A model generated the notes under the pieces. That model saw only the letters and a program-made list of their open reading frames with translations. It was not told the DNA's origin and did no database searches. The position numbers and the translations under genes were made by a program. Of a stretch of 64,000 bases of DNA, positions 1 through 64,000 are shown in pieces; position 1 is the stretch's first letter; each line of letters begins with the position of its first letter. The stretch is from assembly GCF_000374025.1 (NCBI RefSeq), contig NZ_KB893181.1, positions 72,034 through 136,033 on the forward strand, given 5' to 3'. Source of the stretch: Spirosoma panaciterrae DSM 21099. Its GTDB lineage: Bacteria > Bacteroidota > Bacteroidia > Cytophagales > Spirosomataceae.

Positions 1-347
1 TTTTTTGTCAAAATAACACTCTTGATAATTTTAAGAAGTGCTTCGGCATCCGCATAGATCGACGCAAATTGTTTTTCATCAAGGTAATGTGTGGCATTTA
101 ACAATTCGAGCCAATAACATGTTTCATCGCATTCTTTTTGCGCTATACCGAGCTTATGAATAAAGTCGGCATCTGATTCGGCATTGTAGCCTTCTCGAAT
201 GTTTGCCCCAACAGATGTGCCACTTCGTAAAAGCTGGCGACTTAATACTGTTTCTTTTTTTGTTTGCCGGAGGTGCTTTTCCAGATTGATGATACGAATG
301 GCAAAAGCAAAACTTTTATCCTTGGTAATATTCGATTTCTGTTGCAT
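1..347 (-). CDS. four-helix-bundle protein (23S rRNA IVS/Avd-like), partial
   Basis: Open frame from an ATG at 345-347 (complement) runs off the left edge, so the C-terminus is missing; about 115 residues are visible. The protein is all-helical and carries family hallmarks: SRQLLRSGTSVGANIREG near residues 38-55, then a helix with GIAQKECDETCYWLELL. These match the small four-helix-bundle family (TIGR02436) known from intervening sequences in 23S rRNA and from Avd of diversity-generating retroelements. Family members are basic, oligomeric and thought to bind nucleic acid; the role of free-standing copies is unknown. A second, divergent copy lies at 17414-17773. Upstream is a nested inverted repeat and the 9-mer ATACCCACC (355-363, complement), also found upstream of the second copy. 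No reverse transcriptase is nearby. Confidence 0.88.
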   Translation of the reverse strand, partial: MQQKSNITKDKSFAFAIRIINLEKHLRQTKKETVLSRQLLRSGTSVGANIREGYNAESDADFIHKLGIAQKECDETCYWLELLNATHYLDEKQFASIYADAEALLKIIKSVILTK

Positions 348-360
348 TTAGAACGGTGGG

Positions 361-447
361 TATATGATGTATGCTGTAAGGTATATGATGTATGTTTAAA
401 GGCTTGAACGTACATCATATACCTTATATCATATATCATACATCATA
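361..447. repeat. nested inverted repeat between four-helix-bundle gene and gltX
   Basis: A perfect 15-bp inverted repeat pairs 378-392 with 411-425 around an 18-nt loop. An outer pair, 363-373 with 437-447, is also perfect over 11 bp. The arms are built from the word TATATGATGTA, repeated directly at 361 and 382. The outer right arm includes the gltX stop codon (443-445, complement). It may end gltX transcription, form the leader of the four-helix-bundle gene, or be one arm of a larger element whose partner lies outside the window. Confidence 0.75.
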
Positions 448-1969
448 AAGCTGCTAATGCGCTTTCCAGTCGTTTTACCGTTTCGTCTTTGCCGATAATT
501 TCGAGGGTCAGCATCAGGTCGGGGCCAGCACCCAGCCCCGTCAGCGCCAGGCGCATGGCCTGCATGATTTTCCCTTGTTTGATACCTGCCTGCTGCATGG
601 CGTCGCCTAACGTATGCTTGATCGCGTCGGCCACAAAATCACCGTCGAAGGTTTGTAAAGCATCACGGAAAGCAGTGACCGCCCGGATGGCATCGTCGTT
701 CCATTTGGCAGCTACAATAGCTTCGTCGTAAGTTGTGGGCGCGTTGAAAATGGTACTGGCTTCTGTGAAGATTTCGTGCGCGAAATTGACACGGCCTTTC
801 AGCAGCGAAACAATCTTTTCAGCTTTCTCCAGCGAGCAATCAAAGCCAGCGGCTTGGGCCTGTTGCTGAACGGTCGGAGCCAGTTCAGAATCCGGGCGTT
901 GGCGGATGTACTGGTGGTTGAACCATTGCGCCTTCTGAATATCGAACCGCGCTCCGGCTTTGTGTACCTGCGCAATATCGAAGGTAGCAATCAGTTCATC
1001 CATCGAGAATAACTCCTGTTCGGTGCCCGGATTCCAGCCCAATAGTGCCAGGAAGTTGACAACCGCTTCGGGTAGGTAACCATCTTCGCGGAAACCACGG
1101 GCTACCTGCCCCGTTGTGGGGTCGGTCCATTGCAGGGGGAATATCGGAAAACCACCGAGGTCAGCATCACGTTTGCTGAGCTTGCCATTGCCTTCGGGTT
1201 TCAGTAGCAGAGGCAGGTGGGCAAACTGCGGCATGGTCGATTCCCAACCCAGATACCGATACAGCAGTACGTGCAGGGGGGCCGAAGGAAGCCACTCTTC
1301 ACCCCGAATCACGTGGGTAATGCCCATCAGATGGTCATCCACAATGTTGGCCAGGTGATAGGTTGGCAACCCATCCGATTTTAACAGAACTTTATCATCA
1401 ATGGCCGACGAATGGACGTTCACCCAGCCCCGAATCAGGTCATTTAGCCGAACCTCTTCTTTACGAGGGGTTTTCAGCCGGATCACAAACGGGTCGCCCG
1501 CTTCGATTCGCGCTTTTACCTCGTCGGGCTTCATCGTGAGCGAGTTACGCATCTGCATCCGTGTGATGGCGTTGTACTGCGCGGCAGGGGCATTGGCCTG
1601 TTCCAGCCGCTTGCGCATAGCGTCCAGCTCTTCGGCCGTATCGAAGGCATAATACGCTTTTCCTTCGTCGATCAGGCGCTGAGCCTCTTTCTGGTAAATT
1701 TCTCTCCGTTCCGACTGACGATAAGGCGCATCGGGACCACCTACGCCCTGGCCTTCATCGATCTCGATGCCGATCCAGCGTAGTGATTCAAGAATGTATT
1801 CCTCGGCTCCGGGTACAAACCGATTCTGGTCGGTATCTTCAATCCGCAGGAGCATTTTGCCGCCCATTTTTCGGGCAAACAGGTAATTATAAAGCGCCGT
1901 ACGCACCCCGCCGATATGAAGCGGCCCCGTAGGACTAGGTGCAAAACGTACGCGAACAGGACTAGACAT
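443..1969 (-). CDS. gltX: glutamyl-tRNA synthetase
   Basis: Class I aminoacyl-tRNA synthetase that charges tRNA-Glu in the cytoplasm; 508 residues, normal for bacterial GluRS. The Rossmann core starts at residue 5 with FAPSPTGPLHIGG, the HIGH-type signature being HIGG at 18-21. The KMSKS-type loop is KLSKR at 263-267. The C-terminal helical anticodon-binding part is present. I chose ATG 1967-1969 because the frame stays open 25 codons further upstream only by reading through a simple-sequence hairpin arm; that extension has low-complexity composition and no family counterpart. ridA lies upstream on the same strand, separated only by the hairpin. Confidence 0.97.
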   Translation of the reverse strand: MSSPVRVRFAPSPTGPLHIGGVRTALYNYLFARKMGGKMLLRIEDTDQNRFVPGAEEYILESLRWIGIEIDEGQGVGGPDAPYRQSERREIYQKEAQRLIDEGKAYYAFDTAEELDAMRKRLEQANAPAAQYNAITRMQMRNSLTMKPDEVKARIEAGDPFVIRLKTPRKEEVRLNDLIRGWVNVHSSAIDDKVLLKSDGLPTYHLANIVDDHLMGITHVIRGEEWLPSAPLHVLLYRYLGWESTMPQFAHLPLLLKPEGNGKLSKRDADLGGFPIFPLQWTDPTTGQVARGFREDGYLPEAVVNFLALLGWNPGTEQELFSMDELIATFDIAQVHKAGARFDIQKAQWFNHQYIRQRPDSELAPTVQQQAQAAGFDCSLEKAEKIVSLLKGRVNFAHEIFTEASTIFNAPTTYDEAIVAAKWNDDAIRAVTAFRDALQTFDGDFVADAIKHTLGDAMQQAGIKQGKIMQAMRLALTGLGAGPDLMLTLEIIGKDETVKRLESALAAL

Positions 1970-1980
1970 AAAGAGCGAAT

Positions 1981-2046
1981 GAGTGAAAGAGCGAAAGAGT
2001 GGCTGACGCGACATATTCGCTCTTTCACTCTTTCGCTCTTTCACTC
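1981..2046. repeat. intergenic hairpin A with GGCTGACGC core
   Basis: A perfect 21-bp stem pairs 1981-2001 with 2026-2046; the arms consist of GAGTGAAA/GAGCGAAA words. Directly after the left arm, 2001-2010 reads GGCTGACGCG. It fills almost the whole gap between ridA and gltX. The same core follows different arms at 15586, 17333, 52812 and 61950. It may act as a terminator or processing site between ridA and gltX. Confidence 0.85.
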
Positions 2047-2047
2047 T

Positions 2048-2413
2048 TTAAATAGCTATTACTGAAATTTCGACATTAACATCTTTGGGCAAACGGGCCA
2101 CTTCGACCGTTTCGCGGGCGGGAGGCTCGGCAGGGAAATACCGGCCATATACCTCATTGATAGCGGCAAAATTGTTCATGTCTTTCACAAAAATGCTGCT
2201 CTTTACGATGTTGATGTAATCGAGACCGGCAGCTTTCAGAATGGCTCCGATATTCTCCATTACTTTCTGGGTCTCGGCCTGTATATCACCCTGACCAGCC
2301 ACATCAAGGGCAATCTGGCCCGAAACGAACAGCATTCCATTTACTAGTACAGCCTGACTGTACGGCCCAATGGGGGCTGGGGCCTGTTCGCTATAAACAA
2401 TTTGTTTGCTCAT
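2048..2413 (-). CDS. ridA: RidA family reactive intermediate/imine deaminase
   Basis: 121 residues, the full length of RidA (YjgF/YER057c/UK114). RidA hydrolyses reactive enamine/imine intermediates made by PLP enzymes to ketoacids and ammonia. The C-terminal signature PARETVEVARLPKD supplies the arginine that holds the substrate carboxylate, and the N-terminal APAPIGPYSQAV block is intact. The subfamily is the archetypal RidA by this signature. It is read toward gltX and has a consensus -7 element 61 bases upstream. The stop codon touches the hairpin at 1981-2046. Confidence 0.95.
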   Translation of the reverse strand: MSKQIVYSEQAPAPIGPYSQAVLVNGMLFVSGQIALDVAGQGDIQAETQKVMENIGAILKAAGLDYINIVKSSIFVKDMNNFAAINEVYGRYFPAEPPARETVEVARLPKDVNVEISVIAI

Positions 2414-2473
2414 GGTTTTTAGTAGTCAATAGGCAGAAGTCGACTAAAGGATTTAGTAGCGGCTTCCGACGTG

Positions 2474-2481
2474 CAAAGTTA
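2474..2481 (-). promoter_or_regulatory. Bacteroidota -7 element for ridA
   Basis: The minus strand reads TAACTTTG, an exact match to TAnnTTTG, 61 bases upstream of the ridA start. No clear TTG -33 element sits at the usual 17-23 base spacing, so the call rests on the -7 match and its position. Confidence 0.55.
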
Positions 2482-2599
2482 TCACTAAACCCCGGATGGG
2501 TTTATGTTTCGTGTAAAGTTTGGCGTTTACCCTTAAAGTTGCCAGGAGCAATGGGTATTTTAGCGTCAATCAACTCAACCTCCCTGTAAGACTGTGTTT

Positions 2600-3745
2600 A
2601 TGGCCAGTTGGAAAGAATTTTTGGTAAATACTGTTGCCGATGTAGATACCCAGTTTGATCGGCTCAAAGCGCGGCTGGCAGGACGACTCGGCAACGACAA
2701 ACCCTACCGAATCATTTACTACCGTGGATTTGGTAGTCCAACGGCTGTTTGGCTGAAAGGTCGGGTGTTGCGCCAGAATGACCTAAGTACGCCCAGCGAC
2801 CATGATAGCTTCTGGCAGAATCTGCTGGCTACCTATCAGCGTTTCGGGAGCGAAGCCGTGGCTAAGGTAACGGTCCGAATTGACGCGTTTGAATCGACTT
2901 ATCGAACAGCAACCGATGAGGATGGCTATTTTGAACTAACCATCAACCCGCCGAATAATTTACCACCTGGCCGGGCCTGGTTTCCGGTTCGTTATGCGCT
3001 GGAAGGGGTTTTGCAGCCCGATACGCCGGAAACAGCCGCTAATGAGCCCGTGGTTAAGGATGGGTATCTGATGATTTCGCCAACGTACAGCCAGTTTGGG
3101 GTGATTTCAGATATTGACGATACGGTGCTGGTGACCGATGCGACCAACCTGCTGCAAACTGCCCGACTGACGTTTCTAGGAAATGCCTACACGCGGTTGC
3201 CCTTTGCCGGGATAGCCGCGTTTTACCGGGCCTTGCAGAGCGGGCCTGTCACTACGTTGTTTAACCCCATCTATTTTGTATCGAGCAGTCCCTGGAATTT
3301 GTACGATCTGCTGGTCGATTTTTTCCGCATACAGGGTATTCCTAAAGGACCGCTTCTGCTTCGTGATTTTGACCTGTCGCCTACCATGCTTTCGTCCGAA
3401 GGGCACCACACGCATAAGTTGGCCATGATTCGGAAGGTTTTGGATGTAAATCCCCAGTTGCCGTTTGTGCTCATTGGCGACAGTGGCCAGCAAGATCCCG
3501 AAATTTATGCGCGGGTGGTACGCGAAAATCCGGGTCGAATACGCGCCATTTACATCCGCGACGTGTCGGAAGATCAGCGGGACGAAGCCGTTCGCGAACT
3601 CATCCGAACCACCCAAACTTACCACGTCCCTATGCTGCTTGTAGCGGATACGGTGGCTGCGGCCGAGCATGCTGCCTCGCTTGGATTGATCGATTCGGAT
3701 ACCATTCCGGAGATTCGGGCCGACCGTCGGGCCGACAAAGAATAA
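2600..3745 (+). CDS. App1-like phosphatidate phosphatase (DUF2183) family protein
   Basis: 381 residues. The catalytic domain has the HAD-like motif DIDDT at 171-175, the block SSSPWN at 228-233 and GDSGQQDP at 293-300. This is the DUF2183/App1 arrangement; yeast App1 is a Mg2+-dependent phosphatidate phosphatase. The bacterial substrate is not established, so lipid phosphatase is family inference. The N-terminal 160 residues include a beta-rich segment that may be a carbohydrate- or lipid-binding-like domain. There is no signal peptide, so it is probably cytoplasmic or peripheral. ATG 2600 is preferred over the GTG two codons upstream. Confidence 0.85.
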   Translation: MASWKEFLVNTVADVDTQFDRLKARLAGRLGNDKPYRIIYYRGFGSPTAVWLKGRVLRQNDLSTPSDHDSFWQNLLATYQRFGSEAVAKVTVRIDAFESTYRTATDEDGYFELTINPPNNLPPGRAWFPVRYALEGVLQPDTPETAANEPVVKDGYLMISPTYSQFGVISDIDDTVLVTDATNLLQTARLTFLGNAYTRLPFAGIAAFYRALQSGPVTTLFNPIYFVSSSPWNLYDLLVDFFRIQGIPKGPLLLRDFDLSPTMLSSEGHHTHKLAMIRKVLDVNPQLPFVLIGDSGQQDPEIYARVVRENPGRIRAIYIRDVSEDQRDEAVRELIRTTQTYHVPMLLVADTVAAAEHAASLGLIDSDTIPEIRADRRADKE

Positions 3746-3849
3746 CTTTTTTTTATCGGCTACGCAACCCAGCGTTATAGAGCGCCGTATTGCCCATTGA
3801 ACCGGTTCAACTGTTCTTTTTTTTCAACCTAAAAAACACAGTTGATAGA

Positions 3850-4692
3850 ATGAAACCTTCTGTTTACATAAATCGATCAGTTTTACTGACAGCTTTTTGC
3901 GTAGCAACCTTGTTGGGATGCAAAGAGGATAACCCAACCGTTTCATCGGATGTAGGGCTGGGAACAACCACACTGGGTCAGGTGCTGACCGGGCAGGATG
4001 GCAAGACACTGTATTTCTTTTCAAGGGATGTGGCGGGTGATGCGAATTGCTCAGGAAGTTGCCTGGACAACTGGCCAATTTTCTACAAAGAAACACCTTC
4101 GTTGGCCAGTGGTCTGAAAGCGTCGGACTTTGCTACCATTACACGGGCCGATGGCAACAAGCAAACGACCTTTAAAGGCTGGCCCTTGTATTATTACAAA
4201 AATGACGCAAAAGCAGGCGATGTAACGGGCGAGAATGTGGGAAATCTATGGTTAGTCGCCAAGCCAAATTATACGGTGTTACTCGGTTCGCGGCAATTAG
4301 TTGGACTGGATGGAAAAAACTATACTTTTGATACCAAAGAGGGCACGGGAAATTCGTTGTTTCTGACCGACAGTCTGGGTCGTACGCTGTATGCGTTTGC
4401 AAATGACAAAAAGAATGTAAACAAGTATACCAAGACTGATTTGAGCAATGATGCTACCTGGCCTATTTTCCAGACCTCATCGAAACTCGGTGAAATTCCA
4501 TCAGCGCTCAACAAAGCTGACTTTACAACCATTACAGCGGTTGGTAAAACCCAACTGACCTATAAAGGCTGGCCACTTTATTATTTTGGAGCCGATGCCG
4601 GGCAGCGGGGAAGTACCAAAGGGGTTAGTGTGCCGAAGCCAGGTATTTGGCCCGTGGTCAATACGACATCGGCCGAGGCTCCGGCGCAATGA
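3850..4692 (+). CDS. secreted lipoprotein with four Yx(FWY)xxD repeats
   Basis: 280 residues with a lipoprotein signal (LLTAFCVATLLGC, lipid cysteine about residue 24). Two tandem copies of the Lipoprotein_15/COG4315 domain follow. Four copies of the defining Yx(FWY)xxD motif are visible: YFFSRD, YYYKND, YAFAND and YYFGAD. The first repeat has CSGSC, which could form a disulfide. Molecular function is unknown; homologues often sit near redox or cytochrome genes, and here a Rieske lipoprotein and YceI gene lie downstream. I chose the ATG giving the lipobox; a TTG 20 codons upstream would spoil the signal peptide. It may be transcribed separately from the sigma gene 133 bases downstream. Confidence 0.82.
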   Translation: MKPSVYINRSVLLTAFCVATLLGCKEDNPTVSSDVGLGTTTLGQVLTGQDGKTLYFFSRDVAGDANCSGSCLDNWPIFYKETPSLASGLKASDFATITRADGNKQTTFKGWPLYYYKNDAKAGDVTGENVGNLWLVAKPNYTVLLGSRQLVGLDGKNYTFDTKEGTGNSLFLTDSLGRTLYAFANDKKNVNKYTKTDLSNDATWPIFQTSSKLGEIPSALNKADFTTITAVGKTQLTYKGWPLYYFGADAGQRGSTKGVSVPKPGIWPVVNTTSAEAPAQ

Positions 4693-4825
4693 TACGTTTG
4701 ATTCGGTCGATTCTATAGGTTCTGATGAAGCACTATCTGTGTTTTCGTGGGCCCGGTTGGTGAGAAAGAAGCTATAGAATCGACAAAACTATACTCTACC
4801 CATTTAGATTTAGATAAAGCTTATT

Positions 4826-5401
4826 TTGTCCAACGCATCAAACATATCCGCGCTAACTGATCTGCTGGCCGGTTGCCTTCGCAACCATCGGCAAAGTCAG
4901 GAATTGCTATATCGGCAATTTTACGGGTATGCCATGAGTGTGTGTATGCGGTATGCACCCACTCGCGAGGAAGCGCTGGAAGTGCTGAATGATGGGTTTT
5001 TGAAAGTATTTACCCGATTGGATCAGTACGATCCTGCACAGCCGTTTAAAGGCTGGCTCCGACGCATTATGATCAATGCGGCTGTCGATCAGTATCGTCG
5101 GGAGGCCCGCCATCAGCATGAAGGTGTCGAAAAGATTGAACTGACGGCCGTCGCCGAATCGGCCGACGCCTTCAGCCAGTTAGCGCATGAAGATTTATTG
5201 GCCCTGATTCAGCGGCTGTCGCCTGCGTATCGACTGGCATTTAACTTATACGTTATGGATGGATTTACGCACGAAGAAATTGCCAGCCAACTGGGTATTT
5301 CGGTCGGTGCGTCGAAATCGAATCTCGCCCGGGCGCGCGAAAACCTGCGCCAGTTATTGAAACAATTAAACTACGACGAGTATGCCAGAGCTAACCGATG
5401 A
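4826..5401 (+). CDS. ECF-type RNA polymerase sigma factor
   Basis: 191 residues. Region 2 runs from LLYRQFYGYAMSV through EEALEVLNDGFLKVF and FKGWLRRI; region 4 from LSPAYRLAFNLYVMDG through THEEIASQLGIS, a helix-turn-helix that reads the -35 element. The start appears to be TTG 4826: an in-frame TAG lies five codons upstream, and the first downstream ATGs would remove part of region 2. It overlaps the next gene by 20 bases, so the two are co-translated. The partner encodes a protein with a short cytoplasmic head and a membrane segment, a likely regulator. Confidence 0.9.
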   Translation: MSNASNISALTDLLAGCLRNHRQSQELLYRQFYGYAMSVCMRYAPTREEALEVLNDGFLKVFTRLDQYDPAQPFKGWLRRIMINAAVDQYRREARHQHEGVEKIELTAVAESADAFSQLAHEDLLALIQRLSPAYRLAFNLYVMDGFTHEEIASQLGISVGASKSNLARARENLRQLLKQLNYDEYARANR

Positions 5402-6971
5402 CCAATTGGACGGGCTCTTCAGAAAGTCGGCTGAAGAGTTCGATCCCCCGTTCGATCCGGCGGCCTGGCAGGACATGAAAGCCCGTCTGGACACCAACGA
5501 ACACACGATGCCTGCCGGGGCCTTTGTCTGGAAAAATATGCTTCGGTGGGGCCTGCCTGTTTTGCTGCTTTTGCTGCTGACAGGAGGGGGATGGCTTGTC
5601 TATCAAAAAACAACAGCTAAAGGAACTACTGCCGTCGATTCGGCCCGATTAGCCGAAGCACAACCTGATAACCTGGCGGAGCAGTCATCAGCCCCAACAT
5701 CCAGTTTATCTGAAGCCGACCCTTCTGACCGGAAGAGTACAGATGTTAAGAAATCGGCTGATCGGATTGAATCGACACAAGAAGTTACGAATTCAGAAAA
5801 CCGACTTAACAAATTGACAGAGCGGCCCATACCCGCAACCAAAGCGACCACCACACCGACGCGAACCCCTGCAACGAACGGAGCAACATCTACGTATAAG
5901 CCAATAACCGATGCCCGGTTGTCAGCTTCAAATCGAGGTAAGCGTACAGCAACGGAGACGGATCTATTGGCAACAACCGACGGAGCAACCGTAAGCAATC
6001 ATTCGGAACGGACTGCGGGAAAGCGTACCAGGGCTCGTATGCGTAAAGGCCGCAGTCATGCTGTGCCTACGGAATCAGTCGCGTTACTTGGGGCGGCTTA
6101 TTCGACGGAGCCAACCTCACCCATTTTGGGAACGAAACGGCAGGACACACGTCGACGGGAGATTGTGCCGCCGGATGGAAATACCGCTGGAGGAGCTATC
6201 ATACCGGGCGAGGAGGTGGAGTTGCCTGCATCAGAAGCCATTACAGTATATAAACTAGCGGTTCGGCCGCCCCAATGGCCAGTTGTATCATTTGCCAGTC
6301 CACCTGTCGTTGCGCATCCCGATACGGCGGCCCAGCGTAAGGTATCCAGGCCAGATGTACCGTTTCAGCGAGGGCTGAGTGTTCGCTTTGGGGTGTCGCC
6401 CGATTTAAGCTCGATTGGGTTGGATAATTTTTCCCGGCCCGGAACGAACATAGGCGCTTTTCTGGAATATAGGCTGGCATCCTGCTGGAGTGTTCAGGCT
6501 GGTCTGATTCAAAGTACGAAAATTTACCAGGCCTATCCTGACGAATACGTTGCTCCGACGGGTGCCTGGGGCGGCTATGTGAAGCCAAATGATATCGACG
6601 GGCGTTGCAACATGTTCGATATTCCACTCAATGTCCGGTACGATTTTTCCGTAAAGCCTAAAAAAGCCGATTCTCGTCTGACGAATCGCTGGTTTGTGAG
6701 TACAGGCGCAACCAGCTACATTATCAAACAGGAACAGTATCATTACAATTATCCAGCCCATACCTACAACCAGCGAACTGATTCTACGGCCAGTACAGGT
6801 GGCTATGGATTTAGTAATATAAACTTCTCAGTTGGGTATGAGCGAGCCCTAAGCCGTCGATTGTCCTGGCAAATTGAACCGTTCATCAAGATGCCATTGC
6901 GGGGCGTTGGTCTTTTCAACGTGAATTTATTGAGCACTGGTGCATTTTTCTCGCTTCGTTTGAAACTATGA
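5382..6971 (+). CDS. sigma-factor-coupled protein: cytoplasmic head, TM helix, Pro/Thr-rich linker, outer-membrane beta-barrel
   Basis: 529 residues. Residues 1-50 are a polar head (DDQLDGLFRKSAEEFDPPFD motif) of the type that follows ECF sigma genes in Bacteroidota. One membrane helix spans about 53-75. A low-complexity Thr/Ala/Ser/Arg linker follows to about 345, and residues 346-529 look like an eight-strand outer-membrane barrel: alternating amphipathic strands ending in FFSLRLKL. Read literally, the head is in the cytoplasm and the barrel in the outer membrane, so one chain would cross the envelope. By position it may hold or sense for the sigma factor; this is inference. No FecR or zinc anti-sigma signature is present. 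Confidence 0.75.
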   Translation: MPELTDDQLDGLFRKSAEEFDPPFDPAAWQDMKARLDTNEHTMPAGAFVWKNMLRWGLPVLLLLLLTGGGWLVYQKTTAKGTTAVDSARLAEAQPDNLAEQSSAPTSSLSEADPSDRKSTDVKKSADRIESTQEVTNSENRLNKLTERPIPATKATTTPTRTPATNGATSTYKPITDARLSASNRGKRTATETDLLATTDGATVSNHSERTAGKRTRARMRKGRSHAVPTESVALLGAAYSTEPTSPILGTKRQDTRRREIVPPDGNTAGGAIIPGEEVELPASEAITVYKLAVRPPQWPVVSFASPPVVAHPDTAAQRKVSRPDVPFQRGLSVRFGVSPDLSSIGLDNFSRPGTNIGAFLEYRLASCWSVQAGLIQSTKIYQAYPDEYVAPTGAWGGYVKPNDIDGRCNMFDIPLNVRYDFSVKPKKADSRLTNRWFVSTGATSYIIKQEQYHYNYPAHTYNQRTDSTASTGGYGFSNINFSVGYERALSRRLSWQIEPFIKMPLRGVGLFNVNLLSTGAFFSLRLKL

Positions 6972-7020
6972 CAAAATCTCTACGGATAGTCTACAGGAGG
7001 CTATTAATTGATGTAACTAC

Positions 7021-7554
7021 ATGAAACCGACTAATCAGATGAAGAGTAACTCAGCAACCGAAACAATGAAGCGTGGAGAGTTTTTGCGTAGCCTCGGCTT
7101 GAGCACGGGGGCCCTAATGGCTTTCTATTGCATGGGAACAGGATTGACCGCTTGTTCGAAAAGTGATAGCAACGACCCAACACCGACCCCAACCCCCACA
7201 CCAGCGGCTGGCGTAACGGGCAATGCCGATACATCGAAAGGGGCCATTAGCTTTACCGTTGATCTGACCAATGCCAATTATAGCAAGCTGAAAACATCGG
7301 GTCAATACGCTATTATTGGCAGCCTGATCGTGGCCAAGGCGAAAAGCGGATCGTTTATAGCGCTATCTAAAACCTGTACGCACGAAGGCTTTGAAGTGAA
7401 GTACCGGGCTGCGCAGGATGATATTTATTGCGACAATCACGGCTCCGAATACAGCTTGACGGGGGCCGTCGATGTGGGGCCAGCTACCAAGCCACTCACG
7501 CAGTATAAAACGTCGCTTAGTGCCGACGGGAATACGCTGACTGTAACTGCCTAA
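7021..7554 (+). CDS. Rieske [2Fe-2S] lipoprotein
   Basis: 177 residues. The cluster ligands are visible: C119-T-H121 and C137-D-N-H140, matching CxH...CxxH of Rieske ferredoxin domains. The N-terminus KRGEFLRSLGLSTGALMA resembles a Tat-like signal with only one arginine of the pair, followed by a lipobox LTAC with lipid cysteine at 45. A Thr-Pro linker (53-61) joins anchor and domain. It likely carries electrons at the outer face of the cytoplasmic membrane. Three ATGs (7021, 7039, 7066) could start the protein; none has a distinctive ribosome site. It is followed after 17 bases by a His-rich membrane protein, a plausible electron partner. Confidence 0.88.
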   Translation: MKPTNQMKSNSATETMKRGEFLRSLGLSTGALMAFYCMGTGLTACSKSDSNDPTPTPTPTPAAGVTGNADTSKGAISFTVDLTNANYSKLKTSGQYAIIGSLIVAKAKSGSFIALSKTCTHEGFEVKYRAAQDDIYCDNHGSEYSLTGAVDVGPATKPLTQYKTSLSADGNTLTVTA

Positions 7555-7571
7555 CCACTAAATCGCACCGG

Positions 7572-8258
7572 ATGAAATCTGTTTGTTTTGCCTTACTGGT
7601 ATGGGTTGGGCTGGGTTCCTTACAGGCTCAGGATTCAACCGCCATTCGTCGGGATACAACAATTACGCCTGGTCAGACGCCGGACAATTCGGCGTCTGAC
7701 CTACTGGCTGACCTGACCGACTCGACTGAAAAACAGGAGTTGCTACCCCATAAGATGATTTTCACCCAGCGCATTTTCTGGGGACCGAAGGGTTTACTAC
7801 GGACCATGAACATTGCCCCCCTTACTTCGGAAGGGCGTATTCATGAATTGAAAGTGCGCCGAACCATGCTGGTAGCCCACCAGATTGGCGGTTTCCTGAC
7901 GCTGGCGGGTTTTGTAACACAGGGTATTCTGGGGGCTAAGCTGTATAATGCCAAAGGGCAGGACTATATCGATACAAAAAAGTGGCACGAACGAACCGCC
8001 ACCTTTATCAATATCTCGTACGGAACAACCCTAGCGCTATCACTGACGGCTCCGCCACCCATTGTTGGACCTAAACGTGGGTTTACGACCATCAAGTTGC
8101 ATCGATACCTGGCTATTGTTCACCTGGCGGGCATGATCACTACGAACGTACTGGCCCACCTGATTGAGGATAATTCGTCGCTGAAACCGTATCACCGGGC
8201 CGCTGCGTATACCACGTTTGGTGCCTATGCAGCCTCCATTCTGGCCTTAAAATTCTAA
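7572..8258 (+). CDS. predicted four-helix membrane protein with conserved histidines (cytochrome b-like candidate)
   Basis: 228 residues with a cleavable signal peptide (ending LGSLQAQ) and a periplasmic stretch of about 75 residues. Four hydrophobic helices follow, several led by or containing histidine: VAHQIGGFLTLAGFVTQG, HERTATFINISYG, HRYLAIVHLAGMITTNVLAH and YHRAAAYTTFGAYAAS. Paired histidines on neighbouring helices are what haem b ligation needs, as in cytochrome b561 families, but I cannot assign the protein to a named family. Location between a Rieske lipoprotein and YceI supports a redox role. It could instead be a non-haem membrane protein. Confidence 0.6.
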   Translation: MKSVCFALLVWVGLGSLQAQDSTAIRRDTTITPGQTPDNSASDLLADLTDSTEKQELLPHKMIFTQRIFWGPKGLLRTMNIAPLTSEGRIHELKVRRTMLVAHQIGGFLTLAGFVTQGILGAKLYNAKGQDYIDTKKWHERTATFINISYGTTLALSLTAPPPIVGPKRGFTTIKLHRYLAIVHLAGMITTNVLAHLIEDNSSLKPYHRAAAYTTFGAYAASILALKF

Positions 8259-8262
8259 GATC

Positions 8263-8823
8263 ATGAAAAACTATTCGATTGCAAATGGCTGCCTGGTAGC
8301 CATCATGATTCTTTGTGCCTTTACGGCACCGCTGGCGAAACGAAAAATTATGGCCGATAAAGCCGCTTCGACGGTTACGTATGCGGCCAAACACCCACTT
8401 CATAGCTGGGAGGGTATTAGCCACGATGTCAATTGTGCGATGATCTATAATGACGACACCAAGCAGCCCGAAACCGTAGCTGTTTCCATCAAAGTAGCCT
8501 CGTTCGATAGTGACAACAACAACCGGGATTCGCACGCCGTGGAAGCCATGGAAGGCATCAAATACCCGAATGTCACCTTTACCAGTTCAGATATTAAAAC
8601 AGGCGACAATGGTACGTTGATCGCCAAGGGAACGCTTACCTTTCATGGCGTTGCCAAACCCGTTACGCTACACGCTACCCGCAAAGATGCCGGGAATAAG
8701 ATGACGCTGACGGGCGAATTTCCGGTGAATATGACCGACCATAACATTGAGCGACCTTCGCTGATGGGATTAAAAACCGAAGATGCCATGGTGCTGCGGT
8801 TCAACGTCGTATTCAGTTTATGA
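8263..8823 (+). CDS. YceI family periplasmic protein
   Basis: 186 residues with an N-terminal signal segment. The lipocalin-like YceI fold is recognisable by TVTYAAKHPLHSWEG, the FDSDNNNRDSHAVEAMEG block, YPNVTFTSSDI and the GTLTFHGVAKPVTL strand pair, ending LRFNVVFSL. Characterised relatives (TT1927b, YceI) bind long isoprenoid or polyprenyl chains in a barrel. It is last in the run with the Rieske lipoprotein and the His-rich membrane protein (4-base gap to the latter), which suggests quinone or isoprenoid handling in an extracytoplasmic electron path. Ligand is unknown. Confidence 0.88.
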   Translation: MKNYSIANGCLVAIMILCAFTAPLAKRKIMADKAASTVTYAAKHPLHSWEGISHDVNCAMIYNDDTKQPETVAVSIKVASFDSDNNNRDSHAVEAMEGIKYPNVTFTSSDIKTGDNGTLIAKGTLTFHGVAKPVTLHATRKDAGNKMTLTGEFPVNMTDHNIERPSLMGLKTEDAMVLRFNVVFSL

Positions 8824-8828
8824 ATATA

Positions 8829-8881
8829 TTGCGAAGAGCATGATTTACAGTCAATTGCTCTGTAGAGCATGCTCTTTGCAA
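8829..8881. terminator. hairpin after yceI-like gene
   Basis: A 14-bp stem with one G-T pair joins 8829-8842 and 8868-8881 around a 25-nt loop. No uninterrupted T-run follows, so it may be a weak terminator or RNA-stabilising structure separating the redox cluster from the serine hydrolase gene. Confidence 0.45.
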
Positions 8882-8897
8882 CCTGTTCATAAACGCC

Positions 8898-10391
8898 ATG
8901 AAAACATCCACTACCATTCTGCTCGTATTGAGCACCGTTTCGCTATGGGCTCAGCAACCCATCTCCTCCAAACGCCTTCAGGATTTTGATACGTATGTTG
9001 AAGCCGCCCGTCGCCAATGGAACGTGCCGGGTATGGCCATAACGGTCGTTAAGGACAACAAAGTAATTTTCAAGAAAGGGTATGGCGTTCGGGAGTTAGG
9101 CAAGCCCGATCGGGTCGATACCCAGACCCTGTTTGCGTGTGCCTCTACAACCAAGGCCATGACCGTTACCTTGCTGGGCCTGTTGGTCGATGAACATAAA
9201 CTCGCCTGGAACGATCCGGTGAGCAAATACCTGCCTGAGCTTCAATTGTATGACCCTTACGTGACCCGCGAGTTGCGCATTCGTGATTTGCTGATTCATG
9301 ATACAGGCATCGGAAGTACCGATTTCATGACGGGAGCTATGACCATTCCGGCCAATGAAATGTTTCTTCGAATGCGATTGGTGAAGCCCAGCTATTCGTT
9401 TCGGTCTGGATTTGCGTATCAGAATACATTCTACTCTGCCGCTGGCCGAATTATTGAGCGAATTACCGGCAAAACCTGGGCCGACTTTCTGAAGGAACGC
9501 GTGTTCAATCCCCTGGGTATGACCCGTACGGCTCCCAAACGCAGCTACATTAAAGACGACAATCAAACCCGGCCGCACTACAGCATCAACGATACGATTC
9601 GTGCCATTGACTACGGTACAGATAGCGAAATTGGTTCGGCAGGGGCCGTCTGGTCGTCGGCTGATGACATTAGCAAATGGATTATCTGTATGCTGGACAG
9701 CAGTAAATATCGAGGAGGTCGTTTGCTAAAGCCTGAAACCTGGACGGAAATGTTTACCCCTCAAACGTTTTTCCCGGAAGATGAATACCCAACCATGTCG
9801 GTCCTGAAACCCAATTGGCGAACGTACGGACTAGGATGGTATCAGCATGATTATAAGGGGCATAAAGTCAATTTTCATACGGGGAGCCTGGCAGGACTGA
9901 CGGCTATTACTGGGCAATTGCCCGACGAAAAACTGGGCGTTTACATCTTCGGCAATTTAGATCATGCCGAAGTACGCCATGCACTGATGTACAAAACTTT
10001 CGATTGGTTTGCTCTGGGAGGGCAGCGGGATTGGAGTACGGAGTTTAAGGGATTGTATGATGGCCTGAAGAAGAAAAGAAAGCAGGCTATCAACGAGTTC
10101 TACGAAGACCGCGTAAAAAATACGTCGCCCGTTTTGCCATTAGCATCGTATGCCGGAACCTATTCCAGTCCATTGTATGGGCAGGCCGAAGTGCGTGTGC
10201 AAGGGGATGGTCTCAGTGTAGACATCAATAAGGGCAGTTTGCAGGCTAGTCTGGCACACTGGCACTACGATACCTTTTATGGGCCCTACAAGAAAGCCTG
10301 GTACGGGGAGGCACAGGCCCGGTTTCTGTTTGATAAAATGGGAAAGGTGGATAAACTGCTGATGGATGGGCTTGAGTTTACAAAAGAGTAA
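8898..10391 (+). CDS. serine hydrolase, beta-lactamase/penicillin-binding-protein fold (class C type)
   Basis: 497 residues with a signal peptide ending SLWAQQ. The SxxK nucleophile motif is STTK at 83-86, the YxN motif is YQN at 174-176, and HTGSLAG serves as the third motif (KTG-like). The last 100 residues form an accessory beta domain of the type found behind this catalytic domain (DUF3471-like). Periplasmic or secreted; substrates of such proteins range from esters to D-amino acid peptides, so a drug-resistance role cannot be read from sequence. It is monocistronic by spacing. Confidence 0.9.
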   Translation: MKTSTTILLVLSTVSLWAQQPISSKRLQDFDTYVEAARRQWNVPGMAITVVKDNKVIFKKGYGVRELGKPDRVDTQTLFACASTTKAMTVTLLGLLVDEHKLAWNDPVSKYLPELQLYDPYVTRELRIRDLLIHDTGIGSTDFMTGAMTIPANEMFLRMRLVKPSYSFRSGFAYQNTFYSAAGRIIERITGKTWADFLKERVFNPLGMTRTAPKRSYIKDDNQTRPHYSINDTIRAIDYGTDSEIGSAGAVWSSADDISKWIICMLDSSKYRGGRLLKPETWTEMFTPQTFFPEDEYPTMSVLKPNWRTYGLGWYQHDYKGHKVNFHTGSLAGLTAITGQLPDEKLGVYIFGNLDHAEVRHALMYKTFDWFALGGQRDWSTEFKGLYDGLKKKRKQAINEFYEDRVKNTSPVLPLASYAGTYSSPLYGQAEVRVQGDGLSVDINKGSLQASLAHWHYDTFYGPYKKAWYGEAQARFLFDKMGKVDKLLMDGLEFTKE

Positions 10392-10443
10392 GCATAGGCC
10401 GTAACTACAGGTTTTCCTTCGTTAAAATATAGGTTTTCCCGGA

Positions 10444-10474
10444 TTGAATATGGCGGACCTATAGTCGACCTTTG
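10444..10474 (+). promoter_or_regulatory. near-consensus -33/-7 promoter
   Basis: TTG at 10444-10446, a 20-base spacer, then GACCTTTG at 10467-10474, one base off TAnnTTTG. It stands 31 bases before the start of the membrane transporter gene. Confidence 0.45.
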
Positions 10475-10504
10475 TCCTGTTCAACTTCTTGATTGACAGG
10501 TACT

Positions 10505-11593
10505 ATGCGTAGGTTATATCATTCATCAGCAAGAACTGACCGTTACCAGCCGGCAGTGTTGGCACTGGGCCTGGGGCACGGGTTTTCGGACGCGGCAGCC
10601 GGTTATCTGATCGGAAGTTTATCGGCGGGTAGGTTAGTTGCAGAGCTGGGAGCGGCCATCATGGTATATAATCTGTTGGCCTTTGGTGGTCAGTTGCCCG
10701 CTGGAATCTGGCTCGATGGAGTTCGTTCCTATCGTGAGTCGGCCGTTGGCTCATTGCTGGGTATGGTCGTAGCGTTGATATTGCTGGTGAATGGTTGGAT
10801 ATGGCCTGCCGTTGTACTGGCCGGGCTAAGTTCGGCGATCTATCATGTAGCTGGGGGGGCCATAACGTTGGCCAGCTTTCCGGAAAAATCTCGGTTTGTA
10901 GGCATTTTTTCAGCCTTTGGAGTAATGGGTCTGGCGCTGGGTGGATGGTGTGGGGCTATGCATTGCACAGGTGTCACCTATCTGCTTATAGGAGGGCTCA
11001 CAACTATAGCTCTGATGGTTGGCAAGGTCCCTGTTCCCATGACCCAGAAAGCTCTGATAACCCAGGATAAGCCGCAACTGGATACGCATGATTATCTGAT
11101 GATTTTGTTGCTAACGGCCATTGCTCTCCGGTCGGCAGTCTGGAATGTAATTCAGTTGCTTTACGCACAGCAATATGACTGGCTTCTGTATATCGCCCTG
11201 GCTGCTATGGTGGGTAAATTGATCGGTGGTTGGCTAACCGACCGAATCCCCTGGAAACCGTATGCACTTGTGGCGCTGGCTATTGCTCTGCCTGCACTCG
11301 GCTGGGGATATCGCCGATTATTCTGGTTAATGCTCGGAACGGGGCTTCTGCAATCATTGACCCCCGTGAGTGTCGTGGCTTTACAGCGACTATTTCCGAA
11401 TACACCAGCCACCGTTAGCGGGGCCACATTCGGACTAGCCATTGCCTTAGGCGGCTTAGTCTCATTTATTCCGCTGGGTTCTTATTTCTCGCTGTATACG
11501 CAGTTGTTGCTGTTGGGTATCCTGAGCTGGTGTCTGTACTACTCGTTCTGGTCGGTTGATCATCGTCGGTCAGTCTTGAATAAGGAGCGGTAA
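10505..11593 (+). CDS. polytopic membrane protein, probable MFS-type transporter
   Basis: 362 residues, nearly all in hydrophobic segments; I count about ten to eleven helices. The opening LALGLGHGFSDAAAGYLIG and the mid-protein loop WLTDRIPWKPYALVALAIAL, with the GxLxDR-like block before a helix, suggest the major facilitator fold. The first half has a similar block at GIWLDGVRSYRES. No substrate can be inferred. The start is ATG 10505 rather than an in-frame TTG four codons earlier; an N-terminal polar segment remains. Small membrane-protein genes follow on the same strand. Confidence 0.65.
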   Translation: MRRLYHSSARTDRYQPAVLALGLGHGFSDAAAGYLIGSLSAGRLVAELGAAIMVYNLLAFGGQLPAGIWLDGVRSYRESAVGSLLGMVVALILLVNGWIWPAVVLAGLSSAIYHVAGGAITLASFPEKSRFVGIFSAFGVMGLALGGWCGAMHCTGVTYLLIGGLTTIALMVGKVPVPMTQKALITQDKPQLDTHDYLMILLLTAIALRSAVWNVIQLLYAQQYDWLLYIALAAMVGKLIGGWLTDRIPWKPYALVALAIALPALGWGYRRLFWLMLGTGLLQSLTPVSVVALQRLFPNTPATVSGATFGLAIALGGLVSFIPLGSYFSLYTQLLLLGILSWCLYYSFWSVDHRRSVLNKER

Positions 11594-11629
11594 GCCCTAT
11601 TGCTTACTGGGCTTTAACCCGCTAAAATC

Positions 11630-11809
11630 ATGAAAAAATATAGCCTGACCTTGCTCTTTTTCGCCAGCTTTTTGAAGGTATTTGCTGATCATATACCCGG
11701 TCCTGAATCAACCGAACCTTCCATGCTGACAAATATACTAGTGATCGGGGTATTTGCTGTAGTGATGCTACTGATCGTCCGGCGAGTTCGGAAACGCAGA
11801 ATTAAATGA
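11630..11809 (+). CDS. small membrane protein, 59 aa, paralogue of the next gene
   Basis: Unrecognised. It has a signal-like N-terminus (MKKYSLTLLFFASFLKVFAD), a 15-residue polar stretch, one membrane helix (MLTNILVIGVFAVVMLLIV) and a basic tail RRVRKRRIK. The layout and tail match the neighbour at 11864-12052: signal, short Pro/Asn-rich stretch, helix, RVRKRK. It begins 36 bases after the transporter stop and likely belongs to the same transcript. It is shorter than common gene-calling cut-offs, but the paralogy supports it as real. Confidence 0.65.
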   Translation: MKKYSLTLLFFASFLKVFADHIPGPESTEPSMLTNILVIGVFAVVMLLIVRRVRKRRIK

Positions 11810-11863
11810 TAAATTATACCTGATAATCAATAGTTTTATTGCTAACTCCTATCAATTGCTCCC

Positions 11864-12052
11864 ATGAAAAAACGCTCACTGATTCTGATGCTACTGAGTT
11901 TATGCTCATCGGTTTTCGCCGATCTCCCTGGCGCAAACCACCGTGGAAGTCTAAACAGCGACACAATACCAAACGGTATATTGATAATTGGTGTCCTGGC
12001 AGTAGTCGTTCTGTTCGTCATTTGGCGAGTTCGTAAGCGTAAACAAATGTGA
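11864..12052 (+). CDS. small membrane protein, 62 aa, tandem paralogue
   Basis: Unrecognised. It has a cleavable-looking signal (LILMLLSLCSSVFAD), a polar spacer with GANHRGSLNSD, a helix ILIIGVLAVVVLFVI and a basic tail WRVRKRKQM. It is the tandem paralogue of the 59-residue protein upstream; the FADxxPG context and helix-plus-RVRKR tail line up. The tail would be cytoplasmic and the short segment outside. The next gene begins 27 bases downstream and also ends in a helix with a basic tail. Confidence 0.7.
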   Translation: MKKRSLILMLLSLCSSVFADLPGANHRGSLNSDTIPNGILIIGVLAVVVLFVIWRVRKRKQM

Positions 12053-12079
12053 TTGGCTGTCGGAAATTGGTTTATTCCT

Positions 12080-12736
12080 ATGAATACCTGGCGATTTTTT
12101 CTGCTTTGCTTGTGTTTTTCAAGCGACATTCCGACGCTTCGGGCTGATATTATTCCTGCTGGACAACGTCGGGTTGATGCCTGTTTTCGATTGGCCAATG
12201 TAGACCAGTATCCCAATTACGTATTTCTGGCGTATATACAGCAGCGGTTTGGCGATACGTATACGCTACTCAACTCGGATCGCTGTATCGGATTGGGCAA
12301 GCAGAGTTCGGCTAGTATTTATGCCATTGCTAAAGAGAAATTTAAAGAGGAGGCTATCCGACTGGAAGGGACATTCGATTCGGAGAAGTCGCGCCAGCAG
12401 TTAAGGACCTATTTCAACGAAAATCCTAATTTAATGCGAGCTGATTTAACCGTTTATCCTCACGATTTTATTCCTGAGTCAGACTCTGCCCTCGCGGTGG
12501 AGGATGTTCTTGTCATCAAGTCGTTAACATCCGATACGCTTATCCTGGGTTACGATAGCGCTATTTTCGCCTATGCTAGTGGCCGGAAGGACAAGCGTAT
12601 CTGGGATGAAATTGGGGTGGCGAATGCGGGGAGCGAACAGGCGTTTTTGGGGGATAGTCGGCTCTGGTTAACGGTCGGAGGAATTGCCCTGCTCATGTTA
12701 GTGGCTATCCTGTATGCTCGAAATCGAAAACGCTGA
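12080..12736 (+). CDS. membrane-anchored extracytoplasmic protein of unknown function
   Basis: 218 residues from ATG 12080; a TTG nine codons upstream would precede the signal peptide with a polar run. Signal peptide (RFFLLCLCFSSDIPTLRA), an extracytoplasmic domain of about 165 residues with two cysteines (DACFRLAN, DRCIGLG) that could pair, then a C-terminal helix LTVGGIALLMLVAIL and basic tail YARNRKR. I do not recognise the family. Its C-terminal anchor resembles the two small proteins upstream. Its stop overlaps the next start by one base (TGATG), so translation is coupled. Confidence 0.7.
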   Translation: MNTWRFFLLCLCFSSDIPTLRADIIPAGQRRVDACFRLANVDQYPNYVFLAYIQQRFGDTYTLLNSDRCIGLGKQSSASIYAIAKEKFKEEAIRLEGTFDSEKSRQQLRTYFNENPNLMRADLTVYPHDFIPESDSALAVEDVLVIKSLTSDTLILGYDSAIFAYASGRKDKRIWDEIGVANAGSEQAFLGDSRLWLTVGGIALLMLVAILYARNRKR

Positions 12737-13041
12737 TGTGGATTTACCTGGTCAAAACCTGGTTGGTCGAAATACCGCTACTGTTCCTGTTTATCCGAAA
12801 ACGGGATACACTCCTGAATATTTTGGGTCTGGGGTTGCTGATCAGCGCATCGACCTGGCCGTTTCTGATCTATTACTGGTATACCTTCGGTGGGAATATT
12901 TTCCTGCTCGAAGGGTTGGTATCGTTGGTTGAGAGCTTTTGGGTGCGTTCGTTATGGAAGACCTCTTGGGTTTACAGTCTGCTGGTCGGTTTCACGTGCA
13001 ATATCGTCAGTTTCGGGCTGGGCTGGCTGGGTTGGATTTGA
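12736..13041 (+). CDS. small polytopic membrane protein, 101 aa
   Basis: Unrecognised; three predicted helices ([56 protein letters not shown]). It is Trp/Leu-rich with no polar domain. It starts inside the previous stop codon, so it depends on that gene for translation. Its last 90 bases overlap the end of the convergent MFS gene, an unusually long antisense overlap. Together with the three genes upstream it forms a compact four-gene membrane cluster. Confidence 0.65.
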
Positions 13042-14259
13042 CTCGGTAGCCATATTCCGCCTGAAGCCACGGCGGGCCAGAAACGCACTAATAATAACCA
13101 GTACAGAGCCTAAAAAATAAGGCGCTCCGGGTAGATAAACGGGCGCTTTGGGCGACGTAAAGTACGAAAACAGGTTAGTCATAATCAGCGGTCCGAAAAT
13201 AGACGTCGTACTGGTCAGACTGGTTAGCGCTCCCTGTAACTCCCCCTGCTCATTGGCCGGAACCTGGGTAGAAATAATGCCCTGAACCGATGGCCCTGCA
13301 ATACCCCCCATGGCATAAACGGCCATAAATGCGAACATCATCCAGCTTTGAGTGGCTAATGCGAACAGCAAAAAACCAACGGCACTGAATATCAGTCCGA
13401 CGTATACCGACCGCTGTTGACCCAACTTAGGAATAATGATTCGGGTAAGGCCACCCTGTACAATGGCAAACGAGAGGCCAATGGCAGCCAGCGACAGCCC
13501 AACGGTTTTTTCGTCCCACTTGAATTTCTCCATCGTGTAGAACGTCCAGGTGCCCTGTACGGCAAAACCGGCTATGTAGATCAGTACCAGCGAGGCTACC
13601 AGGCCCAGAATAACCGGGTATTTACCAAGCCGCATCAACGAACCGACGGGATTGGCGCGTTTCCAGTCGAACGGACGGCGGTGGGCTTCGTCAAGCGATT
13701 CGGGCAGGATAAACAGGCCGTACAGGAAATTAATCATGGTGAGGCCAGCCGCGACGAAAAACGGAACTCTGGGCCCATATTGTCCTAAAAAGCCACCGAC
13801 AGCAGGCCCCAGAATAAACCCTACCCCAAAGGCCGCACCCACCAGACCGAAGTTTTGTGCCCGCTTTTCGGGAGGACTTACATCGGCAATGTAAGCTGTA
13901 GCGGTTGTAAAACTGGCTCCTGTAATACCAGCTAAAACCCGCCCGATAAACAACCAGCCAATGCTGGGGGCAAATCCCTGTAGAATGTAATCTAATCCAA
14001 AACCGAATAAGGAAAACAACAACACAGGCCGACGGCCATAGCGGTCGCTCAATCCACCCAGAATAGGGGAGAACAGAAACTGCATGGCTGCGTAGGAAAA
14101 TGTCAGCCAGCCCCCCCAGCTTGCCGCCTGACTGATGTTACCATGAATGAGCTGTTCAATCAGTTTCGGAAAAACGGGAATAATAATCCCCAAGCCCGTC
14201 ACATCGATCAGTAACGTGATAAAAATAAAGATCAGGGCAGGTGCGGTGCGCTTTTTCAT
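12952..14259 (-). CDS. MFS transporter, TCR/Tet family
   Basis: 435 residues, 12 membrane helices. The N-terminal helix [18 protein letters not shown] and loop 2-3 [14 protein letters not shown] are signatures of the drug:H+ antiporter (TetA/TCR) group; the motif-C-like block [17 protein letters not shown] is in helix 5. It probably exports a hydrophobic compound by proton antiport; the substrate is unknown. The last 30 residues (Pro/Gln/Thr-rich) are unlike a transporter core and lie in the 90-base overlap with the convergent gene. A long hairpin separates its start from dnaN upstream on the same strand. Confidence 0.9.
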
Positions 14260-14273
14260 AAGAGGGGAAAAAG

Positions 14274-14350
14274 GGGAGAAAGGGAGGAAAGGGACGAAGG
14301 AGGAGAGCTATCAATCCTTTCCTTCTTCGTCCCTTTCCTCCCTTTCTCCC
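14274..14350. repeat. intergenic hairpin C, purine/pyrimidine arms
   Basis: A perfect 26-bp stem pairs 14274-14299 with 14325-14350 around 25 nt. The left arm is almost pure purine (GGGAGAAAGGGAGGAAAGGG...). It fills the gap between dnaN (stop 14354) and the transporter gene. It shares the design of the other intergenic hairpins but lacks the GCTGRCG core. Confidence 0.85.
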
Positions 14351-14353
14351 TTT

Positions 14354-15475
14354 TTATGCGTATGTATTCAACATCACAGGCATCACCAGCATCAGGATGT
14401 CTTCGTTTTCTTCTTTATCGGCTGGGATCAGCAGGCCAGCGCGGTTTGGAGCCGACATCTCCAGCGAAATCATTTTGGCGCTGAGATTGCTCAGTACTTC
14501 CGACAACAGTTTGGCATTGAATCCGATTTCCATCGGATCACCGTCGTATTCGCAAAGCAGCTTTTCATTGGCCTCATTTGAGTAGTCCAGATCTTCGGCT
14601 GAGATGGTCAGCGAGTTGGCCTTGAGCGTCAACCGAATCTGGTGGGTAGTCCGGTTGGCGTAGATCATAATCCGCTTGAGCGAGTTTAGCAAATCCGTCC
14701 GGCCGATGGTCATTACATTCGGGTTGTTGGTCGGAATCGCGTTTTCGTAATCCGGGAACCGCTCGTCGATCAGTCGACAGATCAGTTTTGTAGGGCCAAA
14801 CGTAAAGGCGGCATTCGACTGACTAAACTCGGCTGTGACGGGGGTATTCTCCGGCAACGAGGCTTTTAGGAGTTGAAGCGCTTTACGAGGAATAATAATC
14901 GAGGTACTACCCGACGCACTGAGGTCGGTCCGGCGATACCGGATAAGCCGATGCCCGTCGGTGGCTACGAACGTAGCATTGTCGCTGGTAAGTTGCAACA
15001 GAACCCCCGTCATGGCCGGGCGAAGGTCGTCGGTGCTGGTGGCAAAAACGGTATTGTTAATAGCACCCAGCAGCACATCGGAAGTCATATCGACCGACAT
15101 GTTTTTGTTGACCGTAGGCAGTTTGGGGAAGTCAATCGGGTTTTCGCCCGACAGTTTGTAACGGCCGTTATCGGTCAGAATTTCGGTGCCAAAGGTTTCG
15201 GTATCTATGTTGATCGTAACCGGCTGTTCGGGCAGGCTGCGGAGGGTGTCAAGCAATAATTTGGCTGGAATCGCAATGGAACCGTTCTCGCTCGATTCAA
15301 CCGGAATCTGAGTTGTCATGGTTGTTTGCAGATCTGAAGCGGTTACCGTAAGGGTCCCATCCTCAATGCGAAACAGGAAGTTTTCGAGGATCGGAACAAT
15401 GGGATTGGTGGCCACGACGCCGTTAATATGCTGAAGGTTTTTTAGCAGGACAGACGAGGAAACTATAAATTTCAT
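14354..15475 (-). CDS. dnaN: DNA polymerase III beta subunit (sliding clamp)
   Basis: 373 residues, the standard clamp length, with three clamp domains. Recognisable blocks are SSSVLLKNLQHINGVV, PILENFLFRIEDGTLTVTASDLQ, the GRYKLSGENPIDFPKLP strand, and VFATSTDDLRPAMTGVLLQL in domain 2. The last residues PVMLNTY form the conserved C-terminal edge near the peptide-binding cleft. It encircles DNA and tethers polymerase and other partners. dnaA and oriC are not adjacent here, common in Bacteroidota. A consensus -7 element lies 40 bases upstream. Confidence 0.97.
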   Translation of the reverse strand: MKFIVSSSVLLKNLQHINGVVATNPIVPILENFLFRIEDGTLTVTASDLQTTMTTQIPVESSENGSIAIPAKLLLDTLRSLPEQPVTINIDTETFGTEILTDNGRYKLSGENPIDFPKLPTVNKNMSVDMTSDVLLGAINNTVFATSTDDLRPAMTGVLLQLTSDNATFVATDGHRLIRYRRTDLSASGSTSIIIPRKALQLLKASLPENTPVTAEFSQSNAAFTFGPTKLICRLIDERFPDYENAIPTNNPNVMTIGRTDLLNSLKRIMIYANRTTHQIRLTLKANSLTISAEDLDYSNEANEKLLCEYDGDPMEIGFNAKLLSEVLSNLSAKMISLEMSAPNRAGLLIPADKEENEDILMLVMPVMLNTYA

Positions 15476-15515
15476 AGGCCAGGTGTCTAAGTCGGTTTCT
15501 AGTGATATATAAAAG

Positions 15516-15523
15516 CAAAAGTA
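15516..15523 (-). promoter_or_regulatory. -7 element for dnaN
   Basis: The minus strand reads TACTTTTG, an exact TAnnTTTG match, 40 bases upstream of the dnaN ATG. No TTG element is seen at consensus spacing. Confidence 0.55.
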
Positions 15524-15585
15524 CGAAAAAAAGCCAACAGCCCGTGTATGTTTTTATAGAACCTTTCAGGGCTAAATAACCGTTA

Positions 15586-15670
15586 TAATGAGCGAAAGAG
15601 TGATTGAGCGAAAGAGCGAATGCCATCTGGCAGAAAAGGCTGCGCCAGCCATTCACTCTTTCGCTCATTA
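15586..15670. repeat. intergenic hairpin B with GGCTGGCGC core
   Basis: A perfect 18-bp stem pairs 15586-15603 with 15653-15670. The arms use the same GAGCGAAA/GAGTGA words as hairpin A at 1981. On the minus strand the arm is followed by GGCTGGCGCA (15641-15650). The loop has its own small stems, TGCCA/TGGCA and GGCTG/CAGCC. It ends 4 bases before the DUF2480 start, so it lies in that gene's leader. Confidence 0.82.
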
Positions 15671-15674
15671 AAAA

Positions 15675-16187
15675 ATGGAAGCTGAACTTGTTAATCGTGT
15701 TGCCAATAGCGGGCTGATTACGCTTGATCTGGAAGAGTATTACCATCCGGGTGAGCGGATTGTCTACGACCTGAAAGATAACCTCTTCATGGGTCTTATC
15801 CTGAAAGAGAAAGATTTTCGGGCCTTTCTGAAAGAGCACGACTGGAGCCAGTACACAGGCAAAAATGTAGCCATCACCTGTACTGAAGATGCGATCATTC
15901 CTACGTGGGCCTATATGCTCCTGACGCTGCAACTGCAACCCTACGCCAATACCATCGTGTTCGGCAGTCTGGCCGATCTGGAAGAAAAACTGTATTTCGA
16001 TGCCATTGCCCAAATTAACCCTGAAGACTATCGGGATGTGCGGGTGGTGGTGAAAGGTTGCTCGAAAGTACCAGTGCCCACTGCTGCGTATGTTGAACTG
16101 ACCCGCGTATTGCGCCCCGTAGTGCAAAGTCTGTTGTTTGGCGAACCATGCAGTACGGTGCCCCTTTATAAACGTCCGAAAGTATAG
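15675..16187 (+). CDS. DUF2480 family protein
   Basis: 170 residues, matching the full length of DUF2480, a soluble Bacteroidota-specific family of unknown function. Conserved blocks seen include NRVANSGLITLDLEEY, VYDLKDNLFMGLILKEKDFR, CTEDAIIPTWAYMLL and the ending PLYKRPK. There is no signal or membrane segment. The leader contains hairpin B directly before the ATG, and a Rho-independent terminator follows 107 bases after the stop, so it is probably a single-gene unit. Confidence 0.85.
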   Translation: MEAELVNRVANSGLITLDLEEYYHPGERIVYDLKDNLFMGLILKEKDFRAFLKEHDWSQYTGKNVAITCTEDAIIPTWAYMLLTLQLQPYANTIVFGSLADLEEKLYFDAIAQINPEDYRDVRVVVKGCSKVPVPTAAYVELTRVLRPVVQSLLFGEPCSTVPLYKRPKV

Positions 16188-16293
16188 ACTGTAACCCCTT
16201 TCCCTTTGCCCTCACAAACTGGAAGGTTTCACCTATAACTTGAGAGGGTCTGTGTCCTTACCGACCTTGGGTGGGAATTGGCTGATTTATGGT

Positions 16294-16320
16294 GCTTCAA
16301 GCGATTGAAGCGCTTTTTTT
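16294..16320 (+). terminator. Rho-independent terminator
   Basis: A 7-bp stem GCTTCAA/TTGAAGC (16294-16300 with 16305-16311) is followed by GC and seven T. It ends the DUF2480 transcript. Confidence 0.7.
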
Positions 16321-16431
16321 ATGCCTTTCAAAGCAAAATGACGCCGTCGGCAGAAGATTGGGTTTGATATTCACAGACTTTTAACATATTTGTTACTATT
16401 CCCTTCAACCAAATAGTCTTCTGCTTCCTAT

Positions 16432-17331
16432 ATGCAACTCGAAATTAAAGACCTGGCTAAAACCTATTCCAATGGCGTTCGGGCGCTGAAAGGTGTTTCG
16501 CTAACCATCCCACAGGGAATGTTTGGCCTACTGGGCCCGAACGGGGCCGGCAAATCATCACTTATGCGGACAATTGCGACCTTGCAGGAAGCCGATAGCG
16601 GTAGTGCCCGTTTCACGGGCTTGCCAGAAGGTGACCTGGATGTGTTGACGCAGAAAGACGCCGTTCGTCGGTTGCTGGGCTATCTGCCCCAGGAGTTTGG
16701 TGTTTATCCCCGCGTAACGGCCGAAGCCATGCTCGATCATATTGCTACGTTGAAAGGGATTGCCAACAGCAAAGAGCGAAAAGAAATTGTTCAGGGGTTG
16801 CTTCAGAAAGTGAATCTGTATGAGGTGCGGAAGAAGAATCTGGGAACGTATTCAGGCGGTATGAAACAACGCTTTGGTATTGCACAGGCCCTGATCGGCA
16901 GCCCCCGTCTGATTATTGTCGACGAACCAACGGCTGGTCTTGACCCTGCCGAGCGCAACCGCTTTCACAATCTGTTGTCGGAAATTGGCGAGAATACGAT
17001 TGTCATTCTGTCGACACACATTGTTGAGGATGTCACGAACCTTTGCTCCGATATGGCCATCATCTGTCTGGGTGAAGTCGTAGCTACGGGCAATCCGAAC
17101 GATCTGGTGACGGAACTGAATGGCAAGGTTTGGCAGAAATCTGTCGAGAAATCAGAAATTGATACCTATCGCCAAACGTATCAAATCATCTCCACACAAT
17201 TGAAAGGTGGTAAAACGAGGCTTCATGCCTACAGCGAAGTTCCATTGCTTGATTTCGAGCCTGTTACGCCCGATCTGGAAGACGTGTACTTTACCCGGAT
17301 TACCGAGCGAATGGGGACGGTTACTGTTTGA
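16432..17331 (+). CDS. ABC transporter ATP-binding protein
   Basis: 299 residues. Walker A GPNGAGKS at 35-42, signature YSGGMKQR, Walker B LIIVDEPTAGLD and switch histidine in STHIVED are all intact. It is the ATPase of an ABC-2 type exporter; the partner is the permease/M1 peptidase fusion at 17819. The two genes would normally abut, but here a hairpin-flanked four-helix-bundle gene lies between them, starting right at this stop codon. The C-terminal 70 residues are an extension typical of ABC-2 ATPases. Confidence 0.93.
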   Translation: MQLEIKDLAKTYSNGVRALKGVSLTIPQGMFGLLGPNGAGKSSLMRTIATLQEADSGSARFTGLPEGDLDVLTQKDAVRRLLGYLPQEFGVYPRVTAEAMLDHIATLKGIANSKERKEIVQGLLQKVNLYEVRKKNLGTYSGGMKQRFGIAQALIGSPRLIIVDEPTAGLDPAERNRFHNLLSEIGENTIVILSTHIVEDVTNLCSDMAIICLGEVVATGNPNDLVTELNGKVWQKSVEKSEIDTYRQTYQIISTQLKGGKTRLHAYSEVPLLDFEPVTPDLEDVYFTRITERMGTVTV

Positions 17332-17332
17332 T

Positions 17333-17809
17333 AGTATTGGGAGCGAGGAGCGAGTATTAGAATTGGCTGACGCACATTTTAAATCAGATACCCACCTTGT
17401 AAACATCTTTCAAATGGAGAAAACGAAGCATTTTCGGGAATTGGTCGTTTGGCAAAAGGCTCACCAGCTCGTACTTGACATTTATAGGTTAACTAAAATT
17501 TTTCTAAAAGAAGAACTATTTGGGCTTACGTCTCAGCTAAGGCGCAGTGCGGTTTCGGTTCCTGCTAATGTAGCAGAGGGTTATCGCAAACGTACTATTC
17601 CTGACAAGTCCAAATTTTTGAATATTGCCCAAGGGTCATTGGATGAAACACACTACTACCTGATTCTTGCTCAGGATCTCGGTTATGGTAGTACTGAAAT
17701 TTTACAAGTGAATCTTGAAGAAGTAGCCCGCCTATTGACGGCTTACTATAACGCTGTGGAAGCCAGGCGTTGACTTTACTCCTAATACTAACTCCTCGCT
17801 CCTAAGACT
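17333..17809 (+). mobile_element. hairpin-flanked four-helix-bundle cassette
   Basis: Imperfect inverted repeats pair 17333-17360 with 17782-17809; the inner 21 bp (17340-17360/17782-17802) differ at two positions. After the left arm, 17365-17374 reads GGCTGACGCA, the core shared with gene-less hairpins; inside the right arm GGCGTTGAC (17767-17775) is a decayed counterpart. A complete four-helix-bundle gene lies in the loop. The cassette begins one base after the ATPase stop and ends 9 bases before the permease start. Insertion into an ABC operon is inferred; no target duplication is obvious. Confidence 0.65.
17414..17773 (+). CDS. four-helix-bundle protein (23S rRNA IVS/Avd-like)
   Basis: 119 residues, full length for the family (TIGR02436). 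Hallmarks are the opening FRELVVWQKAHQLVLDIY, LTSQLRRSAVSVPANVAEGY near 38-57 and the helix FLNIAQGSLDETHYYLILA. The family is known from 23S rRNA intervening sequences and, as Avd, from diversity-generating retroelements; no such system is seen here. I chose ATG 17414; the frame is open earlier but only overlaps the ATPase gene. The 9-mer ATACCCACC lies 17 bases upstream (17388-17396) and recurs before the other copy at the left edge. The gene is enclosed by inverted-repeat arms. Confidence 0.92.
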   Translation: MEKTKHFRELVVWQKAHQLVLDIYRLTKIFLKEELFGLTSQLRRSAVSVPANVAEGYRKRTIPDKSKFLNIAQGSLDETHYYLILAQDLGYGSTEILQVNLEEVARLLTAYYNAVEARR

Positions 17810-17818
17810 TCTAACCCC

Positions 17819-20800
17819 ATGTTCACCGAAATTTTCCGTTTCGAATTGGCGTATCGACTTAAACGCCCTGCTACATATCTCTACGCCCTGATTCTCTTTC
17901 TGTTTACGTTTCTGTTTGTTATATACGGAAACGGACCGGCATCGGAGAAAACAAATGTCAATTCACCTTATGCCATTACCGGGTTTATGGTGGTACTGAC
18001 CATATTCGGGATGCTCATTTCGTCGGCCATCATGGGCGTGCCGGTGTATCGCGAAATTGAACACAATACCAAAAACTACTTTTTCAGCTTTCCAATTACT
18101 GAGCGGGGGTATATTCTGGGGCGGTATTTGGGCTCGTTTGTCGTACTGTTAAGCATTATGGCGGTGGGTATGCTTGGTATCGTTATTGGTTCATTGTTGG
18201 GGCCGGTGTTTAATCTGGCCGACAATACCGAGCGATTCGGGCCAATTCGGTTTTGGGATTATGCATCACCATTTTTGATGCTTGTCATCCCGAATATGTT
18301 TTTGACCGGCAGCATATTCTTTGCATTGGTAGCTTTTTCGCGGCAGGTATTTACTACCTATGCAGGAAGTATTTTGCTGTTTATTGCCTACCTGCTGGGT
18401 TCTACGCTCTCGCAGGATTTGGAAAACAAACACCTCGTTAATCTGCTCGACCCGTTCGGTTCCTATGCCAGTGATAATGCGGCTAAATATTGGACCCCCA
18501 TAGAACAAAATACCCTCAATATACCCTTGGAGGGTGATCTGTTGACCAACCGATTGATCTGGTCGGGTGTAGCGCTGCTGGTGTTCTTATTGACGGTCTT
18601 TCGGTTCAGTTTCGCCCGCTTTCTGGCCGTTAAGCTAGGCAAAAAGGCCAAAGGTGAGGTTATCTCCGAAAAAGCACCTTCGCTGGCAAGCCTGCCCACG
18701 CCGACACCCGTTTTTCAGGTCAGTACCTACATTGGGCAGATGGTCAAACAGGCGCGGATTGAGTTTAGTAACATCATCCGCGATCCGTATTTCATTGCTA
18801 TTCTGCTCGGGGCGGTGCTGTTCCTGTTTCTGGATGGCTGGTTTGGGGTTCAAACCTATGGCACCCCCTCGCTGCCAACTACGTATACCATGCTTGAGGC
18901 CCGGAACGGTACGTTCTTTTTCTTCGTACTGATCGTCATTATTTTCTATACGGGCGAGGTAGTTCACCGCGATAAAGTGGTCCATTACGACACCATTGCC
19001 GATGCGTTACCCGTTCCCGACTGGATGAATTACGGGGCCAAGCTGTTGGCTATGACCTACATCTGTCTGCTGCTCTGTACACTAATTATCGTGTCGGGCG
19101 TGTTGGATCAGACCGTAAAAGGCTATTTCAATTACGAATTTGGACTGTATTTCCGCGATGCCTACGGGATTGCCTTTACCCAGTATTTTCAACTGGTGAT
19201 GCTGGCCTTTTTTGTCCATACGATGGTGAACCAGAAGTTTGTGGGGCACATCGCTACGCTGGCTACCTACATTGTTATCTGGGCGGTGCCGCAGTTTGCC
19301 GAATTCAATTATAAGCTGGCGTTGCCTTTTTCGGGTGGCGGAGTTCAACTTTCCGACATGAACGGATTTGGGCATTACCTGTCTTCGCTGGCGTCGTTTC
19401 GGGTGTACTGGTATGCCTTTGGGGGTATTCTGCTGGTATTGGCCCTTTGGTTCTGGAATCGGGGAGCCGATACAGGGTTCAAGTCGCGCTGGCAACTGGC
19501 CCGGCAGCGGATGGGCAAACTGTCGATGGGGTTAGTGGCTTTGTTGGTACTGGCCTTTGTGAGCATGGGGGCCTGGATTTATACCAATGTAAGTGTAAAG
19601 AACCGCTACTATTCGGCCGATGAACAGCGAGAACAACAGGCCAGCTACGAGAAAAAATACCACAAGTATGCTAATGTGCTTCAGCCAAAAATTACCAGTG
19701 TCAAACTAGCTGTCGATGTGTTTCCGGAGGAGTTTAAGGCGGTAGCAACCGGACTATTTTCGATTGTGAATAAGGGCGATCAACCCATCGACTCCCTGCA
19801 CCTGACCATTCCGCCCGACAATTTCCATAGGAAGCTAACGAAATTCACCATCGACGGACAAGCTCCCAAGCTGATCCTGAACGATACGGATTTTGGCTAT
19901 TACATCTATAAGCTTCCAAAAACATTGAATCCGGGCGACACGGCGCGTATGGAAATGGACGTGACTGGGCAGTATACCGGATTTCCGAACAGTGGCGATC
20001 AGCGGGAAGTCGTATCCAACGGTACATTTTTCAACGTGGGCATCTTCCCCGGCTTTGGATACAATGCCGATGGCGAACTCAGTAGCGACAAGTACCGGAA
20101 GAAGTACGGTTTGCCTGTGAAAGAATGGACAGTTCCGGCCCAAAACGATCCGCGTGGTTTGCGCGATTTTCTATTTACCGACGATGCCGACTGGGTAACG
20201 TTTGAAGGCACCATCTCGACAACTCCCGACCAAACGGCTATTATGCCGGGCGAGTTACTCAAAACCTGGACCGCTAATGGACCCGATGGCAAACCGCGCA
20301 AGTATTTTCAGTACAAGCTCCCCAGTTTCTCCGATTATTTCTTCAGCATGTGTTCAGCGAAATACGCCGTAAAACGCGATTCATGGACGGGACCTGATGG
20401 AAAAAAGGTTGTGCTCGAAATTTACCATCACCCCGGCCACGACCAGAACCTCGATCGGTTTATGGCGAGTATGAAAGCGTCGCTGAGCTATTACACCAAA
20501 AACTACGCGCCCTATCCGTACCCGGTGTTGCGGGTTTTGGAATTTCCGCGCTATGCCGCTTTCGCTCAGTCGTTCCCGACCACAGTGCCGTATTCCGAAG
20601 AGTTTGGCTGGGTCGGTGATTTCCGCGATCCCGACAAAACCGATTACGCGTATTACGTAACGGCTCACGAGGTGGCGCACCAGTGGTGGGGCCACCAGAT
20701 CATGCCCAGCCGGACGCGGGGGGCTAACCAGATTTCGGAAACGATGGCCGAATACTCAGCACTGATGGTGCTGAAAGAACGCTACGGTGTCGATGCTATG

Positions 20801-21466
20801 CCGAAGTTTCTGAAATACAGTCTGGATCGGTATCTGGGTGGTCGGGCGTTTGAGGATAAATTTGAAGCCAACATGCTCGACAACGACACCCGCTCGTACG
20901 TCTGGTATCAGAAAGGGTCAATGCTGATGTATGCCTTGCAGGATTACATTGGTGAGGCCCGTGTGAATCAGGCTATGAACGACTACATGAAAGCCGCCCG
21001 GTTCCGTCAGAAAGCACCGTTTACTACCTCACTCGAATGGTACAGTTTCCTGAAAGCCGCTACGCCCGATTCACTCAAACCCTGGTTGGCCGATAATTTC
21101 GAGAAACTGACACTTTACGACAATCGGATTACCAAAGCCGAAGCCAAATCCATCGGAAAAGACCAGTACCGGATTAAACTGTATGTCCGCTCAGCCACTG
21201 AGTATTACGACAAGGCGGGTAAGGAACTTGGCAAAGGGAAAGGGCCAGTTCTGGTCGACATTGCGGTGCTGACCGACGATAGTAAGAACAAAGATGGGCT
21301 AACGGTCAAAGTGCCGCTGTATATGCAGAAGCGCAGCCTGACACCCGGTGAGCACGTGATTGAGGTAACCGTAAAAGGCAAGCCCGTCAAAGCAGGAATC
21401 GATCCGTATAACAAGCTGATCGACCGCGTTTCGGACGACAATCTGGTAACCGTAGATATGCCGTAA
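17819..21466 (+). CDS. ABC-2 permease fused to M1-family metallopeptidase
   Basis: 1215 residues. Residues 1-600 hold two blocks of about six membrane helices each, beginning EIFRFELAYRLKRPATYLYA, typical of an ABC-2 permease. Residues 640-1215 form an extracytoplasmic M1-type peptidase: zinc motif HEVAHQWWGH with H950, E951, H954, then E974 in SETMAEYSAL. The glutamate is 20 residues past the second histidine, one more than in classic M1 enzymes. The GxMEN exopeptidase motif is not visible; FPTTVPYSEEFGW stands at about that place. The fusion is a recognised Bacteroidota family; export of peptides or coupling of proteolysis to transport is inference. Its ATPase is at 16432. Confidence 0.92.
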   Translation: MFTEIFRFELAYRLKRPATYLYALILFLFTFLFVIYGNGPASEKTNVNSPYAITGFMVVLTIFGMLISSAIMGVPVYREIEHNTKNYFFSFPITERGYILGRYLGSFVVLLSIMAVGMLGIVIGSLLGPVFNLADNTERFGPIRFWDYASPFLMLVIPNMFLTGSIFFALVAFSRQVFTTYAGSILLFIAYLLGSTLSQDLENKHLVNLLDPFGSYASDNAAKYWTPIEQNTLNIPLEGDLLTNRLIWSGVALLVFLLTVFRFSFARFLAVKLGKKAKGEVISEKAPSLASLPTPTPVFQVSTYIGQMVKQARIEFSNIIRDPYFIAILLGAVLFLFLDGWFGVQTYGTPSLPTTYTMLEARNGTFFFFVLIVIIFYTGEVVHRDKVVHYDTIADALPVPDWMNYGAKLLAMTYICLLLCTLIIVSGVLDQTVKGYFNYEFGLYFRDAYGIAFTQYFQLVMLAFFVHTMVNQKFVGHIATLATYIVIWAVPQFAEFNYKLALPFSGGGVQLSDMNGFGHYLSSLASFRVYWYAFGGILLVLALWFWNRGADTGFKSRWQLARQRMGKLSMGLVALLVLAFVSMGAWIYTNVSVKNRYYSADEQREQQASYEKKYHKYANVLQPKITSVKLAVDVFPEEFKAVATGLFSIVNKGDQPIDSLHLTIPPDNFHRKLTKFTIDGQAPKLILNDTDFGYYIYKLPKTLNPGDTARMEMDVTGQYTGFPNSGDQREVVSNGTFFNVGIFPGFGYNADGELSSDKYRKKYGLPVKEWTVPAQNDPRGLRDFLFTDDADWVTFEGTISTTPDQTAIMPGELLKTWTANGPDGKPRKYFQYKLPSFSDYFFSMCSAKYAVKRDSWTGPDGKKVVLEIYHHPGHDQNLDRFMASMKASLSYYTKNYAPYPYPVLRVLEFPRYAAFAQSFPTTVPYSEEFGWVGDFRDPDKTDYAYYVTAHEVAHQWWGHQIMPSRTRGANQISETMAEYSALMVLKERYGVDAMPKFLKYSLDRYLGGRAFEDKFEANMLDNDTRSYVWYQKGSMLMYALQDYIGEARVNQAMNDYMKAARFRQKAPFTTSLEWYSFLKAATPDSLKPWLADNFEKLTLYDNRITKAEAKSIGKDQYRIKLYVRSATEYYDKAGKELGKGKGPVLVDIAVLTDDSKNKDGLTVKVPLYMQKRSLTPGEHVIEVTVKGKPVKAGIDPYNKLIDRVSDDNLVTVDMP

Positions 21467-21521
21467 ATGGGTTTGCCCAATGATGGTTGACGCAGCTTAA
21501 AACGTTTCTTCCTCATAAACC

Positions 21522-22463
21522 ATGAATTACTCCGTCTTTAGACATCGCCGGATTTACGGGCTTTTGGGCTTATGCATTTGCATGGCGGGTTTGGTGGCTT
21601 CAGTGCCCCCTTCCTACTGGCAACCCCCTGCCGACAGTCGGATACCGACCGGGGCTAAAGGCCAGCAAATTCGGTATGGTCGGGAATTGATTGCCCATAC
21701 GGCCAAATACCTTGGGCCTAAAGGAAGCGTGAAACCACTCTCGAACGGCATGAATTGCCAGAACTGCCACCTCGAAGCCGGAACCAAAGTATTGGGGAAT
21801 AACTATTCGGCTGTGTTTTCGACCTACCCCAAATTCCGGGATCGTTCGGGGGCGGTGGAGTCGATTGTGAAACGCGTGTCGGACTGTTTTGAGCGAAGCC
21901 TGGCCGGGAAAGCGCCCGATAGTAGCAGTCGTGAAATGAAAGCGATTGTGGCCTATATGCAATGGCTGGGAACGGATGTGCCCAAAGGCCAGCGCCCTGA
22001 GGGTGTTGGACTCGTGAAATTAGCCTACCTGGACCGCGCTGCCGACTCCACAAAGGGACAGGCTGTTTATGTGGCCAAATGCCAGGTCTGTCATGGTGCC
22101 AAAGGCGAAGGCATTCGGGCTGCCGGGGCGTCGGAATACGTGTATCCACCCTTGTGGGGGCCGAAAAGCTATAACGATGGGGCCGGTTTGTATCGACTGT
22201 CGAGCTTTGCGGGCTATGTGAAGAACAATATGCCGTTTGGGGCCACCTATGCCAGTCCGCAACTGACCGACGCAGAAGCCTGGGATGTGGCCGCGTTTAT
22301 CAATTCAATGCCTCGCCCCCACAAAGACCAGAGTAAAGACTGGCCCAACATCGCTACCAAACCGATTGACTTTCCCATTGGCCCGTATGCCGATGGGTTT
22401 AGCGAACAACAGCACAAATTTGGACCGTATCAACCCATTGCAGATGCGCGAAAACCGAAGTAG
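21522..22463 (+). CDS. dihaem cytochrome c, TsdA-like
   Basis: 313 residues with an N-terminal signal/anchor (IYGLLGLCICMAGLVASV). Two haem c sites: CQNCH at 79-83 and CQVCH at 187-191. The first domain, with NCQNCHLEAGT and the later RVSDCFERSLAGKAP block, resembles the SoxA/TsdA cytochrome fold; C122 is a possible axial ligand, as in thiosulfate dehydrogenase TsdA. Role by similarity: periplasmic oxidation or reduction of thiosulfate/tetrathionate. The next gene encodes a secreted DsrE-like sulfur-handling protein, which supports a sulfur link. It could instead be a generic electron carrier. Confidence 0.82.
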   Translation: MNYSVFRHRRIYGLLGLCICMAGLVASVPPSYWQPPADSRIPTGAKGQQIRYGRELIAHTAKYLGPKGSVKPLSNGMNCQNCHLEAGTKVLGNNYSAVFSTYPKFRDRSGAVESIVKRVSDCFERSLAGKAPDSSSREMKAIVAYMQWLGTDVPKGQRPEGVGLVKLAYLDRAADSTKGQAVYVAKCQVCHGAKGEGIRAAGASEYVYPPLWGPKSYNDGAGLYRLSSFAGYVKNNMPFGATYASPQLTDAEAWDVAAFINSMPRPHKDQSKDWPNIATKPIDFPIGPYADGFSEQQHKFGPYQPIADARKPK

Positions 22464-22485
22464 CTTTACTGTAAACAAACTGATC

Positions 22486-22944
22486 ATGAAAAAACATATC
22501 TACTTACTGCTGGTAGCCTTTCTGGGGCTGGTCGTATCGGTAAGGGCACAGTCCAGCGAGACGGGTACGTTTCACGGAGCGCAGCCCACCAAGTCTCGGT
22601 ATAAAGCCATTTATCAGCTCAATACAGCCGATACAGCCACCATCCGACACGCCCTGGCTAATATTCAGAATGCGCTGAACGACCCGCGACTAAAAGGCAA
22701 ACTGGATGTAGAACTGGTGGTGTATGGCGGGGCCAACGTCGTCTACCGGAAAGACAAGCCTTATTTTGAGAAAGATATTGAAAACCTGCACAAGCAAGGG
22801 GTTATTATGGCAATGTGCGAAAACACCATGCGGATGCGAAAAATCAGCCGCGAGGAATTGTTCCCCATCGTGAGCTACGTACCCAGCGCCAACGGCGAAC
22901 TGATCATCCGCGAGCAGGAAGGCTGGACCATCATTCGCCCTTAA
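22486..22944 (+). CDS. secreted DsrE-family protein
   Basis: 152 residues from ATG 22486 with signal peptide HIYLLLVAFLGLVVSVRAQ. The DsrE/F-like fold shows in YKAIYQLNTADTATIRHALANI, the KLDVELVVYGGANVVY strand-turn and MAMCENTM, whose cysteine sits where sulfur-carrying DsrE proteins have theirs. The ending IIREQEGWTIIRP is typical of the secreted subgroup. It lies 22 bases after the TsdA-like cytochrome gene and ends at a strong terminator, so the two form a two-gene unit. Sulfur transfer is family inference. Confidence 0.85.
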   Translation: MKKHIYLLLVAFLGLVVSVRAQSSETGTFHGAQPTKSRYKAIYQLNTADTATIRHALANIQNALNDPRLKGKLDVELVVYGGANVVYRKDKPYFEKDIENLHKQGVIMAMCENTMRMRKISREELFPIVSYVPSANGELIIREQEGWTIIRP

Positions 22945-22962
22945 TTGGATTAGTTTTGAACC

Positions 22963-23000
22963 AAACAGCCCGCTATCCGACGAATGGTAGCGGGCTGTTT
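22963..23000. terminator. Rho-independent terminator, bidirectional shape
   Basis: A 13-bp perfect stem AAACAGCCCGCTA/TAGCGGGCTGTTT (22963-22975 with 22988-23000) and 12-nt loop. A/T tracts on both sides allow use in either direction; it closes the cytochrome/DsrE unit. Confidence 0.85.
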
Positions 23001-23052
23001 GTGTAATAGTGATATTACTCCGTATTTTGAATAATAACTTTTTTGCGAACCT

Positions 23053-24186
23053 ATGTTACGCTCGCTCGAAATCCGCAACTACCGCAACCTCCGCCATCTG
23101 ACGATTGAAAAATTAGGCCGGGTGAACTTATTAGTCGGGAAAAATAACACCGGAAAGACGTCGGTATTGGAAGCGGTGGCGATATATGCTTCTTGGTTTA
23201 GTGAAGGTGCAACTATAAAGTATTTGCTTCAAAGTCGAGGAGAATATTATGCAAATAATACAAAAGAGAGTCCTGATGGAAATAAAGAGAATGATAATAT
23301 TACCTCTCTAAGCGCCTTATTTACTAATTATGCTCCAAATTACTTTTTATCAGGTGATACAGATCTGGATATCTATATAGGTGAAAATCGAATAAATAAG
23401 GAACGGACAAAGTCGTCATTATTTATTGGCCTTCGTAAGGCATACCAAATTCTACAAAAAGACGAATTTGGGAAGGAGATAATTGAATATATGATTGCAG
23501 AAAATGAGGAGGATATAAATGCTAGAGAATTTAGATATGAAATAAGATTTTGGAGGGATTACACAATTGAAACTAGAGCTTCTCTCACGGGAGGCCTTCT
23601 TTATAAAACTAGAATTCCAAGAGTAGATGAGTCTGCTCCCTTTCAGTATGTAGACTCCAAAAATAAAACACAACAATCTACTGAATACTTATACAGTAAA
23701 ATTGCCTTATCAGATAAAGAAGATATCGTAGTAAAAGCTTTGCAAATTGTTGAACCTCAAATCGAACGATTTAGCTTGGTTGAAGATAGGCGCCCTATTG
23801 TTAGGCTCAATAATGGGGACAGAAGATACATGTCTAGTATGGGAGATGGTGTTAGCCGGGTGTTTTCAATCATTTTGTCAATGGTGAATGCTGAAGGAAC
23901 ATATCTCTTTATCGACGAATTTGAAAATGGTTTACACTATTCGGTTCAGGAGAAATTGTGGGAGGTTATTTTTTATCTCGCTAAGCGACTAAATATTCAG
24001 GTATTTGCGACGACGCATAGCCTTGACTGTGTTGAAGCTTTTTCAGCTATACTTAACGATGGGAAACAGGATAAAAATGCTGGTGCTATGATCCGACTCG
24101 AAAACTACGAAGGTAATATCGAAGCTACGGTTTATGATGCCGACGAAATTCAGTCTACCACCCGCGTCCATGTTGATCCCCGATGA
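23053..24186 (+). CDS. AAA family ATPase (OLD/RecF-like), defence-type
   Basis: 377 residues. ABC-type ATPase head of the OLD/RecF/AAA_15-21 group: Walker A GKNNTGKT at 29-36, a signature-like SSMGDGVSR, Walker B YLFIDEFENG near 284-293 and a switch histidine in ATTHS. The coding sequence is clearly AT-rich between about 23195 and 23900 compared with its own ends and the neighbours. The gene overlaps the next by 4 bases; that partner encodes a TOPRIM-like DUF3226 protein. ATPase plus TOPRIM pairs of this layout (OLD, PARIS-like) act in anti-phage defence by known examples; for this pair it is inference. Confidence 0.85.
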   Translation: MLRSLEIRNYRNLRHLTIEKLGRVNLLVGKNNTGKTSVLEAVAIYASWFSEGATIKYLLQSRGEYYANNTKESPDGNKENDNITSLSALFTNYAPNYFLSGDTDLDIYIGENRINKERTKSSLFIGLRKAYQILQKDEFGKEIIEYMIAENEEDINAREFRYEIRFWRDYTIETRASLTGGLLYKTRIPRVDESAPFQYVDSKNKTQQSTEYLYSKIALSDKEDIVVKALQIVEPQIERFSLVEDRRPIVRLNNGDRRYMSSMGDGVSRVFSIILSMVNAEGTYLFIDEFENGLHYSVQEKLWEVIFYLAKRLNIQVFATTHSLDCVEAFSAILNDGKQDKNAGAMIRLENYEGNIEATVYDADEIQSTTRVHVDPR

Positions 24187-24833
24187 GTAATCAGATTAAA
24201 CGTAATAAGTTTCCATTCAAGTTACTGGTTGAGGGTAAAGATGATTTGTTTGTAACGGCTAATATTCGGGATGCTCATCAGTTGCCAGATAATTTCGAGA
24301 TTATTGATTGCGAAGGCGTTGAGAAGATGCCCGATCAGATTATAGCTCGTATAAAACGACAACGTCCCGAAATCGAAGCAATTGGTATCGTGTTGGATGC
24401 GGATCAGGATTTAGGAACACGCTGGAATAGTATCCGTGATATTCTCATTAAAGAAGGATATACTCTTCCTGTATCGCCGGAAGCAGACGGAACAGTCATT
24501 ACAGGTATCGGCCGTAACCCAGCTATCGGTATCTGGCTCATGCCCAATAATTTGCAATCAGGGATGCTCGAAGATTTTATTCGACTTCTCATTCGACCGA
24601 ACGATTTACTAAGTCCATTTGTAGAACAAGCCCTTGTTCAACTTGAAGCCCAGCCAATTGAGAGTAGGTATAGTGAAATTCATCGGGCAAAAGCCTATAT
24701 ACACACTTGGCTGGCCTGGCAAAAAGACCCCGGCACACCTATGGGTTTAGCATTAACGAAAACCTATCTCGATCATAATACGGAACTCTGTCAGCAATTC
24801 GTCAACTGGCTAAATCGCTTATTCAACCCCTAG
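24183..24833 (+). CDS. DUF3226 TOPRIM-like protein, partner of AAA ATPase
   Basis: 216 residues. TOPRIM hallmarks: E17 in LLVEGKDD, then acidic LDADQD with D72, D74 and D76. This gives the metal-binding set of OLD-type nucleases and DUF3226 proteins. The second half contains the GIWLMPNNLQSGMLEDF block typical of DUF3226. Translation is coupled to the ATPase gene by an ATGA overlap. The pair mimics split OLD/PARIS-type modules (ATPase sensor plus TOPRIM effector). Whether it cuts DNA, tRNA or nothing cannot be told from sequence. Confidence 0.82.
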   Translation: MSNQIKRNKFPFKLLVEGKDDLFVTANIRDAHQLPDNFEIIDCEGVEKMPDQIIARIKRQRPEIEAIGIVLDADQDLGTRWNSIRDILIKEGYTLPVSPEADGTVITGIGRNPAIGIWLMPNNLQSGMLEDFIRLLIRPNDLLSPFVEQALVQLEAQPIESRYSEIHRAKAYIHTWLAWQKDPGTPMGLALTKTYLDHNTELCQQFVNWLNRLFNP

Positions 24834-24961
24834 CAACCGCCTTTACGCACCGTTGTTAGTCGGATAACCTGAATGACGCGCTGGGTAGGTTTACTTGTCA
24901 AGCCTGGCAAGTAGGGTAGATTCGGCAATACTTTTCTTCTCTATATAGGATTACTCAGGTT

Positions 24962-25555
24962 ATGAAAACGGAACAAATTGATGATGGGCTACTGTGGCAA
25001 CGCTTCCGATCGGGCGATTCGGTGGCGTTCGATCAGCTTGTTCAGGCCTATTATTCGGTTTTGTTTCGGTACGGAATTCGCTTCCACCCCGATGAGGAGT
25101 ACATTAAAGATTGTATTCAGGATGTTTTTGTGGAACTGTGGCAACGTCGGCAAACGGTTCGGGAAACGGAATTTGTCAAATTTTACCTGCTGAAATCGCT
25201 CCGTCGGCGGATTTTTCGGGGAAAAGCCAAATGGGGTACCAACTGGGAGTCCGTTCAGGAGAATTATCTGTTTGAAGTGGAGTTCTCTATCGAGAATCAA
25301 CTGATTACGCAGGAAATCGCCCATGATCAGGTTCGGCAGTTAGAAACCTTGCTCAATCAACTTTCCAAACGTCAGAAAGAAGTTATCTTCCTCAAATTTT
25401 ATCAGGGCCTCACGCATGAGCAAATTGCGGAGGTTATGGTTCTGAATCGGCAGTCGGTCTACAATATCCTTCACGAAGCCCTGCAAAAACTGCGCAATGC
25501 TTGGCAGGGCGATATGGCTTTCTCCATAACTCTCTTGTCGCTTCTGATTCGCTAA
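24962..25555 (+). CDS. ECF-type sigma factor of the SusCD locus
   Basis: 197 residues. Region 2: FDQLVQAYYSVLFRYGIRF through IKDCIQDVFVELWQRR; region 4: LNQLSKRQKEVIFLKFYQG and the helix-turn-helix HEQIAEVMVLNRQSVYNIL. It begins a locus sigma-FecR-SusC-SusD, the standard trans-envelope signalling set of Bacteroidota: ligand uptake by SusC frees this sigma from FecR, which turns on the locus. A weak -7 (TACTTTTC, 24929) lies upstream. The last residues AFSITLLSLLIR are hydrophobic, an odd but not rare ending in this subgroup. Confidence 0.93.
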   Translation: MKTEQIDDGLLWQRFRSGDSVAFDQLVQAYYSVLFRYGIRFHPDEEYIKDCIQDVFVELWQRRQTVRETEFVKFYLLKSLRRRIFRGKAKWGTNWESVQENYLFEVEFSIENQLITQEIAHDQVRQLETLLNQLSKRQKEVIFLKFYQGLTHEQIAEVMVLNRQSVYNILHEALQKLRNAWQGDMAFSITLLSLLIR

Positions 25556-25678
25556 GCCGTTTTTAAGGCCGACGGCCTTCCCTTAAATTTTTTTGCAAAA
25601 AAGTACAGTTTCTTCCAGTAGGATACGTGGGGCGACTGCATGTTGGAGGTATAGGGCTAGTTTTTAGCGTATTCCTTC

Positions 25679-26782
25679 ATGAAAAATTACCAGGATTACC
25701 AGATCGAGGATTTGCTGCTGAATGAGTCGTTTAACCGATGGGCCAGCAACCAAAGTTCGCCCGACGAACAGCTATTCTGGCAACAATGGCTGGATCTGTA
25801 CCCTGAAAAACGCGAAATCGCCGAGCAGGCCAAAGCGATTATTGGTGGTTTGGAGGTTAAGCCGTATCGGGATATTTCGGACTCGGACGTTCAGCAGCAG
25901 CTTCAACAGATACAGTCTCGAACACATAAACAGCCTGTTGTATGGTCGTTTACCAATCACACATTCGGGTGGTGGGCCAGGGCAGCCGCTGTGTTGTTTC
26001 TGGTACTCGGCATCGGCTGGACCATCTGGTCGGTTCGGCAGTCGGCCCACCAGTCGCCCTACACCGAGTTAGTCAATGCGTCGTCGACAAAGCTGATCGA
26101 GAAAGTCAATACTACGAATGCACCGTTAAGGGTTGGACTACCCGACGGGAGCCAGGTTACCCTGCAACCCGATAGCCGAATTAGTTTTAGCCGCCAGTTT
26201 CAGGGCACTAAGCGCGAAGTCTACCTAACGGGTGAAGCGCTTTTTCAGGTTCAGAAAAACCCAGCCAAGCCTTTCTATGTGTATGCCAATGAGGTTGTTA
26301 CGAAGGTTCTGGGAACCAGTTTTGTCGTTAAATCCTTCGAGAACCAGGCTAATGTGCAGGTGGTAGTACGTACCGGACGCGTATCGGTGTTTGCCCGGAA
26401 AGACTGGCAACGCGCCGAAAAAGAAGCTAACAGTGATATTCCGGGTGTTGTGTTGACGCCTAATCAACAAGTGGTTTTCAATCGGCAGGAAAGCCATTTC
26501 CGCCGGACCATTATTCCGAATCCAGTCATTATTGATTCCCGCTTCAGCCGGAATGTCTTCGTGTACGACGATACACCAGTGGCACAGGCATTCGCCCAAC
26601 TTGAGGAAGCATATGGCGTCGATATTGTCTTCGATGAACAACTACTGAAACAGTGTACGCTGACGGCCAAATTTCAGGATGAACCACTGCTGGAAAAACT
26701 GAATCTGATCTGCCAAACCATAAAAGCTTCTTACCAAATCGTTGATGCCCAAATCGTCATTAGCGCCCAAGGCTGCTATTGA
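25679..26782 (+). CDS. FecR-family anti-sigma factor
   Basis: 367 residues: cytoplasmic N-terminus (about 1-95), one membrane helix GWWARAAAVLFLVLGIGWTI, then the periplasmic FecR domain (LPDGSQVTLQPDSRISFSRQF, REVYLTGEALFQVQKNPAKPFYV, VLGTSFVVKSF) and a C-terminal DUF4974 domain (VAQAFAQLEEAYGVDIVFDE). DUF4974 is thought to contact the STN domain of the cognate SusC. The N-terminus holds the sigma factor encoded just upstream. The stop lies 32 bases before the SusC ATG. Confidence 0.95.
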   Translation: MKNYQDYQIEDLLLNESFNRWASNQSSPDEQLFWQQWLDLYPEKREIAEQAKAIIGGLEVKPYRDISDSDVQQQLQQIQSRTHKQPVVWSFTNHTFGWWARAAAVLFLVLGIGWTIWSVRQSAHQSPYTELVNASSTKLIEKVNTTNAPLRVGLPDGSQVTLQPDSRISFSRQFQGTKREVYLTGEALFQVQKNPAKPFYVYANEVVTKVLGTSFVVKSFENQANVQVVVRTGRVSVFARKDWQRAEKEANSDIPGVVLTPNQQVVFNRQESHFRRTIIPNPVIIDSRFSRNVFVYDDTPVAQAFAQLEEAYGVDIVFDEQLLKQCTLTAKFQDEPLLEKLNLICQTIKASYQIVDAQIVISAQGCY

Positions 26783-26814
26783 CCCTTTATTATCCCCTTT
26801 ACTCAATTTACTGT

Positions 26815-29800
26815 ATGGAAAAGAATAGATGTCTACGAACGCTTGCCTTATTTCTCATGAAAACTTCGCTCGTGCAGGGCTGTTTGCTCATACTGTTTGC
26901 CGGTATGACGTACGCTACGACCGTCGATGCACAGTCACCACTGGATCGTCAGATTAGCCTGCAACTGACAGATGTGACCGTAAAAAACCTCCTGAAAACG
27001 ATTGAACGCGAAGCCGATGTCGAGTTTATGTACAGCGACAAGATTATTCAGTCGCGCCGGAAAGTATCGCTTAATGTATCCAATGAGCGACTGGCTACGG
27101 TACTCGATAAACTGCTGCGCCCGCTGCAAATCAGTTATCAGTTGGCCGGAAAACGGATTCTGCTGAATGCGTCTTCTCCTGAAGCACTCTTACCTATCCA
27201 ACTGATTCAAACACCTGCCAGCGTCGTTACAGATCGCGCCATTACAGGTACGGTTACTGACGAAACGGGAGACGGAATTCCCGGTGTGAGCGTCATTGTG
27301 AAAGGTACCCAGCGTGGCACAACGACCGATGTGCAGGGAGCTTATCGGCTAAACGTACCCGATGGTGGGTCGCCCGTACTGGTATTTAGCTTTGTCGGTT
27401 ACCAAACGAAGGAAGTTCCGCTCGGCAACAACAGCCAGTTGTCGGTTCAGCTTCAAACGGACGATAAAACCCTCAGCGAAGTAGTCGTTGTGGGGTATGG
27501 CACGCAAAAGCGGGAGGCCGTCACAGCAGCTATTGCGTCGGTGCCCATGTCGGAGGTGAAAGACATGCCCGTATCGAATGCAGCTACGGCGTTACAGGGA
27601 AAAATTGCCGGGGTTATTGTTCAGCAGAACAACGGTACGCCAGGGAGTACACCCGCTATTAAAGTTCGGGGATTCGGCTCGATCAGTGCCGGTAACTCGC
27701 CCCTGATTGTAGTGGATGGAAACATTGTCGATGCCAGCATTTTCGGTCTGTTGAACACAAACGACATCGAAAGCATTGACGTACTGAAAGATGCATCTTC
27801 GGCAGCTATTTATGGCTCCAAAGGCTCGAATGGCGTAATTCTGGTAACCACCAAACGGGGTAAAAGCGGGAAGACCAATGTGAACCTGGACGTGTATACC
27901 GGGTTTCAGCAGATCACCAAAAAGATCGACCTGCTCAACTCGCAGCAGTTTGCCGAGTTTGGTAAAGAAGCGTCGAATACGGCTTATCTGGATAACGTTC
28001 CCGGTGCCAGCATTAATGACCCCAACAGTGTGCGGCCAAGTTCGTACCTGCGGTATCGCTATCCACGGGGTGAACTGTACGACTGGTTCAATTTCGATGA
28101 TCCGACTAAGGTTGCCAATCTGCCCTATCACGACTACCAGGATATGATTTTCCGGCAGGCCGCTATCAGCAACTACCAGCTTTCGGTGTCGGGCGGAACG
28201 GATAAGGCGCGGTATCTGGTCAGTGGAGGGTATCTGAAGCAGGATGGGATTATCAAAGGCTCCAGCCTGGATCGGTACACCGTACGGGCTAATGTCGATG
28301 TGAATATCACTCCCCAACTGCGGGTTGGTTTAAACCTCAATCCGTCGTTTAAAAATCAGCAGGAGGTACTTTCGGATGGGCACTGGGCCAACAATGGGAT
28401 TATCAATGCGGCTCTGTCAGCCATGCCCATGGCCCCCATTTACGCGGCCGATGGGGTGACCTACTCGTCGCAGACCGAACTAGCTGCACCCTACAATTAC
28501 CCCGGTATCACCAACCCGATTGCCAATATCACCGAATATCATAGCAATTACCAGCAACTCAATTTGCTGGGTAACTCGTACCTGGAATATAATTTCCTGA
28601 AGGCTTTCAAATACCGGGCTACGGGCAATCTGAACTTTGCGGGCTACCGGCGCAATGCGTACCAGACCTCCCGGCTACCGCTCAACCAGTTGCTGCCACC
28701 GAATGCGGCTAAGGGTACGGCCACCTCAGAGCAGGGCATTAGCTGGTTGTTCAACCAGACGCTGACCTATACCAAAACCCTGAATGAGGTGCATAATCTG
28801 GATGTGCTGGTCGGGATGGAAGCGACTCGTTTTCAGTATCAGTACAGTTCCGGTACGGGTAGTTCGTATGCCAACGACGTAGTGGAAACACTCAATGCCA
28901 GCGCCAACGGAACTACATCGACCATTACCTCCAATCGCCGGGAAAATGCGTCGACGTCGTACTTCGCCCGGATCAACTACAACTACAAAAGCAAGTATCT
29001 GTTGAATGTGTCGGTTCGTCGGGATGGATCGTCAATCTTTGGGCCTGAGAATCGCTGGGGAAATTTCCCGGCGGCTTCGTTGGGCTGGCGCTTTAGCGAG
29101 GAGAATTTTATGAAAGGTATTCCCAGCCTGTCGGAAGCTAAGCTCCGGGTCAGCTATGGGCTTTCGGGAAACAACGCTTTCAGCGATTCGTATCCTTATG
29201 TAGCTACGCTGCGGTCGGATAACTATAGCTTCAACAATAACCTGGTTAATGGGTTGGCTCCGGGTTCGCTCGGTAACTCCAAGTTAGGTTGGGAGAAAAA
29301 CCAGCAATTCGATGCCGGTATTGATCTGGGTCTGTTCAACAACCGCGTTTACCTGATTGTCGATTATTACAACCGCATTACCAAAGACCTGCTGCTGTCG
29401 GTCAATGTGCCTTCGCTAACCGGATTTACGTCGGCCGTGAAGAATATCGGTAAAATGGAGAACAAAGGCTGGGAGTTTTCGATCACGACGCGCAACATGA
29501 CCGGAGCGTTTGTCTGGAATACCAGCGCTAACCTGTCGCTGAACCGCAACAAAGTGCTGGCACTTGGACCCACAGGCGATCCCATTCGGAGCAACAGCGG
29601 TGTCGATCAGACGAATATCACCCAGATTGGTTCGCCCATCGGTAGTTTCTATGGTTACAAACAGATCGGCATTTTCAAGAATCAGGCCGATCTGGACAGC
29701 TACCCGCACGATGCCACCGCCAAACCGGGCGATGTGAAATATGAAGACGTAAATGGCGATGGAAAAATCACTGCCGACGACCGGACCATTATCGGCAACA

Positions 29801-30309
29801 ACCAGCCGAAGTTCATTTACGGCATGACCAACTCGTTTAGCTACAAAGGCTTCGACCTGAGCATTGCTATTCAGGGTACGCAGGGCGGACAGATTCTGAA
29901 CCTAAGCCGTCGCTTCTTCGAAAATCTGGAAGGCAATGCCAACCAGATCACCACGGTACTCAACCGTTGGCGGTCGGAAAGTAATCCGGGTGATGGCGTA
30001 ACGCCCCGTGCCAATGCCCGAACAACGGGAAACAACAATGCTGTATCGTCGCGCTGGGTGGAGGATGGTTCATACCTGCGGATTCAGAACCTGAGCCTGG
30101 GATATCAACTGCCGAAGGCGTTACTGAACAAAGCAAAAATTCAGCAGGCCCGCGTCTATCTGTCGGCTCAGAACCTGTATACCTGGACCAAGTACCTGAA
30201 CTACAATCCGGAGGTGAGTAACTACGAGGGGCCGCTGACCGGTGGTGTCGATTACGGCTACTATCCATTGGCAAAGACCTTTACGATTGGTCTGAACTTA
30301 GGTTTTTAA
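26815..30309 (+). CDS. SusC/RagA family TonB-dependent transporter with STN domain
   Basis: 1164 residues. Order: signal segment (to about 40), STN domain (SLQLTDVTVKNLLKTI, about 47-115), carboxypeptidase-like domain (ITGTVTDETGDGIPGVSVIV), TonB-box-type stretch and plug (LQGKIAGVIVQQNNGTPGS, IKVRGFGSISAGNSPLIVVDG), then a 22-strand barrel ending KTFTIGLNLGF. It imports an oligosaccharide or similar ligand across the outer membrane, energised by TonB, with the SusD lid encoded next. The STN domain marks a signalling transporter that talks to FecR. The true start is ATG 26815, after the FecR stop. Confidence 0.96.
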   Translation: MEKNRCLRTLALFLMKTSLVQGCLLILFAGMTYATTVDAQSPLDRQISLQLTDVTVKNLLKTIEREADVEFMYSDKIIQSRRKVSLNVSNERLATVLDKLLRPLQISYQLAGKRILLNASSPEALLPIQLIQTPASVVTDRAITGTVTDETGDGIPGVSVIVKGTQRGTTTDVQGAYRLNVPDGGSPVLVFSFVGYQTKEVPLGNNSQLSVQLQTDDKTLSEVVVVGYGTQKREAVTAAIASVPMSEVKDMPVSNAATALQGKIAGVIVQQNNGTPGSTPAIKVRGFGSISAGNSPLIVVDGNIVDASIFGLLNTNDIESIDVLKDASSAAIYGSKGSNGVILVTTKRGKSGKTNVNLDVYTGFQQITKKIDLLNSQQFAEFGKEASNTAYLDNVPGASINDPNSVRPSSYLRYRYPRGELYDWFNFDDPTKVANLPYHDYQDMIFRQAAISNYQLSVSGGTDKARYLVSGGYLKQDGIIKGSSLDRYTVRANVDVNITPQLRVGLNLNPSFKNQQEVLSDGHWANNGIINAALSAMPMAPIYAADGVTYSSQTELAAPYNYPGITNPIANITEYHSNYQQLNLLGNSYLEYNFLKAFKYRATGNLNFAGYRRNAYQTSRLPLNQLLPPNAAKGTATSEQGISWLFNQTLTYTKTLNEVHNLDVLVGMEATRFQYQYSSGTGSSYANDVVETLNASANGTTSTITSNRRENASTSYFARINYNYKSKYLLNVSVRRDGSSIFGPENRWGNFPAASLGWRFSEENFMKGIPSLSEAKLRVSYGLSGNNAFSDSYPYVATLRSDNYSFNNNLVNGLAPGSLGNSKLGWEKNQQFDAGIDLGLFNNRVYLIVDYYNRITKDLLLSVNVPSLTGFTSAVKNIGKMENKGWEFSITTRNMTGAFVWNTSANLSLNRNKVLALGPTGDPIRSNSGVDQTNITQIGSPIGSFYGYKQIGIFKNQADLDSYPHDATAKPGDVKYEDVNGDGKITADDRTIIGNNQPKFIYGMTNSFSYKGFDLSIAIQGTQGGQILNLSRRFFENLEGNANQITTVLNRWRSESNPGDGVTPRANARTTGNNNAVSSRWVEDGSYLRIQNLSLGYQLPKALLNKAKIQQARVYLSAQNLYTWTKYLNYNPEVSNYEGPLTGGVDYGYYPLAKTFTIGLNLGF

Positions 30310-30362
30310 TGGAACGCATTGACGCCCAAAAGCCTCAATGGTAAACCCTACTGACAACAACA

Positions 30363-31814
30363 ATGAAAGTATCTAAACTCTATATATCGCTGCTGTTCAG
30401 CCTGACACTCAGTTCATGCAGCAAAGAATTTCTGGACTTAAAACCCATCTCGTCGGCTACGTACGATAACTTTTACCGTACCGCCGACGATTTCAGAAAT
30501 GCCATCAACGGTGCCTATGCTTCCCTACAGTCGGGTGGTGTTTTTGGCAACAGCTACGTTTTCGGTGATGTGGCTTCCGACAATACAGTACCCCCCGCTT
30601 CGGGTTCAGTAACGGACCAGGATGAGTTTGATCGGTTCTACATCCGAACGACCAATCCATTCATTTCCGGCCGGTGGAACGACAGTTATTCCGCCATTGC
30701 CCGCTTCAATACCATCCTGGAGAAAATTGGGCCAGTGTCGATCGATGAGACGCTGAAGAACCGCTACATAGCTGAAACCAAGTTTCTGCGGGCGCTGGTC
30801 TATTTCAATCTGGTGCGGACCTTTGGCGATGTACCGCTCGTGCTGAAATCCATCTCGAATCCCGACGAAGGGTATGAATACGGTCGGTCGCCGAAAGCGG
30901 ATGTATACGCCCAGATTGAAAAAGACCTGACCGAAGCCGAAGGCGTATTGCCGGTTTCGTATGCAACGGCTGATATTGGCCGGGCTACGAAAGGAGCCGC
31001 TAAGGCGTTGCTGGGCAAAGTCTATCTGACCGAAAAGAAATACGCGCAGGCAGCCGCCAAACTGAAAGAAGTGATTGATCTGGGCGTGTACGATATTCTG
31101 CCCAACTATGCCGATGTCTTCAAAGTAAGTAACAAGAACAACAAGGAATCGGTGTTCGATGTGCAATACAAATCGGGTGGCGCGGGCGAAGGTAATTCGT
31201 GGCCGAATTCGTTTGCGCCCGAAAATTCGGGTAATGCCGTCATTGCGTTCGGGGGTGGGGGTAACAACCAGCCCACAGCCGATCTGATCAATTCGTATGA
31301 ACCGGGCGATAAGCGGAAAGATGCTTCCTTAGCTACATCGTATGTGAATGCCAGCGGGCAAACCATTCCGTACAACTTTGTGAAGAAGTATTACGATACG
31401 CCAGCTACCAACGGTGATAATGGCAACAACATTCCGGTTATTCGCTATGCCGATGTGTTGCTGATGTATGCCGAAAGCCTGAACGAAGTAGGTTATCAGG
31501 CTAATGGCGACGCATTTACCTACCTGAACAAGATTCGTAACCGGGCGGGGCTGGCCAGCAAAACGGCTACCGATATTCCAACCCAGCAGGCGTTCCGGCT
31601 GGCGATGGAGCAGGAGCGCCGGGTCGAATTTGCTTTCGAAGGTCAGCGCTGGTATGATCTCGTTCGTACGGATCGGGCCATTCCGGTTCTGAACAGCAAA
31701 AAAGACCAGATTCGACTGGTAAATGTGTTGACCGAAAACAACCTGGTCGACCCAATTCCGCAAAGCCAGATCGATATCAATAAGTCGAAGATTCAGCAAA
31801 ATCCGGGGTATTAA
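30363..31814 (+). CDS. SusD/RagB family outer-membrane nutrient-binding lipoprotein
   Basis: 483 residues. Lipoprotein signal with lipobox LSSC and lipid Cys19. SusD N-terminal block LDLKPISSATYDNFYRTADDF and TPR-like helices (FLRALVYFNLVRTFGDVPLV) are clear; the C-terminal blocks RYADVLLMYAESLNEVG, YLNKIRNRAGL and ERRVEFAFEGQRWYDLVRT are signatures. It binds the glycan at the cell surface and closes over the SusC barrel. 53 bases follow SusC. A 35-bp hairpin and a Rho-independent terminator lie after the stop. Confidence 0.96.
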   Translation: MKVSKLYISLLFSLTLSSCSKEFLDLKPISSATYDNFYRTADDFRNAINGAYASLQSGGVFGNSYVFGDVASDNTVPPASGSVTDQDEFDRFYIRTTNPFISGRWNDSYSAIARFNTILEKIGPVSIDETLKNRYIAETKFLRALVYFNLVRTFGDVPLVLKSISNPDEGYEYGRSPKADVYAQIEKDLTEAEGVLPVSYATADIGRATKGAAKALLGKVYLTEKKYAQAAAKLKEVIDLGVYDILPNYADVFKVSNKNNKESVFDVQYKSGGAGEGNSWPNSFAPENSGNAVIAFGGGGNNQPTADLINSYEPGDKRKDASLATSYVNASGQTIPYNFVKKYYDTPATNGDNGNNIPVIRYADVLLMYAESLNEVGYQANGDAFTYLNKIRNRAGLASKTATDIPTQQAFRLAMEQERRVEFAFEGQRWYDLVRTDRAIPVLNSKKDQIRLVNVLTENNLVDPIPQSQIDINKSKIQQNPGY

Positions 31815-31838
31815 AGCCAGATTTGGATAGCGTAGTTG

Positions 31839-31938
31839 AATTCGTTGTTTGTCATCTCGACGCAGGAGAGATCGTAAAGCATCCTTACTAGAGGTAAACT
31901 TGAGATCTCTCCTGCGTCGAGATGACAAACAACGAATT
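31839..31938. repeat. 35-bp perfect palindrome F
   Basis: 31839-31873 pairs perfectly with 31904-31938, loop 30 nt. The arm contains GTCATCTCGACGCAGGAGAG, a word I associate with dispersed intergenic repeats in Bacteroidota; its identity with such a family needs a search. It lies 25 bases after the susD-like stop and before a classic terminator. Confidence 0.9.
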
Positions 31939-31976
31939 TACTCAAATTGAATGCATTATAATAAACCACTCGAGAG

Positions 31977-32006
31977 GGGAACAGCCATGACCTGTTCCCT
32001 TTTTTG
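31977..32006 (+). terminator. Rho-independent terminator after SusD
   Basis: An 8-bp stem GGGAACAG/CTGTTCCC (31977-31984 with 31992-31999) is followed by seven T (32000-32005 plus). It should end susCD transcripts 28 bases before the glycosidase start, making the glycosidase separately expressed or read-through dependent. Confidence 0.85.
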
Positions 32007-32033
32007 TAGTTGATTCGTATTCGAAATTGGTTC

Positions 32034-34112
32034 ATGAAAACCTTACTTATCACGTACCTGCTACTTGGCATTTTGGGAGCCAGCTATGGACAGGCTGATC
32101 TAACCTCCTGTCAGGCCATTCGAAAAGGCGATACGCTCATTCTGGGCAACTCGATGATTCAGCGTACCTACCTGTTTCAGAATGGAAATCTTAGCTCGTT
32201 TGCCCTTCAGGATAAGCGGACGGGGAAGCAATGGACTCTGGCCAATAAAACCGCTGACTTTGTGTTACCTGCCAAAATGGGCGATCCGGCGAATGGAAGC
32301 TTTATGGTTAAATACATTGCCGGAACGAGCCGAACCCCTGCACATCTGGAAGCGGACGTTGTGGTATCGTTAGGAACCTTGTGGGTCAAGCGCGTCTTTC
32401 GTATCTATCCAAACTGCCCAGCCATTGCCTGCGATTACTATTTGAAGGGAACGGCATCCGATTGGCAGCAACAGGTACAACAAGCCTACGATGTCCGTAA
32501 CCTTGAATCTCTGGCAACCCAGAAAGAGGGCGAAGCGAACACCGTTGTACTGGACCGACTGGCCCTGCCCGGACTTCACTGGAAAGGTAAATCGGTTGAA
32601 TTTTTTGACGCTACCGATCAGAACAATACACTCGCTCAGGAATACACCCGACTGGCCTATCGGCAGGAAGTGCGCTTACGGGGAAATGTGTTGTTTCTGG
32701 ACGAGGTAGGAACGGATGCAGGTATTTTCTGGCTCAAAGAAGCACCCGTTTCAGGCGTTCAACTCGCCTATCCCGGTTTCGATTTTTCCCTAAAATTCAA
32801 CGAGATGCGGGCAGCCGGTATTGGCCTGTCGCCTTCGGATTTACGGGCCGATGAATGGGTACGTGGGTATAGTCTGGTGCTGGGCGTCTGGTCGGGTGGC
32901 GAAACCGGGCAGCTTATGGCGATTCGTTCGTATCAGCAGAATTTACGGATACGCCAGCCCAATCGCGATGAAATGATCCTGCTCAATACCTGGGGCGACC
33001 GGGGGCAGGATAAGAATATCAACGAAGCATTTGTGTTGCGCGAACTGGAATTAGGCCAAAAACTGGGTATTACCCATTTCCAGCTTGACGATGGCTGGCA
33101 ACAAGGTAAAAGCGCCAATTCGGCCTTTCAGGGTGGAAGTTTTAAAGACATCTGGCGCAAACCCGACTACTGGCTACCCGACCCTAAGAAATTTCCGGCG
33201 GGTTTTAGCCGAATCATGGAAGAGGGGAAAAAACGAGGCATTACACTCTCAACCTGGTTCAATCCGAGTGTCGACAGTAGCTTTAAATACTGGGACCGGG
33301 ATGCACAGGTGATGATCGATCAGTACAAGCAGTATGGCATTCGGATGTGGAAGATCGATGGGGTACGCATTGCCGATAAGCAGGCCGAAATCAATTTCCG
33401 GAAAATGCTCGATACGGTTATGGCCAGTACCAAAGGCGAAGCGGTATTTAATCTGGACGTAACGGCTGGCCGACGATTTGGGTACCATTATTTTTATGAA
33501 TATGGCAACCTGTTTCTGGAAAACCGCTATACCGACTGGGGCAATTATTATCCGCATTTCACCTTACGCAATCTGTGGATGCTGGCCCGGTACGTACCCC
33601 CTCAGCGCTTGCAGATCGAGTTTTTGAACAAATGGCGGAATCAGGATCGTTACCCCAAAGGCGACTCGTTTAGTCCCGCAAACTATCCGTTCGACTATCT
33701 GTTTGCCATAACCATGCCGGCGCAACCGTTAGCCTGGATGGAAGCCCGTAATTTACCAACCGAAGCCTTTGCCATTACCGACCTGATCAGTGCCTATAAA
33801 AAACATTGGTGGGCATGGCACAGCGGCCAGATATTCCCAATTGGTCATGAACCCTCAGGTACAAGCTGGACCGGCTTTCAATCCATTTCTGAAAACGAAT
33901 CGACCGGGTATGTACTGATTTTTCGGGAGCAGAACAAGACCGATACCACCCGGCTAAAGCTCATGAAACTGGCACCCGGAACCTATCAGTTTACGCACCT
34001 GATGGGGCAGGGAAAGAGCTTCCGGCTGGCCGTAGCCGCCAGTGGTGATGTGGCCTTTACACTACCGCAACCAAAGGCATTTGGCTTTTATCGGTATGAA
34101 CGGGTTAAGTGA
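32034..34112 (+). CDS. secreted glycoside hydrolase, clan GH-D (GH36-like alpha-galactosidase)
   Basis: 692 residues with signal peptide (TLLITYLLLGILGASYG). An N-terminal beta-sandwich is followed by a TIM barrel with FQLDDGWQ (349-356) and WKIDG (439-443); D442 is the likely nucleophile. These two blocks are the pattern of clan GH-D enzymes, which cleave alpha-galactosides. It is the only glycosidase at this SusCD locus, so the imported glycan probably carries alpha-linked galactose or a similar sugar. ATG 32034 is chosen for the signal peptide. Its end overlaps the convergent gene by 8 bases. Confidence 0.85.
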   Translation: MKTLLITYLLLGILGASYGQADLTSCQAIRKGDTLILGNSMIQRTYLFQNGNLSSFALQDKRTGKQWTLANKTADFVLPAKMGDPANGSFMVKYIAGTSRTPAHLEADVVVSLGTLWVKRVFRIYPNCPAIACDYYLKGTASDWQQQVQQAYDVRNLESLATQKEGEANTVVLDRLALPGLHWKGKSVEFFDATDQNNTLAQEYTRLAYRQEVRLRGNVLFLDEVGTDAGIFWLKEAPVSGVQLAYPGFDFSLKFNEMRAAGIGLSPSDLRADEWVRGYSLVLGVWSGGETGQLMAIRSYQQNLRIRQPNRDEMILLNTWGDRGQDKNINEAFVLRELELGQKLGITHFQLDDGWQQGKSANSAFQGGSFKDIWRKPDYWLPDPKKFPAGFSRIMEEGKKRGITLSTWFNPSVDSSFKYWDRDAQVMIDQYKQYGIRMWKIDGVRIADKQAEINFRKMLDTVMASTKGEAVFNLDVTAGRRFGYHYFYEYGNLFLENRYTDWGNYYPHFTLRNLWMLARYVPPQRLQIEFLNKWRNQDRYPKGDSFSPANYPFDYLFAITMPAQPLAWMEARNLPTEAFAITDLISAYKKHWWAWHSGQIFPIGHEPSGTSWTGFQSISENESTGYVLIFREQNKTDTTRLKLMKLAPGTYQFTHLMGQGKSFRLAVAASGDVAFTLPQPKAFGFYRYERVK

Positions 34113-35790
34113 TACGGGTAAGCCCTAGCCTGTTTGGTAACCTGTTCAGCCCGACTCGTAGGATAAATACAGCCAGCAGTGCCATAGCCGCATAAGCCAG
34201 CCAGTCGCCAAAGCGGCTGTATAAGGTAGGAACGCTTTGAACGGGTACACGAGCCACAGTCAGGTTGTCGCCGGGTGAGTAGGCATTGTGACTTGCCAGA
34301 ATCTTACCCCTGTAATCGGTGAAGATCGACAAGCCTCCGCTTACCTGCCGTACTAGTGAGCAACCATTCTCTACCGCCCGGAATACGGCCATGTAGCTGT
34401 GGTAAGGAGCGATGGCATGCCAGTCGCCGGAGGGCAACAGCAGGAGTCCTACTCGCTTTTGACCCAGTTGCTGCATGGTTGTAGCATGGTCAGCATCGTA
34501 ACAGATCGACGGGGCAAGGGTCCCGTAGGGGGTAGCTAGTGCCGGAATCTGGCCATTGCCGGGGCGGCTCGGTTCGGCAATCGGTACAGGATGGTTTTTG
34601 TGAAACACGTTAGCAATCCGACCTGCCGGGTCAAGCAGCACCGTTTTGTTTTCCAGAAAAGGGCGAACACTGTGCCCATCAGCTGCCATAATGGGACCTG
34701 GATGCAATACACCAATGGGCATCAATAGGTACACCCGGTTTCGGGCAGCAAAGGCGCTACCCTGCGCCAGCAGTGCCGGTTCGTCCGCTTTGAGCAAGAG
34801 TAGATTCCCTTCCGACCATAAAACCAGTTGAGCGCCTTTGTCCACAGCTCGCTGTGAGAGGTGGAATAAGCTATCCTGTACCTGTTGCAGGGCGGCTTGC
34901 CCGCGTGGAAAGTGGCCCGCCTGCCTGACGAAGGCGATCAGCCCCCGATTGGCTTCCTGCAATGGTGCCGACCCCGGTGCTGATTTGGGATCAATATGGA
35001 TTGTTTTTCCGGTAGCATCCTGATAGAGCGCTTCCAGCACGGGTAAATTGGGTACAGTAACACCACCCACCGTCAGTTGCGGAGCCTGGAATACCTGGTT
35101 GGTATAATAGCGAGCAGCACCGTAGATCAGCACAAGTACGAATACCGCAGCGTAGAGGCTCATACCCAGCCGAAAGGGGCGTCCTGTCTGCCGAGCTTGC
35201 ACGGCCCAGACTGTTACCGACGCGAACCAGTACAGCAGGAATGTAATTCCCCAAAGCCCCGTCACCGACACTAGCTGAACCAGCCACGGAAAAGCGTATT
35301 GCGTATTAACAACGGAGGCAAATGTACCGATGTCGCCCTGTGCTTCTAAAAACTCCCGTACCGTCCAGAGAGCAGGGAAAGCCAGTGTCCAGATGAAAGC
35401 GGTCTGTCCCCGCACCAGCCAGCGGTGTAGCGCGTAAAGTAAAGCCGTTTTGCCAGCGTCGAGCAGGATTACGGCCAGCATGATAAACCAGGGAAAGGGC
35501 ATGACGTCGAGGTTAGCCAATACGTTGGCAGGTACCAGCGCCAGGATGAGCCAAAGCCATTTGTACCGGGTAGTCGTGTGTTGTACGTAATACAAAAAAA
35601 AGACGGGAGCGAACCAGGCGGCTGCCGGGACAAGCCACTTGGGCGACAGCAGCAGCGTACAGACAGCCCCGGCCAGTAGCAAAGCCGCAGAAAGCAGTGA
35701 GCCGGATAGGCCTATGGAGCGCAGGTTGATCAAGCGTTGCATGGAGTTAATTGGTAAGGTTCCAGGCAAAGGTGATGGGCGTCTCCTCAT
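34105..35790 (-). CDS. apolipoprotein N-acyltransferase-like membrane protein
   Basis: 561 residues. About six N-terminal membrane helices, then an extracytoplasmic carbon-nitrogen hydrolase domain and a final helix (YAAMALLAVFILRVGL). Candidate catalytic triad: E327 (LVLWSEGNLL), K398 (VFHKNHPVP) and C430 (SICYDAD). Lnt adds the third acyl chain to lipoproteins in the inner membrane. The Cys-Lys spacing is shorter than in E. coli Lnt, so it may be a paralogue with another acyl acceptor. A second start, ATG 35740-35742, leaves the helices intact and is possible. A membrane-bound AraC regulator gene is next upstream. Confidence 0.78.
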   Translation of the reverse strand: MRRRPSPLPGTLPINSMQRLINLRSIGLSGSLLSAALLLAGAVCTLLLSPKWLVPAAAWFAPVFFLYYVQHTTTRYKWLWLILALVPANVLANLDVMPFPWFIMLAVILLDAGKTALLYALHRWLVRGQTAFIWTLAFPALWTVREFLEAQGDIGTFASVVNTQYAFPWLVQLVSVTGLWGITFLLYWFASVTVWAVQARQTGRPFRLGMSLYAAVFVLVLIYGAARYYTNQVFQAPQLTVGGVTVPNLPVLEALYQDATGKTIHIDPKSAPGSAPLQEANRGLIAFVRQAGHFPRGQAALQQVQDSLFHLSQRAVDKGAQLVLWSEGNLLLLKADEPALLAQGSAFAARNRVYLLMPIGVLHPGPIMAADGHSVRPFLENKTVLLDPAGRIANVFHKNHPVPIAEPSRPGNGQIPALATPYGTLAPSICYDADHATTMQQLGQKRVGLLLLPSGDWHAIAPYHSYMAVFRAVENGCSLVRQVSGGLSIFTDYRGKILASHNAYSPGDNLTVARVPVQSVPTLYSRFGDWLAYAAMALLAVFILRVGLNRLPNRLGLTRIT

Positions 35791-35800
35791 GATTTCGACC

Positions 35801-35861
35801 GACTTTCGGAAGTCGAACGCATTTTTGTCCGTTCGACTTTAGGGCAACAGAAAGTCAAACG
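35801..35861. promoter_or_regulatory. cluster of AAAGTCGAAC-like boxes, candidate operator
   Basis: Between the Lnt-like gene and the AraC-type gene, four related boxes occur: minus CGAAAGTC (35801-35808), plus AAGTCGAACG (35810-35819), minus AAAGTCGAAC (35831-35840) and plus AAAGTCAAACG (35851-35861). Boxes two and three form a 9-bp inverted repeat. AraC proteins bind repeated boxes of about this size, so this may be the regulator's site for the Lnt-like gene. Inference from pattern only. Confidence 0.4.
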
Positions 35862-37066
35862 TCGTTCGCCCGTTTTCTGAAGTCGCTGGGTGTCTGGCCG
35901 GTATATTTTCTGAACAGGGTATTGAACGACGATTTGGAGTTGAAGCCTACCTGATAGAGCACTTCCAGTACCGTAAGTTTGGCATCAGACGATTGACTCA
36001 ACAAGCGTTTGGCCTCGTCGATGCGGTATCGGTTGATATAATCAAAAAAGTGCTGGCCTAATCCTTCGTTCAGGGCGACCGAAAGCACTTTTGGCCGGAC
36101 TCCCAGCCGACTGGCTAGCTGGTCGAGCGTTAACTCCGGCTCTAAATAGGGCTTGTGGGTAGCCATATAGTTGGCTAGCTGATTGAGGATCGGGGTGTGG
36201 TTTGAAGCCGGTAGTTCAACCCGACCATCTGAATCGTGAGAGGCTGGTCGATCCCGGCGCGATACGTTTTCCAGATCTTCGGCTGCTAATCCGGCAAACA
36301 ATTCGGGCGAGCGAAGGGCCCGGAGTAAAAAGCGATTGATAAACCACAGCAGTGCCAGCAGTAAGGCGATCAGTACCAGTAGTTCGTAAGTAACCAAAGG
36401 CGTATACGCGATGGCCGTACGAACCAGGCTAAGCAGAAAAAACAGCAGAAAGAAAAGAAGGGTATAGGAAAGCCAGTTCAGGTTCTTGTTCTGAACAGCC
36501 GAAAACTGATTAGTTAGTGCGCGTTTATAGCGGCTAAGCAGGCGTAGCGATACCAATAGATAGGTGAAGAAATGGGCAAGAATCAGTGCGGATACCATGT
36601 AAAACGCTGGTGGAAGCTGCTGATCCAGAATGTCGCGCAGAATTTGCCGTTGCTGTTCTATCGGTTGCTCATGATAAGCAGCCAGTGAGGTAGCGGTTAG
36701 CAGAACAAAGGGTAATCCATGCAGCCAATAGTACCAGCGTGGGCGAAAATCGCGGTAAATCACGGACTTTGTGTGTAGCCAGAGTAGCGGCCCAAAAAGC
36801 AGTACCAGGTCAGTGCCCCAGAGTCCCCAGGCCGGGTAGTTGAAATAGACGCCCTTAACCAGCAGCAAGGTATCGAGCAGGTTCAGACCCAGTGCCGCAA
36901 AGAAGCTGCCCAGCAGACCATTGCTGATTCGTTTGCCCCGGTCCAATGTGACTAGAAACAGGCTGACAAACAGCAACTGAAAAATCAGGAAGCATAGCAG
37001 TACATCCGTAAACCCAAACGACATATAACAGAGACTTTGACCTGGTTCGCTATCAAATATCGGCAT
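35855..37066 (-). CDS. membrane-embedded AraC-family transcription regulator
   Basis: 403 residues. About seven to eight membrane helices occupy residues 15-250 (from FTDVLLCFLIFQLLFVSLFLV), followed by a linker and a C-terminal AraC DNA-binding domain with two helix-turn-helices: LTLDQLASRLGVRPKVLSVALN and VLEVLYQVGFNSKSSFNTLFRKYTG. The architecture is a one-component sensor working from the membrane. M15 (ATG ending at 37024) is an alternative start that trims a polar stretch. It is divergent from a LysR gene and upstream of the Lnt-like gene on the same strand, a likely target. Confidence 0.88.
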   Translation of the reverse strand: MPIFDSEPGQSLCYMSFGFTDVLLCFLIFQLLFVSLFLVTLDRGKRISNGLLGSFFAALGLNLLDTLLLVKGVYFNYPAWGLWGTDLVLLFGPLLWLHTKSVIYRDFRPRWYYWLHGLPFVLLTATSLAAYHEQPIEQQRQILRDILDQQLPPAFYMVSALILAHFFTYLLVSLRLLSRYKRALTNQFSAVQNKNLNWLSYTLLFFLLFFLLSLVRTAIAYTPLVTYELLVLIALLLALLWFINRFLLRALRSPELFAGLAAEDLENVSRRDRPASHDSDGRVELPASNHTPILNQLANYMATHKPYLEPELTLDQLASRLGVRPKVLSVALNEGLGQHFFDYINRYRIDEAKRLLSQSSDAKLTVLEVLYQVGFNSKSSFNTLFRKYTGQTPSDFRKRANDV

Positions 37067-37081
37067 TTGCAGACAGACAGC

Positions 37082-37089
37082 TACCTTTG
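37082..37089 (+). promoter_or_regulatory. -7 element for LysR gene
   Basis: TACCTTTG, an exact TAnnTTTG match, 28 bases upstream of the LysR-type start. No TTG at standard spacing. Confidence 0.55.
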
Positions 37090-37117
37090 CCCTACTTAAT
37101 CGTAGTTCTGGACTCGT

Positions 37118-38014
37118 ATGCTATCCTTCCGCCTGAATGTTTTTTATACCGTTGCCAAGCGACTGAGTTTCACCAAAGCAGCCGCTGAGTTGTATGTCAC
37201 GCAGCCTGCCGTAACGAAACACATTCAGGAGCTTGAACATCAGTTTGGAACCGCTCTGTTCGACCGTCGGGGCAATCAGATCAGCCTGACAGCCGCCGGG
37301 AATATTCTGCTTCGCCATGCCGAAACCATCATGGCAACCTACCGCCAGCTTGAGTTCGATATGAACGCCCTCAAAGGCGAATCGAGAGGGTCTTTGCGGG
37401 TAGGGGCCAGTACGACTGTCGCGCAATACGTGATTCCGCCTGTACTGGCGCGTTTTCATGAACAATCTGCCGATGTAGCCATCTCGCTGTTGAGTGGAAA
37501 TACGGAACAGATTGAACAGCAGTTGCTCAACGATGAAATTGACCTGGGGCTGGTAGAAGGCCGAACGCACCATAGTGATATTCGCTATACACCATTTGTA
37601 AAAGATGAGCTGGTGCTGATCTGCCGGGCCGATCATTCGTTGGCTAATCGCGACGAGATTACGCTGGAAGAGCTGCGAGCTATTCCAGTCGTTTTGCGCG
37701 AGCGGGGGTCTGGCTCGCTCGAAGTGATTGAACATGCGTTAAGGGGCGTGGGCATTCGGCTGTCTGACCTGACCGTAGAAATGCATTTAGGAAGTACGGA
37801 AAGCATTAAATCATACCTCAGCAATTCACGCTGCATGGCGTTTATTTCTGTTTTTGCAGTCCAGCAGGAATTACAGGCCGGTACGCTGAAAGTGCTCGAT
37901 GTGCAGGGGCTTACTATCGAACGGGATTTGTATTCCATCCAATTGCAGGGGGTTAGCGAAGGGCTCGCCGACACGTTCATGCGCTTTGCCCGCCAGCACT
38001 ACAAGCGAGGGTAA
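37118..38014 (+). CDS. LysR-family transcription regulator
   Basis: 298 residues, standard LysR length. The winged helix-turn-helix is at 1-60: FYTVAKRLSFTKAAAELYVTQPAVTKHIQELE. The periplasmic-binding-like effector domain starts near residue 90 (LRVGASTTVAQYVIPPVLARF) and includes GSGSLEVIEHAL. It resembles CysL/YwfK-like members, but target and inducer cannot be read from here. It diverges from the AraC-type gene; its end overlaps the convergent membrane protein gene by 16 bases, in a hairpin. Confidence 0.93.
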   Translation: MLSFRLNVFYTVAKRLSFTKAAAELYVTQPAVTKHIQELEHQFGTALFDRRGNQISLTAAGNILLRHAETIMATYRQLEFDMNALKGESRGSLRVGASTTVAQYVIPPVLARFHEQSADVAISLLSGNTEQIEQQLLNDEIDLGLVEGRTHHSDIRYTPFVKDELVLICRADHSLANRDEITLEELRAIPVVLRERGSGSLEVIEHALRGVGIRLSDLTVEMHLGSTESIKSYLSNSRCMAFISVFAVQQELQAGTLKVLDVQGLTIERDLYSIQLQGVSEGLADTFMRFARQHYKRG

Positions 38015-39870
38015 GTAGTCTGGAGTAAAGGCCTACGAGTAGAGTTACCCGCTGCCCTTACCCCTTTGCTCCAGACTACTTTGTATAACCAAATTCGCCA
38101 GTAGCTTTCGGGTTCATCAAAGACTTTGGTTAACCGCAGCCGATTGGCCGTAGCATTTAGAATCGGTACAGCCGAAATCACGTATTGCCCATTGAGCGAC
38201 GTCATAGCCTGGGTGTCGATCTGTAAATGGCTGACGGAACGGTGCTGCGTTTTCCCAAACAGATAATTCATCCCCAGTTCAGCCGTGTATAAATAGGCTC
38301 GGCACGCGTAGGCATCGTAATAAACCCGCATTTGCCGGGTGCCTTTGGCGAGTTCGGTAGCGATGATCTTTCGAAAGGCGTGTTTGTACGCTAAGGGGTA
38401 ATTGTTCTGGTAACTATCGAGCGTATAAAACCCATTAAACTGGGCAACGGATGGGTGCATGCCCAGGCAGATGACGCGGTAACTGGACGGAGCCTGACCA
38501 ATATAATCACGAATCTGGGTGAACTGCTTTTCGGCAAAAAATGCCCGAAACGATGGGTATTGCGCTTCGGTAATCAGCCCAGCCGATTTGCCAATGTTGA
38601 TGCGCCATTCTTTATTCGCAAGGATCATGAGCGCGAACTGCAAGGCCAGAAACAGCGAAACCACGTTCGAAGGCTGATTTCCACCTCCTCGCTCCAGTCG
38701 CCCTGCTCCAGTCAACCTGTTTCCCGTTCCCAGCTCTCTGAGGGCCATGGCAAAGAGGATGAACCAGAGCGTTGGAAGCAGAAAGTAGAAACGATCAAAC
38801 TGAAATACACGAAACTCAAGGCCCAAGGTACTATCCCCCAACCCAACAACAAGATAGTGGTAAAACCCATGAATCAGACAAATAAGTACCGCCAGCATAG
38901 GCAACCCGGCCAGCCACCAGACAGCGTTGGAATTGCCCCGCCGATAGGCTTTCCAGCCACTCAGTCCGGCCGCTATCAGAATACCCAGCGTCAGGAAAGC
39001 GCCTGTATTGAACATCGGCCACAAAAATAAATCGGCGCTCCGGCGCACACTGTCCATAAGGCGCATCGAACGTAGCTGACTATAATCGAACTCAACGCGT
39101 TGGGAGATATAGGTTTGGTGAACAAAGCCGTAAATCAGTTCCCACTCACTGGCCAGGTAGAGCAAGGAGAGCGTGAGTAGACCGTTTAGATAGGGCCAGT
39201 TCAGTTGTCGATTTCTAAGCATATGAACCAGTCCCAAAACCCCCATAGCAACGCAAACGAAGAGGCCCGCCCAGACGAAGAACGAATAGAACGGGAACAA
39301 AAGAATAATAGCCCAGTCGGTCCAGCGTGCCCGGTTCATCAGAAGATTGAGAAACGCAAACAGCAGCAGGGGCTGACCCGTAACCGATGCACCATGAACG
39401 ATGTAGCAGGGAACCAGGGCAAACAAAAATGCAATAGCTACCCGGATAAAGGCCCAGATGGGCTCCTGCAAAATGTATCGGCGCAGCAAGGCATACATAC
39501 CCCAGAAGCCAATGCCATGCACAGCCGCAAAATTGACAACCTGAGCTACGTAGGGCGGAAAGGCCCAGAACGACAGTACTTCAAAATTTAATCCTGTCCG
39601 GAATGCGGAGCGTGGTATGCCCCGAAACGGACCACCGCTCATCATATTTGGAATAAAGGTACTCAGATCAAAATTGAAGGCAGTACGGGTTAATTTGAGC
39701 AGATAGAGGTAAAGAAAATCGCTGTCCAGATTATCGTGGATCGTCAGGTAAGCACCTTCGCCAAGCCAGATGTACGGCAAAACATACAAGCCTAACAAAC
39801 CTATGGCAATGAACAGATACGTTCTTTCAGAAATGGAATAACTCGTTTTGGTAGAAGAGGGCATAATCAA
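37999..39870 (-). CDS. DUF6044-type polytopic membrane protein
   Basis: 623 residues, about twelve helices with an extracytoplasmic loop after the second helix (GEGAYLTIHDNLDSDFLYLYLLK) carrying acidic residues where GT-C type glycosyltransferases have their catalytic loop. This matches the DUF6044/YkoS-like family; a role in cell-surface glycan transfer is plausible, not shown. The C-terminal residues after about 600 (from SKGVRAAGNSTRR) are encoded by the 38013-38081 hairpin, so the tail may be repeat-derived and not part of the fold. Confidence 0.75.
   Translation of the reverse strand: MIMPSSTKTSYSISERTYLFIAIGLLGLYVLPYIWLGEGAYLTIHDNLDSDFLYLYLLKLTRTAFNFDLSTFIPNMMSGGPFRGIPRSAFRTGLNFEVLSFWAFPPYVAQVVNFAAVHGIGFWGMYALLRRYILQEPIWAFIRVAIAFLFALVPCYIVHGASVTGQPLLLFAFLNLLMNRARWTDWAIILLFPFYSFFVWAGLFVCVAMGVLGLVHMLRNRQLNWPYLNGLLTLSLLYLASEWELIYGFVHQTYISQRVEFDYSQLRSMRLMDSVRRSADLFLWPMFNTGAFLTLGILIAAGLSGWKAYRRGNSNAVWWLAGLPMLAVLICLIHGFYHYLVVGLGDSTLGLEFRVFQFDRFYFLLPTLWFILFAMALRELGTGNRLTGAGRLERGGGNQPSNVVSLFLALQFALMILANKEWRINIGKSAGLITEAQYPSFRAFFAEKQFTQIRDYIGQAPSSYRVICLGMHPSVAQFNGFYTLDSYQNNYPLAYKHAFRKIIATELAKGTRQMRVYYDAYACRAYLYTAELGMNYLFGKTQHRSVSHLQIDTQAMTSLNGQYVISAVPILNATANRLRLTKVFDEPESYWRIWLYKVVWSKGVRAAGNSTRRPLLQTTYPRL
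38013..38081. repeat. hairpin H between convergent genes
   Basis: A 19-bp stem with one G-T pair joins 38013-38031 and 38063-38081 (arm AAGTAGTCTGGAGTAAAGG), loop 31 nt. It spans the LysR stop codon and the last coding part of the convergent DUF6044 gene. No GCTGRCG core. Likely a two-way terminator, although the codons it supplies are translated. Confidence 0.75.
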
Positions 39871-39994
39871 CTAACCTGATAGATTGTCAAAATCTACTAG
39901 ATGGAAGGGGACGAAAATACTGAAATTTGGCGATATGGCGGGACTGCCAGTGGGCATGAGGCTTTTTTGTACTTTTACGGCAAATCCAATCATC

Positions 39995-41527
39995 ATGCAA
40001 ACGTCTGCTAGCCTTATTTTATGGGCTGGGTTAACGCTCACCGCATTTTCGGTTCATGCACAAACCCGACCAACTAAAGTTGTAAAATACAGCCTTCCTG
40101 AAGCCTCAATCTCCCGAACGGAAGTAGAAGTCCATATGCGGTTTCTGGCGTCTGATGAATTACAGGGGCGTCGGACGGGCGAACCTGGCAATCGAACAGC
40201 CGCCCGATACATTGCTGAACAGTTTCGGCTACTAGGTCTTAAACCCGCAGCTGGTACCGACAGTCAGCCAGATTATCTTCAACCTATAAACCTTGAAAAA
40301 GCGAGGTCCGCTACGTCGGCCTCACTCCTGATTGGAAAAGATACACTCCTGATTGGCAAACAACTGGTTGTCATGTCGGGAGCACCAACTAACATTTCAG
40401 GAGAGGTAATTTATGTGGGCTATGGCTTGACGGATGGTGAAGATGGATATAAGGGCCGGGACGTGAAAGGGCGAATTGTGGTAGCGCAGGGTGGTTCGCC
40501 CGAAGCCAAAGGGCCTGGCGATATTATTCGGGCGGCCTCCGAAAAACGGAAAATGGCAACCCAAAAAGGGGCAGCTGCGCTCATTGAACTGTACAGTGAA
40601 GCCATGCCCTGGGGTTTTGTGAGCCAGTACTTTAGCCGTGAGCAACTGACAATGGCTACCTCAGCCGACGGCAAAACTCCCCTAACGCATGTATGGGTCA
40701 ACAACGCCAATAATCAGTATAAGCAACTGAAGGAAGCTGGACAGATGGTAACCTTACGCACTTCGGGCCGTCTGCAGACGATTACCTCGTCGGCCAATGT
40801 AGCAGGAATAATTGAGGGGGCCGATCCTAAACTGAAGAACGAATATGTCATTTTATCAGCCCATTTCGACCATGTTGGCGTTGGGCAGCAGGGAGGAAAC
40901 ACGTACCAGCCTACCGATAGTATTTTTAACGGTGCCCGTGATAATGCCATTGGCGTAGTTGCTTTACTGGAGTCGGCTAAAACGCTAATGCAGCAGCGGC
41001 CAAAGCGTTCCGTACTCGTATTGGCACTGACTGGCGAAGAGGTTGGCCTTCTGGGTAGCCGTTATTATGCCGAGCATCCACTGGTACCCTTAAAGCAAAC
41101 CATTTTTGATCTTAATTCGGACGGTGCCGGTTACAATGATACAACCGTGGTATCAGTCATAGGGCTAGAACGAACGGGGGCTAAGACCGAAATTGAAGCA
41201 GGTGCCAAAGCTTTTGGGCTGGGTGTTTTTGCCGAGCCTGCTCCCGAACAAGGCCTGTTTGACCGATCAGATAACGTTCAGTTTGCTGCCAAAGGCATCC
41301 CGGCCCCGACATTCTCGGCTGGTTTCAAAACGTTTGATGCGGCCATTGGCAAATACTACCATCAGGCCATAGATAATCCCGAATCGCTGGATTTTAACTA
41401 TGTGCTTCGATTTTGCCAGGCTTACGCCCGCGCAGCTCGATTAATTGCAGATCGGGCAACACGCCCCCAATGGTCGGCAGGCGATAAGTACGAAGCGGCC
41501 GGGAAAGCGTTATATGGACAACAGTAG
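39995..41527 (+). CDS. M28-family zinc metallopeptidase with PA domain, secreted
   Basis: 510 residues with signal peptide (LILWAGLTLTAFSVHAQ). The M28 metal and catalytic residues are visible in SAHFDHVGVG, GARDNAIGVVALLE, LTGEEVGLLGSRYY, DLNSDGAGYND and YYHQAIDNPE. A PA-like insertion (VIYVGYGLTDGEDGYKG) precedes the core. It is an exported aminopeptidase of broad type. I chose ATG 39995; the frame is open 37 codons further upstream but without a signal peptide. A near-consensus -7 (TACTTTTA, 39970) supports the shorter form. Confidence 0.92.
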   Translation: MQTSASLILWAGLTLTAFSVHAQTRPTKVVKYSLPEASISRTEVEVHMRFLASDELQGRRTGEPGNRTAARYIAEQFRLLGLKPAAGTDSQPDYLQPINLEKARSATSASLLIGKDTLLIGKQLVVMSGAPTNISGEVIYVGYGLTDGEDGYKGRDVKGRIVVAQGGSPEAKGPGDIIRAASEKRKMATQKGAAALIELYSEAMPWGFVSQYFSREQLTMATSADGKTPLTHVWVNNANNQYKQLKEAGQMVTLRTSGRLQTITSSANVAGIIEGADPKLKNEYVILSAHFDHVGVGQQGGNTYQPTDSIFNGARDNAIGVVALLESAKTLMQQRPKRSVLVLALTGEEVGLLGSRYYAEHPLVPLKQTIFDLNSDGAGYNDTTVVSVIGLERTGAKTEIEAGAKAFGLGVFAEPAPEQGLFDRSDNVQFAAKGIPAPTFSAGFKTFDAAIGKYYHQAIDNPESLDFNYVLRFCQAYARAARLIADRATRPQWSAGDKYEAAGKALYGQQ

Positions 41528-41649
41528 AGTTCTACCAATCACGCTTTTATCAACGTAATGAACCAATTAACCCGGATTGAAACCGTTTGACGGCCTGGAA
41601 AACTAAATGGCTGGCCGCTACGTTTATAAATTAGTAAAGACACCCTGTT

Positions 41650-41880
41650 ATGCTACTCAAATATCTCTTCATTATCACGCTGATTATTCTGTTCGTCCCG
41701 CCAGTGCGTCGATTTGTATTTTACTTACTGGTTGGTCGCCAACTGGTTAAAGAGCAAAAACGGCAGGGCGATGTTCGGGGAAGTCGTCGGGAAGGAGATG
41801 TCCGCGTAGAGAACCGACCGAAAGAAAACGGTTCCCGTTTCAAAGGTGGGGATTATGTGGATTATGAAGAGGTCAAATAG
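41650..41880 (+). CDS. DUF4834-like small membrane protein
   Basis: 76 residues: one N-terminal helix (YLFIITLIILFVPPVRRFVFYLL), a charged Arg/Gly-rich middle and the ending GDYVDYEEVK, which fits the conserved C-terminus of DUF4834, a Bacteroidota family of unknown function. The tail is cytoplasmic by charge. It is followed 20 bases later by a strong bidirectional terminator shared with the convergent lipoprotein gene. Confidence 0.8.
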   Translation: MLLKYLFIITLIILFVPPVRRFVFYLLVGRQLVKEQKRQGDVRGSRREGDVRVENRPKENGSRFKGGDYVDYEEVK

Positions 41881-41900
41881 ATAGACTCAATTTTTAATTG

Positions 41901-41943
41901 AAATAAAATGTCCGCTGGGTATTCCCCAGCGGACATTTTATTT
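41901..41943. terminator. strong bidirectional terminator
   Basis: A 19-bp perfect stem joins 41901-41919 and 41925-41943 with a 5-nt loop (TATTC); core GTCCGCTGGG/CCCAGCGGAC flanked by A and T tracts. It serves both the DUF4834-like gene and the convergent lipoprotein gene, whose stop codon (41938-41940) lies inside the stem. Confidence 0.92.
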
Positions 41944-42366
41944 GGCCGTTGTTTCTTCTTCTTTTTTGTATTTCACAGCCAGACCCGTCATAATATAGCC
42001 GTTGTCGGTCATGGATGTGTAGTAGGTGTATTTGACCGCTACCAACGCATCGGCGCCAATGTTTTTGGCCTGTAGGGTCAGGCGGGCCAGCATCAGTTCT
42101 TTTTGCTGCATGTCGTTCCCCCGGCTCAGCATTCGTTTGTTGCGCTCGTCCAGTTGCCGGGCTGAGAGTTGTACCTCGCCTTTTACTTCTAAGTCCTGCA
42201 AGGGGTCGAAAGGGCGAGCGGGCCGTTGATTTTCGTAGAACACATCGACCGGGTAATGCGTCTTGTTCTGAAGATAAAGAACAGGCCGGAAGCAACTGCT
42301 CAGGAGGGCCGAAATAAACAGCGCGCCCATTAACCCAATGGTTTTATTTTCTGTAAAATTCTTCAT
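41938..42366 (-). CDS. lipoprotein of unknown function
   Basis: 142 residues from the ATG ending at 42366, which overlaps the purN stop (ATGA), so it is co-translated with purN. Lipoprotein signal KTIGLMGALFISALLSSC, then about 115 residues. The second half, LQAKNIGADALVAVKYTYYTS, resembles the AxxxGADAVV-type strand of small heavy-metal-binding/YbjQ-like lipoproteins, but I cannot name the family. The coupling to purN is positional and says little about function. Confidence 0.8.
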   Translation of the reverse strand: MKNFTENKTIGLMGALFISALLSSCFRPVLYLQNKTHYPVDVFYENQRPARPFDPLQDLEVKGEVQLSARQLDERNKRMLSRGNDMQQKELMLARLTLQAKNIGADALVAVKYTYYTSMTDNGYIMTGLAVKYKKEEETTAK

Positions 42367-42944
42367 CTCATCAACACATCTTCTACCACTCGTGGATAAT
42401 GCAGGTGTTCCAATATCTGAACCTTTTGGGCTACGTCCTCGGGGGAGTCGGTTGGTAAAACCGGGCAACTGGCCTGAAAAATAATCTGCCCTTCGTCGTA
42501 GCGCTCGTTTACATAATGAATCGTAATGCCCGACTCGGTTTCGCTGGCCGCTACAACCGCTTCGTGAACAAAGTGGCCATACATGCCCTTACCTCCAAAT
42601 TTAGGTAATAACGCCGGGTGGATGTTAATAATTTTATTGGGAAAAGCCTGGACCAATTTGCTGGGCATCAGCCACATAAAGCCTGCCAGTACGATTAAGT
42701 CAATGGATTGGTTCAGGAGCAGTTGGGTGATCCGGTCGGTATCGTAAAACGTTTGCCGGTCAAAGAGCAAAACCGGGGTGTGCAACTGGGTTCCGAATCC
42801 ACGGCGGGCCCGATCAATAACCCCCGCTTTAGGGTTGTTCGATGCAATCAATGAAATCTCAACGCTGGCATTATCAGCAAAATACGCAGCAATTTTCTCG
42901 GCGTTGGAGCCGGAGCCAGAAGCAAACAGGGCGATTCGTTTCAA
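42363..42944 (-). CDS. purN: phosphoribosylglycinamide formyltransferase
   Basis: 193 residues, full length. GART transfers the formyl group of 10-formyl-THF to GAR in purine synthesis. Signatures: N-terminal ALFASGSGSNAEKI (phosphoribosyl phosphate site), VLAGFMWLMP, NIHPALLPKFGGKGMYG with the catalytic Asn-His, and the SGITIHYVNERYDEGQIIFQ block with the catalytic Asp. It overlaps the downstream lipoprotein start by 4 bases. Confidence 0.96.
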   Translation of the reverse strand: MKRIALFASGSGSNAEKIAAYFADNASVEISLIASNNPKAGVIDRARRGFGTQLHTPVLLFDRQTFYDTDRITQLLLNQSIDLIVLAGFMWLMPSKLVQAFPNKIINIHPALLPKFGGKGMYGHFVHEAVVAASETESGITIHYVNERYDEGQIIFQASCPVLPTDSPEDVAQKVQILEHLHYPRVVEDVLMR

Positions 42945-43061
42945 AGGATATAAAAGTCAGCACACATCAGAGATAATCATTACGCCAGTGGTAACTTCAT
43001 GTTTCGTAGAAACTGGCCACCATTGGCTAACGACTAACGGCCCGAAATTACAACTTTTGCC

Positions 43062-43069
43062 TATTTTTG
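43062..43069 (+). promoter_or_regulatory. -7 element for ABC ATPase gene
   Basis: TATTTTTG, an exact TAnnTTTG match, 21 bases upstream of ATG 43091. It also argues against a TTG start at 43067, which lies within the element. Confidence 0.6.
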
Positions 43070-43090
43070 TGGGTATTAGCTTCTATTTCT

Positions 43091-43717
43091 ATGCTGGCGA
43101 CCAACCAACTTTCCTTTGCATATAATCCCACTAAGCAGTTTACGTTTCCCGATGTGTACTGCGCCAATCGGGAAGCACTCCTGATTCTGGGTCGGTCGGG
43201 AACGGGTAAAACAACGTTCCTGCACCTGCTGGCATTGTTGCTGAAGCCCAAAAGCGGCTCGGTTACCATCGACGAAACCGACCTGACCAAGTTGAGCGTA
43301 TCCGAAACAGCCGCTTTTCGGGCCAAACACGTGGGTATTGTTTTCCAGAAACCTCATTTTGTTAGCTCGTTATCTGTGCTTGACAATCTGCTACTGGCCA
43401 ATTATTTAGCTGGTAAATCGCAGGATAAAGCGCGCGCAAAGGAACTAGCCGGCCAATTAGGGTTCGGTGATCATCTGGATAAAAAAACGCATCAGCTCAG
43501 CCAGGGCGAACAGCAACGGGTCAGCATAGCCCGGGCCGTTATGAATCAGCCCGGAGTTATTCTGGCCGATGAACCAACGTCTAGCCTTGATGATGAAAAT
43601 ACGGGGCGGGTCGTGCAACTCCTGCGCGAACAGTCGGAGCAGATTGGGGCCAGCCTGATTGTGGTCACCCACGACCAGCGTTTGAAAGATGCCTTTCAGA
43701 ATCGTGTCGCCTTGTAA
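43091..43717 (+). CDS. ABC transporter ATP-binding protein, LolD/MacB-type
   Basis: 208 residues. Walker A LGRSGTGKTT, Q-loop VFQKPHFVSSLSVLDNLLL, signature LSQGEQQRVSIARA, Walker B VILADEPTSSLD and VVTHD switch. The LSQGEQQRV form and short length fit the LolD/MacB/FtsE branch, which works on lipoprotein release or substrate extrusion rather than import. No permease gene is adjacent, so its partner lies elsewhere. ATG 43091 is chosen because of the promoter element upstream. Confidence 0.92.
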   Translation: MLATNQLSFAYNPTKQFTFPDVYCANREALLILGRSGTGKTTFLHLLALLLKPKSGSVTIDETDLTKLSVSETAAFRAKHVGIVFQKPHFVSSLSVLDNLLLANYLAGKSQDKARAKELAGQLGFGDHLDKKTHQLSQGEQQRVSIARAVMNQPGVILADEPTSSLDDENTGRVVQLLREQSEQIGASLIVVTHDQRLKDAFQNRVAL

Positions 43718-43747
43718 TTATTTCTGGATTCTGATTCGCAACGAACT

Positions 43748-44449
43748 ATGCGCCTTTATCTCATTCTCTTTTTATTGATTTCTACCACGCTTCTGGGCCA
43801 GAACCGGAAGAAAAAAGATTATCTGGTTACCCTGACAACGCCCTACGGCCCTATGCGGTTGGTGCTGTACGATCAGACACCGAAACATAAAGACAATTTC
43901 ATCAAACTGGTCGATCAGAAGTTTTACGACAGCCTTTTGTTTCATCGCATTATTCCCCTGTTTATGATCCAGGGTGGTGATCCAAACTCACGTAAAGCCA
44001 AAGCGGGTGATCCACTCGGTAGTGGTAGCATTGGCGAACGTATACCAGCCGAGTTTGTACCGACGCTCTTTCATAAAAAAGGAGCATTGGCGGCCGCTCG
44101 CGACAACAATCCCGAAAAAGCGTCGAGTGCCTGCCAGTTTTATATTGTACAGGGTCGGGTTTGGGATGAAACGGCACTTCAAAAGCAGGTTGAACGTATT
44201 CAGACCATGAAAGGCCACGTACCAACCGACGAGCAGAAACAGGTGTACAAAACGCTTGGGGGCGCTCCCCATCTGGACGGTAACTATACTGTTTTTGGCG
44301 AGGTAATTGATGGACTGGCCATAGTGGATAGTATTGCCAAACAACCCCGCGACGAAATGGACCGCCCGGTCAAGGACGTTCGTATGAGCATGAAAGGCGA
44401 TTGGGTGAAGAAAAAGAAAATAACGAAACAATATCATTACCAGTATTAG
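43748..44449 (+). CDS. secreted cyclophilin-type peptidyl-prolyl isomerase
   Basis: 233 residues with signal peptide (LYLILFLLISTTLLGQ). The cyclophilin core shows FHRIIPLFMIQGGDPNS, holding the catalytic Arg, and ACQFYIVQGRVWD and GNYTVFGEVIDG. An insert of about 35 residues between these blocks (LQKQVERIQTMKGHVP) is usual in Bacteroidota homologues. It assists folding of exported proteins. It follows the ABC ATPase gene by 30 bases and may share its transcript. Confidence 0.93.
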   Translation: MRLYLILFLLISTTLLGQNRKKKDYLVTLTTPYGPMRLVLYDQTPKHKDNFIKLVDQKFYDSLLFHRIIPLFMIQGGDPNSRKAKAGDPLGSGSIGERIPAEFVPTLFHKKGALAAARDNNPEKASSACQFYIVQGRVWDETALQKQVERIQTMKGHVPTDEQKQVYKTLGGAPHLDGNYTVFGEVIDGLAIVDSIAKQPRDEMDRPVKDVRMSMKGDWVKKKKITKQYHYQY

Positions 44450-44474
44450 GAGCGGGGAGCGAGTAATACTGGTA
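44438..44474. repeat. small hairpin G with GGAGCG words
   Basis: An 11-bp perfect stem pairs 44438-44448 with 44464-44474. The 15-nt loop GGAGCGGGGAGCGAG resembles the arm words of the cassette at 17340 and hairpin E at 52812. It spans the cyclophilin stop. No T-run follows; it may be a relic arm of the hairpin family or a weak terminator. Confidence 0.5.
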
Positions 44475-44485
44475 TAGGCATACTT

Positions 44486-45397
44486 ATGAAAAGAATTCTT
44501 ATTACTGGGGCCAATGGCCTGTTGGGGCAGAAACTGGTCGACTTATTGACGAAGCAACCGAACGTTGACCTGATTGCAACTGCTCGTGGTGCCAATCGAC
44601 TACCGTATGCTGATGGGTATACCTATCGATCCATGGACATTACGGATCGGCAGGAAGTGCTGGCTATAATTGGTGAGGTAAAACCCGACGTGGTTATCCA
44701 CGGAGCCGCCATGACCGATGTGGATAAGTGCGAAGTTCAGAAAGATGCCTGTTGGGCGCAGAACGTCCATGCGGTTGAATACATCGTTGAAGCCTGCCGG
44801 GCCACCAATGCCTTTCTGGTGCACGTTTCGACGGACTTTATCTTCGATGGCGCGGCTGGCCCTTACGACGAAACCGCCGAAGCAAACCCAATCAGTTTTT
44901 ATGGCTGGAGCAAGCAGGCTGGCGAATCGGTGGTCAGGCATTCCGATTTACGGTGGGCCATTGCCCGGACTGTCCTCGTCTATGGCATTGCTCATGACAT
45001 GAGCCGTAGTAACATTATCTTGTGGGTCAAGAAATCGCTGGAAGACGGTAAGAATATTAAAGTTGTTACGGACCAATGGCGGAGCCCAACCCTGGCCGAA
45101 GATCTGGCCATGGGCTGCTACCTGATTGCCGATAAAGAAGCGGAAGGTATTTTTAATATTTCGGGCAAAGAAGTACTGACCCCGTATGAAATGGCCATCA
45201 AAACCGCCGATTACTTTGGTCTTGATACGTCATTGATTGCTCAGGCAGATGCCTCTACATTCACGCAGGTAGCCCGTCGGCCACCGCGTACGGGCTTTAT
45301 ACTGGATAAATCCCGTACCGTTTTGGGATACGATCCGCACAGTTTTGAAGAAGGGATCGCTGTGCTGGCTAGCCAACTCAAGCCGAAGGAAGCATGA
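44486..45397 (+). CDS. RmlD-like NAD(P)-dependent sugar-nucleotide reductase (extended SDR)
   Basis: 303 residues. Rossmann start ILITGANGLLGQKL (GxxGxxG), catalytic Tyr-Lys in FYGWSKQAGE, active-site Thr in HVSTDFIFDG. It matches dTDP-4-dehydrorhamnose reductases and related sugar-nucleotide oxidoreductases. An RmlC-like cupin and a GT2 glycosyltransferase follow in the same run, so a role in deoxysugar formation for a surface glycan is likely. It overlaps the next gene by ATGA. Confidence 0.87.
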   Translation: MKRILITGANGLLGQKLVDLLTKQPNVDLIATARGANRLPYADGYTYRSMDITDRQEVLAIIGEVKPDVVIHGAAMTDVDKCEVQKDACWAQNVHAVEYIVEACRATNAFLVHVSTDFIFDGAAGPYDETAEANPISFYGWSKQAGESVVRHSDLRWAIARTVLVYGIAHDMSRSNIILWVKKSLEDGKNIKVVTDQWRSPTLAEDLAMGCYLIADKEAEGIFNISGKEVLTPYEMAIKTADYFGLDTSLIAQADASTFTQVARRPPRTGFILDKSRTVLGYDPHSFEEGIAVLASQLKPKEA

Positions 45398-45783
45398 GCC
45401 AGGTGAAAATTTACGGGGTGCGCGAGCATCTGTTACCCATCCGGAAACTGTTGTCCGATGCCATTCATGCGTGTGTGGTCGAAGCCCTTCAGTTTCCGGA
45501 AAACAAGCGTGCACACCGTTTTTTCTATCTCGACAACGAAGATTTTTTCCGACCGGCTACCGCATCAGAGCGGTACATTATCCTGGAGTTTCTAATGATG
45601 GAGGGCCGTACTGTCGATACGAAGAAAAAGCTTATTCACCTACTCTATGAACGAGTCTGCCCGGTGGCTCATATACCTGTTACCGACCTCGAAATCTGCA
45701 TTCTGGAAAGTCCGGCATATAACTGGGGCTTTCGGGGAATGACAGGTGACGAGATTACGCTAAATTATAAAGTCAACGTCTGA
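45394..45783 (+). CDS. tautomerase-family protein
   Basis: 129 residues. Matches the tautomerase_2 family: KIYGVREHLLPIRKLLSDAI, CVVEALQFPENKRAHRF, MMEGRTVDTKKKLIHLLYER and NWGFRGMTGDEI. In place of the classic N-terminal proline of 4-oxalocrotonate tautomerase there is a shifted start, as in many members, so the catalytic residue is uncertain. Enol-keto conversion of a small acid is family inference. It sits in a glycan operon through an ATGA overlap with the RmlD-like gene; that may be coincidental. Confidence 0.85.
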   Translation: MSQVKIYGVREHLLPIRKLLSDAIHACVVEALQFPENKRAHRFFYLDNEDFFRPATASERYIILEFLMMEGRTVDTKKKLIHLLYERVCPVAHIPVTDLEICILESPAYNWGFRGMTGDEITLNYKVNV

Positions 45784-45785
45784 TT

Positions 45786-46721
45786 TTGGGTACATTTTTG
45801 CCGCATACTCCGGTAGTGACCATCATCATGGCTACCTACAATCGGAGCAATATCGTAACATATGCTATTCAGACTGTATTGAGCCAAACAGAGCAGGATT
45901 GGGAGTTGCTGGTCATCGGTGATCACTGCACCGATAATACAGCGGACGTAATCGCTTCGTTCAATGACCCCCGTATCCGCTTTATCAATCTCCCCGCCAA
46001 TATCGGAGAGCAGTCAGGGCCTAATAATGTTGGATTGAAACAGGCTCGTAGTGAGTTTATTGCTTTCTTAAATCATGATGATTTGTGGTTTTCAAATCAC
46101 CTTGCTGCCTGCCTGGATACCATTCGCTTGACAACGGCCGATTTAGTTTTTGGTGTATGTGCGCTGGTTATGCCTGATGGGCAGGTCAATATTGGCGAAG
46201 TGATGCCTGATAGCAAGTATCATCCAGCCTATTTTATACCAGCTTCGGGCTGGCTTTTCCGAAAGGAAATAGTAAATGAGGTCGGCTATTGGCTGTCATA
46301 TAGGGCCATCTGGCTGTATCCATCGCACGATTGGCTTAGACGAGTGTATCGCAAAGGCAAACGGATAGTACCTATCCGACAATTAACCTGGTTGGCTATT
46401 CCTTCAGGCAACCGAAAGAATTCCTATTCGGAACGACAATCGGAGGAGCATGCGTATTATTTCTCCCAAATCAGCACAAATCCAGCCTTCAAAGAGGAAT
46501 TATTGACAAAAGTTGTGTTTGACCAGCGAGAGCAGCAGAGCCGCTTTGAAGGAGGAAAACTAATGTGGCAGGGCGCCAAAAACACTATAAAGAAGCGATT
46601 TATAGCCTTGGGCCTGACTCCTGTAGAACTACGGTTTATGTGGCAATTTTGGTGGAAAGGCAAAGCACTTGATAAACTTCGACAAACGCGAGGCCTTCCT
46701 AAACTTAATAGAAATGAATAA
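45786..46721 (+). CDS. family 2 glycosyltransferase
   Basis: 311 residues from a TTG codon. GT-A fold: VVTIIMATYNRSNIVTYAI opens the first strand, then LLVIGDHCTDNTADV, and FLNHDDLWF supplies the DxD-type metal/nucleotide motif. The first ATG (residue 15) lies inside the first strand, so TTG 45786, two bases after the preceding stop, is the likely start. It adds a sugar from a nucleotide donor in a surface glycan pathway with the RmlD- and RmlC-like enzymes. No membrane helix, so it acts at the cytoplasmic side. Confidence 0.9.
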   Translation: MGTFLPHTPVVTIIMATYNRSNIVTYAIQTVLSQTEQDWELLVIGDHCTDNTADVIASFNDPRIRFINLPANIGEQSGPNNVGLKQARSEFIAFLNHDDLWFSNHLAACLDTIRLTTADLVFGVCALVMPDGQVNIGEVMPDSKYHPAYFIPASGWLFRKEIVNEVGYWLSYRAIWLYPSHDWLRRVYRKGKRIVPIRQLTWLAIPSGNRKNSYSERQSEEHAYYFSQISTNPAFKEELLTKVVFDQREQQSRFEGGKLMWQGAKNTIKKRFIALGLTPVELRFMWQFWWKGKALDKLRQTRGLPKLNRNE

Positions 46722-47235
46722 TTGGCAACTAAACGGTTTGCAGAAAGATCAGCAAAGTATCACTTCCGACTGGATTTTCGCATCTCAGTCATTGATTGAA
46801 GGCGTTCAGGTGAAGGAGGTTAAAAATGTCATTAAGCAGAGAGGTTATTTAACCGAAATTTATCGTAAAGATTGGCAGTTAGACGACCTATCGGTTGAAC
46901 AGGTATTTCAGATCGCTATGAATCCAGGTAGCATTTCGGCCTGGCATGCGCATGAACTAACGACAGATCGACTTTTTGTATCGCTGGGCACCATTAAGGT
47001 TGTGTTGTATGATTCACGGCAAAACTCCCCGACGTATAAGTGCATCAATGAGTTTCTGATTAGCGATTTACGACCTCAGTTGGTAAGTGTGCCCCCTCAG
47101 GTTTGGCATGGCGTCAAAAATATTGGTTCTGATACCGCTATTCTGCTTAATCTGGTCGATAAAGCGTATCAATATGAAGCGCCTGACCACTGGCGTATTC
47201 CGGCTAATAGCTCTGAGATTCCTTATCAAATTTGA
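46714..47235 (+). CDS. RmlC-like cupin (dTDP-4-dehydrorhamnose 3,5-epimerase family)
   Basis: 173 residues from ATG 46714, overlapping the glycosyltransferase stop by 8 bases. Cupin beta-barrel: MNPGSISAWHAHELTTDRLFV carries histidines where RmlC has its catalytic base, followed by LGTIKVVLYDSRQNSP, and VPPQVWHGVKNIGSDTAILLN. Typical RmlC has a further Tyr and Asp; VDKAYQYEAPDHWRIP could hold them. It probably epimerises or isomerises a 4-keto nucleotide sugar for the same operon; exact reaction uncertain. Confidence 0.82.
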   Translation: MNNWQLNGLQKDQQSITSDWIFASQSLIEGVQVKEVKNVIKQRGYLTEIYRKDWQLDDLSVEQVFQIAMNPGSISAWHAHELTTDRLFVSLGTIKVVLYDSRQNSPTYKCINEFLISDLRPQLVSVPPQVWHGVKNIGSDTAILLNLVDKAYQYEAPDHWRIPANSSEIPYQI

Positions 47236-47238
47236 ATC

Positions 47239-47517
47239 ATGACCCTATCGGTAAAAGTTAAACCGGGTAGTAAAGTAGACCAGTTATTCTATGATGCTGC
47301 CGGAATGCTGAATGCTAAAATTAAAGCCCCAGCACAGGATGGTAAAGCCAATGCGTACCTGGTTGAATTTTTGGCTAAACAAATCGGGGTTGCCAAGTCC
47401 AGTGTGACCCTTGTGGCTGGTTTTACCAATCCGCACAAACGGCTTGAACTGCATGTCGATAAAGAGATAGGCGAACGTTTCCTGGCTCAGATAAAGGAGT
47501 CCCAGGAAGTACGTTAA
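47239..47517 (+). CDS. DUF167 (YggU) family protein
   Basis: 92 residues, full length. Signatures are LSVKVKPGSKVDQLFY, KIKAPAQDGKANAYLVEFLA and VAGFTNPHKRLEL. YggU/DUF167 is a small alpha/beta protein of unknown function found across bacteria. Only 3 bases follow the cupin gene, so it closes the operon. A Rho-independent terminator comes 25 bases after the stop. Confidence 0.92.
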   Translation: MTLSVKVKPGSKVDQLFYDAAGMLNAKIKAPAQDGKANAYLVEFLAKQIGVAKSSVTLVAGFTNPHKRLELHVDKEIGERFLAQIKESQEVR

Positions 47518-47541
47518 TGTCAAACGAATATTGAACGGTAT

Positions 47542-47569
47542 AGACAACTCATTTTGGGTTGTCTTTTTT
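47542..47569 (+). terminator. Rho-independent terminator
   Basis: A 7-bp stem AGACAAC/GTTGTCT (47542-47548 with 47558-47564) and a six-T run at 47564-47569. It closes the RmlD-to-DUF167 operon. Confidence 0.8.
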
Positions 47570-47584
47570 GTTGTCACTTATTTA

Positions 47585-47611
47585 TTGATTTGTCAATTAG
47601 CCGTATCTTTA
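47585..47611 (+). promoter_or_regulatory. probable promoter of amidohydrolase gene
   Basis: TTG at 47585-47587, a 16-base spacer, then TATCTTTA at 47604-47611, one base from TAnnTTTG. It lies 44 bases upstream of ATG 47656. Confidence 0.5.
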
Positions 47612-47655
47612 GCAAGCAAACTGCCCAATCATCATTATAAAATTTGGTAATACCA

Positions 47656-49374
47656 ATGAGAAACTGTACAAATCTTTTATTGGCTCTTTTGCTGGTGCCA
47701 ACGCTTCTGGTAGCGCAGGCCAAGAAAGGGGCCAAGTCCGTCGACAAGCTTGATAAATTGAAGCAGGAAGCCGTGGCGGCTGTAGAAGCCAATTCGGCAC
47801 TTGCCCAGCAAATTAACGACATGCTGTTCAGTTTTGCCGAACTGGGCTTTCAGGAAGAAGAGTCGTTCGAATACTTGACCGGCCTGCTGAAAAACGAAGG
47901 GTTTACCGTAAAAACAGGTATATCGGGCATTCCAACGGCCTGGGTCGCTACCTGGGGGTCGGGTAAACCGCTCATCGCGATCGGCTCCGACATCGACTGT
48001 ATTCCGAAAGCCAGTCAGAAGCCGGGCGTAGCCTACAAAGACCCTATTGTGGAAGGGGCACCTGGGCATGGCGAAGGCCACAATTCAGGACAGGCGCTGA
48101 ACATCGTAGCGGTGTTGGCCGTGAAAAAGCTGATGGAGCGCGAGAAAATTCCGGGGACGCTGATGCTTTGGCCGGGTGTTGCCGAAGAACTCGTTGGCAC
48201 GAAAGCCTTCTATGTGCGGGACGGGTATTTCAAAGATGTGGACGCCTGTATTTTCACCCACGTAGGCAATAATCTGGGGGTATCCTGGGGAGATAATGGC
48301 AACAACGGGCTCGTATCGGTAAAGTTCAGTTTTGAAGGTCAGGCGGCTCATGCAGCCGGGGCGCCCTGGCGCGGCCGAAGCGCGCTGGATGCGGTTGAAT
48401 TGATGAACGTAGGCTGGAACTTCCGTCGTGAACACCTTGAGCTTACCCAGCGTTCGCACTATGTAATCTCCGACGGGGGCGATCAACCCAACGTAGTGCC
48501 TTCGAAAGCATCAGTCTGGTATTATTTCCGCGAACGTACTTATCCCAAAATCAAAAAGCTCTTCGAAACGGGCGTCAAAATTGCTGAAGGGGCTGCGTTG
48601 ATGACCGACACGAAATTCAGCTACGAAATTTTAGGGTCGGCCTGGCCAGTACATACCAACAAAGCGATGGCGATTGCCGCTTACGAGAACATTAAAAAAG
48701 TGGGCTTACCCACCTGGACGGACGAAGACCAACTACTGGCACGTGCTTCGCAACTGGAACTTCAGGCTCCTAAAATGAGCGGACTGGCTACCAAACTTGA
48801 TTCGATGAGTTTACCGACCTCGTCGGCTCCGGTAGTAATGATGGGGGGGCAGGCCATGACGTCTATGGGTGGAGGTTCCGACGATATAGCTGATATATCG
48901 TGGTCGCTGCCGACGATTGTGCTACGTTATCCAAGTAATATTCCAGGCTTGCCGGGCCACCACTGGGCGAATGCCATTTCGATGGCGACACCCATTGCCC
49001 ATAAGGGCGTTGTCTACGGGGCCAAAGCCGAAGCCATGACCTTGCTCGATCTGCTGATGAAGCCCGAGTTGATTAAAGATGCCTGGGCTTATTATCGGGA
49101 TGAGCAAACTAAAGATATCAAATACGAACCGTTGATTTCGTCGAAAGAAAAGCCCGCCATCTATCTGAATAAGAAAATTATGGACGAGTTTAAACCCAAA
49201 CTGTCGACGTTCTATTACGATCCTACGAAATATAAAACCTATCTGGAACAGCTTGGTATTAAGTACCCGACCGTTCGCGACGATCAGCGAGAAGCCGTGA
49301 AGAAGCAACTGGAAAAAGATAAAGCCGAAAAATCGACGCCAGCCGCTAAAGTATCGTCTTCGCGGTCGGAGTAG
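47656..49374 (+). CDS. secreted M20-family amidohydrolase, AbgB-like
   Basis: 572 residues with signal peptide (LLLALLLVPTLLVAQ). M20D fold: metal-site blocks IAIGSDIDCIP, GEGHNSGQALNIVAVLAV and VAEELVGTKAFY; a dimerisation domain follows (VSVKFSFEGQAAHAAGAPWRGRSALDA region) and late HHWANA gives another ligand. The family includes aminobenzoyl-glutamate hydrolase subunit B and other amide hydrolases. Exported here, so it probably acts on external acyl- or aroyl-amino acids. ATG 47656 is preferred over a TTG four codons earlier. Confidence 0.9.
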   Translation: MRNCTNLLLALLLVPTLLVAQAKKGAKSVDKLDKLKQEAVAAVEANSALAQQINDMLFSFAELGFQEEESFEYLTGLLKNEGFTVKTGISGIPTAWVATWGSGKPLIAIGSDIDCIPKASQKPGVAYKDPIVEGAPGHGEGHNSGQALNIVAVLAVKKLMEREKIPGTLMLWPGVAEELVGTKAFYVRDGYFKDVDACIFTHVGNNLGVSWGDNGNNGLVSVKFSFEGQAAHAAGAPWRGRSALDAVELMNVGWNFRREHLELTQRSHYVISDGGDQPNVVPSKASVWYYFRERTYPKIKKLFETGVKIAEGAALMTDTKFSYEILGSAWPVHTNKAMAIAAYENIKKVGLPTWTDEDQLLARASQLELQAPKMSGLATKLDSMSLPTSSAPVVMMGGQAMTSMGGGSDDIADISWSLPTIVLRYPSNIPGLPGHHWANAISMATPIAHKGVVYGAKAEAMTLLDLLMKPELIKDAWAYYRDEQTKDIKYEPLISSKEKPAIYLNKKIMDEFKPKLSTFYYDPTKYKTYLEQLGIKYPTVRDDQREAVKKQLEKDKAEKSTPAAKVSSSRSE

Positions 49375-49402
49375 GAGTAGGAACCCAACAATAGAGTCCG
49401 TT

Positions 49403-49439
49403 ATGACATCCCGAAAGCACAGCTTTTTCGGGATGTCAT
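49403..49439. terminator. bidirectional terminator between convergent genes
   Basis: A 14-bp perfect stem ATGACATCCCGAAA/TTTCGGGATGTCAT (49403-49416 with 49426-49439), loop 9 nt, between the amidohydrolase and rdgB stops. T content near the stem is modest. Confidence 0.75.
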
Positions 49440-49453
49440 GTTTACGGCGGGTC

Positions 49454-50035
49454 TTACTTCCCTTTTTGTTTTTCTAGGTAGGCTATCATTTGGGCCAAAG
49501 CTCGGGAGCGGTGGCTCATCCCGTTTTTCTCTTCAATCCGCATTTCGGCAAACGTTCGGTCATGGCCATCGGGCAGAAATACAGGATCATAGCCAAAGCC
49601 GCCTTCGCCACGAGGCTCGGTTAGAATCTGGCCTTCAATAACGCCCTCAAACTGATGTTCGACCCCTTGCAGGATCAGGGTAAATACCGTAATGAATCGG
49701 GCTTTGCGGTTGCCGTTGTCGGCAAGTTTCGTCAAAAGCTTCTCGATGTTCTTTTCTGCATCGCGACTACCCGAATAGTGGGCCGAATCGACGCCGGGTT
49801 CGCCATTAAGAGCATCCACTTCCAGGCCCGAATCATCGGCAAAGCACGACACACCGAAATGAGTCCAGACATATTCAGCTTTCTGGCGGGAGTTCCCGGC
49901 TATCGTTCCCGTTGTTTCGGGGAGTTCGTCGGTACAGCCAATGTCGCGTAGCGTTTTTAGAGCAAACGAGTTACCAAGTTGACCAGCTACTTCGTCGAGT
50001 TTGTGTTGATTGTTGGTAGCAAAACAGAGTTCCAT
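49454..50035 (-). CDS. rdgB: XTP/dITP diphosphatase (non-canonical purine NTP pyrophosphatase)
   Basis: 193 residues. RdgB/Ham1 removes ITP and XTP from the nucleotide pool. Signatures: ELCFATNNQHKLDEVAGQLG at the start, ELPETTGTIAGNSRQKAEYVW, CFADDSGLEVDALNGEPGVDSAHY and GEGGFGYDPVFLPDG, with the GYDP and SHRSRAL blocks. The start is ATG 50033-50035, or the one just before it; the frame is open for 62 codons further upstream but only through the FKBP gene's terminator and end. Confidence 0.95.
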   Translation of the reverse strand: MELCFATNNQHKLDEVAGQLGNSFALKTLRDIGCTDELPETTGTIAGNSRQKAEYVWTHFGVSCFADDSGLEVDALNGEPGVDSAHYSGSRDAEKNIEKLLTKLADNGNRKARFITVFTLILQGVEHQFEGVIEGQILTEPRGEGGFGYDPVFLPDGHDRTFAEMRIEEKNGMSHRSRALAQMIAYLEKQKGK

Positions 50036-50042
50036 CATCAAC

Positions 50043-50081
50043 AAAAAAAGCCGTTTACAGGTACAACTGCAAACGGCTTTT
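50043..50081 (-). terminator. Rho-independent terminator of FKBP gene
   Basis: An 11-bp perfect stem AAAAGCCGTTT/AAACGGCTTTT (50046-50056 with 50071-50081). On the minus strand the stem is followed by a T-run (complement of A 50043-50049). It lies 19 bases past the FKBP stop and 8 bases before the rdgB start. Confidence 0.85.
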
Positions 50082-50099
50082 GGGAGGAATGGCAATTTC

Positions 50100-51023
50100 T
50101 TACCGACTGGGCTGTGGCATACCGGGCTGCGCTGGTCCCTGCTGACCTTTCTGAATATCCAACAGCTCAATGTCGAACAAAAGCACCGAGTTGGCTGGGA
50201 TTTTCGGATTCGCTCGTGAGCCATAGGCTAGTGTCGAAGGAATAATCAGCGTGGCTTTTTCGCCTTTGTGCATCTTCATCACGCCTTCTTCCCAACCTGG
50301 AATGACCTGTCCTACACCAATGGGGAATTGGACAGGTTCACCACTTGCCTGTGGATTGAGGCTTTTTTCCGAGCTGTCAAAAACAGTTCCGTTCAATAAC
50401 TTGCCTGTGTAACGCACTTTAACGATTTCGCCCGCTTTGGGAGCAGGACCACTCGAAGGTTGCGTTACGATATAATAAACGCCCGACTGGGTTTTCTGGC
50501 CTTTGCCAGCTAAGCCATTTTTAGCCACATAACTATCAATAACTTTCGCATCAATCCCTTTTTGCTTGTCGAAATCAGCCGCCTGCTGTTTCTTATATTC
50601 ATCCTCAGTCTGCACATTCAGGACTTTTACCGCTATGCCGATATCCGTACCTTTTTGAACGCCCGGTGGCAGCGGCTGCATGGCCCGTGTGAAAAGCGAA
50701 TCGGCACTCACATAGAACGTTGCGCTGTCGCCTTTGCCCAGCATGGCCAGCCCTTCTTCGTAGGAACCCTTAAAAGGGGGAACCTGCAGCAACATCTGAA
50801 AAGGAGCCCCTTCTTTATGCGTATCGCGCAGAACTGAATCTTTGTTGTTCATCAGGGTAAGGTGGAGCGTCAGAATGTCGCCAACTTTTCCCTTACGAGT
50901 GCCTTCTGATTGTTCGTGAATTTGGTACTTCAGGCCGTTTTCCGTTACCTGAACGCGGTTTTTACCGCAGGCCGCTACCACAGCGACGATCAGGGCGGTT
51001 TTCCCGAAATTTTTGAGAGACAT
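50100..51023 (-). CDS. FKBP-type peptidyl-prolyl isomerase lipoprotein
   Basis: 307 residues. Lipoprotein signal (TALIVAVVAACG, lipid Cys19). Two FKBP-like domains: a diverged first one (about 30-150, VGDILTLHLTLMNNKDSVLRD) and a canonical second one (GEIVKVRYTGKLLNGTVFDSS, PVQFPIGVGQVIPGWEEGVMKM, ATLIIPSTLAYGSRA). The tail GPAQPGMPQPSR is disordered. It acts as a foldase in the periplasm or at the surface. The gap between this gene and the next upstream (51024-51119) holds a pyrimidine-rich CAGGTTTAAGGTTTCAGG stretch, like one arm of a hairpin repeat without its partner. Confidence 0.93.
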   Translation of the reverse strand: MSLKNFGKTALIVAVVAACGKNRVQVTENGLKYQIHEQSEGTRKGKVGDILTLHLTLMNNKDSVLRDTHKEGAPFQMLLQVPPFKGSYEEGLAMLGKGDSATFYVSADSLFTRAMQPLPPGVQKGTDIGIAVKVLNVQTEDEYKKQQAADFDKQKGIDAKVIDSYVAKNGLAGKGQKTQSGVYYIVTQPSSGPAPKAGEIVKVRYTGKLLNGTVFDSSEKSLNPQASGEPVQFPIGVGQVIPGWEEGVMKMHKGEKATLIIPSTLAYGSRANPKIPANSVLLFDIELLDIQKGQQGPAQPGMPQPSR

Positions 51024-51119
51024 GAGCGATTATTAGTTGTTTATTTAAGATTACTTCAGGTTTAAGGTTTCAGGCTTCTGACTGCCGAAGGATAATCAAA
51101 AGGTGAAATCCAGAAAAAA

Positions 51120-52136
51120 TTAAACAGTTTGCAGCAGTAACTGCTGGTACAAGGGTATTATTGATAAGAGCTTTTTCTCAGTTTCGGCCATCGATAACTT
51201 AGAACGACCACCAGCGGCATTCCGATGCCCTCCGCCATCAAAATGTGTACTGGCCAGATCCCGGACTGAAAAATCACCGATGGACCGGAAGGATAGCCGG
51301 ATTTCATCTACCCGGTCAATAAGAATAGCCGCCATCACGACCCCTTCGACAGCCAGCGCATAATTGACCATGCCTTCTGTGTCGCCTGTTTTGGATCGAT
51401 ACCGCTTCAACTCCGCATCGGTCAAGGTGATGTAGGCAAACTTATATTCAGGTAACACCTTCAGTTTTTCGTTCAATACGTACCCAAGCATCCGAAACTT
51501 GTCGAGTGATACATTGTCGAAAATACGTCGATGGATACTACTGACATCAATGCCCAGATCAACTAGTTCGGCTGCCATACGATGCACATTGCCGGTTGTG
51601 TTGGAATGCCGAAACGAGCCGGTATCCGTCATCAGGCCAGCATACAGGCATTCGGCTATAGGTACATCGATGAGTGCCTGATCGCCCAGTTGTACGATCA
51701 GCCGGAAAATGAGTTCGGCCGTAGCAGCCGCTTTGGGATCCCAAAGGGCTAAATCGGCAAACGACTCAGGCTCAAGATGATGGTCGATCAGCACTTTACG
51801 GGCACGCGCCTGCCGTACCAGTGGGGCCAGCTCGCGAATCCGGTCGAGACTGGAAAAATCGAGGCAGCAAATAACGGTACTTTCGTCAATGAGCCGACTG
51901 ACTGAATTGCGCACTTTTTCATCAAAAGCAACGACGGTATCATTACCTGGCATCCAGTAGAGGCTTTGTGGATAGTCTGTCGGCGTTACAACCGTAACCC
52001 GATGACCTTTTTTCCGAAGATAGCTCGCCAAACCCAGCGACGACCCCATGGCATCGGCATCTGGATTCTGGTGAGTTGTAATCAGCACGGTTTGCGGATG
52101 TTCGAGCAGCGTGCCAATTGCTTCAATGTCTTGCAT
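51120..52136 (-). CDS. nrnA: DHH/DHHA1 phosphoesterase, NrnA-type
   Basis: 338 residues. DHH family motifs: HQNPDADAMGSS (I), CCLDFSS (II), LIDHHLEPE (DHH motif, III), LYAGLMTDTGSFRHS (IV), and DHHA1 GGGHRNAAGG at the C-terminus. These proteins degrade nanoRNA dinucleotides and/or pAp. Start ATG 52134-52136 (MQDIEAIG) is preferred over one 11 codons upstream, which lies in a short palindrome. A TATTTTTG element on the minus strand is 30 bases upstream. Confidence 0.93.
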   Translation of the reverse strand: MQDIEAIGTLLEHPQTVLITTHQNPDADAMGSSLGLASYLRKKGHRVTVVTPTDYPQSLYWMPGNDTVVAFDEKVRNSVSRLIDESTVICCLDFSSLDRIRELAPLVRQARARKVLIDHHLEPESFADLALWDPKAAATAELIFRLIVQLGDQALIDVPIAECLYAGLMTDTGSFRHSNTTGNVHRMAAELVDLGIDVSSIHRRIFDNVSLDKFRMLGYVLNEKLKVLPEYKFAYITLTDAELKRYRSKTGDTEGMVNYALAVEGVVMAAILIDRVDEIRLSFRSIGDFSVRDLASTHFDGGGHRNAAGGRSKLSMAETEKKLLSIIPLYQQLLLQTV

Positions 52137-52166
52137 ACATAAACGGCCTTGGCCGTAATCAAAACC

Positions 52167-52174
52167 CAAAAATA
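52167..52174 (-). promoter_or_regulatory. -7 element for nrnA-type gene
   Basis: The minus strand reads TATTTTTG, an exact TAnnTTTG match, 30 bases from the start of the DHH gene. Confidence 0.55.
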
Positions 52175-52344
52175 AGAAATAATACGATTTACGGTTGGTT
52201 CTTTGCTGTGCCTGATAGGTAAAGGGCTAGTTGTCAAGTATTTATTTTAGTAATTAGCTCTGTCTGCCGTTTTGCGGACCGTTAAATATTTTTAATGAAT
52301 GGTCGTGTTTTTAAGAACAGCGCGGCATTTTGAATGGAAGTGTC

Positions 52345-52352
52345 TACCTTTG
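52345..52352 (+). promoter_or_regulatory. -7 element for ndk
   Basis: TACCTTTG, an exact TAnnTTTG match, 34 bases upstream of the ndk ATG. It is identical to the -7 octamer of the LysR gene at 37082. Confidence 0.6.
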
Positions 52353-52386
52353 CAGCCAAATAAAATTTGGATATTAATATCCCAAA

Positions 52387-52806
52387 ATGGCAACGAATCG
52401 CACTTTCACCATGATCAAGCCTGATGCCGTAGAGGCAGGGCATTCTGGAGCAATTATCAAACTGATTGAAGAAGCGGGCTTCCGTATCGTCGCAATCAAA
52501 AAGACGCTGCTAACGAGCGAACGCGCTGGCCAGTTTTACGCTGTTCACCGGGAGCGCCCTTTTTACAACGACCTACGGGCCTACATGTCATCGGGCCCCA
52601 TCATTCCGATGATTCTGGAAAAGGAGAACGCTGTTGCTGACTTCCGCAAACTTATTGGTGCTACCAATCCGGCCAATGCTGAAGAAGGAACCATTCGGAA
52701 GCTGTATGCCAAATCGATGGAGGCCAATGCTATTCATGGTTCGGACTCGGACGAAAACGCTGAAATCGAGAGCAATTTCTTTTTCGCAGGTACCGAGCAG
52801 TATTAA
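52387..52806 (+). CDS. ndk: nucleoside diphosphate kinase
   Basis: 139 residues, standard length. The phosphorylated histidine is H117 in [24 protein letters not shown] forms the first strand, and [16 protein letters not shown] the Kpn-loop region. It balances NTP pools by a ping-pong phosphotransfer. The stop is followed after 5 bases by the long hairpin E, which separates it from convergent nth. Confidence 0.97.
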
Positions 52807-52811
52807 ATCTT

Positions 52812-52906
52812 AGTAGTAGGAGCGAGTAGTGAGTAATAGGAGTTGCTGACGCAAAATCCATTGATGCGTCAGCAACTCCTGTTACTCACTACTCGCTCCT
52901 ACTACT
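52812..52906. repeat. 42-bp near-perfect hairpin E with GCTGACGCA core
   Basis: 52812-52853 pairs with 52865-52906 over 42 bp with one G-T pair, loop 11 nt. The outer arm AGTAGTAGGAGCGAGTAGTG is followed by TGCTGACGCA (52844-52853) and its full complement on the other side. It lies between convergent ndk and nth, and its right half encodes the last residues (VVGASSE) and the stop of nth. Confidence 0.92.
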
Positions 52907-53538
52907 TTTTCATAATACTTACAAAAGTCTTTCAACTCGCAGACCTCACATTTGGGTGCGCGAGCCAGGCAGATGTAGCGGCCGTGTAGAATAAGCCAGT
53001 GATGGGCTTTGGGTACGTATTGTTTCGGAATATGTGCCATTAACGCTTTTTCGACAGCCAGAGGGGTAGTTGCCGTAAGGGGCGCTAAACCCAGCCGATG
53101 CGAAACTCGGAACACGTGCGTATCGACTGCCATTGTCGGTTCGTTATAGACTACCGACAAGATCACATGGGCTGTTTTACGTCCTACGCCCGGTAGCGTT
53201 TGCAGTTCTTCCAGTGTTGCCGGTATTTCTCCCTCAAACCGTTCCATCAGCGCCCTCGCCATGCCGACCAGGTGCTTTGCCTTGTTGTTAGGGTAAGACA
53301 CACTTCGGATATACGTAAACACCTCATCGACCGATGCTGCTGCCAGAGATTCTGCTTCTGGAAAACGCGCAAACAAAGCGGGGGTAATCTGATTGATTCG
53401 CTTGTCGGTGCATTGGGCCGATAAAATAACCGCTACCAGTAATTCGTATGGATTTGTGAAGTGAAGTTCGGTCTTAGGTTCGGGGTAGTGTAGGGTAAAA
53501 TAATCCAGGAAGCGCCGGAACCGTTCTTTCTTTAGCAT
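52882..53538 (-). CDS. nth: endonuclease III (DNA glycosylase/AP lyase)
   Basis: 218 residues from ATG ending at 53538. Helix-hairpin-helix LPGVGRKTAHVIL with the catalytic Lys, catalytic Asp in AVDTHVFRVSHRLGL, and the [4Fe-4S] set CLARAPKCEVCELKDFC (C-x6-C-x2-C-x5-C). It removes oxidised pyrimidines in base-excision repair. A start 13 codons upstream is possible but adds a non-conserved segment. The final residues are encoded by hairpin E, so the natural C-terminus may have been replaced when the repeat was acquired. Confidence 0.95.
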   Translation of the reverse strand: MLKKERFRRFLDYFTLHYPEPKTELHFTNPYELLVAVILSAQCTDKRINQITPALFARFPEAESLAAASVDEVFTYIRSVSYPNNKAKHLVGMARALMERFEGEIPATLEELQTLPGVGRKTAHVILSVVYNEPTMAVDTHVFRVSHRLGLAPLTATTPLAVEKALMAHIPKQYVPKAHHWLILHGRYICLARAPKCEVCELKDFCKYYEKVVGASSE

Positions 53539-53662
53539 AATAGGTAAGTATTCATTGAGCGGGGCACAAACAGCCATAGCCGGAAACTATCCGGCTGGTT
53601 AGAATGACACAGCAAGATAGCTTTCGGCTACGCAGCTTCCCGCTGCACCCAAAATCTGCCGA

Positions 53663-53914
53663 TTACGAATGGCGCAATCGGGCAGGCGGGTTTAAGGGAT
53701 GGTTTTGGGAATAATCCAGAATAGTCTGAACGGTGTCGGGCCTGGGTTGGCGCTCGATTTTATTCATCAAAGCTCTCAATTCGAGGGCTTCGAGGAAGAA
53801 CGTCATCAACTCCGGTTCCGACATCAGCGCGTCTTCAATGAGCAGGTTTTCCTCGGCTGAGGTCTCCTCATAGACATACCGGATCACATCATCTTGAGTA
53901 AAGGTTTTTATCAT
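53663..53914 (-). CDS. small protein co-encoded with ECF sigma factor
   Basis: 83 residues, acidic and helical (VYEETSAEENLLIEDALMSE, FFLEALELRALMNKIE). No membrane helix or zinc motif. It overlaps the end of the sigma gene by 26 bases, an arrangement seen with this sigma group in Cytophagales, so it may bind or modulate the sigma factor; the family is not one I can name. The tail PLNPPARLRHS is disordered. Confidence 0.72.
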   Translation of the reverse strand: MIKTFTQDDVIRYVYEETSAEENLLIEDALMSEPELMTFFLEALELRALMNKIERQPRPDTVQTILDYSQNHPLNPPARLRHS

Positions 53915-54488
53915 AACTCGGCGAACGTTTGCTCAGTTGTTTGCGCAGATTGATCAGCGCATAACGCATACGTCCCAATGCCGTGTTAATACTGACGCCG
54001 GTTGCATCGGCAATCTCCTGGAAACTCATTTCCTCGTAGTGCCGCATGATAAGCACCTGTCGTTGTTGTTCGGGCAATCGCTGAATCAACTCGCGCAAAT
54101 GCTCGTGTGTTTCCTGGCGAATCTGCATGGATTCTACGGAATCTTCTGCAAATTCAAGCGTGTTAAACACACTGCTTCCGTCTTCAAACACCACACTGGG
54201 GTAGCGTTTATCTTTTCGGAAATAGTCAATGGCCAAGTTGTGAGCAATTCGAATAATCCAGGGTAGAAATTTTCCCTCCTCGTTGTATCTACCTGATTTG
54301 AGCGTGTCCACGGCCTTGATGAACGTGTCCTGCATCAAATCTTCTGCTATGTACTGATCTTTTACGATCAGGTAAATAGTGGTGTAAATCTTCGATTTGT
54401 GCCGTTGCACTAATTTGGCAAAGGCTTTTTCATTACCACGGATATACAGGGAAATCAACTCACTGTCGTTTACCTGGGCTTTTTCCAT
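53889..54488 (-). CDS. ECF-type sigma factor, conserved Bacteroidota group
   Basis: 199 residues. Region 2 from FAKLVQRHKSKIYTTIYLIV through AEDLMQDTFIKAVDTLKSG and FLPWIIRIAHNLAIDYFRKD; region 4 RLPEQQRQVLIMRHYEEMSFQEIADATGVS with ALGRMRYALINLRK. The closeness to widely conserved Bacteroidota sigma factors suggests a core stress or envelope function. A downstream small acidic protein overlaps. A long AT-rich upstream region (see 54489-55081) holds a candidate -7 (TATATTTG, minus strand 54701-54708), far enough for a 200-base leader. Confidence 0.94.
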   Translation of the reverse strand: MEKAQVNDSELISLYIRGNEKAFAKLVQRHKSKIYTTIYLIVKDQYIAEDLMQDTFIKAVDTLKSGRYNEEGKFLPWIIRIAHNLAIDYFRKDKRYPSVVFEDGSSVFNTLEFAEDSVESMQIRQETHEHLRELIQRLPEQQRQVLIMRHYEEMSFQEIADATGVSINTALGRMRYALINLRKQLSKRSPSYDKNLYSR

Positions 54489-55081
54489 TTTCAGTAAGAC
54501 AATTAGGTAACGTAGAGTTGTGTTCCGATAGTGTATGGAGGGGTTATGTTTTTTGAAATATTTCCGTGATCCAGCCTTGAAGATACTAAAAAATTGCGCT
54601 TAAATCCAAATAAATCTTACAAAAAATCTGCCAAAAGGGATCAATTCTCCGAAAACTTCTATTTCTCGCCAGAAAAAATACCGTGAGTTCTAATTTTGAC
54701 CAAATATAGCTTATTCGGAGAAATAATTGTACTTACGTTTGATGGCTTATCTATAGATTCAATTTTAGTACCAGTCGTTTAAAACAGGATTAAAATTTTT
54801 TCAATGCAACATTAACAAAAACTTTTAAGTCAGCGATGAATAGTCAGTAAAATTATTCGGTAATGAGCGATTAGAATCTAGTATAACGATTTTCGGCATC
54901 TACTCGATAGGAAAACAAATCGGGATTTTGTATCTATTTTACCTGGTTTAGTTATATGTAGTCACTTTGCCTCTATACGTTAAGCGAAATTGATTGTATC
55001 CGTAGTCAATAGCTTGATTTACTGCACTAAATTATTACTTTCGTACTTGTATCAGCTTAATGTTGAGGTTGATAAACATCT
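54489..55081. other. 593-base AT-rich intergenic region, divergent promoters
   Basis: No convincing gene on either strand. It is much richer in A/T than the surroundings. It holds a candidate -7 for the sigma gene on the minus strand (TATATTTG, 54701-54708) and one for the kinase gene (55014-55043). No RNA gene or long repeat was recognised. The size would suit a small RNA or complex regulation, but nothing specific is seen. Confidence 0.6.
55014..55043 (+). promoter_or_regulatory. -33/-7 promoter of histidine kinase gene
   Basis: TTG at 55014-55016, a 19-base spacer and TACTTTCG at 55036-55043, one base off TAnnTTTG. It lies 38 bases before the ATG. Confidence 0.5.
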
Positions 55082-57262
55082 ATGAGATCAGTTTGGATTG
55101 GAATGGCAATACTTAGCTGGTGTATCACCTGCTTTGCTCAAACATTTCCCAAACTGCCGGAACTGAACTTTGACCGGCGGAGCGATGCTGCCTACATGGA
55201 TAGTTTGCTGACGCTGGGTCGGAGCCATCGACAGATGGCAGCCCGTTTGCCACGAGGTCGGATCAACGACACACTACGCCTGGAAGGACTGCGGTATATG
55301 GCCCTGGTTTTCAAGCAAATGCGTGGCCCTCAGCGAGACAGTAGCTACTGGTATGCTAAACAGCTGGAAGAACAGGCTCTCCTGCTTCATAATAATCTGT
55401 ATGCGGTTCGGGCCATGATGCTGCAGGAGTATCACCTCAGGATTGTGAAAGGCGATTACCCACTGGCTCTTCAAATCAATCAGCGAGCATCCGAACTGTG
55501 CACCAAATTACCTCGCGAAAGCTCTCCCCGCTGGCAGGTGCAGATGAACATGGGCGATATTTACATGTTGCTCAAAGAATATGATAAGGCTTTAAGCAGT
55601 TACCAGCTTTCACAAACCTTGCTGGGCTATAATACGTCGGTGCCTCCTAAAAACCGGAAATTACTTACGAGTCAGGCTATAACCCAGATTGGCGAGATTT
55701 ATGAAATTCGGGGACAGTACGAGCAGGCACGCCAGCAATATGAACTGAGTCGACAAATTGCTCTGGATACCCATTCGCAGATCAATGCCGCTTATGCTGG
55801 TGAGCGGCTCGGTGATTTTTATATCAGCCGCCAACAGCCCGAACAGGCTATTCATGTGTTCGAAGAGGCTTTGGCCGTCTGGACCCAGTTAAAAGACGTT
55901 CCCGGACAGGCATCGGTTTGGGCACGGCTCTCAGAATGTTATACTTTGATCAGACAGCCTAAACGAGCGATTGAATTTGGTGAAAAAGCAGTGACTGTAG
56001 CACGGGATGCGGGCTATACGCGAATTCGGCAAATGGCTACGCAGTCGTTGTATCGGGCTTATCGTCAGGCCAATCAGCCAGCACAGGCATTAAGTATGTA
56101 TGAAGAGTTCAGCTTACTGCGGGATAGCCTGACCAACCTGAAACGTATAGAGGAATTGTCGGCTGTTCAGAAAAAGTACGACGTCAACCAGGTGCGGATT
56201 GCGGCCGAAAAAGAACGATTTATTCAGCAGCAGCAGTTACTGAATGTTCGTCGACAGGCCGAGTTGGATCGGGTGCGGGCTGAGTCGGAGCGGGAGCAGC
56301 TTGAAAGCGAAACCCGGATGAACCACCTGAAGCAATGGGTCGAAACGGAACGCCTGCGGGCCGAATCGCAGAAGAGCCGACTGGAGCAACGCGCCCATAT
56401 TGACAAGCTCAGTCATGATATTGAGCAGGCTAATTTAATGCGCATCATTCTGGTTGGGGGCGTAACCATGCTCATGGGGTTTGTTATTTTGTACTACCGG
56501 AAAAATCGTCTGATTCATCGCCAGAAGCAGGAAATCGAAGCACTGAACCACGATCTGGAAGATAAAGTACTGGCCAGAACCGTTGAATTAAAACTGGCCA
56601 ACGATCAGTTGCGGGCCAAAAACCGGGAGATCGAAGAGGCTTTGCTTCGGGGCCAGACGCTTGAGCGTAAGCGTATGGCTGCCGACCTGCACGACAGTCT
56701 GGGTGGTTTGCTGGCGGCTATTAAAACGAGTCTGTCGGCCCTGAATCCAGCTAAAATGTCGGACCGGGAGCAGCAGATTTACCATAATCTGCTGAACATG
56801 AGCAAGGAGGCTTTCGCCGAAATTCGCTATCTGTCGCATAACCTTCAACCCGACGAACTGGAGAAGCAAGGGCTTTCGCAGGCATTGACCCGGCTGGTAA
56901 CCAAACTTAATCTGACGCAGAAGATTACCTTCCGATTAGAGGCTGCTGAACTCCCTCGACTGGACAAAACGGCCGAGTTTAACCTCTATTCGATTTGTAT
57001 CGAACTTTGTAGCAATATACTGCGGCATTCCGAAGCGTCTGAAGCCGATATTTTGTTTCGACGGTTCAACAACGAGTTGAATATGATCGTGAAAGACAAT
57101 GGCTGTGGCATGAACCCTGCCGATGCTACCGGTATGGGGCTACACAATATCCAGGCTCGTATGGATTTGATCAGGGGGCGTTACGAAGTGCATTCTGGCC
57201 CCAAAGAAGGAACTACCTTTATCTTTATTCTGCCCGTATCGACCAACCTGACAACCGCTTAG
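55082..57262 (+). CDS. TPR-containing sensor histidine kinase (NarL/LuxR-type partner class)
   Basis: 726 residues. Signal peptide (ILSWCITCFAQ), a periplasmic TPR solenoid (about 60-370), coiled coil to about 445, one membrane helix (MRIILVGGVTMLMGFVILYY), a second coiled coil, HisKA_3 with phospho-acceptor H537 in ADLHDSLGG, and the ATPase domain (ELCSNILRHSEASEAD, DNGCGMNPADATGMGLHNI). This kinase group pairs with LuxR-type response regulators; none is adjacent, so the partner is elsewhere. The ATP lid GMGLHNIQARMD is intact. Confidence 0.94.
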   Translation: MRSVWIGMAILSWCITCFAQTFPKLPELNFDRRSDAAYMDSLLTLGRSHRQMAARLPRGRINDTLRLEGLRYMALVFKQMRGPQRDSSYWYAKQLEEQALLLHNNLYAVRAMMLQEYHLRIVKGDYPLALQINQRASELCTKLPRESSPRWQVQMNMGDIYMLLKEYDKALSSYQLSQTLLGYNTSVPPKNRKLLTSQAITQIGEIYEIRGQYEQARQQYELSRQIALDTHSQINAAYAGERLGDFYISRQQPEQAIHVFEEALAVWTQLKDVPGQASVWARLSECYTLIRQPKRAIEFGEKAVTVARDAGYTRIRQMATQSLYRAYRQANQPAQALSMYEEFSLLRDSLTNLKRIEELSAVQKKYDVNQVRIAAEKERFIQQQQLLNVRRQAELDRVRAESEREQLESETRMNHLKQWVETERLRAESQKSRLEQRAHIDKLSHDIEQANLMRIILVGGVTMLMGFVILYYRKNRLIHRQKQEIEALNHDLEDKVLARTVELKLANDQLRAKNREIEEALLRGQTLERKRMAADLHDSLGGLLAAIKTSLSALNPAKMSDREQQIYHNLLNMSKEAFAEIRYLSHNLQPDELEKQGLSQALTRLVTKLNLTQKITFRLEAAELPRLDKTAEFNLYSICIELCSNILRHSEASEADILFRRFNNELNMIVKDNGCGMNPADATGMGLHNIQARMDLIRGRYEVHSGPKEGTTFIFILPVSTNLTTA

Positions 57263-57263
57263 G

Positions 57264-57830
57264 TTATTGGACGCGCCCATCAACCAGAAAGCTGTTTTTG
57301 TCGAAATACGGCAGTTTCTGATAGCCCGACAGCGTGTAATGCTGTACACGCCATTGCCCGCCTTTCGGTCCACTTTCCAGCAAAAGCGTACGTTCGGATG
57401 AATACAATGGGTTGCTGGTTTGTAGAACAGCAGCAATTCGACGAGGCTGACGGGTTACGGAGTCAAGCTGGACGCTGAGTGACCGGACCGAAAGATGATC
57501 TTCTGGATTCTTTAACGTATACTGGTAGGTAAGCGAATCGGGGCGCACAATCTGGTAGCTGGTTCGTAAGGCTGGTTTATTGATATCGGCCTGCGCAAAT
57601 AATTCCAGCTCGCGCTCCCAGTTAATAGCGCGGGTCGACTCCTGGTTACGTTTTTCGTTGATGGCAACCGATTTGGTCACAATCGGTTTCTGGTCTGAGA
57701 GTTCAGTAATCTGACGTTTCACAAAACCTAACACATCATAATAAACGGCTGGCTGATTCTGTTGGGTGGAGTCGGTACAACTGCTGATTATCAGCAAAAC
57801 AAGAATCGAAATTGATAAAACGAAGCGCAT
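57264..57830 (-). CDS. lipoprotein of unknown function
   Basis: 188 residues from ATG ending at 57830, giving lipobox LLIISSC (lipid cysteine about 18). The body is beta-rich with SLTYQYTLKNPEDHL, SVQLDSVTRQPRRIAAVL and the C-terminal YTLSGYQKLPYFDKNSF. I do not recognise the family. It ends one base past the stop of the convergent kinase gene with no hairpin between, so transcripts probably overlap. Confidence 0.75.
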   Translation of the reverse strand: MRFVLSISILVLLIISSCTDSTQQNQPAVYYDVLGFVKRQITELSDQKPIVTKSVAINEKRNQESTRAINWERELELFAQADINKPALRTSYQIVRPDSLTYQYTLKNPEDHLSVRSLSVQLDSVTRQPRRIAAVLQTSNPLYSSERTLLLESGPKGGQWRVQHYTLSGYQKLPYFDKNSFLVDGRVQ

Positions 57831-57968
57831 AAAACAGAACACAGTAGCCCCAAACAGGAAGGGCTTTATGAAACCACCAACACGAATTTTTGCAAATCGG
57901 TTTGGGTAATCAAATTCTGAACCAAATTTGCATTCATAATGCTATATATTAGATAGGTTTCGAGTTTC

Positions 57969-58040
57969 AAGTTTCAGTTTTCAGACCTTCACCCGAAGGA
58001 GACTGAAAAGCTGGAATTTGGCAATAAGAGCCTGAAACTT
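57969..58040. repeat. nested stem-loop in the lpdA leader
   Basis: Three coaxial stems: AAGTTTCAG/CTGAAACTT (57969-57977 with 58032-58040), TTTTCAG/CTGAAAA (57978-57984 with 58003-58009) and CCTTC/GAAGG (57986-57990 with 57995-57999). They lie 15 bases before the lpdA start. It could be a decayed member of the intergenic hairpin family or a leader control element. Confidence 0.5.
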
Positions 58041-58055
58041 AAGAACAACTGTTTC

Positions 58056-59456
58056 ATGGAATACGATGTTATTATGATCGGTTCGGGGCCTGGTGGGTAT
58101 ACCGGCGCCATTCGTTGTGCACAACTGGGCCTGAAAACTGCCATTATCGAAAAATACCCCGCACTGGGCGGTACCTGCCTGAATGTTGGCTGCATTCCTT
58201 CGAAGGCGCTACTCGATTCGACGGAGCATTATTACAATGCTGCTCACACCTTTGCCGAACATGGCATCAAGCTGGAACACTTGCAGGTCGATCTGGCCCA
58301 GATGATTGCCCGGAAAGCAAGCGTTGTGGATCAAACGACCAAGGGTATTACGTATCTGATGAAGAAAAACAAAATCGACGAGTACCATGGCGTCGGTTCG
58401 TTTGTTGACCCCCATACCATCAAAATTACCAAGACCGACGGGTCTGAACAGACCATTACAGGTAAGAATATCATCATTGCAACGGGCTCGAAACCATCGT
58501 CGTTTCCGTCGATGCCTATCGACAAAAAACGGGTAATCACATCGACCGAAGCCCTTACACTTAAGGAAATTCCTAAACACCTTATCGTCATTGGCGCAGG
58601 CGTCATTGGGGCCGAACTGGGTTCGGTCTATGCGCGTATTGGGGCGAAGGTCTCATTTGTTGAGTTTTTCGACTCGATGATTCCGACCATGGACAAAACG
58701 ATGGGTAAGGAGTTACAAAAAGTTATCAAGAAACTAGGTGCCGATTTTTACTTCAGTCACAAAGTCACAAAAGTTGAGAACAAAGGGGATGAGGTAGTGG
58801 TGAGTATGGATACGCCCAAAGGTGAACAAACCACCCTTACCGGCGACTATTGTCTCGTGTCGGTTGGCCGTCGTCCGTATACCGAGGGATTGAATCTGGA
58901 AGCGGCTGGTCTGAAAACTGACGAGCGTGGCCGGATTGAGGTCGATGAACACTTACGCACGAGCGTTCCGCATATCTACGCCCTGGGCGATGTCATTCGG
59001 GGCGCTATGCTGGCGCATAAAGCCGAAGAGGAAGGTACGTTCATTGCTGAGACTATCGTGGGTCAAAAGCCACACATCCATTATCGACTGATTCCAGGTG
59101 TCGTATATACGTGGCCCGAAGTGGCTTCGGTAGGTTATACGGAAGAGGAAGTTAAGAAAGAAGGTATACCGTATAAAGTAGGCTCGTTTCCATTCAAAGC
59201 GCTGGGTCGGGCACGAGCCAGTATGGATGTTGATGGACTGGTAAAAGTGCTGGCCCATAAAGATACCGACGAGATTCTGGGTGTTCACATGATTGGCGCT
59301 CGTGCAGCCGATATGATTGCCGAAGCCGTTACGGCGATGGAATTTCGGGCATCGGCCGAGGATGTCTCCCGTATGTCGCACGCTCACCCGACTTATACCG
59401 AAGCGTTTAAAGAAGCCTGCTTGGCGGCTACCGATAACCGGGCCATTAATATTTAG
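58056..59456 (+). CDS. lpdA: dihydrolipoyl dehydrogenase (E3)
   Basis: 466 residues, full length. FAD site GSGPGGY (10-15), redox disulfide C41/C46 in GGTCLNVGCIPSK, NAD site VIGAGVIGAELGSVYARIG, second FAD block IYALGDVIRGAMLAHKAEEE, and the dimer-interface base HAHPTYTEAFKEA. It reoxidises lipoamide in 2-oxo acid dehydrogenase complexes and glycine cleavage. E1/E2 genes are not adjacent. A terminator follows 21 bases after the stop. Confidence 0.97.
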   Translation: MEYDVIMIGSGPGGYTGAIRCAQLGLKTAIIEKYPALGGTCLNVGCIPSKALLDSTEHYYNAAHTFAEHGIKLEHLQVDLAQMIARKASVVDQTTKGITYLMKKNKIDEYHGVGSFVDPHTIKITKTDGSEQTITGKNIIIATGSKPSSFPSMPIDKKRVITSTEALTLKEIPKHLIVIGAGVIGAELGSVYARIGAKVSFVEFFDSMIPTMDKTMGKELQKVIKKLGADFYFSHKVTKVENKGDEVVVSMDTPKGEQTTLTGDYCLVSVGRRPYTEGLNLEAAGLKTDERGRIEVDEHLRTSVPHIYALGDVIRGAMLAHKAEEEGTFIAETIVGQKPHIHYRLIPGVVYTWPEVASVGYTEEEVKKEGIPYKVGSFPFKALGRARASMDVDGLVKVLAHKDTDEILGVHMIGARAADMIAEAVTAMEFRASAEDVSRMSHAHPTYTEAFKEACLAATDNRAINI

Positions 59457-59477
59457 GTCAGGAAGGTCCAAAATACG

Positions 59478-59512
59478 CGTCCGGTTGCCAACAGGTGGCC
59501 GGACGTTTTTTT
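59478..59512 (+). terminator. Rho-independent terminator of lpdA
   Basis: Stem CGTCCGG/CCGGACG (59478-59484 with 59499-59505), extended by G-T pairs, then a seven-T run (59506-59512). It runs into the stop of the convergent nuclease-like gene. Confidence 0.85.
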
Positions 59513-60425
59513 AGGGCTTTCGTTTAGAGCGTAGTTTAATGACCAGTGATACGTCGACATCGGCCAGGTCGGCAATTTGGTTGTCGGCCAGGTCTGTTTT
59601 TGCCAGCAGATTTTGAATGAACTGTTTCTTCGCTTGTTCTAATCCTTTTTTTTCTCCCTTCTTCTCGCCCTGCCGTTCGGCACGTTGCAACAAAAATTCT
59701 TCCAGGCCCATTGTCTTCCTCTGGTTTGTGAGTATACTTAATTGTTCGTCAAATTTAGTCCGTAGGGTATCGGTTTGAAAACGAACGTAATGGCGCAAAA
59801 AATCCATCAAAATCCGAATTTTGCCTTTAGGGATTTTTTTCGCAAGCAACCGTTTGGCTAAATCAAGTTTTAAGTCAAGAAGCTCTTCGCTCCCTATGCC
59901 TCGTTTCCGCCTTTGTAAGGCTAATTTAACAGTCTGAATAATAGCGCCAAAAGGATTATCTGTACGATCAAGTTCTTCATCCGGTTGATCAAGTACTTTG
60001 AAGGTATTGAATTCGTAACGCAGTTGAGTGCCTATAAATGAGCGTTCATAAACTGTAGGATGAAATCGGCGATTCGAATCAGTCAAAATTGCAAACGCAG
60101 TGATTGGTCGCTGGTATTTATCCAGAATTCGGTAGTAATACGTGAACATACGCTGAGCGAAGTCAGGATCGGTGTAGCCTTGTACTTCTACATGAACCAG
60201 TATCCACTCCTCTCCATTTCGGGTATAGACTTTTACCAGCTTATCGACATAGCGCGGTTGAAATTCGTCTTCATCGGGAGGAAAGAGTTGTTCAAGTTCT
60301 TTATCCAGAAACTCAAAGCCGCGTTCGATGTCGAAAAGTTCATCGGCATTCGGGATAAAGAACCGTAAAAAATCGTCGAAAATATCTTCCAGAACGGCTT
60401 TCCAAAGCGAATCGTCTCGTTGCAT
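59511..60425 (-). CDS. Rpn/PD-(D/E)XK-type nuclease family protein
   Basis: 304 residues. The N-terminal domain has a PD-(D/E)XK-like core: DIERGFEFLDKELEQLF, then YVDKLVKVYTRNGEEWILVHVEVQG, with the D...ExQ acidic pair typical of Rpn/YhgA (transposase_31-like) nucleases, and FAQRMFTYYYRILDKY. A lysine-rich stretch GEKKGEKKG and a helical tail follow. Rpn proteins promote recombination or act in phage defence by known examples; here the role is open. No transposase or inverted repeats flank it. Confidence 0.82.
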   Translation of the reverse strand: MQRDDSLWKAVLEDIFDDFLRFFIPNADELFDIERGFEFLDKELEQLFPPDEDEFQPRYVDKLVKVYTRNGEEWILVHVEVQGYTDPDFAQRMFTYYYRILDKYQRPITAFAILTDSNRRFHPTVYERSFIGTQLRYEFNTFKVLDQPDEELDRTDNPFGAIIQTVKLALQRRKRGIGSEELLDLKLDLAKRLLAKKIPKGKIRILMDFLRHYVRFQTDTLRTKFDEQLSILTNQRKTMGLEEFLLQRAERQGEKKGEKKGLEQAKKQFIQNLLAKTDLADNQIADLADVDVSLVIKLRSKRKP

Positions 60426-60564
60426 GGATGGGAGGGGCCAGGCTATACAGATTGTACATAAGACGTCGTCCGTGTCGATTGGTTTCTGGAACGCTTACGA
60501 TTTAGTATGCCGCCATCTTGTCTTTTCTGTATCTTGCCTTTTTAACCAATACAACCATAGCCGT

Positions 60565-61935
60565 ATGCGAAAAACAATTACACTTCTTCTGAGCCTGAGT
60601 CTAATCGTAAGTTATGGCTGCGCCCAGACGACTGACTCCGTTACGATTCGAAAAATTTATGATGAAGCACTCGCACGAGGTAAGTCTTATGAGTGGTTGC
60701 GTTACCTTACCAAACAGGTTGGGCCTCGATTGAGTGGCTCTACTGGGGCACAAAAGGCTGTTGACTGGACGAAACAACTAATGGAACAGCAAGGCTTCGA
60801 CCGGGTATTTTTGCAGGAGGTAATGGTACCGCACTGGGTGCGCGGGGCTAAAGAAGAGGCCTATATACAAAATGGCAAACAAAAAATAACGGTTCCTATT
60901 GCGGCTTTGGGCGGCTCAGTGGCTACCGGCCCCAAAGGTGTAAATGCGGCTGTGATCGAGGTTAAAAGCTTCGCAGAGCTGCGAGCCATGAGCCCCGATA
61001 AGGTGAAAGGAAAGATTGTGTTCTACAATCGTCCCATGGACCCGACCAAAATCAACACCTTTGAAGCCTATGGCGGTGCCGTTGACCAACGAGCCAATGG
61101 CGCTACCGAAGCGGCCAAATTAGGCGCTGTAGGGGCCATAGTGCGCTCAATGACCAATATTCACGACGACCTACCGCATGTAGGGGGAATGCGCTACGCA
61201 ACCGGCGTTGCCCTGATTCCGACGGCCGCCATCAGTACCAATGGCGCTGACCTGCTGAGCAAACTGGTACAGGAAAACCCCAACCTGACATTTTATTTTA
61301 AGCAGAACTGCGAAACGTTGCCAGATGCCAAGTCGTACAATGTTGTTGGGGAAATCAAGGGGAGCGAAAAACCCGATGAAATAATTGTGGTGGGTGGGCA
61401 CCTGGACTCCTGGGATTTGGCCGAAGGGGCTCATGATGATGGTGCAGGCTGCGTACAGTCGATCGAAGTACTGCGTATACTAAAAACGTTGGGTATCCGG
61501 CCGAAGCGGACGATTCGGGCCGTGATGTTCATGAACGAGGAGAACGGACTCAAGGGCGGTGTGCAGTATGCTGATCTGGCTAAGAAAAATAACGAGAATC
61601 ACATTGCTGCCGTAGAGTCTGATAATGGTGGATTTACGCCACGGGGCTTTGGTATTGTTGGTTCGCCTGTTCAACGAGCGAAGGTCATGCTATGGAAACC
61701 GCTGTTGGCTCCTTATGGCTTACTGGAAATCGGGCCTGGGGGCGGTGGGGCAGATATTGGTCCCCTGGCGCAGCAAGGAACCGCGTTATTTGGTTTTAAG
61801 CCTGATTCACAGCGTTATTTTGATTATCATCATACGGCTGCCGACAAATTTGAGACGGTAAGTCAGCGCGAACTTGAGCTAGGAGCCGCTTCAATGGCAG
61901 CCCTGGTTTATCTACTCGACCAATACGGATTGTAG
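60565..61935 (+). CDS. M28-family carboxypeptidase-Q-like peptidase, secreted
   Basis: 456 residues from ATG 60565 (signal LLLSLSLIVSYGC, lipobox-like). PA-domain insertion around 170-260, then the M28 core: GGHLDSWDLAEGAHDDGAGC (two metal ligands), MNEENGLKGG (catalytic Glu), VESDNGGF and YHHTAADKFE. It resembles carboxypeptidase Q/aminopeptidases acting on dipeptides. It is a second M28 enzyme in the window (the first is at 39995), with different subfamily features. Confidence 0.92.
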   Translation: MRKTITLLLSLSLIVSYGCAQTTDSVTIRKIYDEALARGKSYEWLRYLTKQVGPRLSGSTGAQKAVDWTKQLMEQQGFDRVFLQEVMVPHWVRGAKEEAYIQNGKQKITVPIAALGGSVATGPKGVNAAVIEVKSFAELRAMSPDKVKGKIVFYNRPMDPTKINTFEAYGGAVDQRANGATEAAKLGAVGAIVRSMTNIHDDLPHVGGMRYATGVALIPTAAISTNGADLLSKLVQENPNLTFYFKQNCETLPDAKSYNVVGEIKGSEKPDEIIVVGGHLDSWDLAEGAHDDGAGCVQSIEVLRILKTLGIRPKRTIRAVMFMNEENGLKGGVQYADLAKKNNENHIAAVESDNGGFTPRGFGIVGSPVQRAKVMLWKPLLAPYGLLEIGPGGGGADIGPLAQQGTALFGFKPDSQRYFDYHHTAADKFETVSQRELELGAASMAALVYLLDQYGL

Positions 61936-61949
61936 ATGTACAGTATTCG

Positions 61950-61999
61950 GTTTACGGTGGGCTGATGTAGGACACTACTCACGCCAGCCCACCGTAAAC
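61950..61999. repeat. hairpin I between convergent genes, GGCTGGCG core on minus strand
   Basis: A 15-bp perfect stem pairs 61950-61964 with 61985-61999 (GTTTACGGTGGGCTG), loop 20 nt. On the minus strand the arm runs into GGCTGGCGTG (61980-61989), like the core at 15641. It touches the stop of the convergent gene (61999-62001) and lies 14 bases past the M28 stop; probable two-way terminator. Confidence 0.7.
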
Positions 62000-63663
62000 T
62001 ATAAATTTTTATCAATCACTTTCCGGGCTTCTTCAAAATCGCCCGGCAACGGGGCATTACGTTTCACAATTTTGCCTGTACGGTTGATAATCGCTGCCGA
62101 TTGGTCACTGTCGGGGCGTAAGCGTTCGATGGCGTCAAAAAGCTGAGAGTCGGTCAACAACAAATGGTCGCCATTGAGGTTGTAGCGGGTCGCCAGCTCA
62201 GGCCATAGCGATTTGTCGGTACCACTCATGGGCAGGTACACTAGTGCAAAATCGCGGGCGCTATAGGCGTTGCGTAATCGTTGCGCATCTAATGCCGCCT
62301 GACGGCCCGCTTCGTCGGTAGGGGAAACGACCAACAGATAAATAACCTTTCCCCGATTGGCATTGATTACCTTGTCGAATAAAGAGGAACCATTCCCAAA
62401 ATCGTCGCGGCTGACAAAAATGCCGGGTGAAATTTCCAGGGCATTGTTGGCTCTTCCGCCGTTTCGCAATGTCTGCATGGCCGTTCGAATGCGGGTGCTA
62501 TCTTTCACTTCGAGCCGATACAGTTCATCCAACGATTGAATCAGGGCCGGGTCTTTGATTTGTGGGTGAGCATAGTCGTAAAGCAACCGGGCAAAATCCA
62601 GCGTTACCGTTGGTAGAGTGGCTGCCAGCCAGTAGGCCGACAGGTAATCGACTGTTGTGCTGTCGAATTGTCGGATAGCCCGCTGAATCAACGTTTCGTA
62701 ATTCACCAGCCGCTGGAGGGTATCGGGGTTGCGTTTGACCAGTCCGTCGAAAAACCGTAGGTCGGCTTGTCGGGCCGAATTCGATTGGGCGTAATCGTCG
62801 AGCCGTAGTCGTTCGCCAGCGGTTATATTTTTGCCGTAACGTTCCAGAAGCAGCGCCAAAGCCCGTACCGTTAATCCATTGGTACGACCTGTTTCGGCGG
62901 TTAGTCGTTGAGAGGTGTACGTGGCAAAGCGATTCATAGCCGATGCTCGTGCCGCCGTCAGGAGCTGGTCGTTGGGAGGGCGTAGCGAATCATTTAGCGC
63001 CTTGTTGATATTCTCATTTTCGTAGGTTGCCTTATCATATACAAACGCAGCCGCATTGTAGCGGTTGGCGTAGGCGACCCATCGTTTCAATAAAGGGAAA
63101 GGACGCTCTCGGGCCGAGAAGGCCACAAACGGAGCCTGATAGGCATTGGCAATGATCCGATAGGCCGCTTCATCGCTTTGGTTGGCTACCTGGGTCGATA
63201 GTTTCCGGCCATCTGGCTTAAGTGGATAGGTAGCTTCGAAGGCTTTGTATCGGGCAAACTGGTTATTTACCTGCGCATTGACACCACCGAATTTGAACGG
63301 GACGGCCACCGAAAAGAGCGAATCGGCATCCAGTTCGAGGCTGAGGGTACCTGCCGACGCCAGGAAAGCGGTCGAAATGCGTCCATAGTTAAAATACATT
63401 TCCTCCTGCGGATAAATCAGTGGCAACGACACCCGAAACGTGCCGTCCAGGTTGAGAGGTGCCGGACGAACCAGCTCACGACCGGCTTGCAGGATGTTGT
63501 TGCGACTAATAAAAACCGTTGGCGATTCGCGGTAAAGCTGCGCCGAAAGGTGCCGGATTCGCCCCGTTACAATGATCGAATCGGTTTGGGCAACGCAGAG
63601 ATTAGGCAGAAGGCAGTGAACAATCAGGACAAAGCCTAAAAAATAGACGTAAGGGTTTTTCAT
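61999..63663 (-). CDS. secreted protein with thioredoxin-fold C-terminal domain lacking CxxC
   Basis: 554 residues with signal peptide (FLGFVLIVHCLLPNLCVAQ). An N-terminal DUF4369-like beta domain (TGRIRHLSAQLYRES, FRVSLPLIYPQEEMYFNYG) and a helical middle precede a thioredoxin-like fold (GKVIYLLVVSPTDEAGRQAALDAQ, FALVYLPMSGT, AAIINRTGKIVKRNAPLP). This is the layout of TlpA/ResA-like disulfide reductases, but at the active-site position the sequence reads SPTDEAG, with no cysteine. Redox activity is therefore unlikely; a structural or binding role is inferred. Confidence 0.75.
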   Translation of the reverse strand: MKNPYVYFLGFVLIVHCLLPNLCVAQTDSIIVTGRIRHLSAQLYRESPTVFISRNNILQAGRELVRPAPLNLDGTFRVSLPLIYPQEEMYFNYGRISTAFLASAGTLSLELDADSLFSVAVPFKFGGVNAQVNNQFARYKAFEATYPLKPDGRKLSTQVANQSDEAAYRIIANAYQAPFVAFSARERPFPLLKRWVAYANRYNAAAFVYDKATYENENINKALNDSLRPPNDQLLTAARASAMNRFATYTSQRLTAETGRTNGLTVRALALLLERYGKNITAGERLRLDDYAQSNSARQADLRFFDGLVKRNPDTLQRLVNYETLIQRAIRQFDSTTVDYLSAYWLAATLPTVTLDFARLLYDYAHPQIKDPALIQSLDELYRLEVKDSTRIRTAMQTLRNGGRANNALEISPGIFVSRDDFGNGSSLFDKVINANRGKVIYLLVVSPTDEAGRQAALDAQRLRNAYSARDFALVYLPMSGTDKSLWPELATRYNLNGDHLLLTDSQLFDAIERLRPDSDQSAAIINRTGKIVKRNAPLPGDFEEARKVIDKNL

Positions 63664-63740
63664 TGCTTTGAATGAACAGGTAAAGCAATAACCAACGAAA
63701 TGGCTAAACAGTCAATATAGAATCAAAAAAGCGTTGGTAT

Positions 63741-64000
63741 TTACTTGGTTTTGATGCCGTGGTACAGTTCCTGCTCTACGTAATCCGTACGCAACGGATA
63801 ACCTTCCCAGTCGGTTGGCAGCAGGATACGACGAAGGTCAGGATGGTTTTCGAACTGGATGCCCACAAGGTCGAAGGTTTCGCGTTCGTGCCAGTCGGCG
63901 GTTCGCCAGATGTGGGATAAGCTGGGTACCGACGGAAGTTTCGACGAGTGAGTCGAGCGGGGCACAATCACTTTCAGCATTAGATTGTGTTCGTACGGAA
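63741..64000 (-). CDS. nuoC: NADH-quinone oxidoreductase subunit C, partial
   Basis: The frame is open to the right edge, so the N-terminus is missing; about 86 residues are visible. The NuoC signature is clear: HIWRTADWHERETFDLVGI then FENHPDLRRILLPTDWEGYPLR. An ATG at 63978-63980 lies inside the conserved domain, so it is not the start. NuoC is a peripheral-arm subunit of complex I near the quinone site. The rest of the nuo operon (nuoB, nuoA upstream) should lie to the right; nuoD is not downstream in this window. Confidence 0.93.
   Translation of the reverse strand, partial: PYEHNLMLKVIVPRSTHSSKLPSVPSLSHIWRTADWHERETFDLVGIQFENHPDLRRILLPTDWEGYPLRTDYVEQELYHGIKTK

Follow-up and report, generated by a model that had tools for sequence, protein, structure and literature searches.

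In Spirosoma panaciterrae DSM 21099, a small four-helix-bundle gene of family PF05635 (23S_rRNA_IVP; hereafter IVP) lies inside inverted tandem-repeat arms between two operon genes, those for an ABC transporter ATPase and its permease, and this anatomy is well supported. The feature can be explained, with a probability that we put at about 0.47, slightly short of even, as a slow-moving IVP-hairpin cassette of a gene-plus-hairpin system in which the IVP protein would recognize its own arms. The armed IVP genes and the gene-less hairpins scattered through the sampled genomes, taken together, hint at an unrecognized gene-plus-hairpin partnership. Throughout, the window is the whole 64,000-nucleotide stretch of DNA that was analyzed, and its source genome is referred to as G000.

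Architecture of the cassette

The ATPase ORF (16432-17331; PF00005, 96 bits) is the upstream neighbor and lies, as do all elements of this junction, on the plus strand. It is followed by a C-poor left arm of 28 nt (17333-17360) made of GGAGCGA-like 7-nt units, a unit type common to the orthologous cassettes; by the motif GCTGACGC just inside that arm (17366-17373), which recurs in hairpins with unlike arms; by the IVP gene of 119 codons plus stop (17414-17773); by the right arm, an inverted copy (17782-17809) complementary to the left arm at 24 of 28 positions; and, downstream, by an ABC-2 permease fused to an M1 peptidase (17819-21466; PF12730, PF01433). The arms, 28 nt each, are 86% complementary and 421 nt apart. 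The first-pass annotation, made from the letters of the sequence, had described imperfect 28-bp arms around a complete 119-codon helix-bundle gene, with the left arm one base past the ATPase stop and the permease start nine bases past the right arm; our coordinates agree with both boundaries, and the PF05635 match confirms the gene.

Scored without gaps at +1 for a match and -2 for a mismatch, the arm pair reaches 16, a value attained by 1 of 1286 same-size pseudo-gene windows drawn from the fetched loci. Folded as RNA, positions 17325-17818 give -139.4 kcal/mol (z -3.05), which 1 of 100 shuffles matched, and in an Rfam scan of the window no family reached its gathering score. The cassette sits between protein genes and not in 23S rRNA; since neither neighboring ORF is interrupted, a rejoining of the transcript would not be needed.

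The window IVP protein scores 120.9 bits against PF05635 (cut-off, 33.8), and the closest solved structure by sequence is 2gsc (XCC0516, 85.5 bits). A Pfam scan of the protein listed PF05635 and bAvd (PF22296) alone, with no catalytic domain, and the bAvd match of 21.2 bits falls below the cut-off of 40. Two settings had been named for this family at first pass, 23S rRNA intervening sequences (IVSs) and, as Avd, diversity-generating retroelements (DGRs). The protein belongs to the family of the former; identity with the latter was rejected: the likeness to Avd, which we take to be a four-helix-bundle relative of IVP, is confined to that weak bAvd match, and the DGR link fails because a search of G000 (8.1 Mb, 99.99% complete) for the reverse transcriptase family PF00078 gave no matches at E ≤ 0.001. 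Among 21 IVP ortholog pairs compared, 18 were saturated; dN/dS in the three unsaturated pairs was 0.11, 0.05 and 0.02, low values which suggest that the protein matters.

All five IVP matches of G000 lie between inverted arms (scores 15 to 24); the tandem pair L004/L005 has one common repeat unit, and each of the remaining three loci has its own. One of the latter is the second IVP gene of the window (L003, minus strand, PF05635 match at 21-326), which has ATGTATGATATATG-type arms and an adjoining hairpin of its arm type at 363-440. The L004/L005 cassettes (G000:C57) flank a gene that by eye resembles an oxidoreductase. IVP matches were present in 193 of 247 sampled Bacteroidota genomes; among 50,697 phage records, none was found at E 1e-5.

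IVP genes and their arms in other genomes

We call arms strong when the enclosing inverted repeat scores at least 13, and use at least 11 as a looser threshold. Strong arms enclose 75 of 102 IVP loci (74 of the genus and 28 named ones, which are not independent, since several named loci share a site), compared with 6 of 1286 pseudo-gene windows; left flanks combined with the right flank of another locus gave 16 of 510. The looser threshold is reached by 88 of 102 loci, 42 of 1286 windows and 31 of 510 swapped flanks. Taken alone, the named loci, of which several occupy a common site, have strong arms in 24 of 28 cases. When ORFs of at least 90 aa were scored instead, 18 of 659 reached 13, six of these being IVP genes and one lying between tandem IVP genes, which gives 12 of 653 for non-IVP ORFs. 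Pseudo-gene windows, flank swaps and the ORF control together exclude a chance bracketing of IVP genes.

Strong arms were found in 14 of the 30 loci returned from the 247 Bacteroidota genomes (3 of 240 windows), and the six plasmid IVP loci fetched, of 34 records, have arm scores of 14 to 27. In the genus catalogue, which includes fragments and holds 107 of 108 matches (G002:C104:1035-1337 being left out), 70 loci score at least 13 and 88 at least 11. The 70 fall at 17 sites; IVP sites are few and stable, and the mobility of the cassette looks slow.

The left arms of the 75 strong loci contain 4.3% C and 37.6% G. Their best period is 7 or 14 in 54 loci, 8 in 11, 9 in 9 and 15 in 1, and their periodicity lies above all 50 of their own shuffles in 55 of the 75. 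Being built of short tandem units, mostly of period 7 or 14, they resemble the short tandemly repeated repetitive (STRR) sequences of cyanobacteria. The arm unit tracks IVP protein similarity at non-orthologous sites, both within the genus (r = 0.59, 1163 pairs) and over all loci (r = 0.39, 3764 pairs), with 0 of 2000 permutations reaching either value. One orthologous IVP site carries TGAGTGATG in G017 and AATGATG in G034, G005 and G032; genome-wide, G017 has 58 matches to GATGAGT (51 of them away from IVP loci) and none to GATGAATG, and the other three genomes have 0 to 2 and 14 to 42, respectively. Judged from these sequences, turnover of the arm unit at this IVP site is in step with the genome-wide matches.

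On a Picosynechococcus plasmid, an armed IVP cassette (L287) separates cas10 from a Cmr3-family gene. In a figure legend of one report, 23S rRNA IVP is named among the associations of CRISPR adaptation modules (PMC10910872).

Insertion, loss and exchange at the junction

The permease has a match in 38 of 59 genomes and a close ortholog (at least 80% identity) in 21 Spirosoma genomes, G000 included (L034-L054), whose junction states were scored by eye. An intact cassette is present in seven of the 21 (G000, G023, G024, G025, G026, G027 and G035), pieces of the IVP gene in three (G001, G019 and G004, in the last of which the script located no ATPase end), arm-like traces in three (G022 and, faintly, G018 and G028), other sequence or hairpins in five (G002, G010, G011, G014 and G032) and short spacers in three (11 nt in G016 and G034, 72 nt in G007). 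Among more distant orthologs within the taxonomic order, the junction measures 27 nt in G054 and 218 nt, without the gene, in G040, and the two genes overlap in G038; two Runella loci have a cassette at the same ATPase-permease junction. In L043 (G024) and L006 (S. spitsbergense), the ATPase frame runs into the left arm, most of which is now coding. A comparison by eye of filled with 11-nt sites made no target-site duplication evident.

In the permease tree, G000 groups with G004 and G027 (100/100) and G023 with G026, G025 and G035 (92/92), whereas the IVP DNA tree joins G027 to G025, G026 and G035 (99/99) and G000 to G023 and G024 (89/91). AU tests on the IVP DNA rejected two groupings taken from the permease tree, G000 joined to G027 (p = 4.4e-4) and G023 joined to G025/G026/G035 (p = 5.6e-5); an IVP protein tree had already been inspected when they were tested. 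The trees were built without G016, and 15 of the 36 genus genomes, having no close permease ortholog, are absent from the permease tree. This conflict between gene and flank suggests that the cassette has been exchanged at a fixed junction site; it could also reflect two old IVP copies that were sorted differently. The complementarity of the junction arms within species (16.5) exceeds cross-species matching (13.0) slightly, and compensatory change is not claimed on that basis.

The view taken at first pass, that a cassette had entered an operon, is borne out by the gene-free 11-nt sites of G016 and G034, by the pieces and intact copies at one junction and by the conflicting trees. Most of the other four-helix-bundle genes examined proved to be flanked by arm pairs of similar build; an invariant gene in ubiquitous arms, or arms unrelated to those elsewhere, which the same annotation had named as contrary to its view, is not what we found.

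Hairpins without a gene

A scan of 484 kb of G000 gave 71 short hairpins with a score of at least 16, 4 of them beside an IVP gene; the 67 gene-less ones, of all types, amount to 13.8 per 100 kb. Within the window, two gene-less hairpins of AAAGAGYGA type (1970-2041 and 15586-15670) each have a 5-mer sharing of 0.89 with the arms of IVP locus L005, and one of GGGAGGAAA type (14269-14355) has a sharing of 0.67 with those of L002; the site of the last bears differing hairpin arm types in G000, G027/G035, G023, G019 and G022. A gene-less, AGGAGCGAG-like hairpin with GCTGACGCA in its loop (52812-52906) has a sharing of 0.35 with the arms of the window cassette, below the threshold of 0.4, and of 0.65 with those of the orthologous cassette L069.

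We took a 5-mer sharing of at least 0.4 as a match to a genome's own IVP arms, leaving out 7 hairpins within 600 nt of IVP genes. On this measure, 11 of 32 hairpins match in G017, a clear excess over the arm sets of other genomes (mean 2.0, maximum 5), and 21 of 67 in G000, a modest one (mean 9.0, maximum 18). Little or no excess was seen in G027 (2 of 13; mean 1.6, maximum 4), G035 (1 of 7; mean 0.64, maximum 2), G023 (2 of 27; mean 2.3, maximum 4) and G019 (0 of 7; mean 0.09, maximum 1); G004 and G022 have no own IVP arm set for such matching.

Exact unit patterns were also counted over 36 genomes with IVP loci subtracted; the matches overlap in tandem arrays and are therefore not counts of elements, and the p values are not corrected for descent. 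AATGATG has 12 to 36 matches in the seven genomes with an IVP that bears the unit in both arms, the other genomes having 22, 13 and then at most 7 (p = 1.7e-5). GAGYGAAA is commoner where the IVP bears it (p = 0.001), with none in 1 of 9 bearing genomes, and so is GATGAGT (p = 1.8e-4, two bearing genomes), of which the 26 matches in G013 sit in two arrays. For TTGAATGA there is no significant link with an IVP that bears it (p = 0.13), its matches peaking in G017 (37), whose IVP has the unit on one side only. When descent was corrected for on a 20-genome tree, about four independent pairs for AATGATG and about three for GAGYGAAA went as expected and none against (sign test, p = 0.125 and p = 0.25, respectively); with so few pairs, the link between unit and IVP does not reach significance. 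A forecast of GTTGAATGATTGAATG arms on the fourth G017 IVP failed; GTTGAGTGATTGAATG was found there, and its arms score no more than 10.

The motif GCTGACGC, which was noticed first and tested afterward, occurs in 18 of 174 hairpins against 1.04 expected (or 18 of 167 once hairpins adjoining IVP genes are set aside), several of the 18 being copies of one G017 family; 11 of 107 IVP loci carry it in a flank, against 2.86 expected. In the window it recurs at 17366-17373, 52812-52906 and 1970-2041. Another family of hairpins, non-periodic and comprising TTTTGTCATCCCGACG with its variants, is seen in L163, L168, L173 and L182 and in the window at 31839-31938. In L170, L171, L174 and L184, long ORFs that by eye resemble FtsX-type permeases stand between hairpins of like type.

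Relation to known systems

REP/REPIN sequences and their RAYT transposase form a system in which a gene is flanked by palindromic repeats, gene-less copies are many and the repeat type is tied to lineage. IVP likewise is one gene in palindromic flanks with a lineage-tied repeat type, and the many gene-less hairpins are candidates for copies cognate to those flanks, but the window gene is by Pfam scan no Y1 transposase, unlike RAYT, no enzymatic domain was found in its protein, and its arms are short tandem repeats. With 23S rRNA IVSs, the cassette shares the PF05635 family and the position of the gene inside inverted arms; according to the accessible text on Coxiella, the 23S IVS is excised by RNase III and carries S23p in sense, with tandem heptamers before the ORF (PMC4990558). 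The window cassette differs in lying between protein genes and in having matching gene-less hairpins elsewhere in the genome.

The heptameric repeats of Xanthomonas and Nostoc resemble IVP arms in being intergenic 7-nt repeats that form inverted pairs, 70 and 75 of them in two Xanthomonas genomes; that source describes no general link to mobile elements, and, as a point of difference, a term search of its text found none of the words 23S, intervening and helix (PMC4692102). A literature search, mostly outside subscription papers and over partial texts, returned no link of IVP genes with repeat hairpins beyond rRNA.

Possible mechanism and alternative explanations

The history of such a cassette may be rationalized in several steps: (i) one IVP gene within inverted short-tandem-repeat arms was inserted as a unit between operon genes, after which the cassette was kept, probably exchanged, or lost; (ii) each IVP lineage has its own arm unit, and gene-less hairpins of that unit would be spread through the genome; (iii) the IVP protein may bind its own arm hairpin; (iv) IVP, together with a host nuclease or a replication fork, may help to copy or replace cognate hairpins; and (v) IVP may promote the exchange of cassettes at hairpin-accepting intergenic sites. 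The role of the protein in this system is one that we infer; the lack of a reverse transcriptase match, the low dN/dS and the lack of wobble asymmetry (see below) favor recognition at the DNA level by IVP with a host enzyme.

A competing explanation, which we regard as unlikely, is that these are terminator-like or processing hairpins of the host, their arms arising by slippage and being perfected by quasi-palindrome template switching, and that IVP is an ordinary insulated gene whose arms resemble the gene-less ones because all belong to one genome-wide pool. Of 132 ordered pairs compared at orthologous hairpin sites, 88 have a hairpin in the relative too, and the arm type is kept in 30 of these 88; given this switching of type between species at gene-less sites, the arms of IVP genes could in part mirror such a pool. 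The stability of IVP sites (70 loci at 17 sites) and the finding that divergent ORFs flank 1 of 66 typed IVP loci would also fit. Other ORFs are, however, rarely bracketed (12 of 653), the gene and flank trees conflict, and orthologous IVP sites share their arm type in 167 of 211 pairs, oftener than the gene-less ones, a contrast that is only indicative, since the two samples differ in species and in the selection of strong arms.

Rather improbable, in our judgment, is an intervening sequence acting at the RNA level, in which the arms would form a stem in the mRNA of the operon, this stem would be cut by RNase III and the neighbors would be expressed from separate fragments, the element persisting because its insertion is harmless. 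Such a reading draws on the Coxiella IVS described above, with its RNase III excision and its heptamers before the S23p ORF, and on the window element folding better than 99 of 100 shuffles; by automatic neighbor calls, the ORFs on both sides of the IVP gene run in one direction, with the gene in sense, in 42 of 74 genus loci, but with the gene in antisense in 11 of 74. Over the 133 IVP loci scoring at least 11, arm mismatches read on the sense strand of the gene comprise 70 G-U and 75 A-C; there is no G-U excess, and RNA processing is therefore unsupported. A lean toward G-U is found instead in the gene-less hairpins, read with the C-poor arm first (57 vs 33, p = 0.015), and is weak because the choice of strand is there a convention. 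The RNA-level reading also leaves gene-less hairpins of matching unit unexplained.

A further explanation, which we consider highly improbable, is that the hairpins are miniature transposable elements, mobilized in trans by some conventional transposase, and that IVP is their passenger. Inverted arms, numerous gene-less hairpins and two Y1 transposase (Y1_Tnp) matches in a PF01797 search of G000 would suit such elements, but the arms are tandem repeats that differ between lineages and not fixed termini, no target-site duplication is evident by eye at the junction sites, and the unit of the arms goes with the lineage of the IVP.

Under the preferred reading of an IVP-hairpin cassette whose protein recognizes its own arms, linking the common IVP genes with intergenic heptamer repeats makes the function of both testable. 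A small gene can, moreover, sit in an operon without breaking its neighbor, be it an ABC transporter, as here, or cas10 and a Cmr3-family gene, as on the Picosynechococcus plasmid. A bolder extension, which we hold to be doubtful, would make IVPs the trans-acting half of a widespread class of bacterial hairpins, each lineage reading its own arm and causing gene-less hairpins to be copied through replication, without transposase or reverse transcriptase; if true, this would explain as one system the 23S intervening sequences and the heptameric repeats found in xanthomonads and cyanobacteria, and GxxExxY would be a parallel partner family. GxxExxY genes of the genus (PF13366, PDDEXK_3) have strong arms in 24 of 29 loci (L223-L250 and L252, the fragment L251 being left out) compared with 1 of 227 windows, and their arm units are unlike those of IVP genes.
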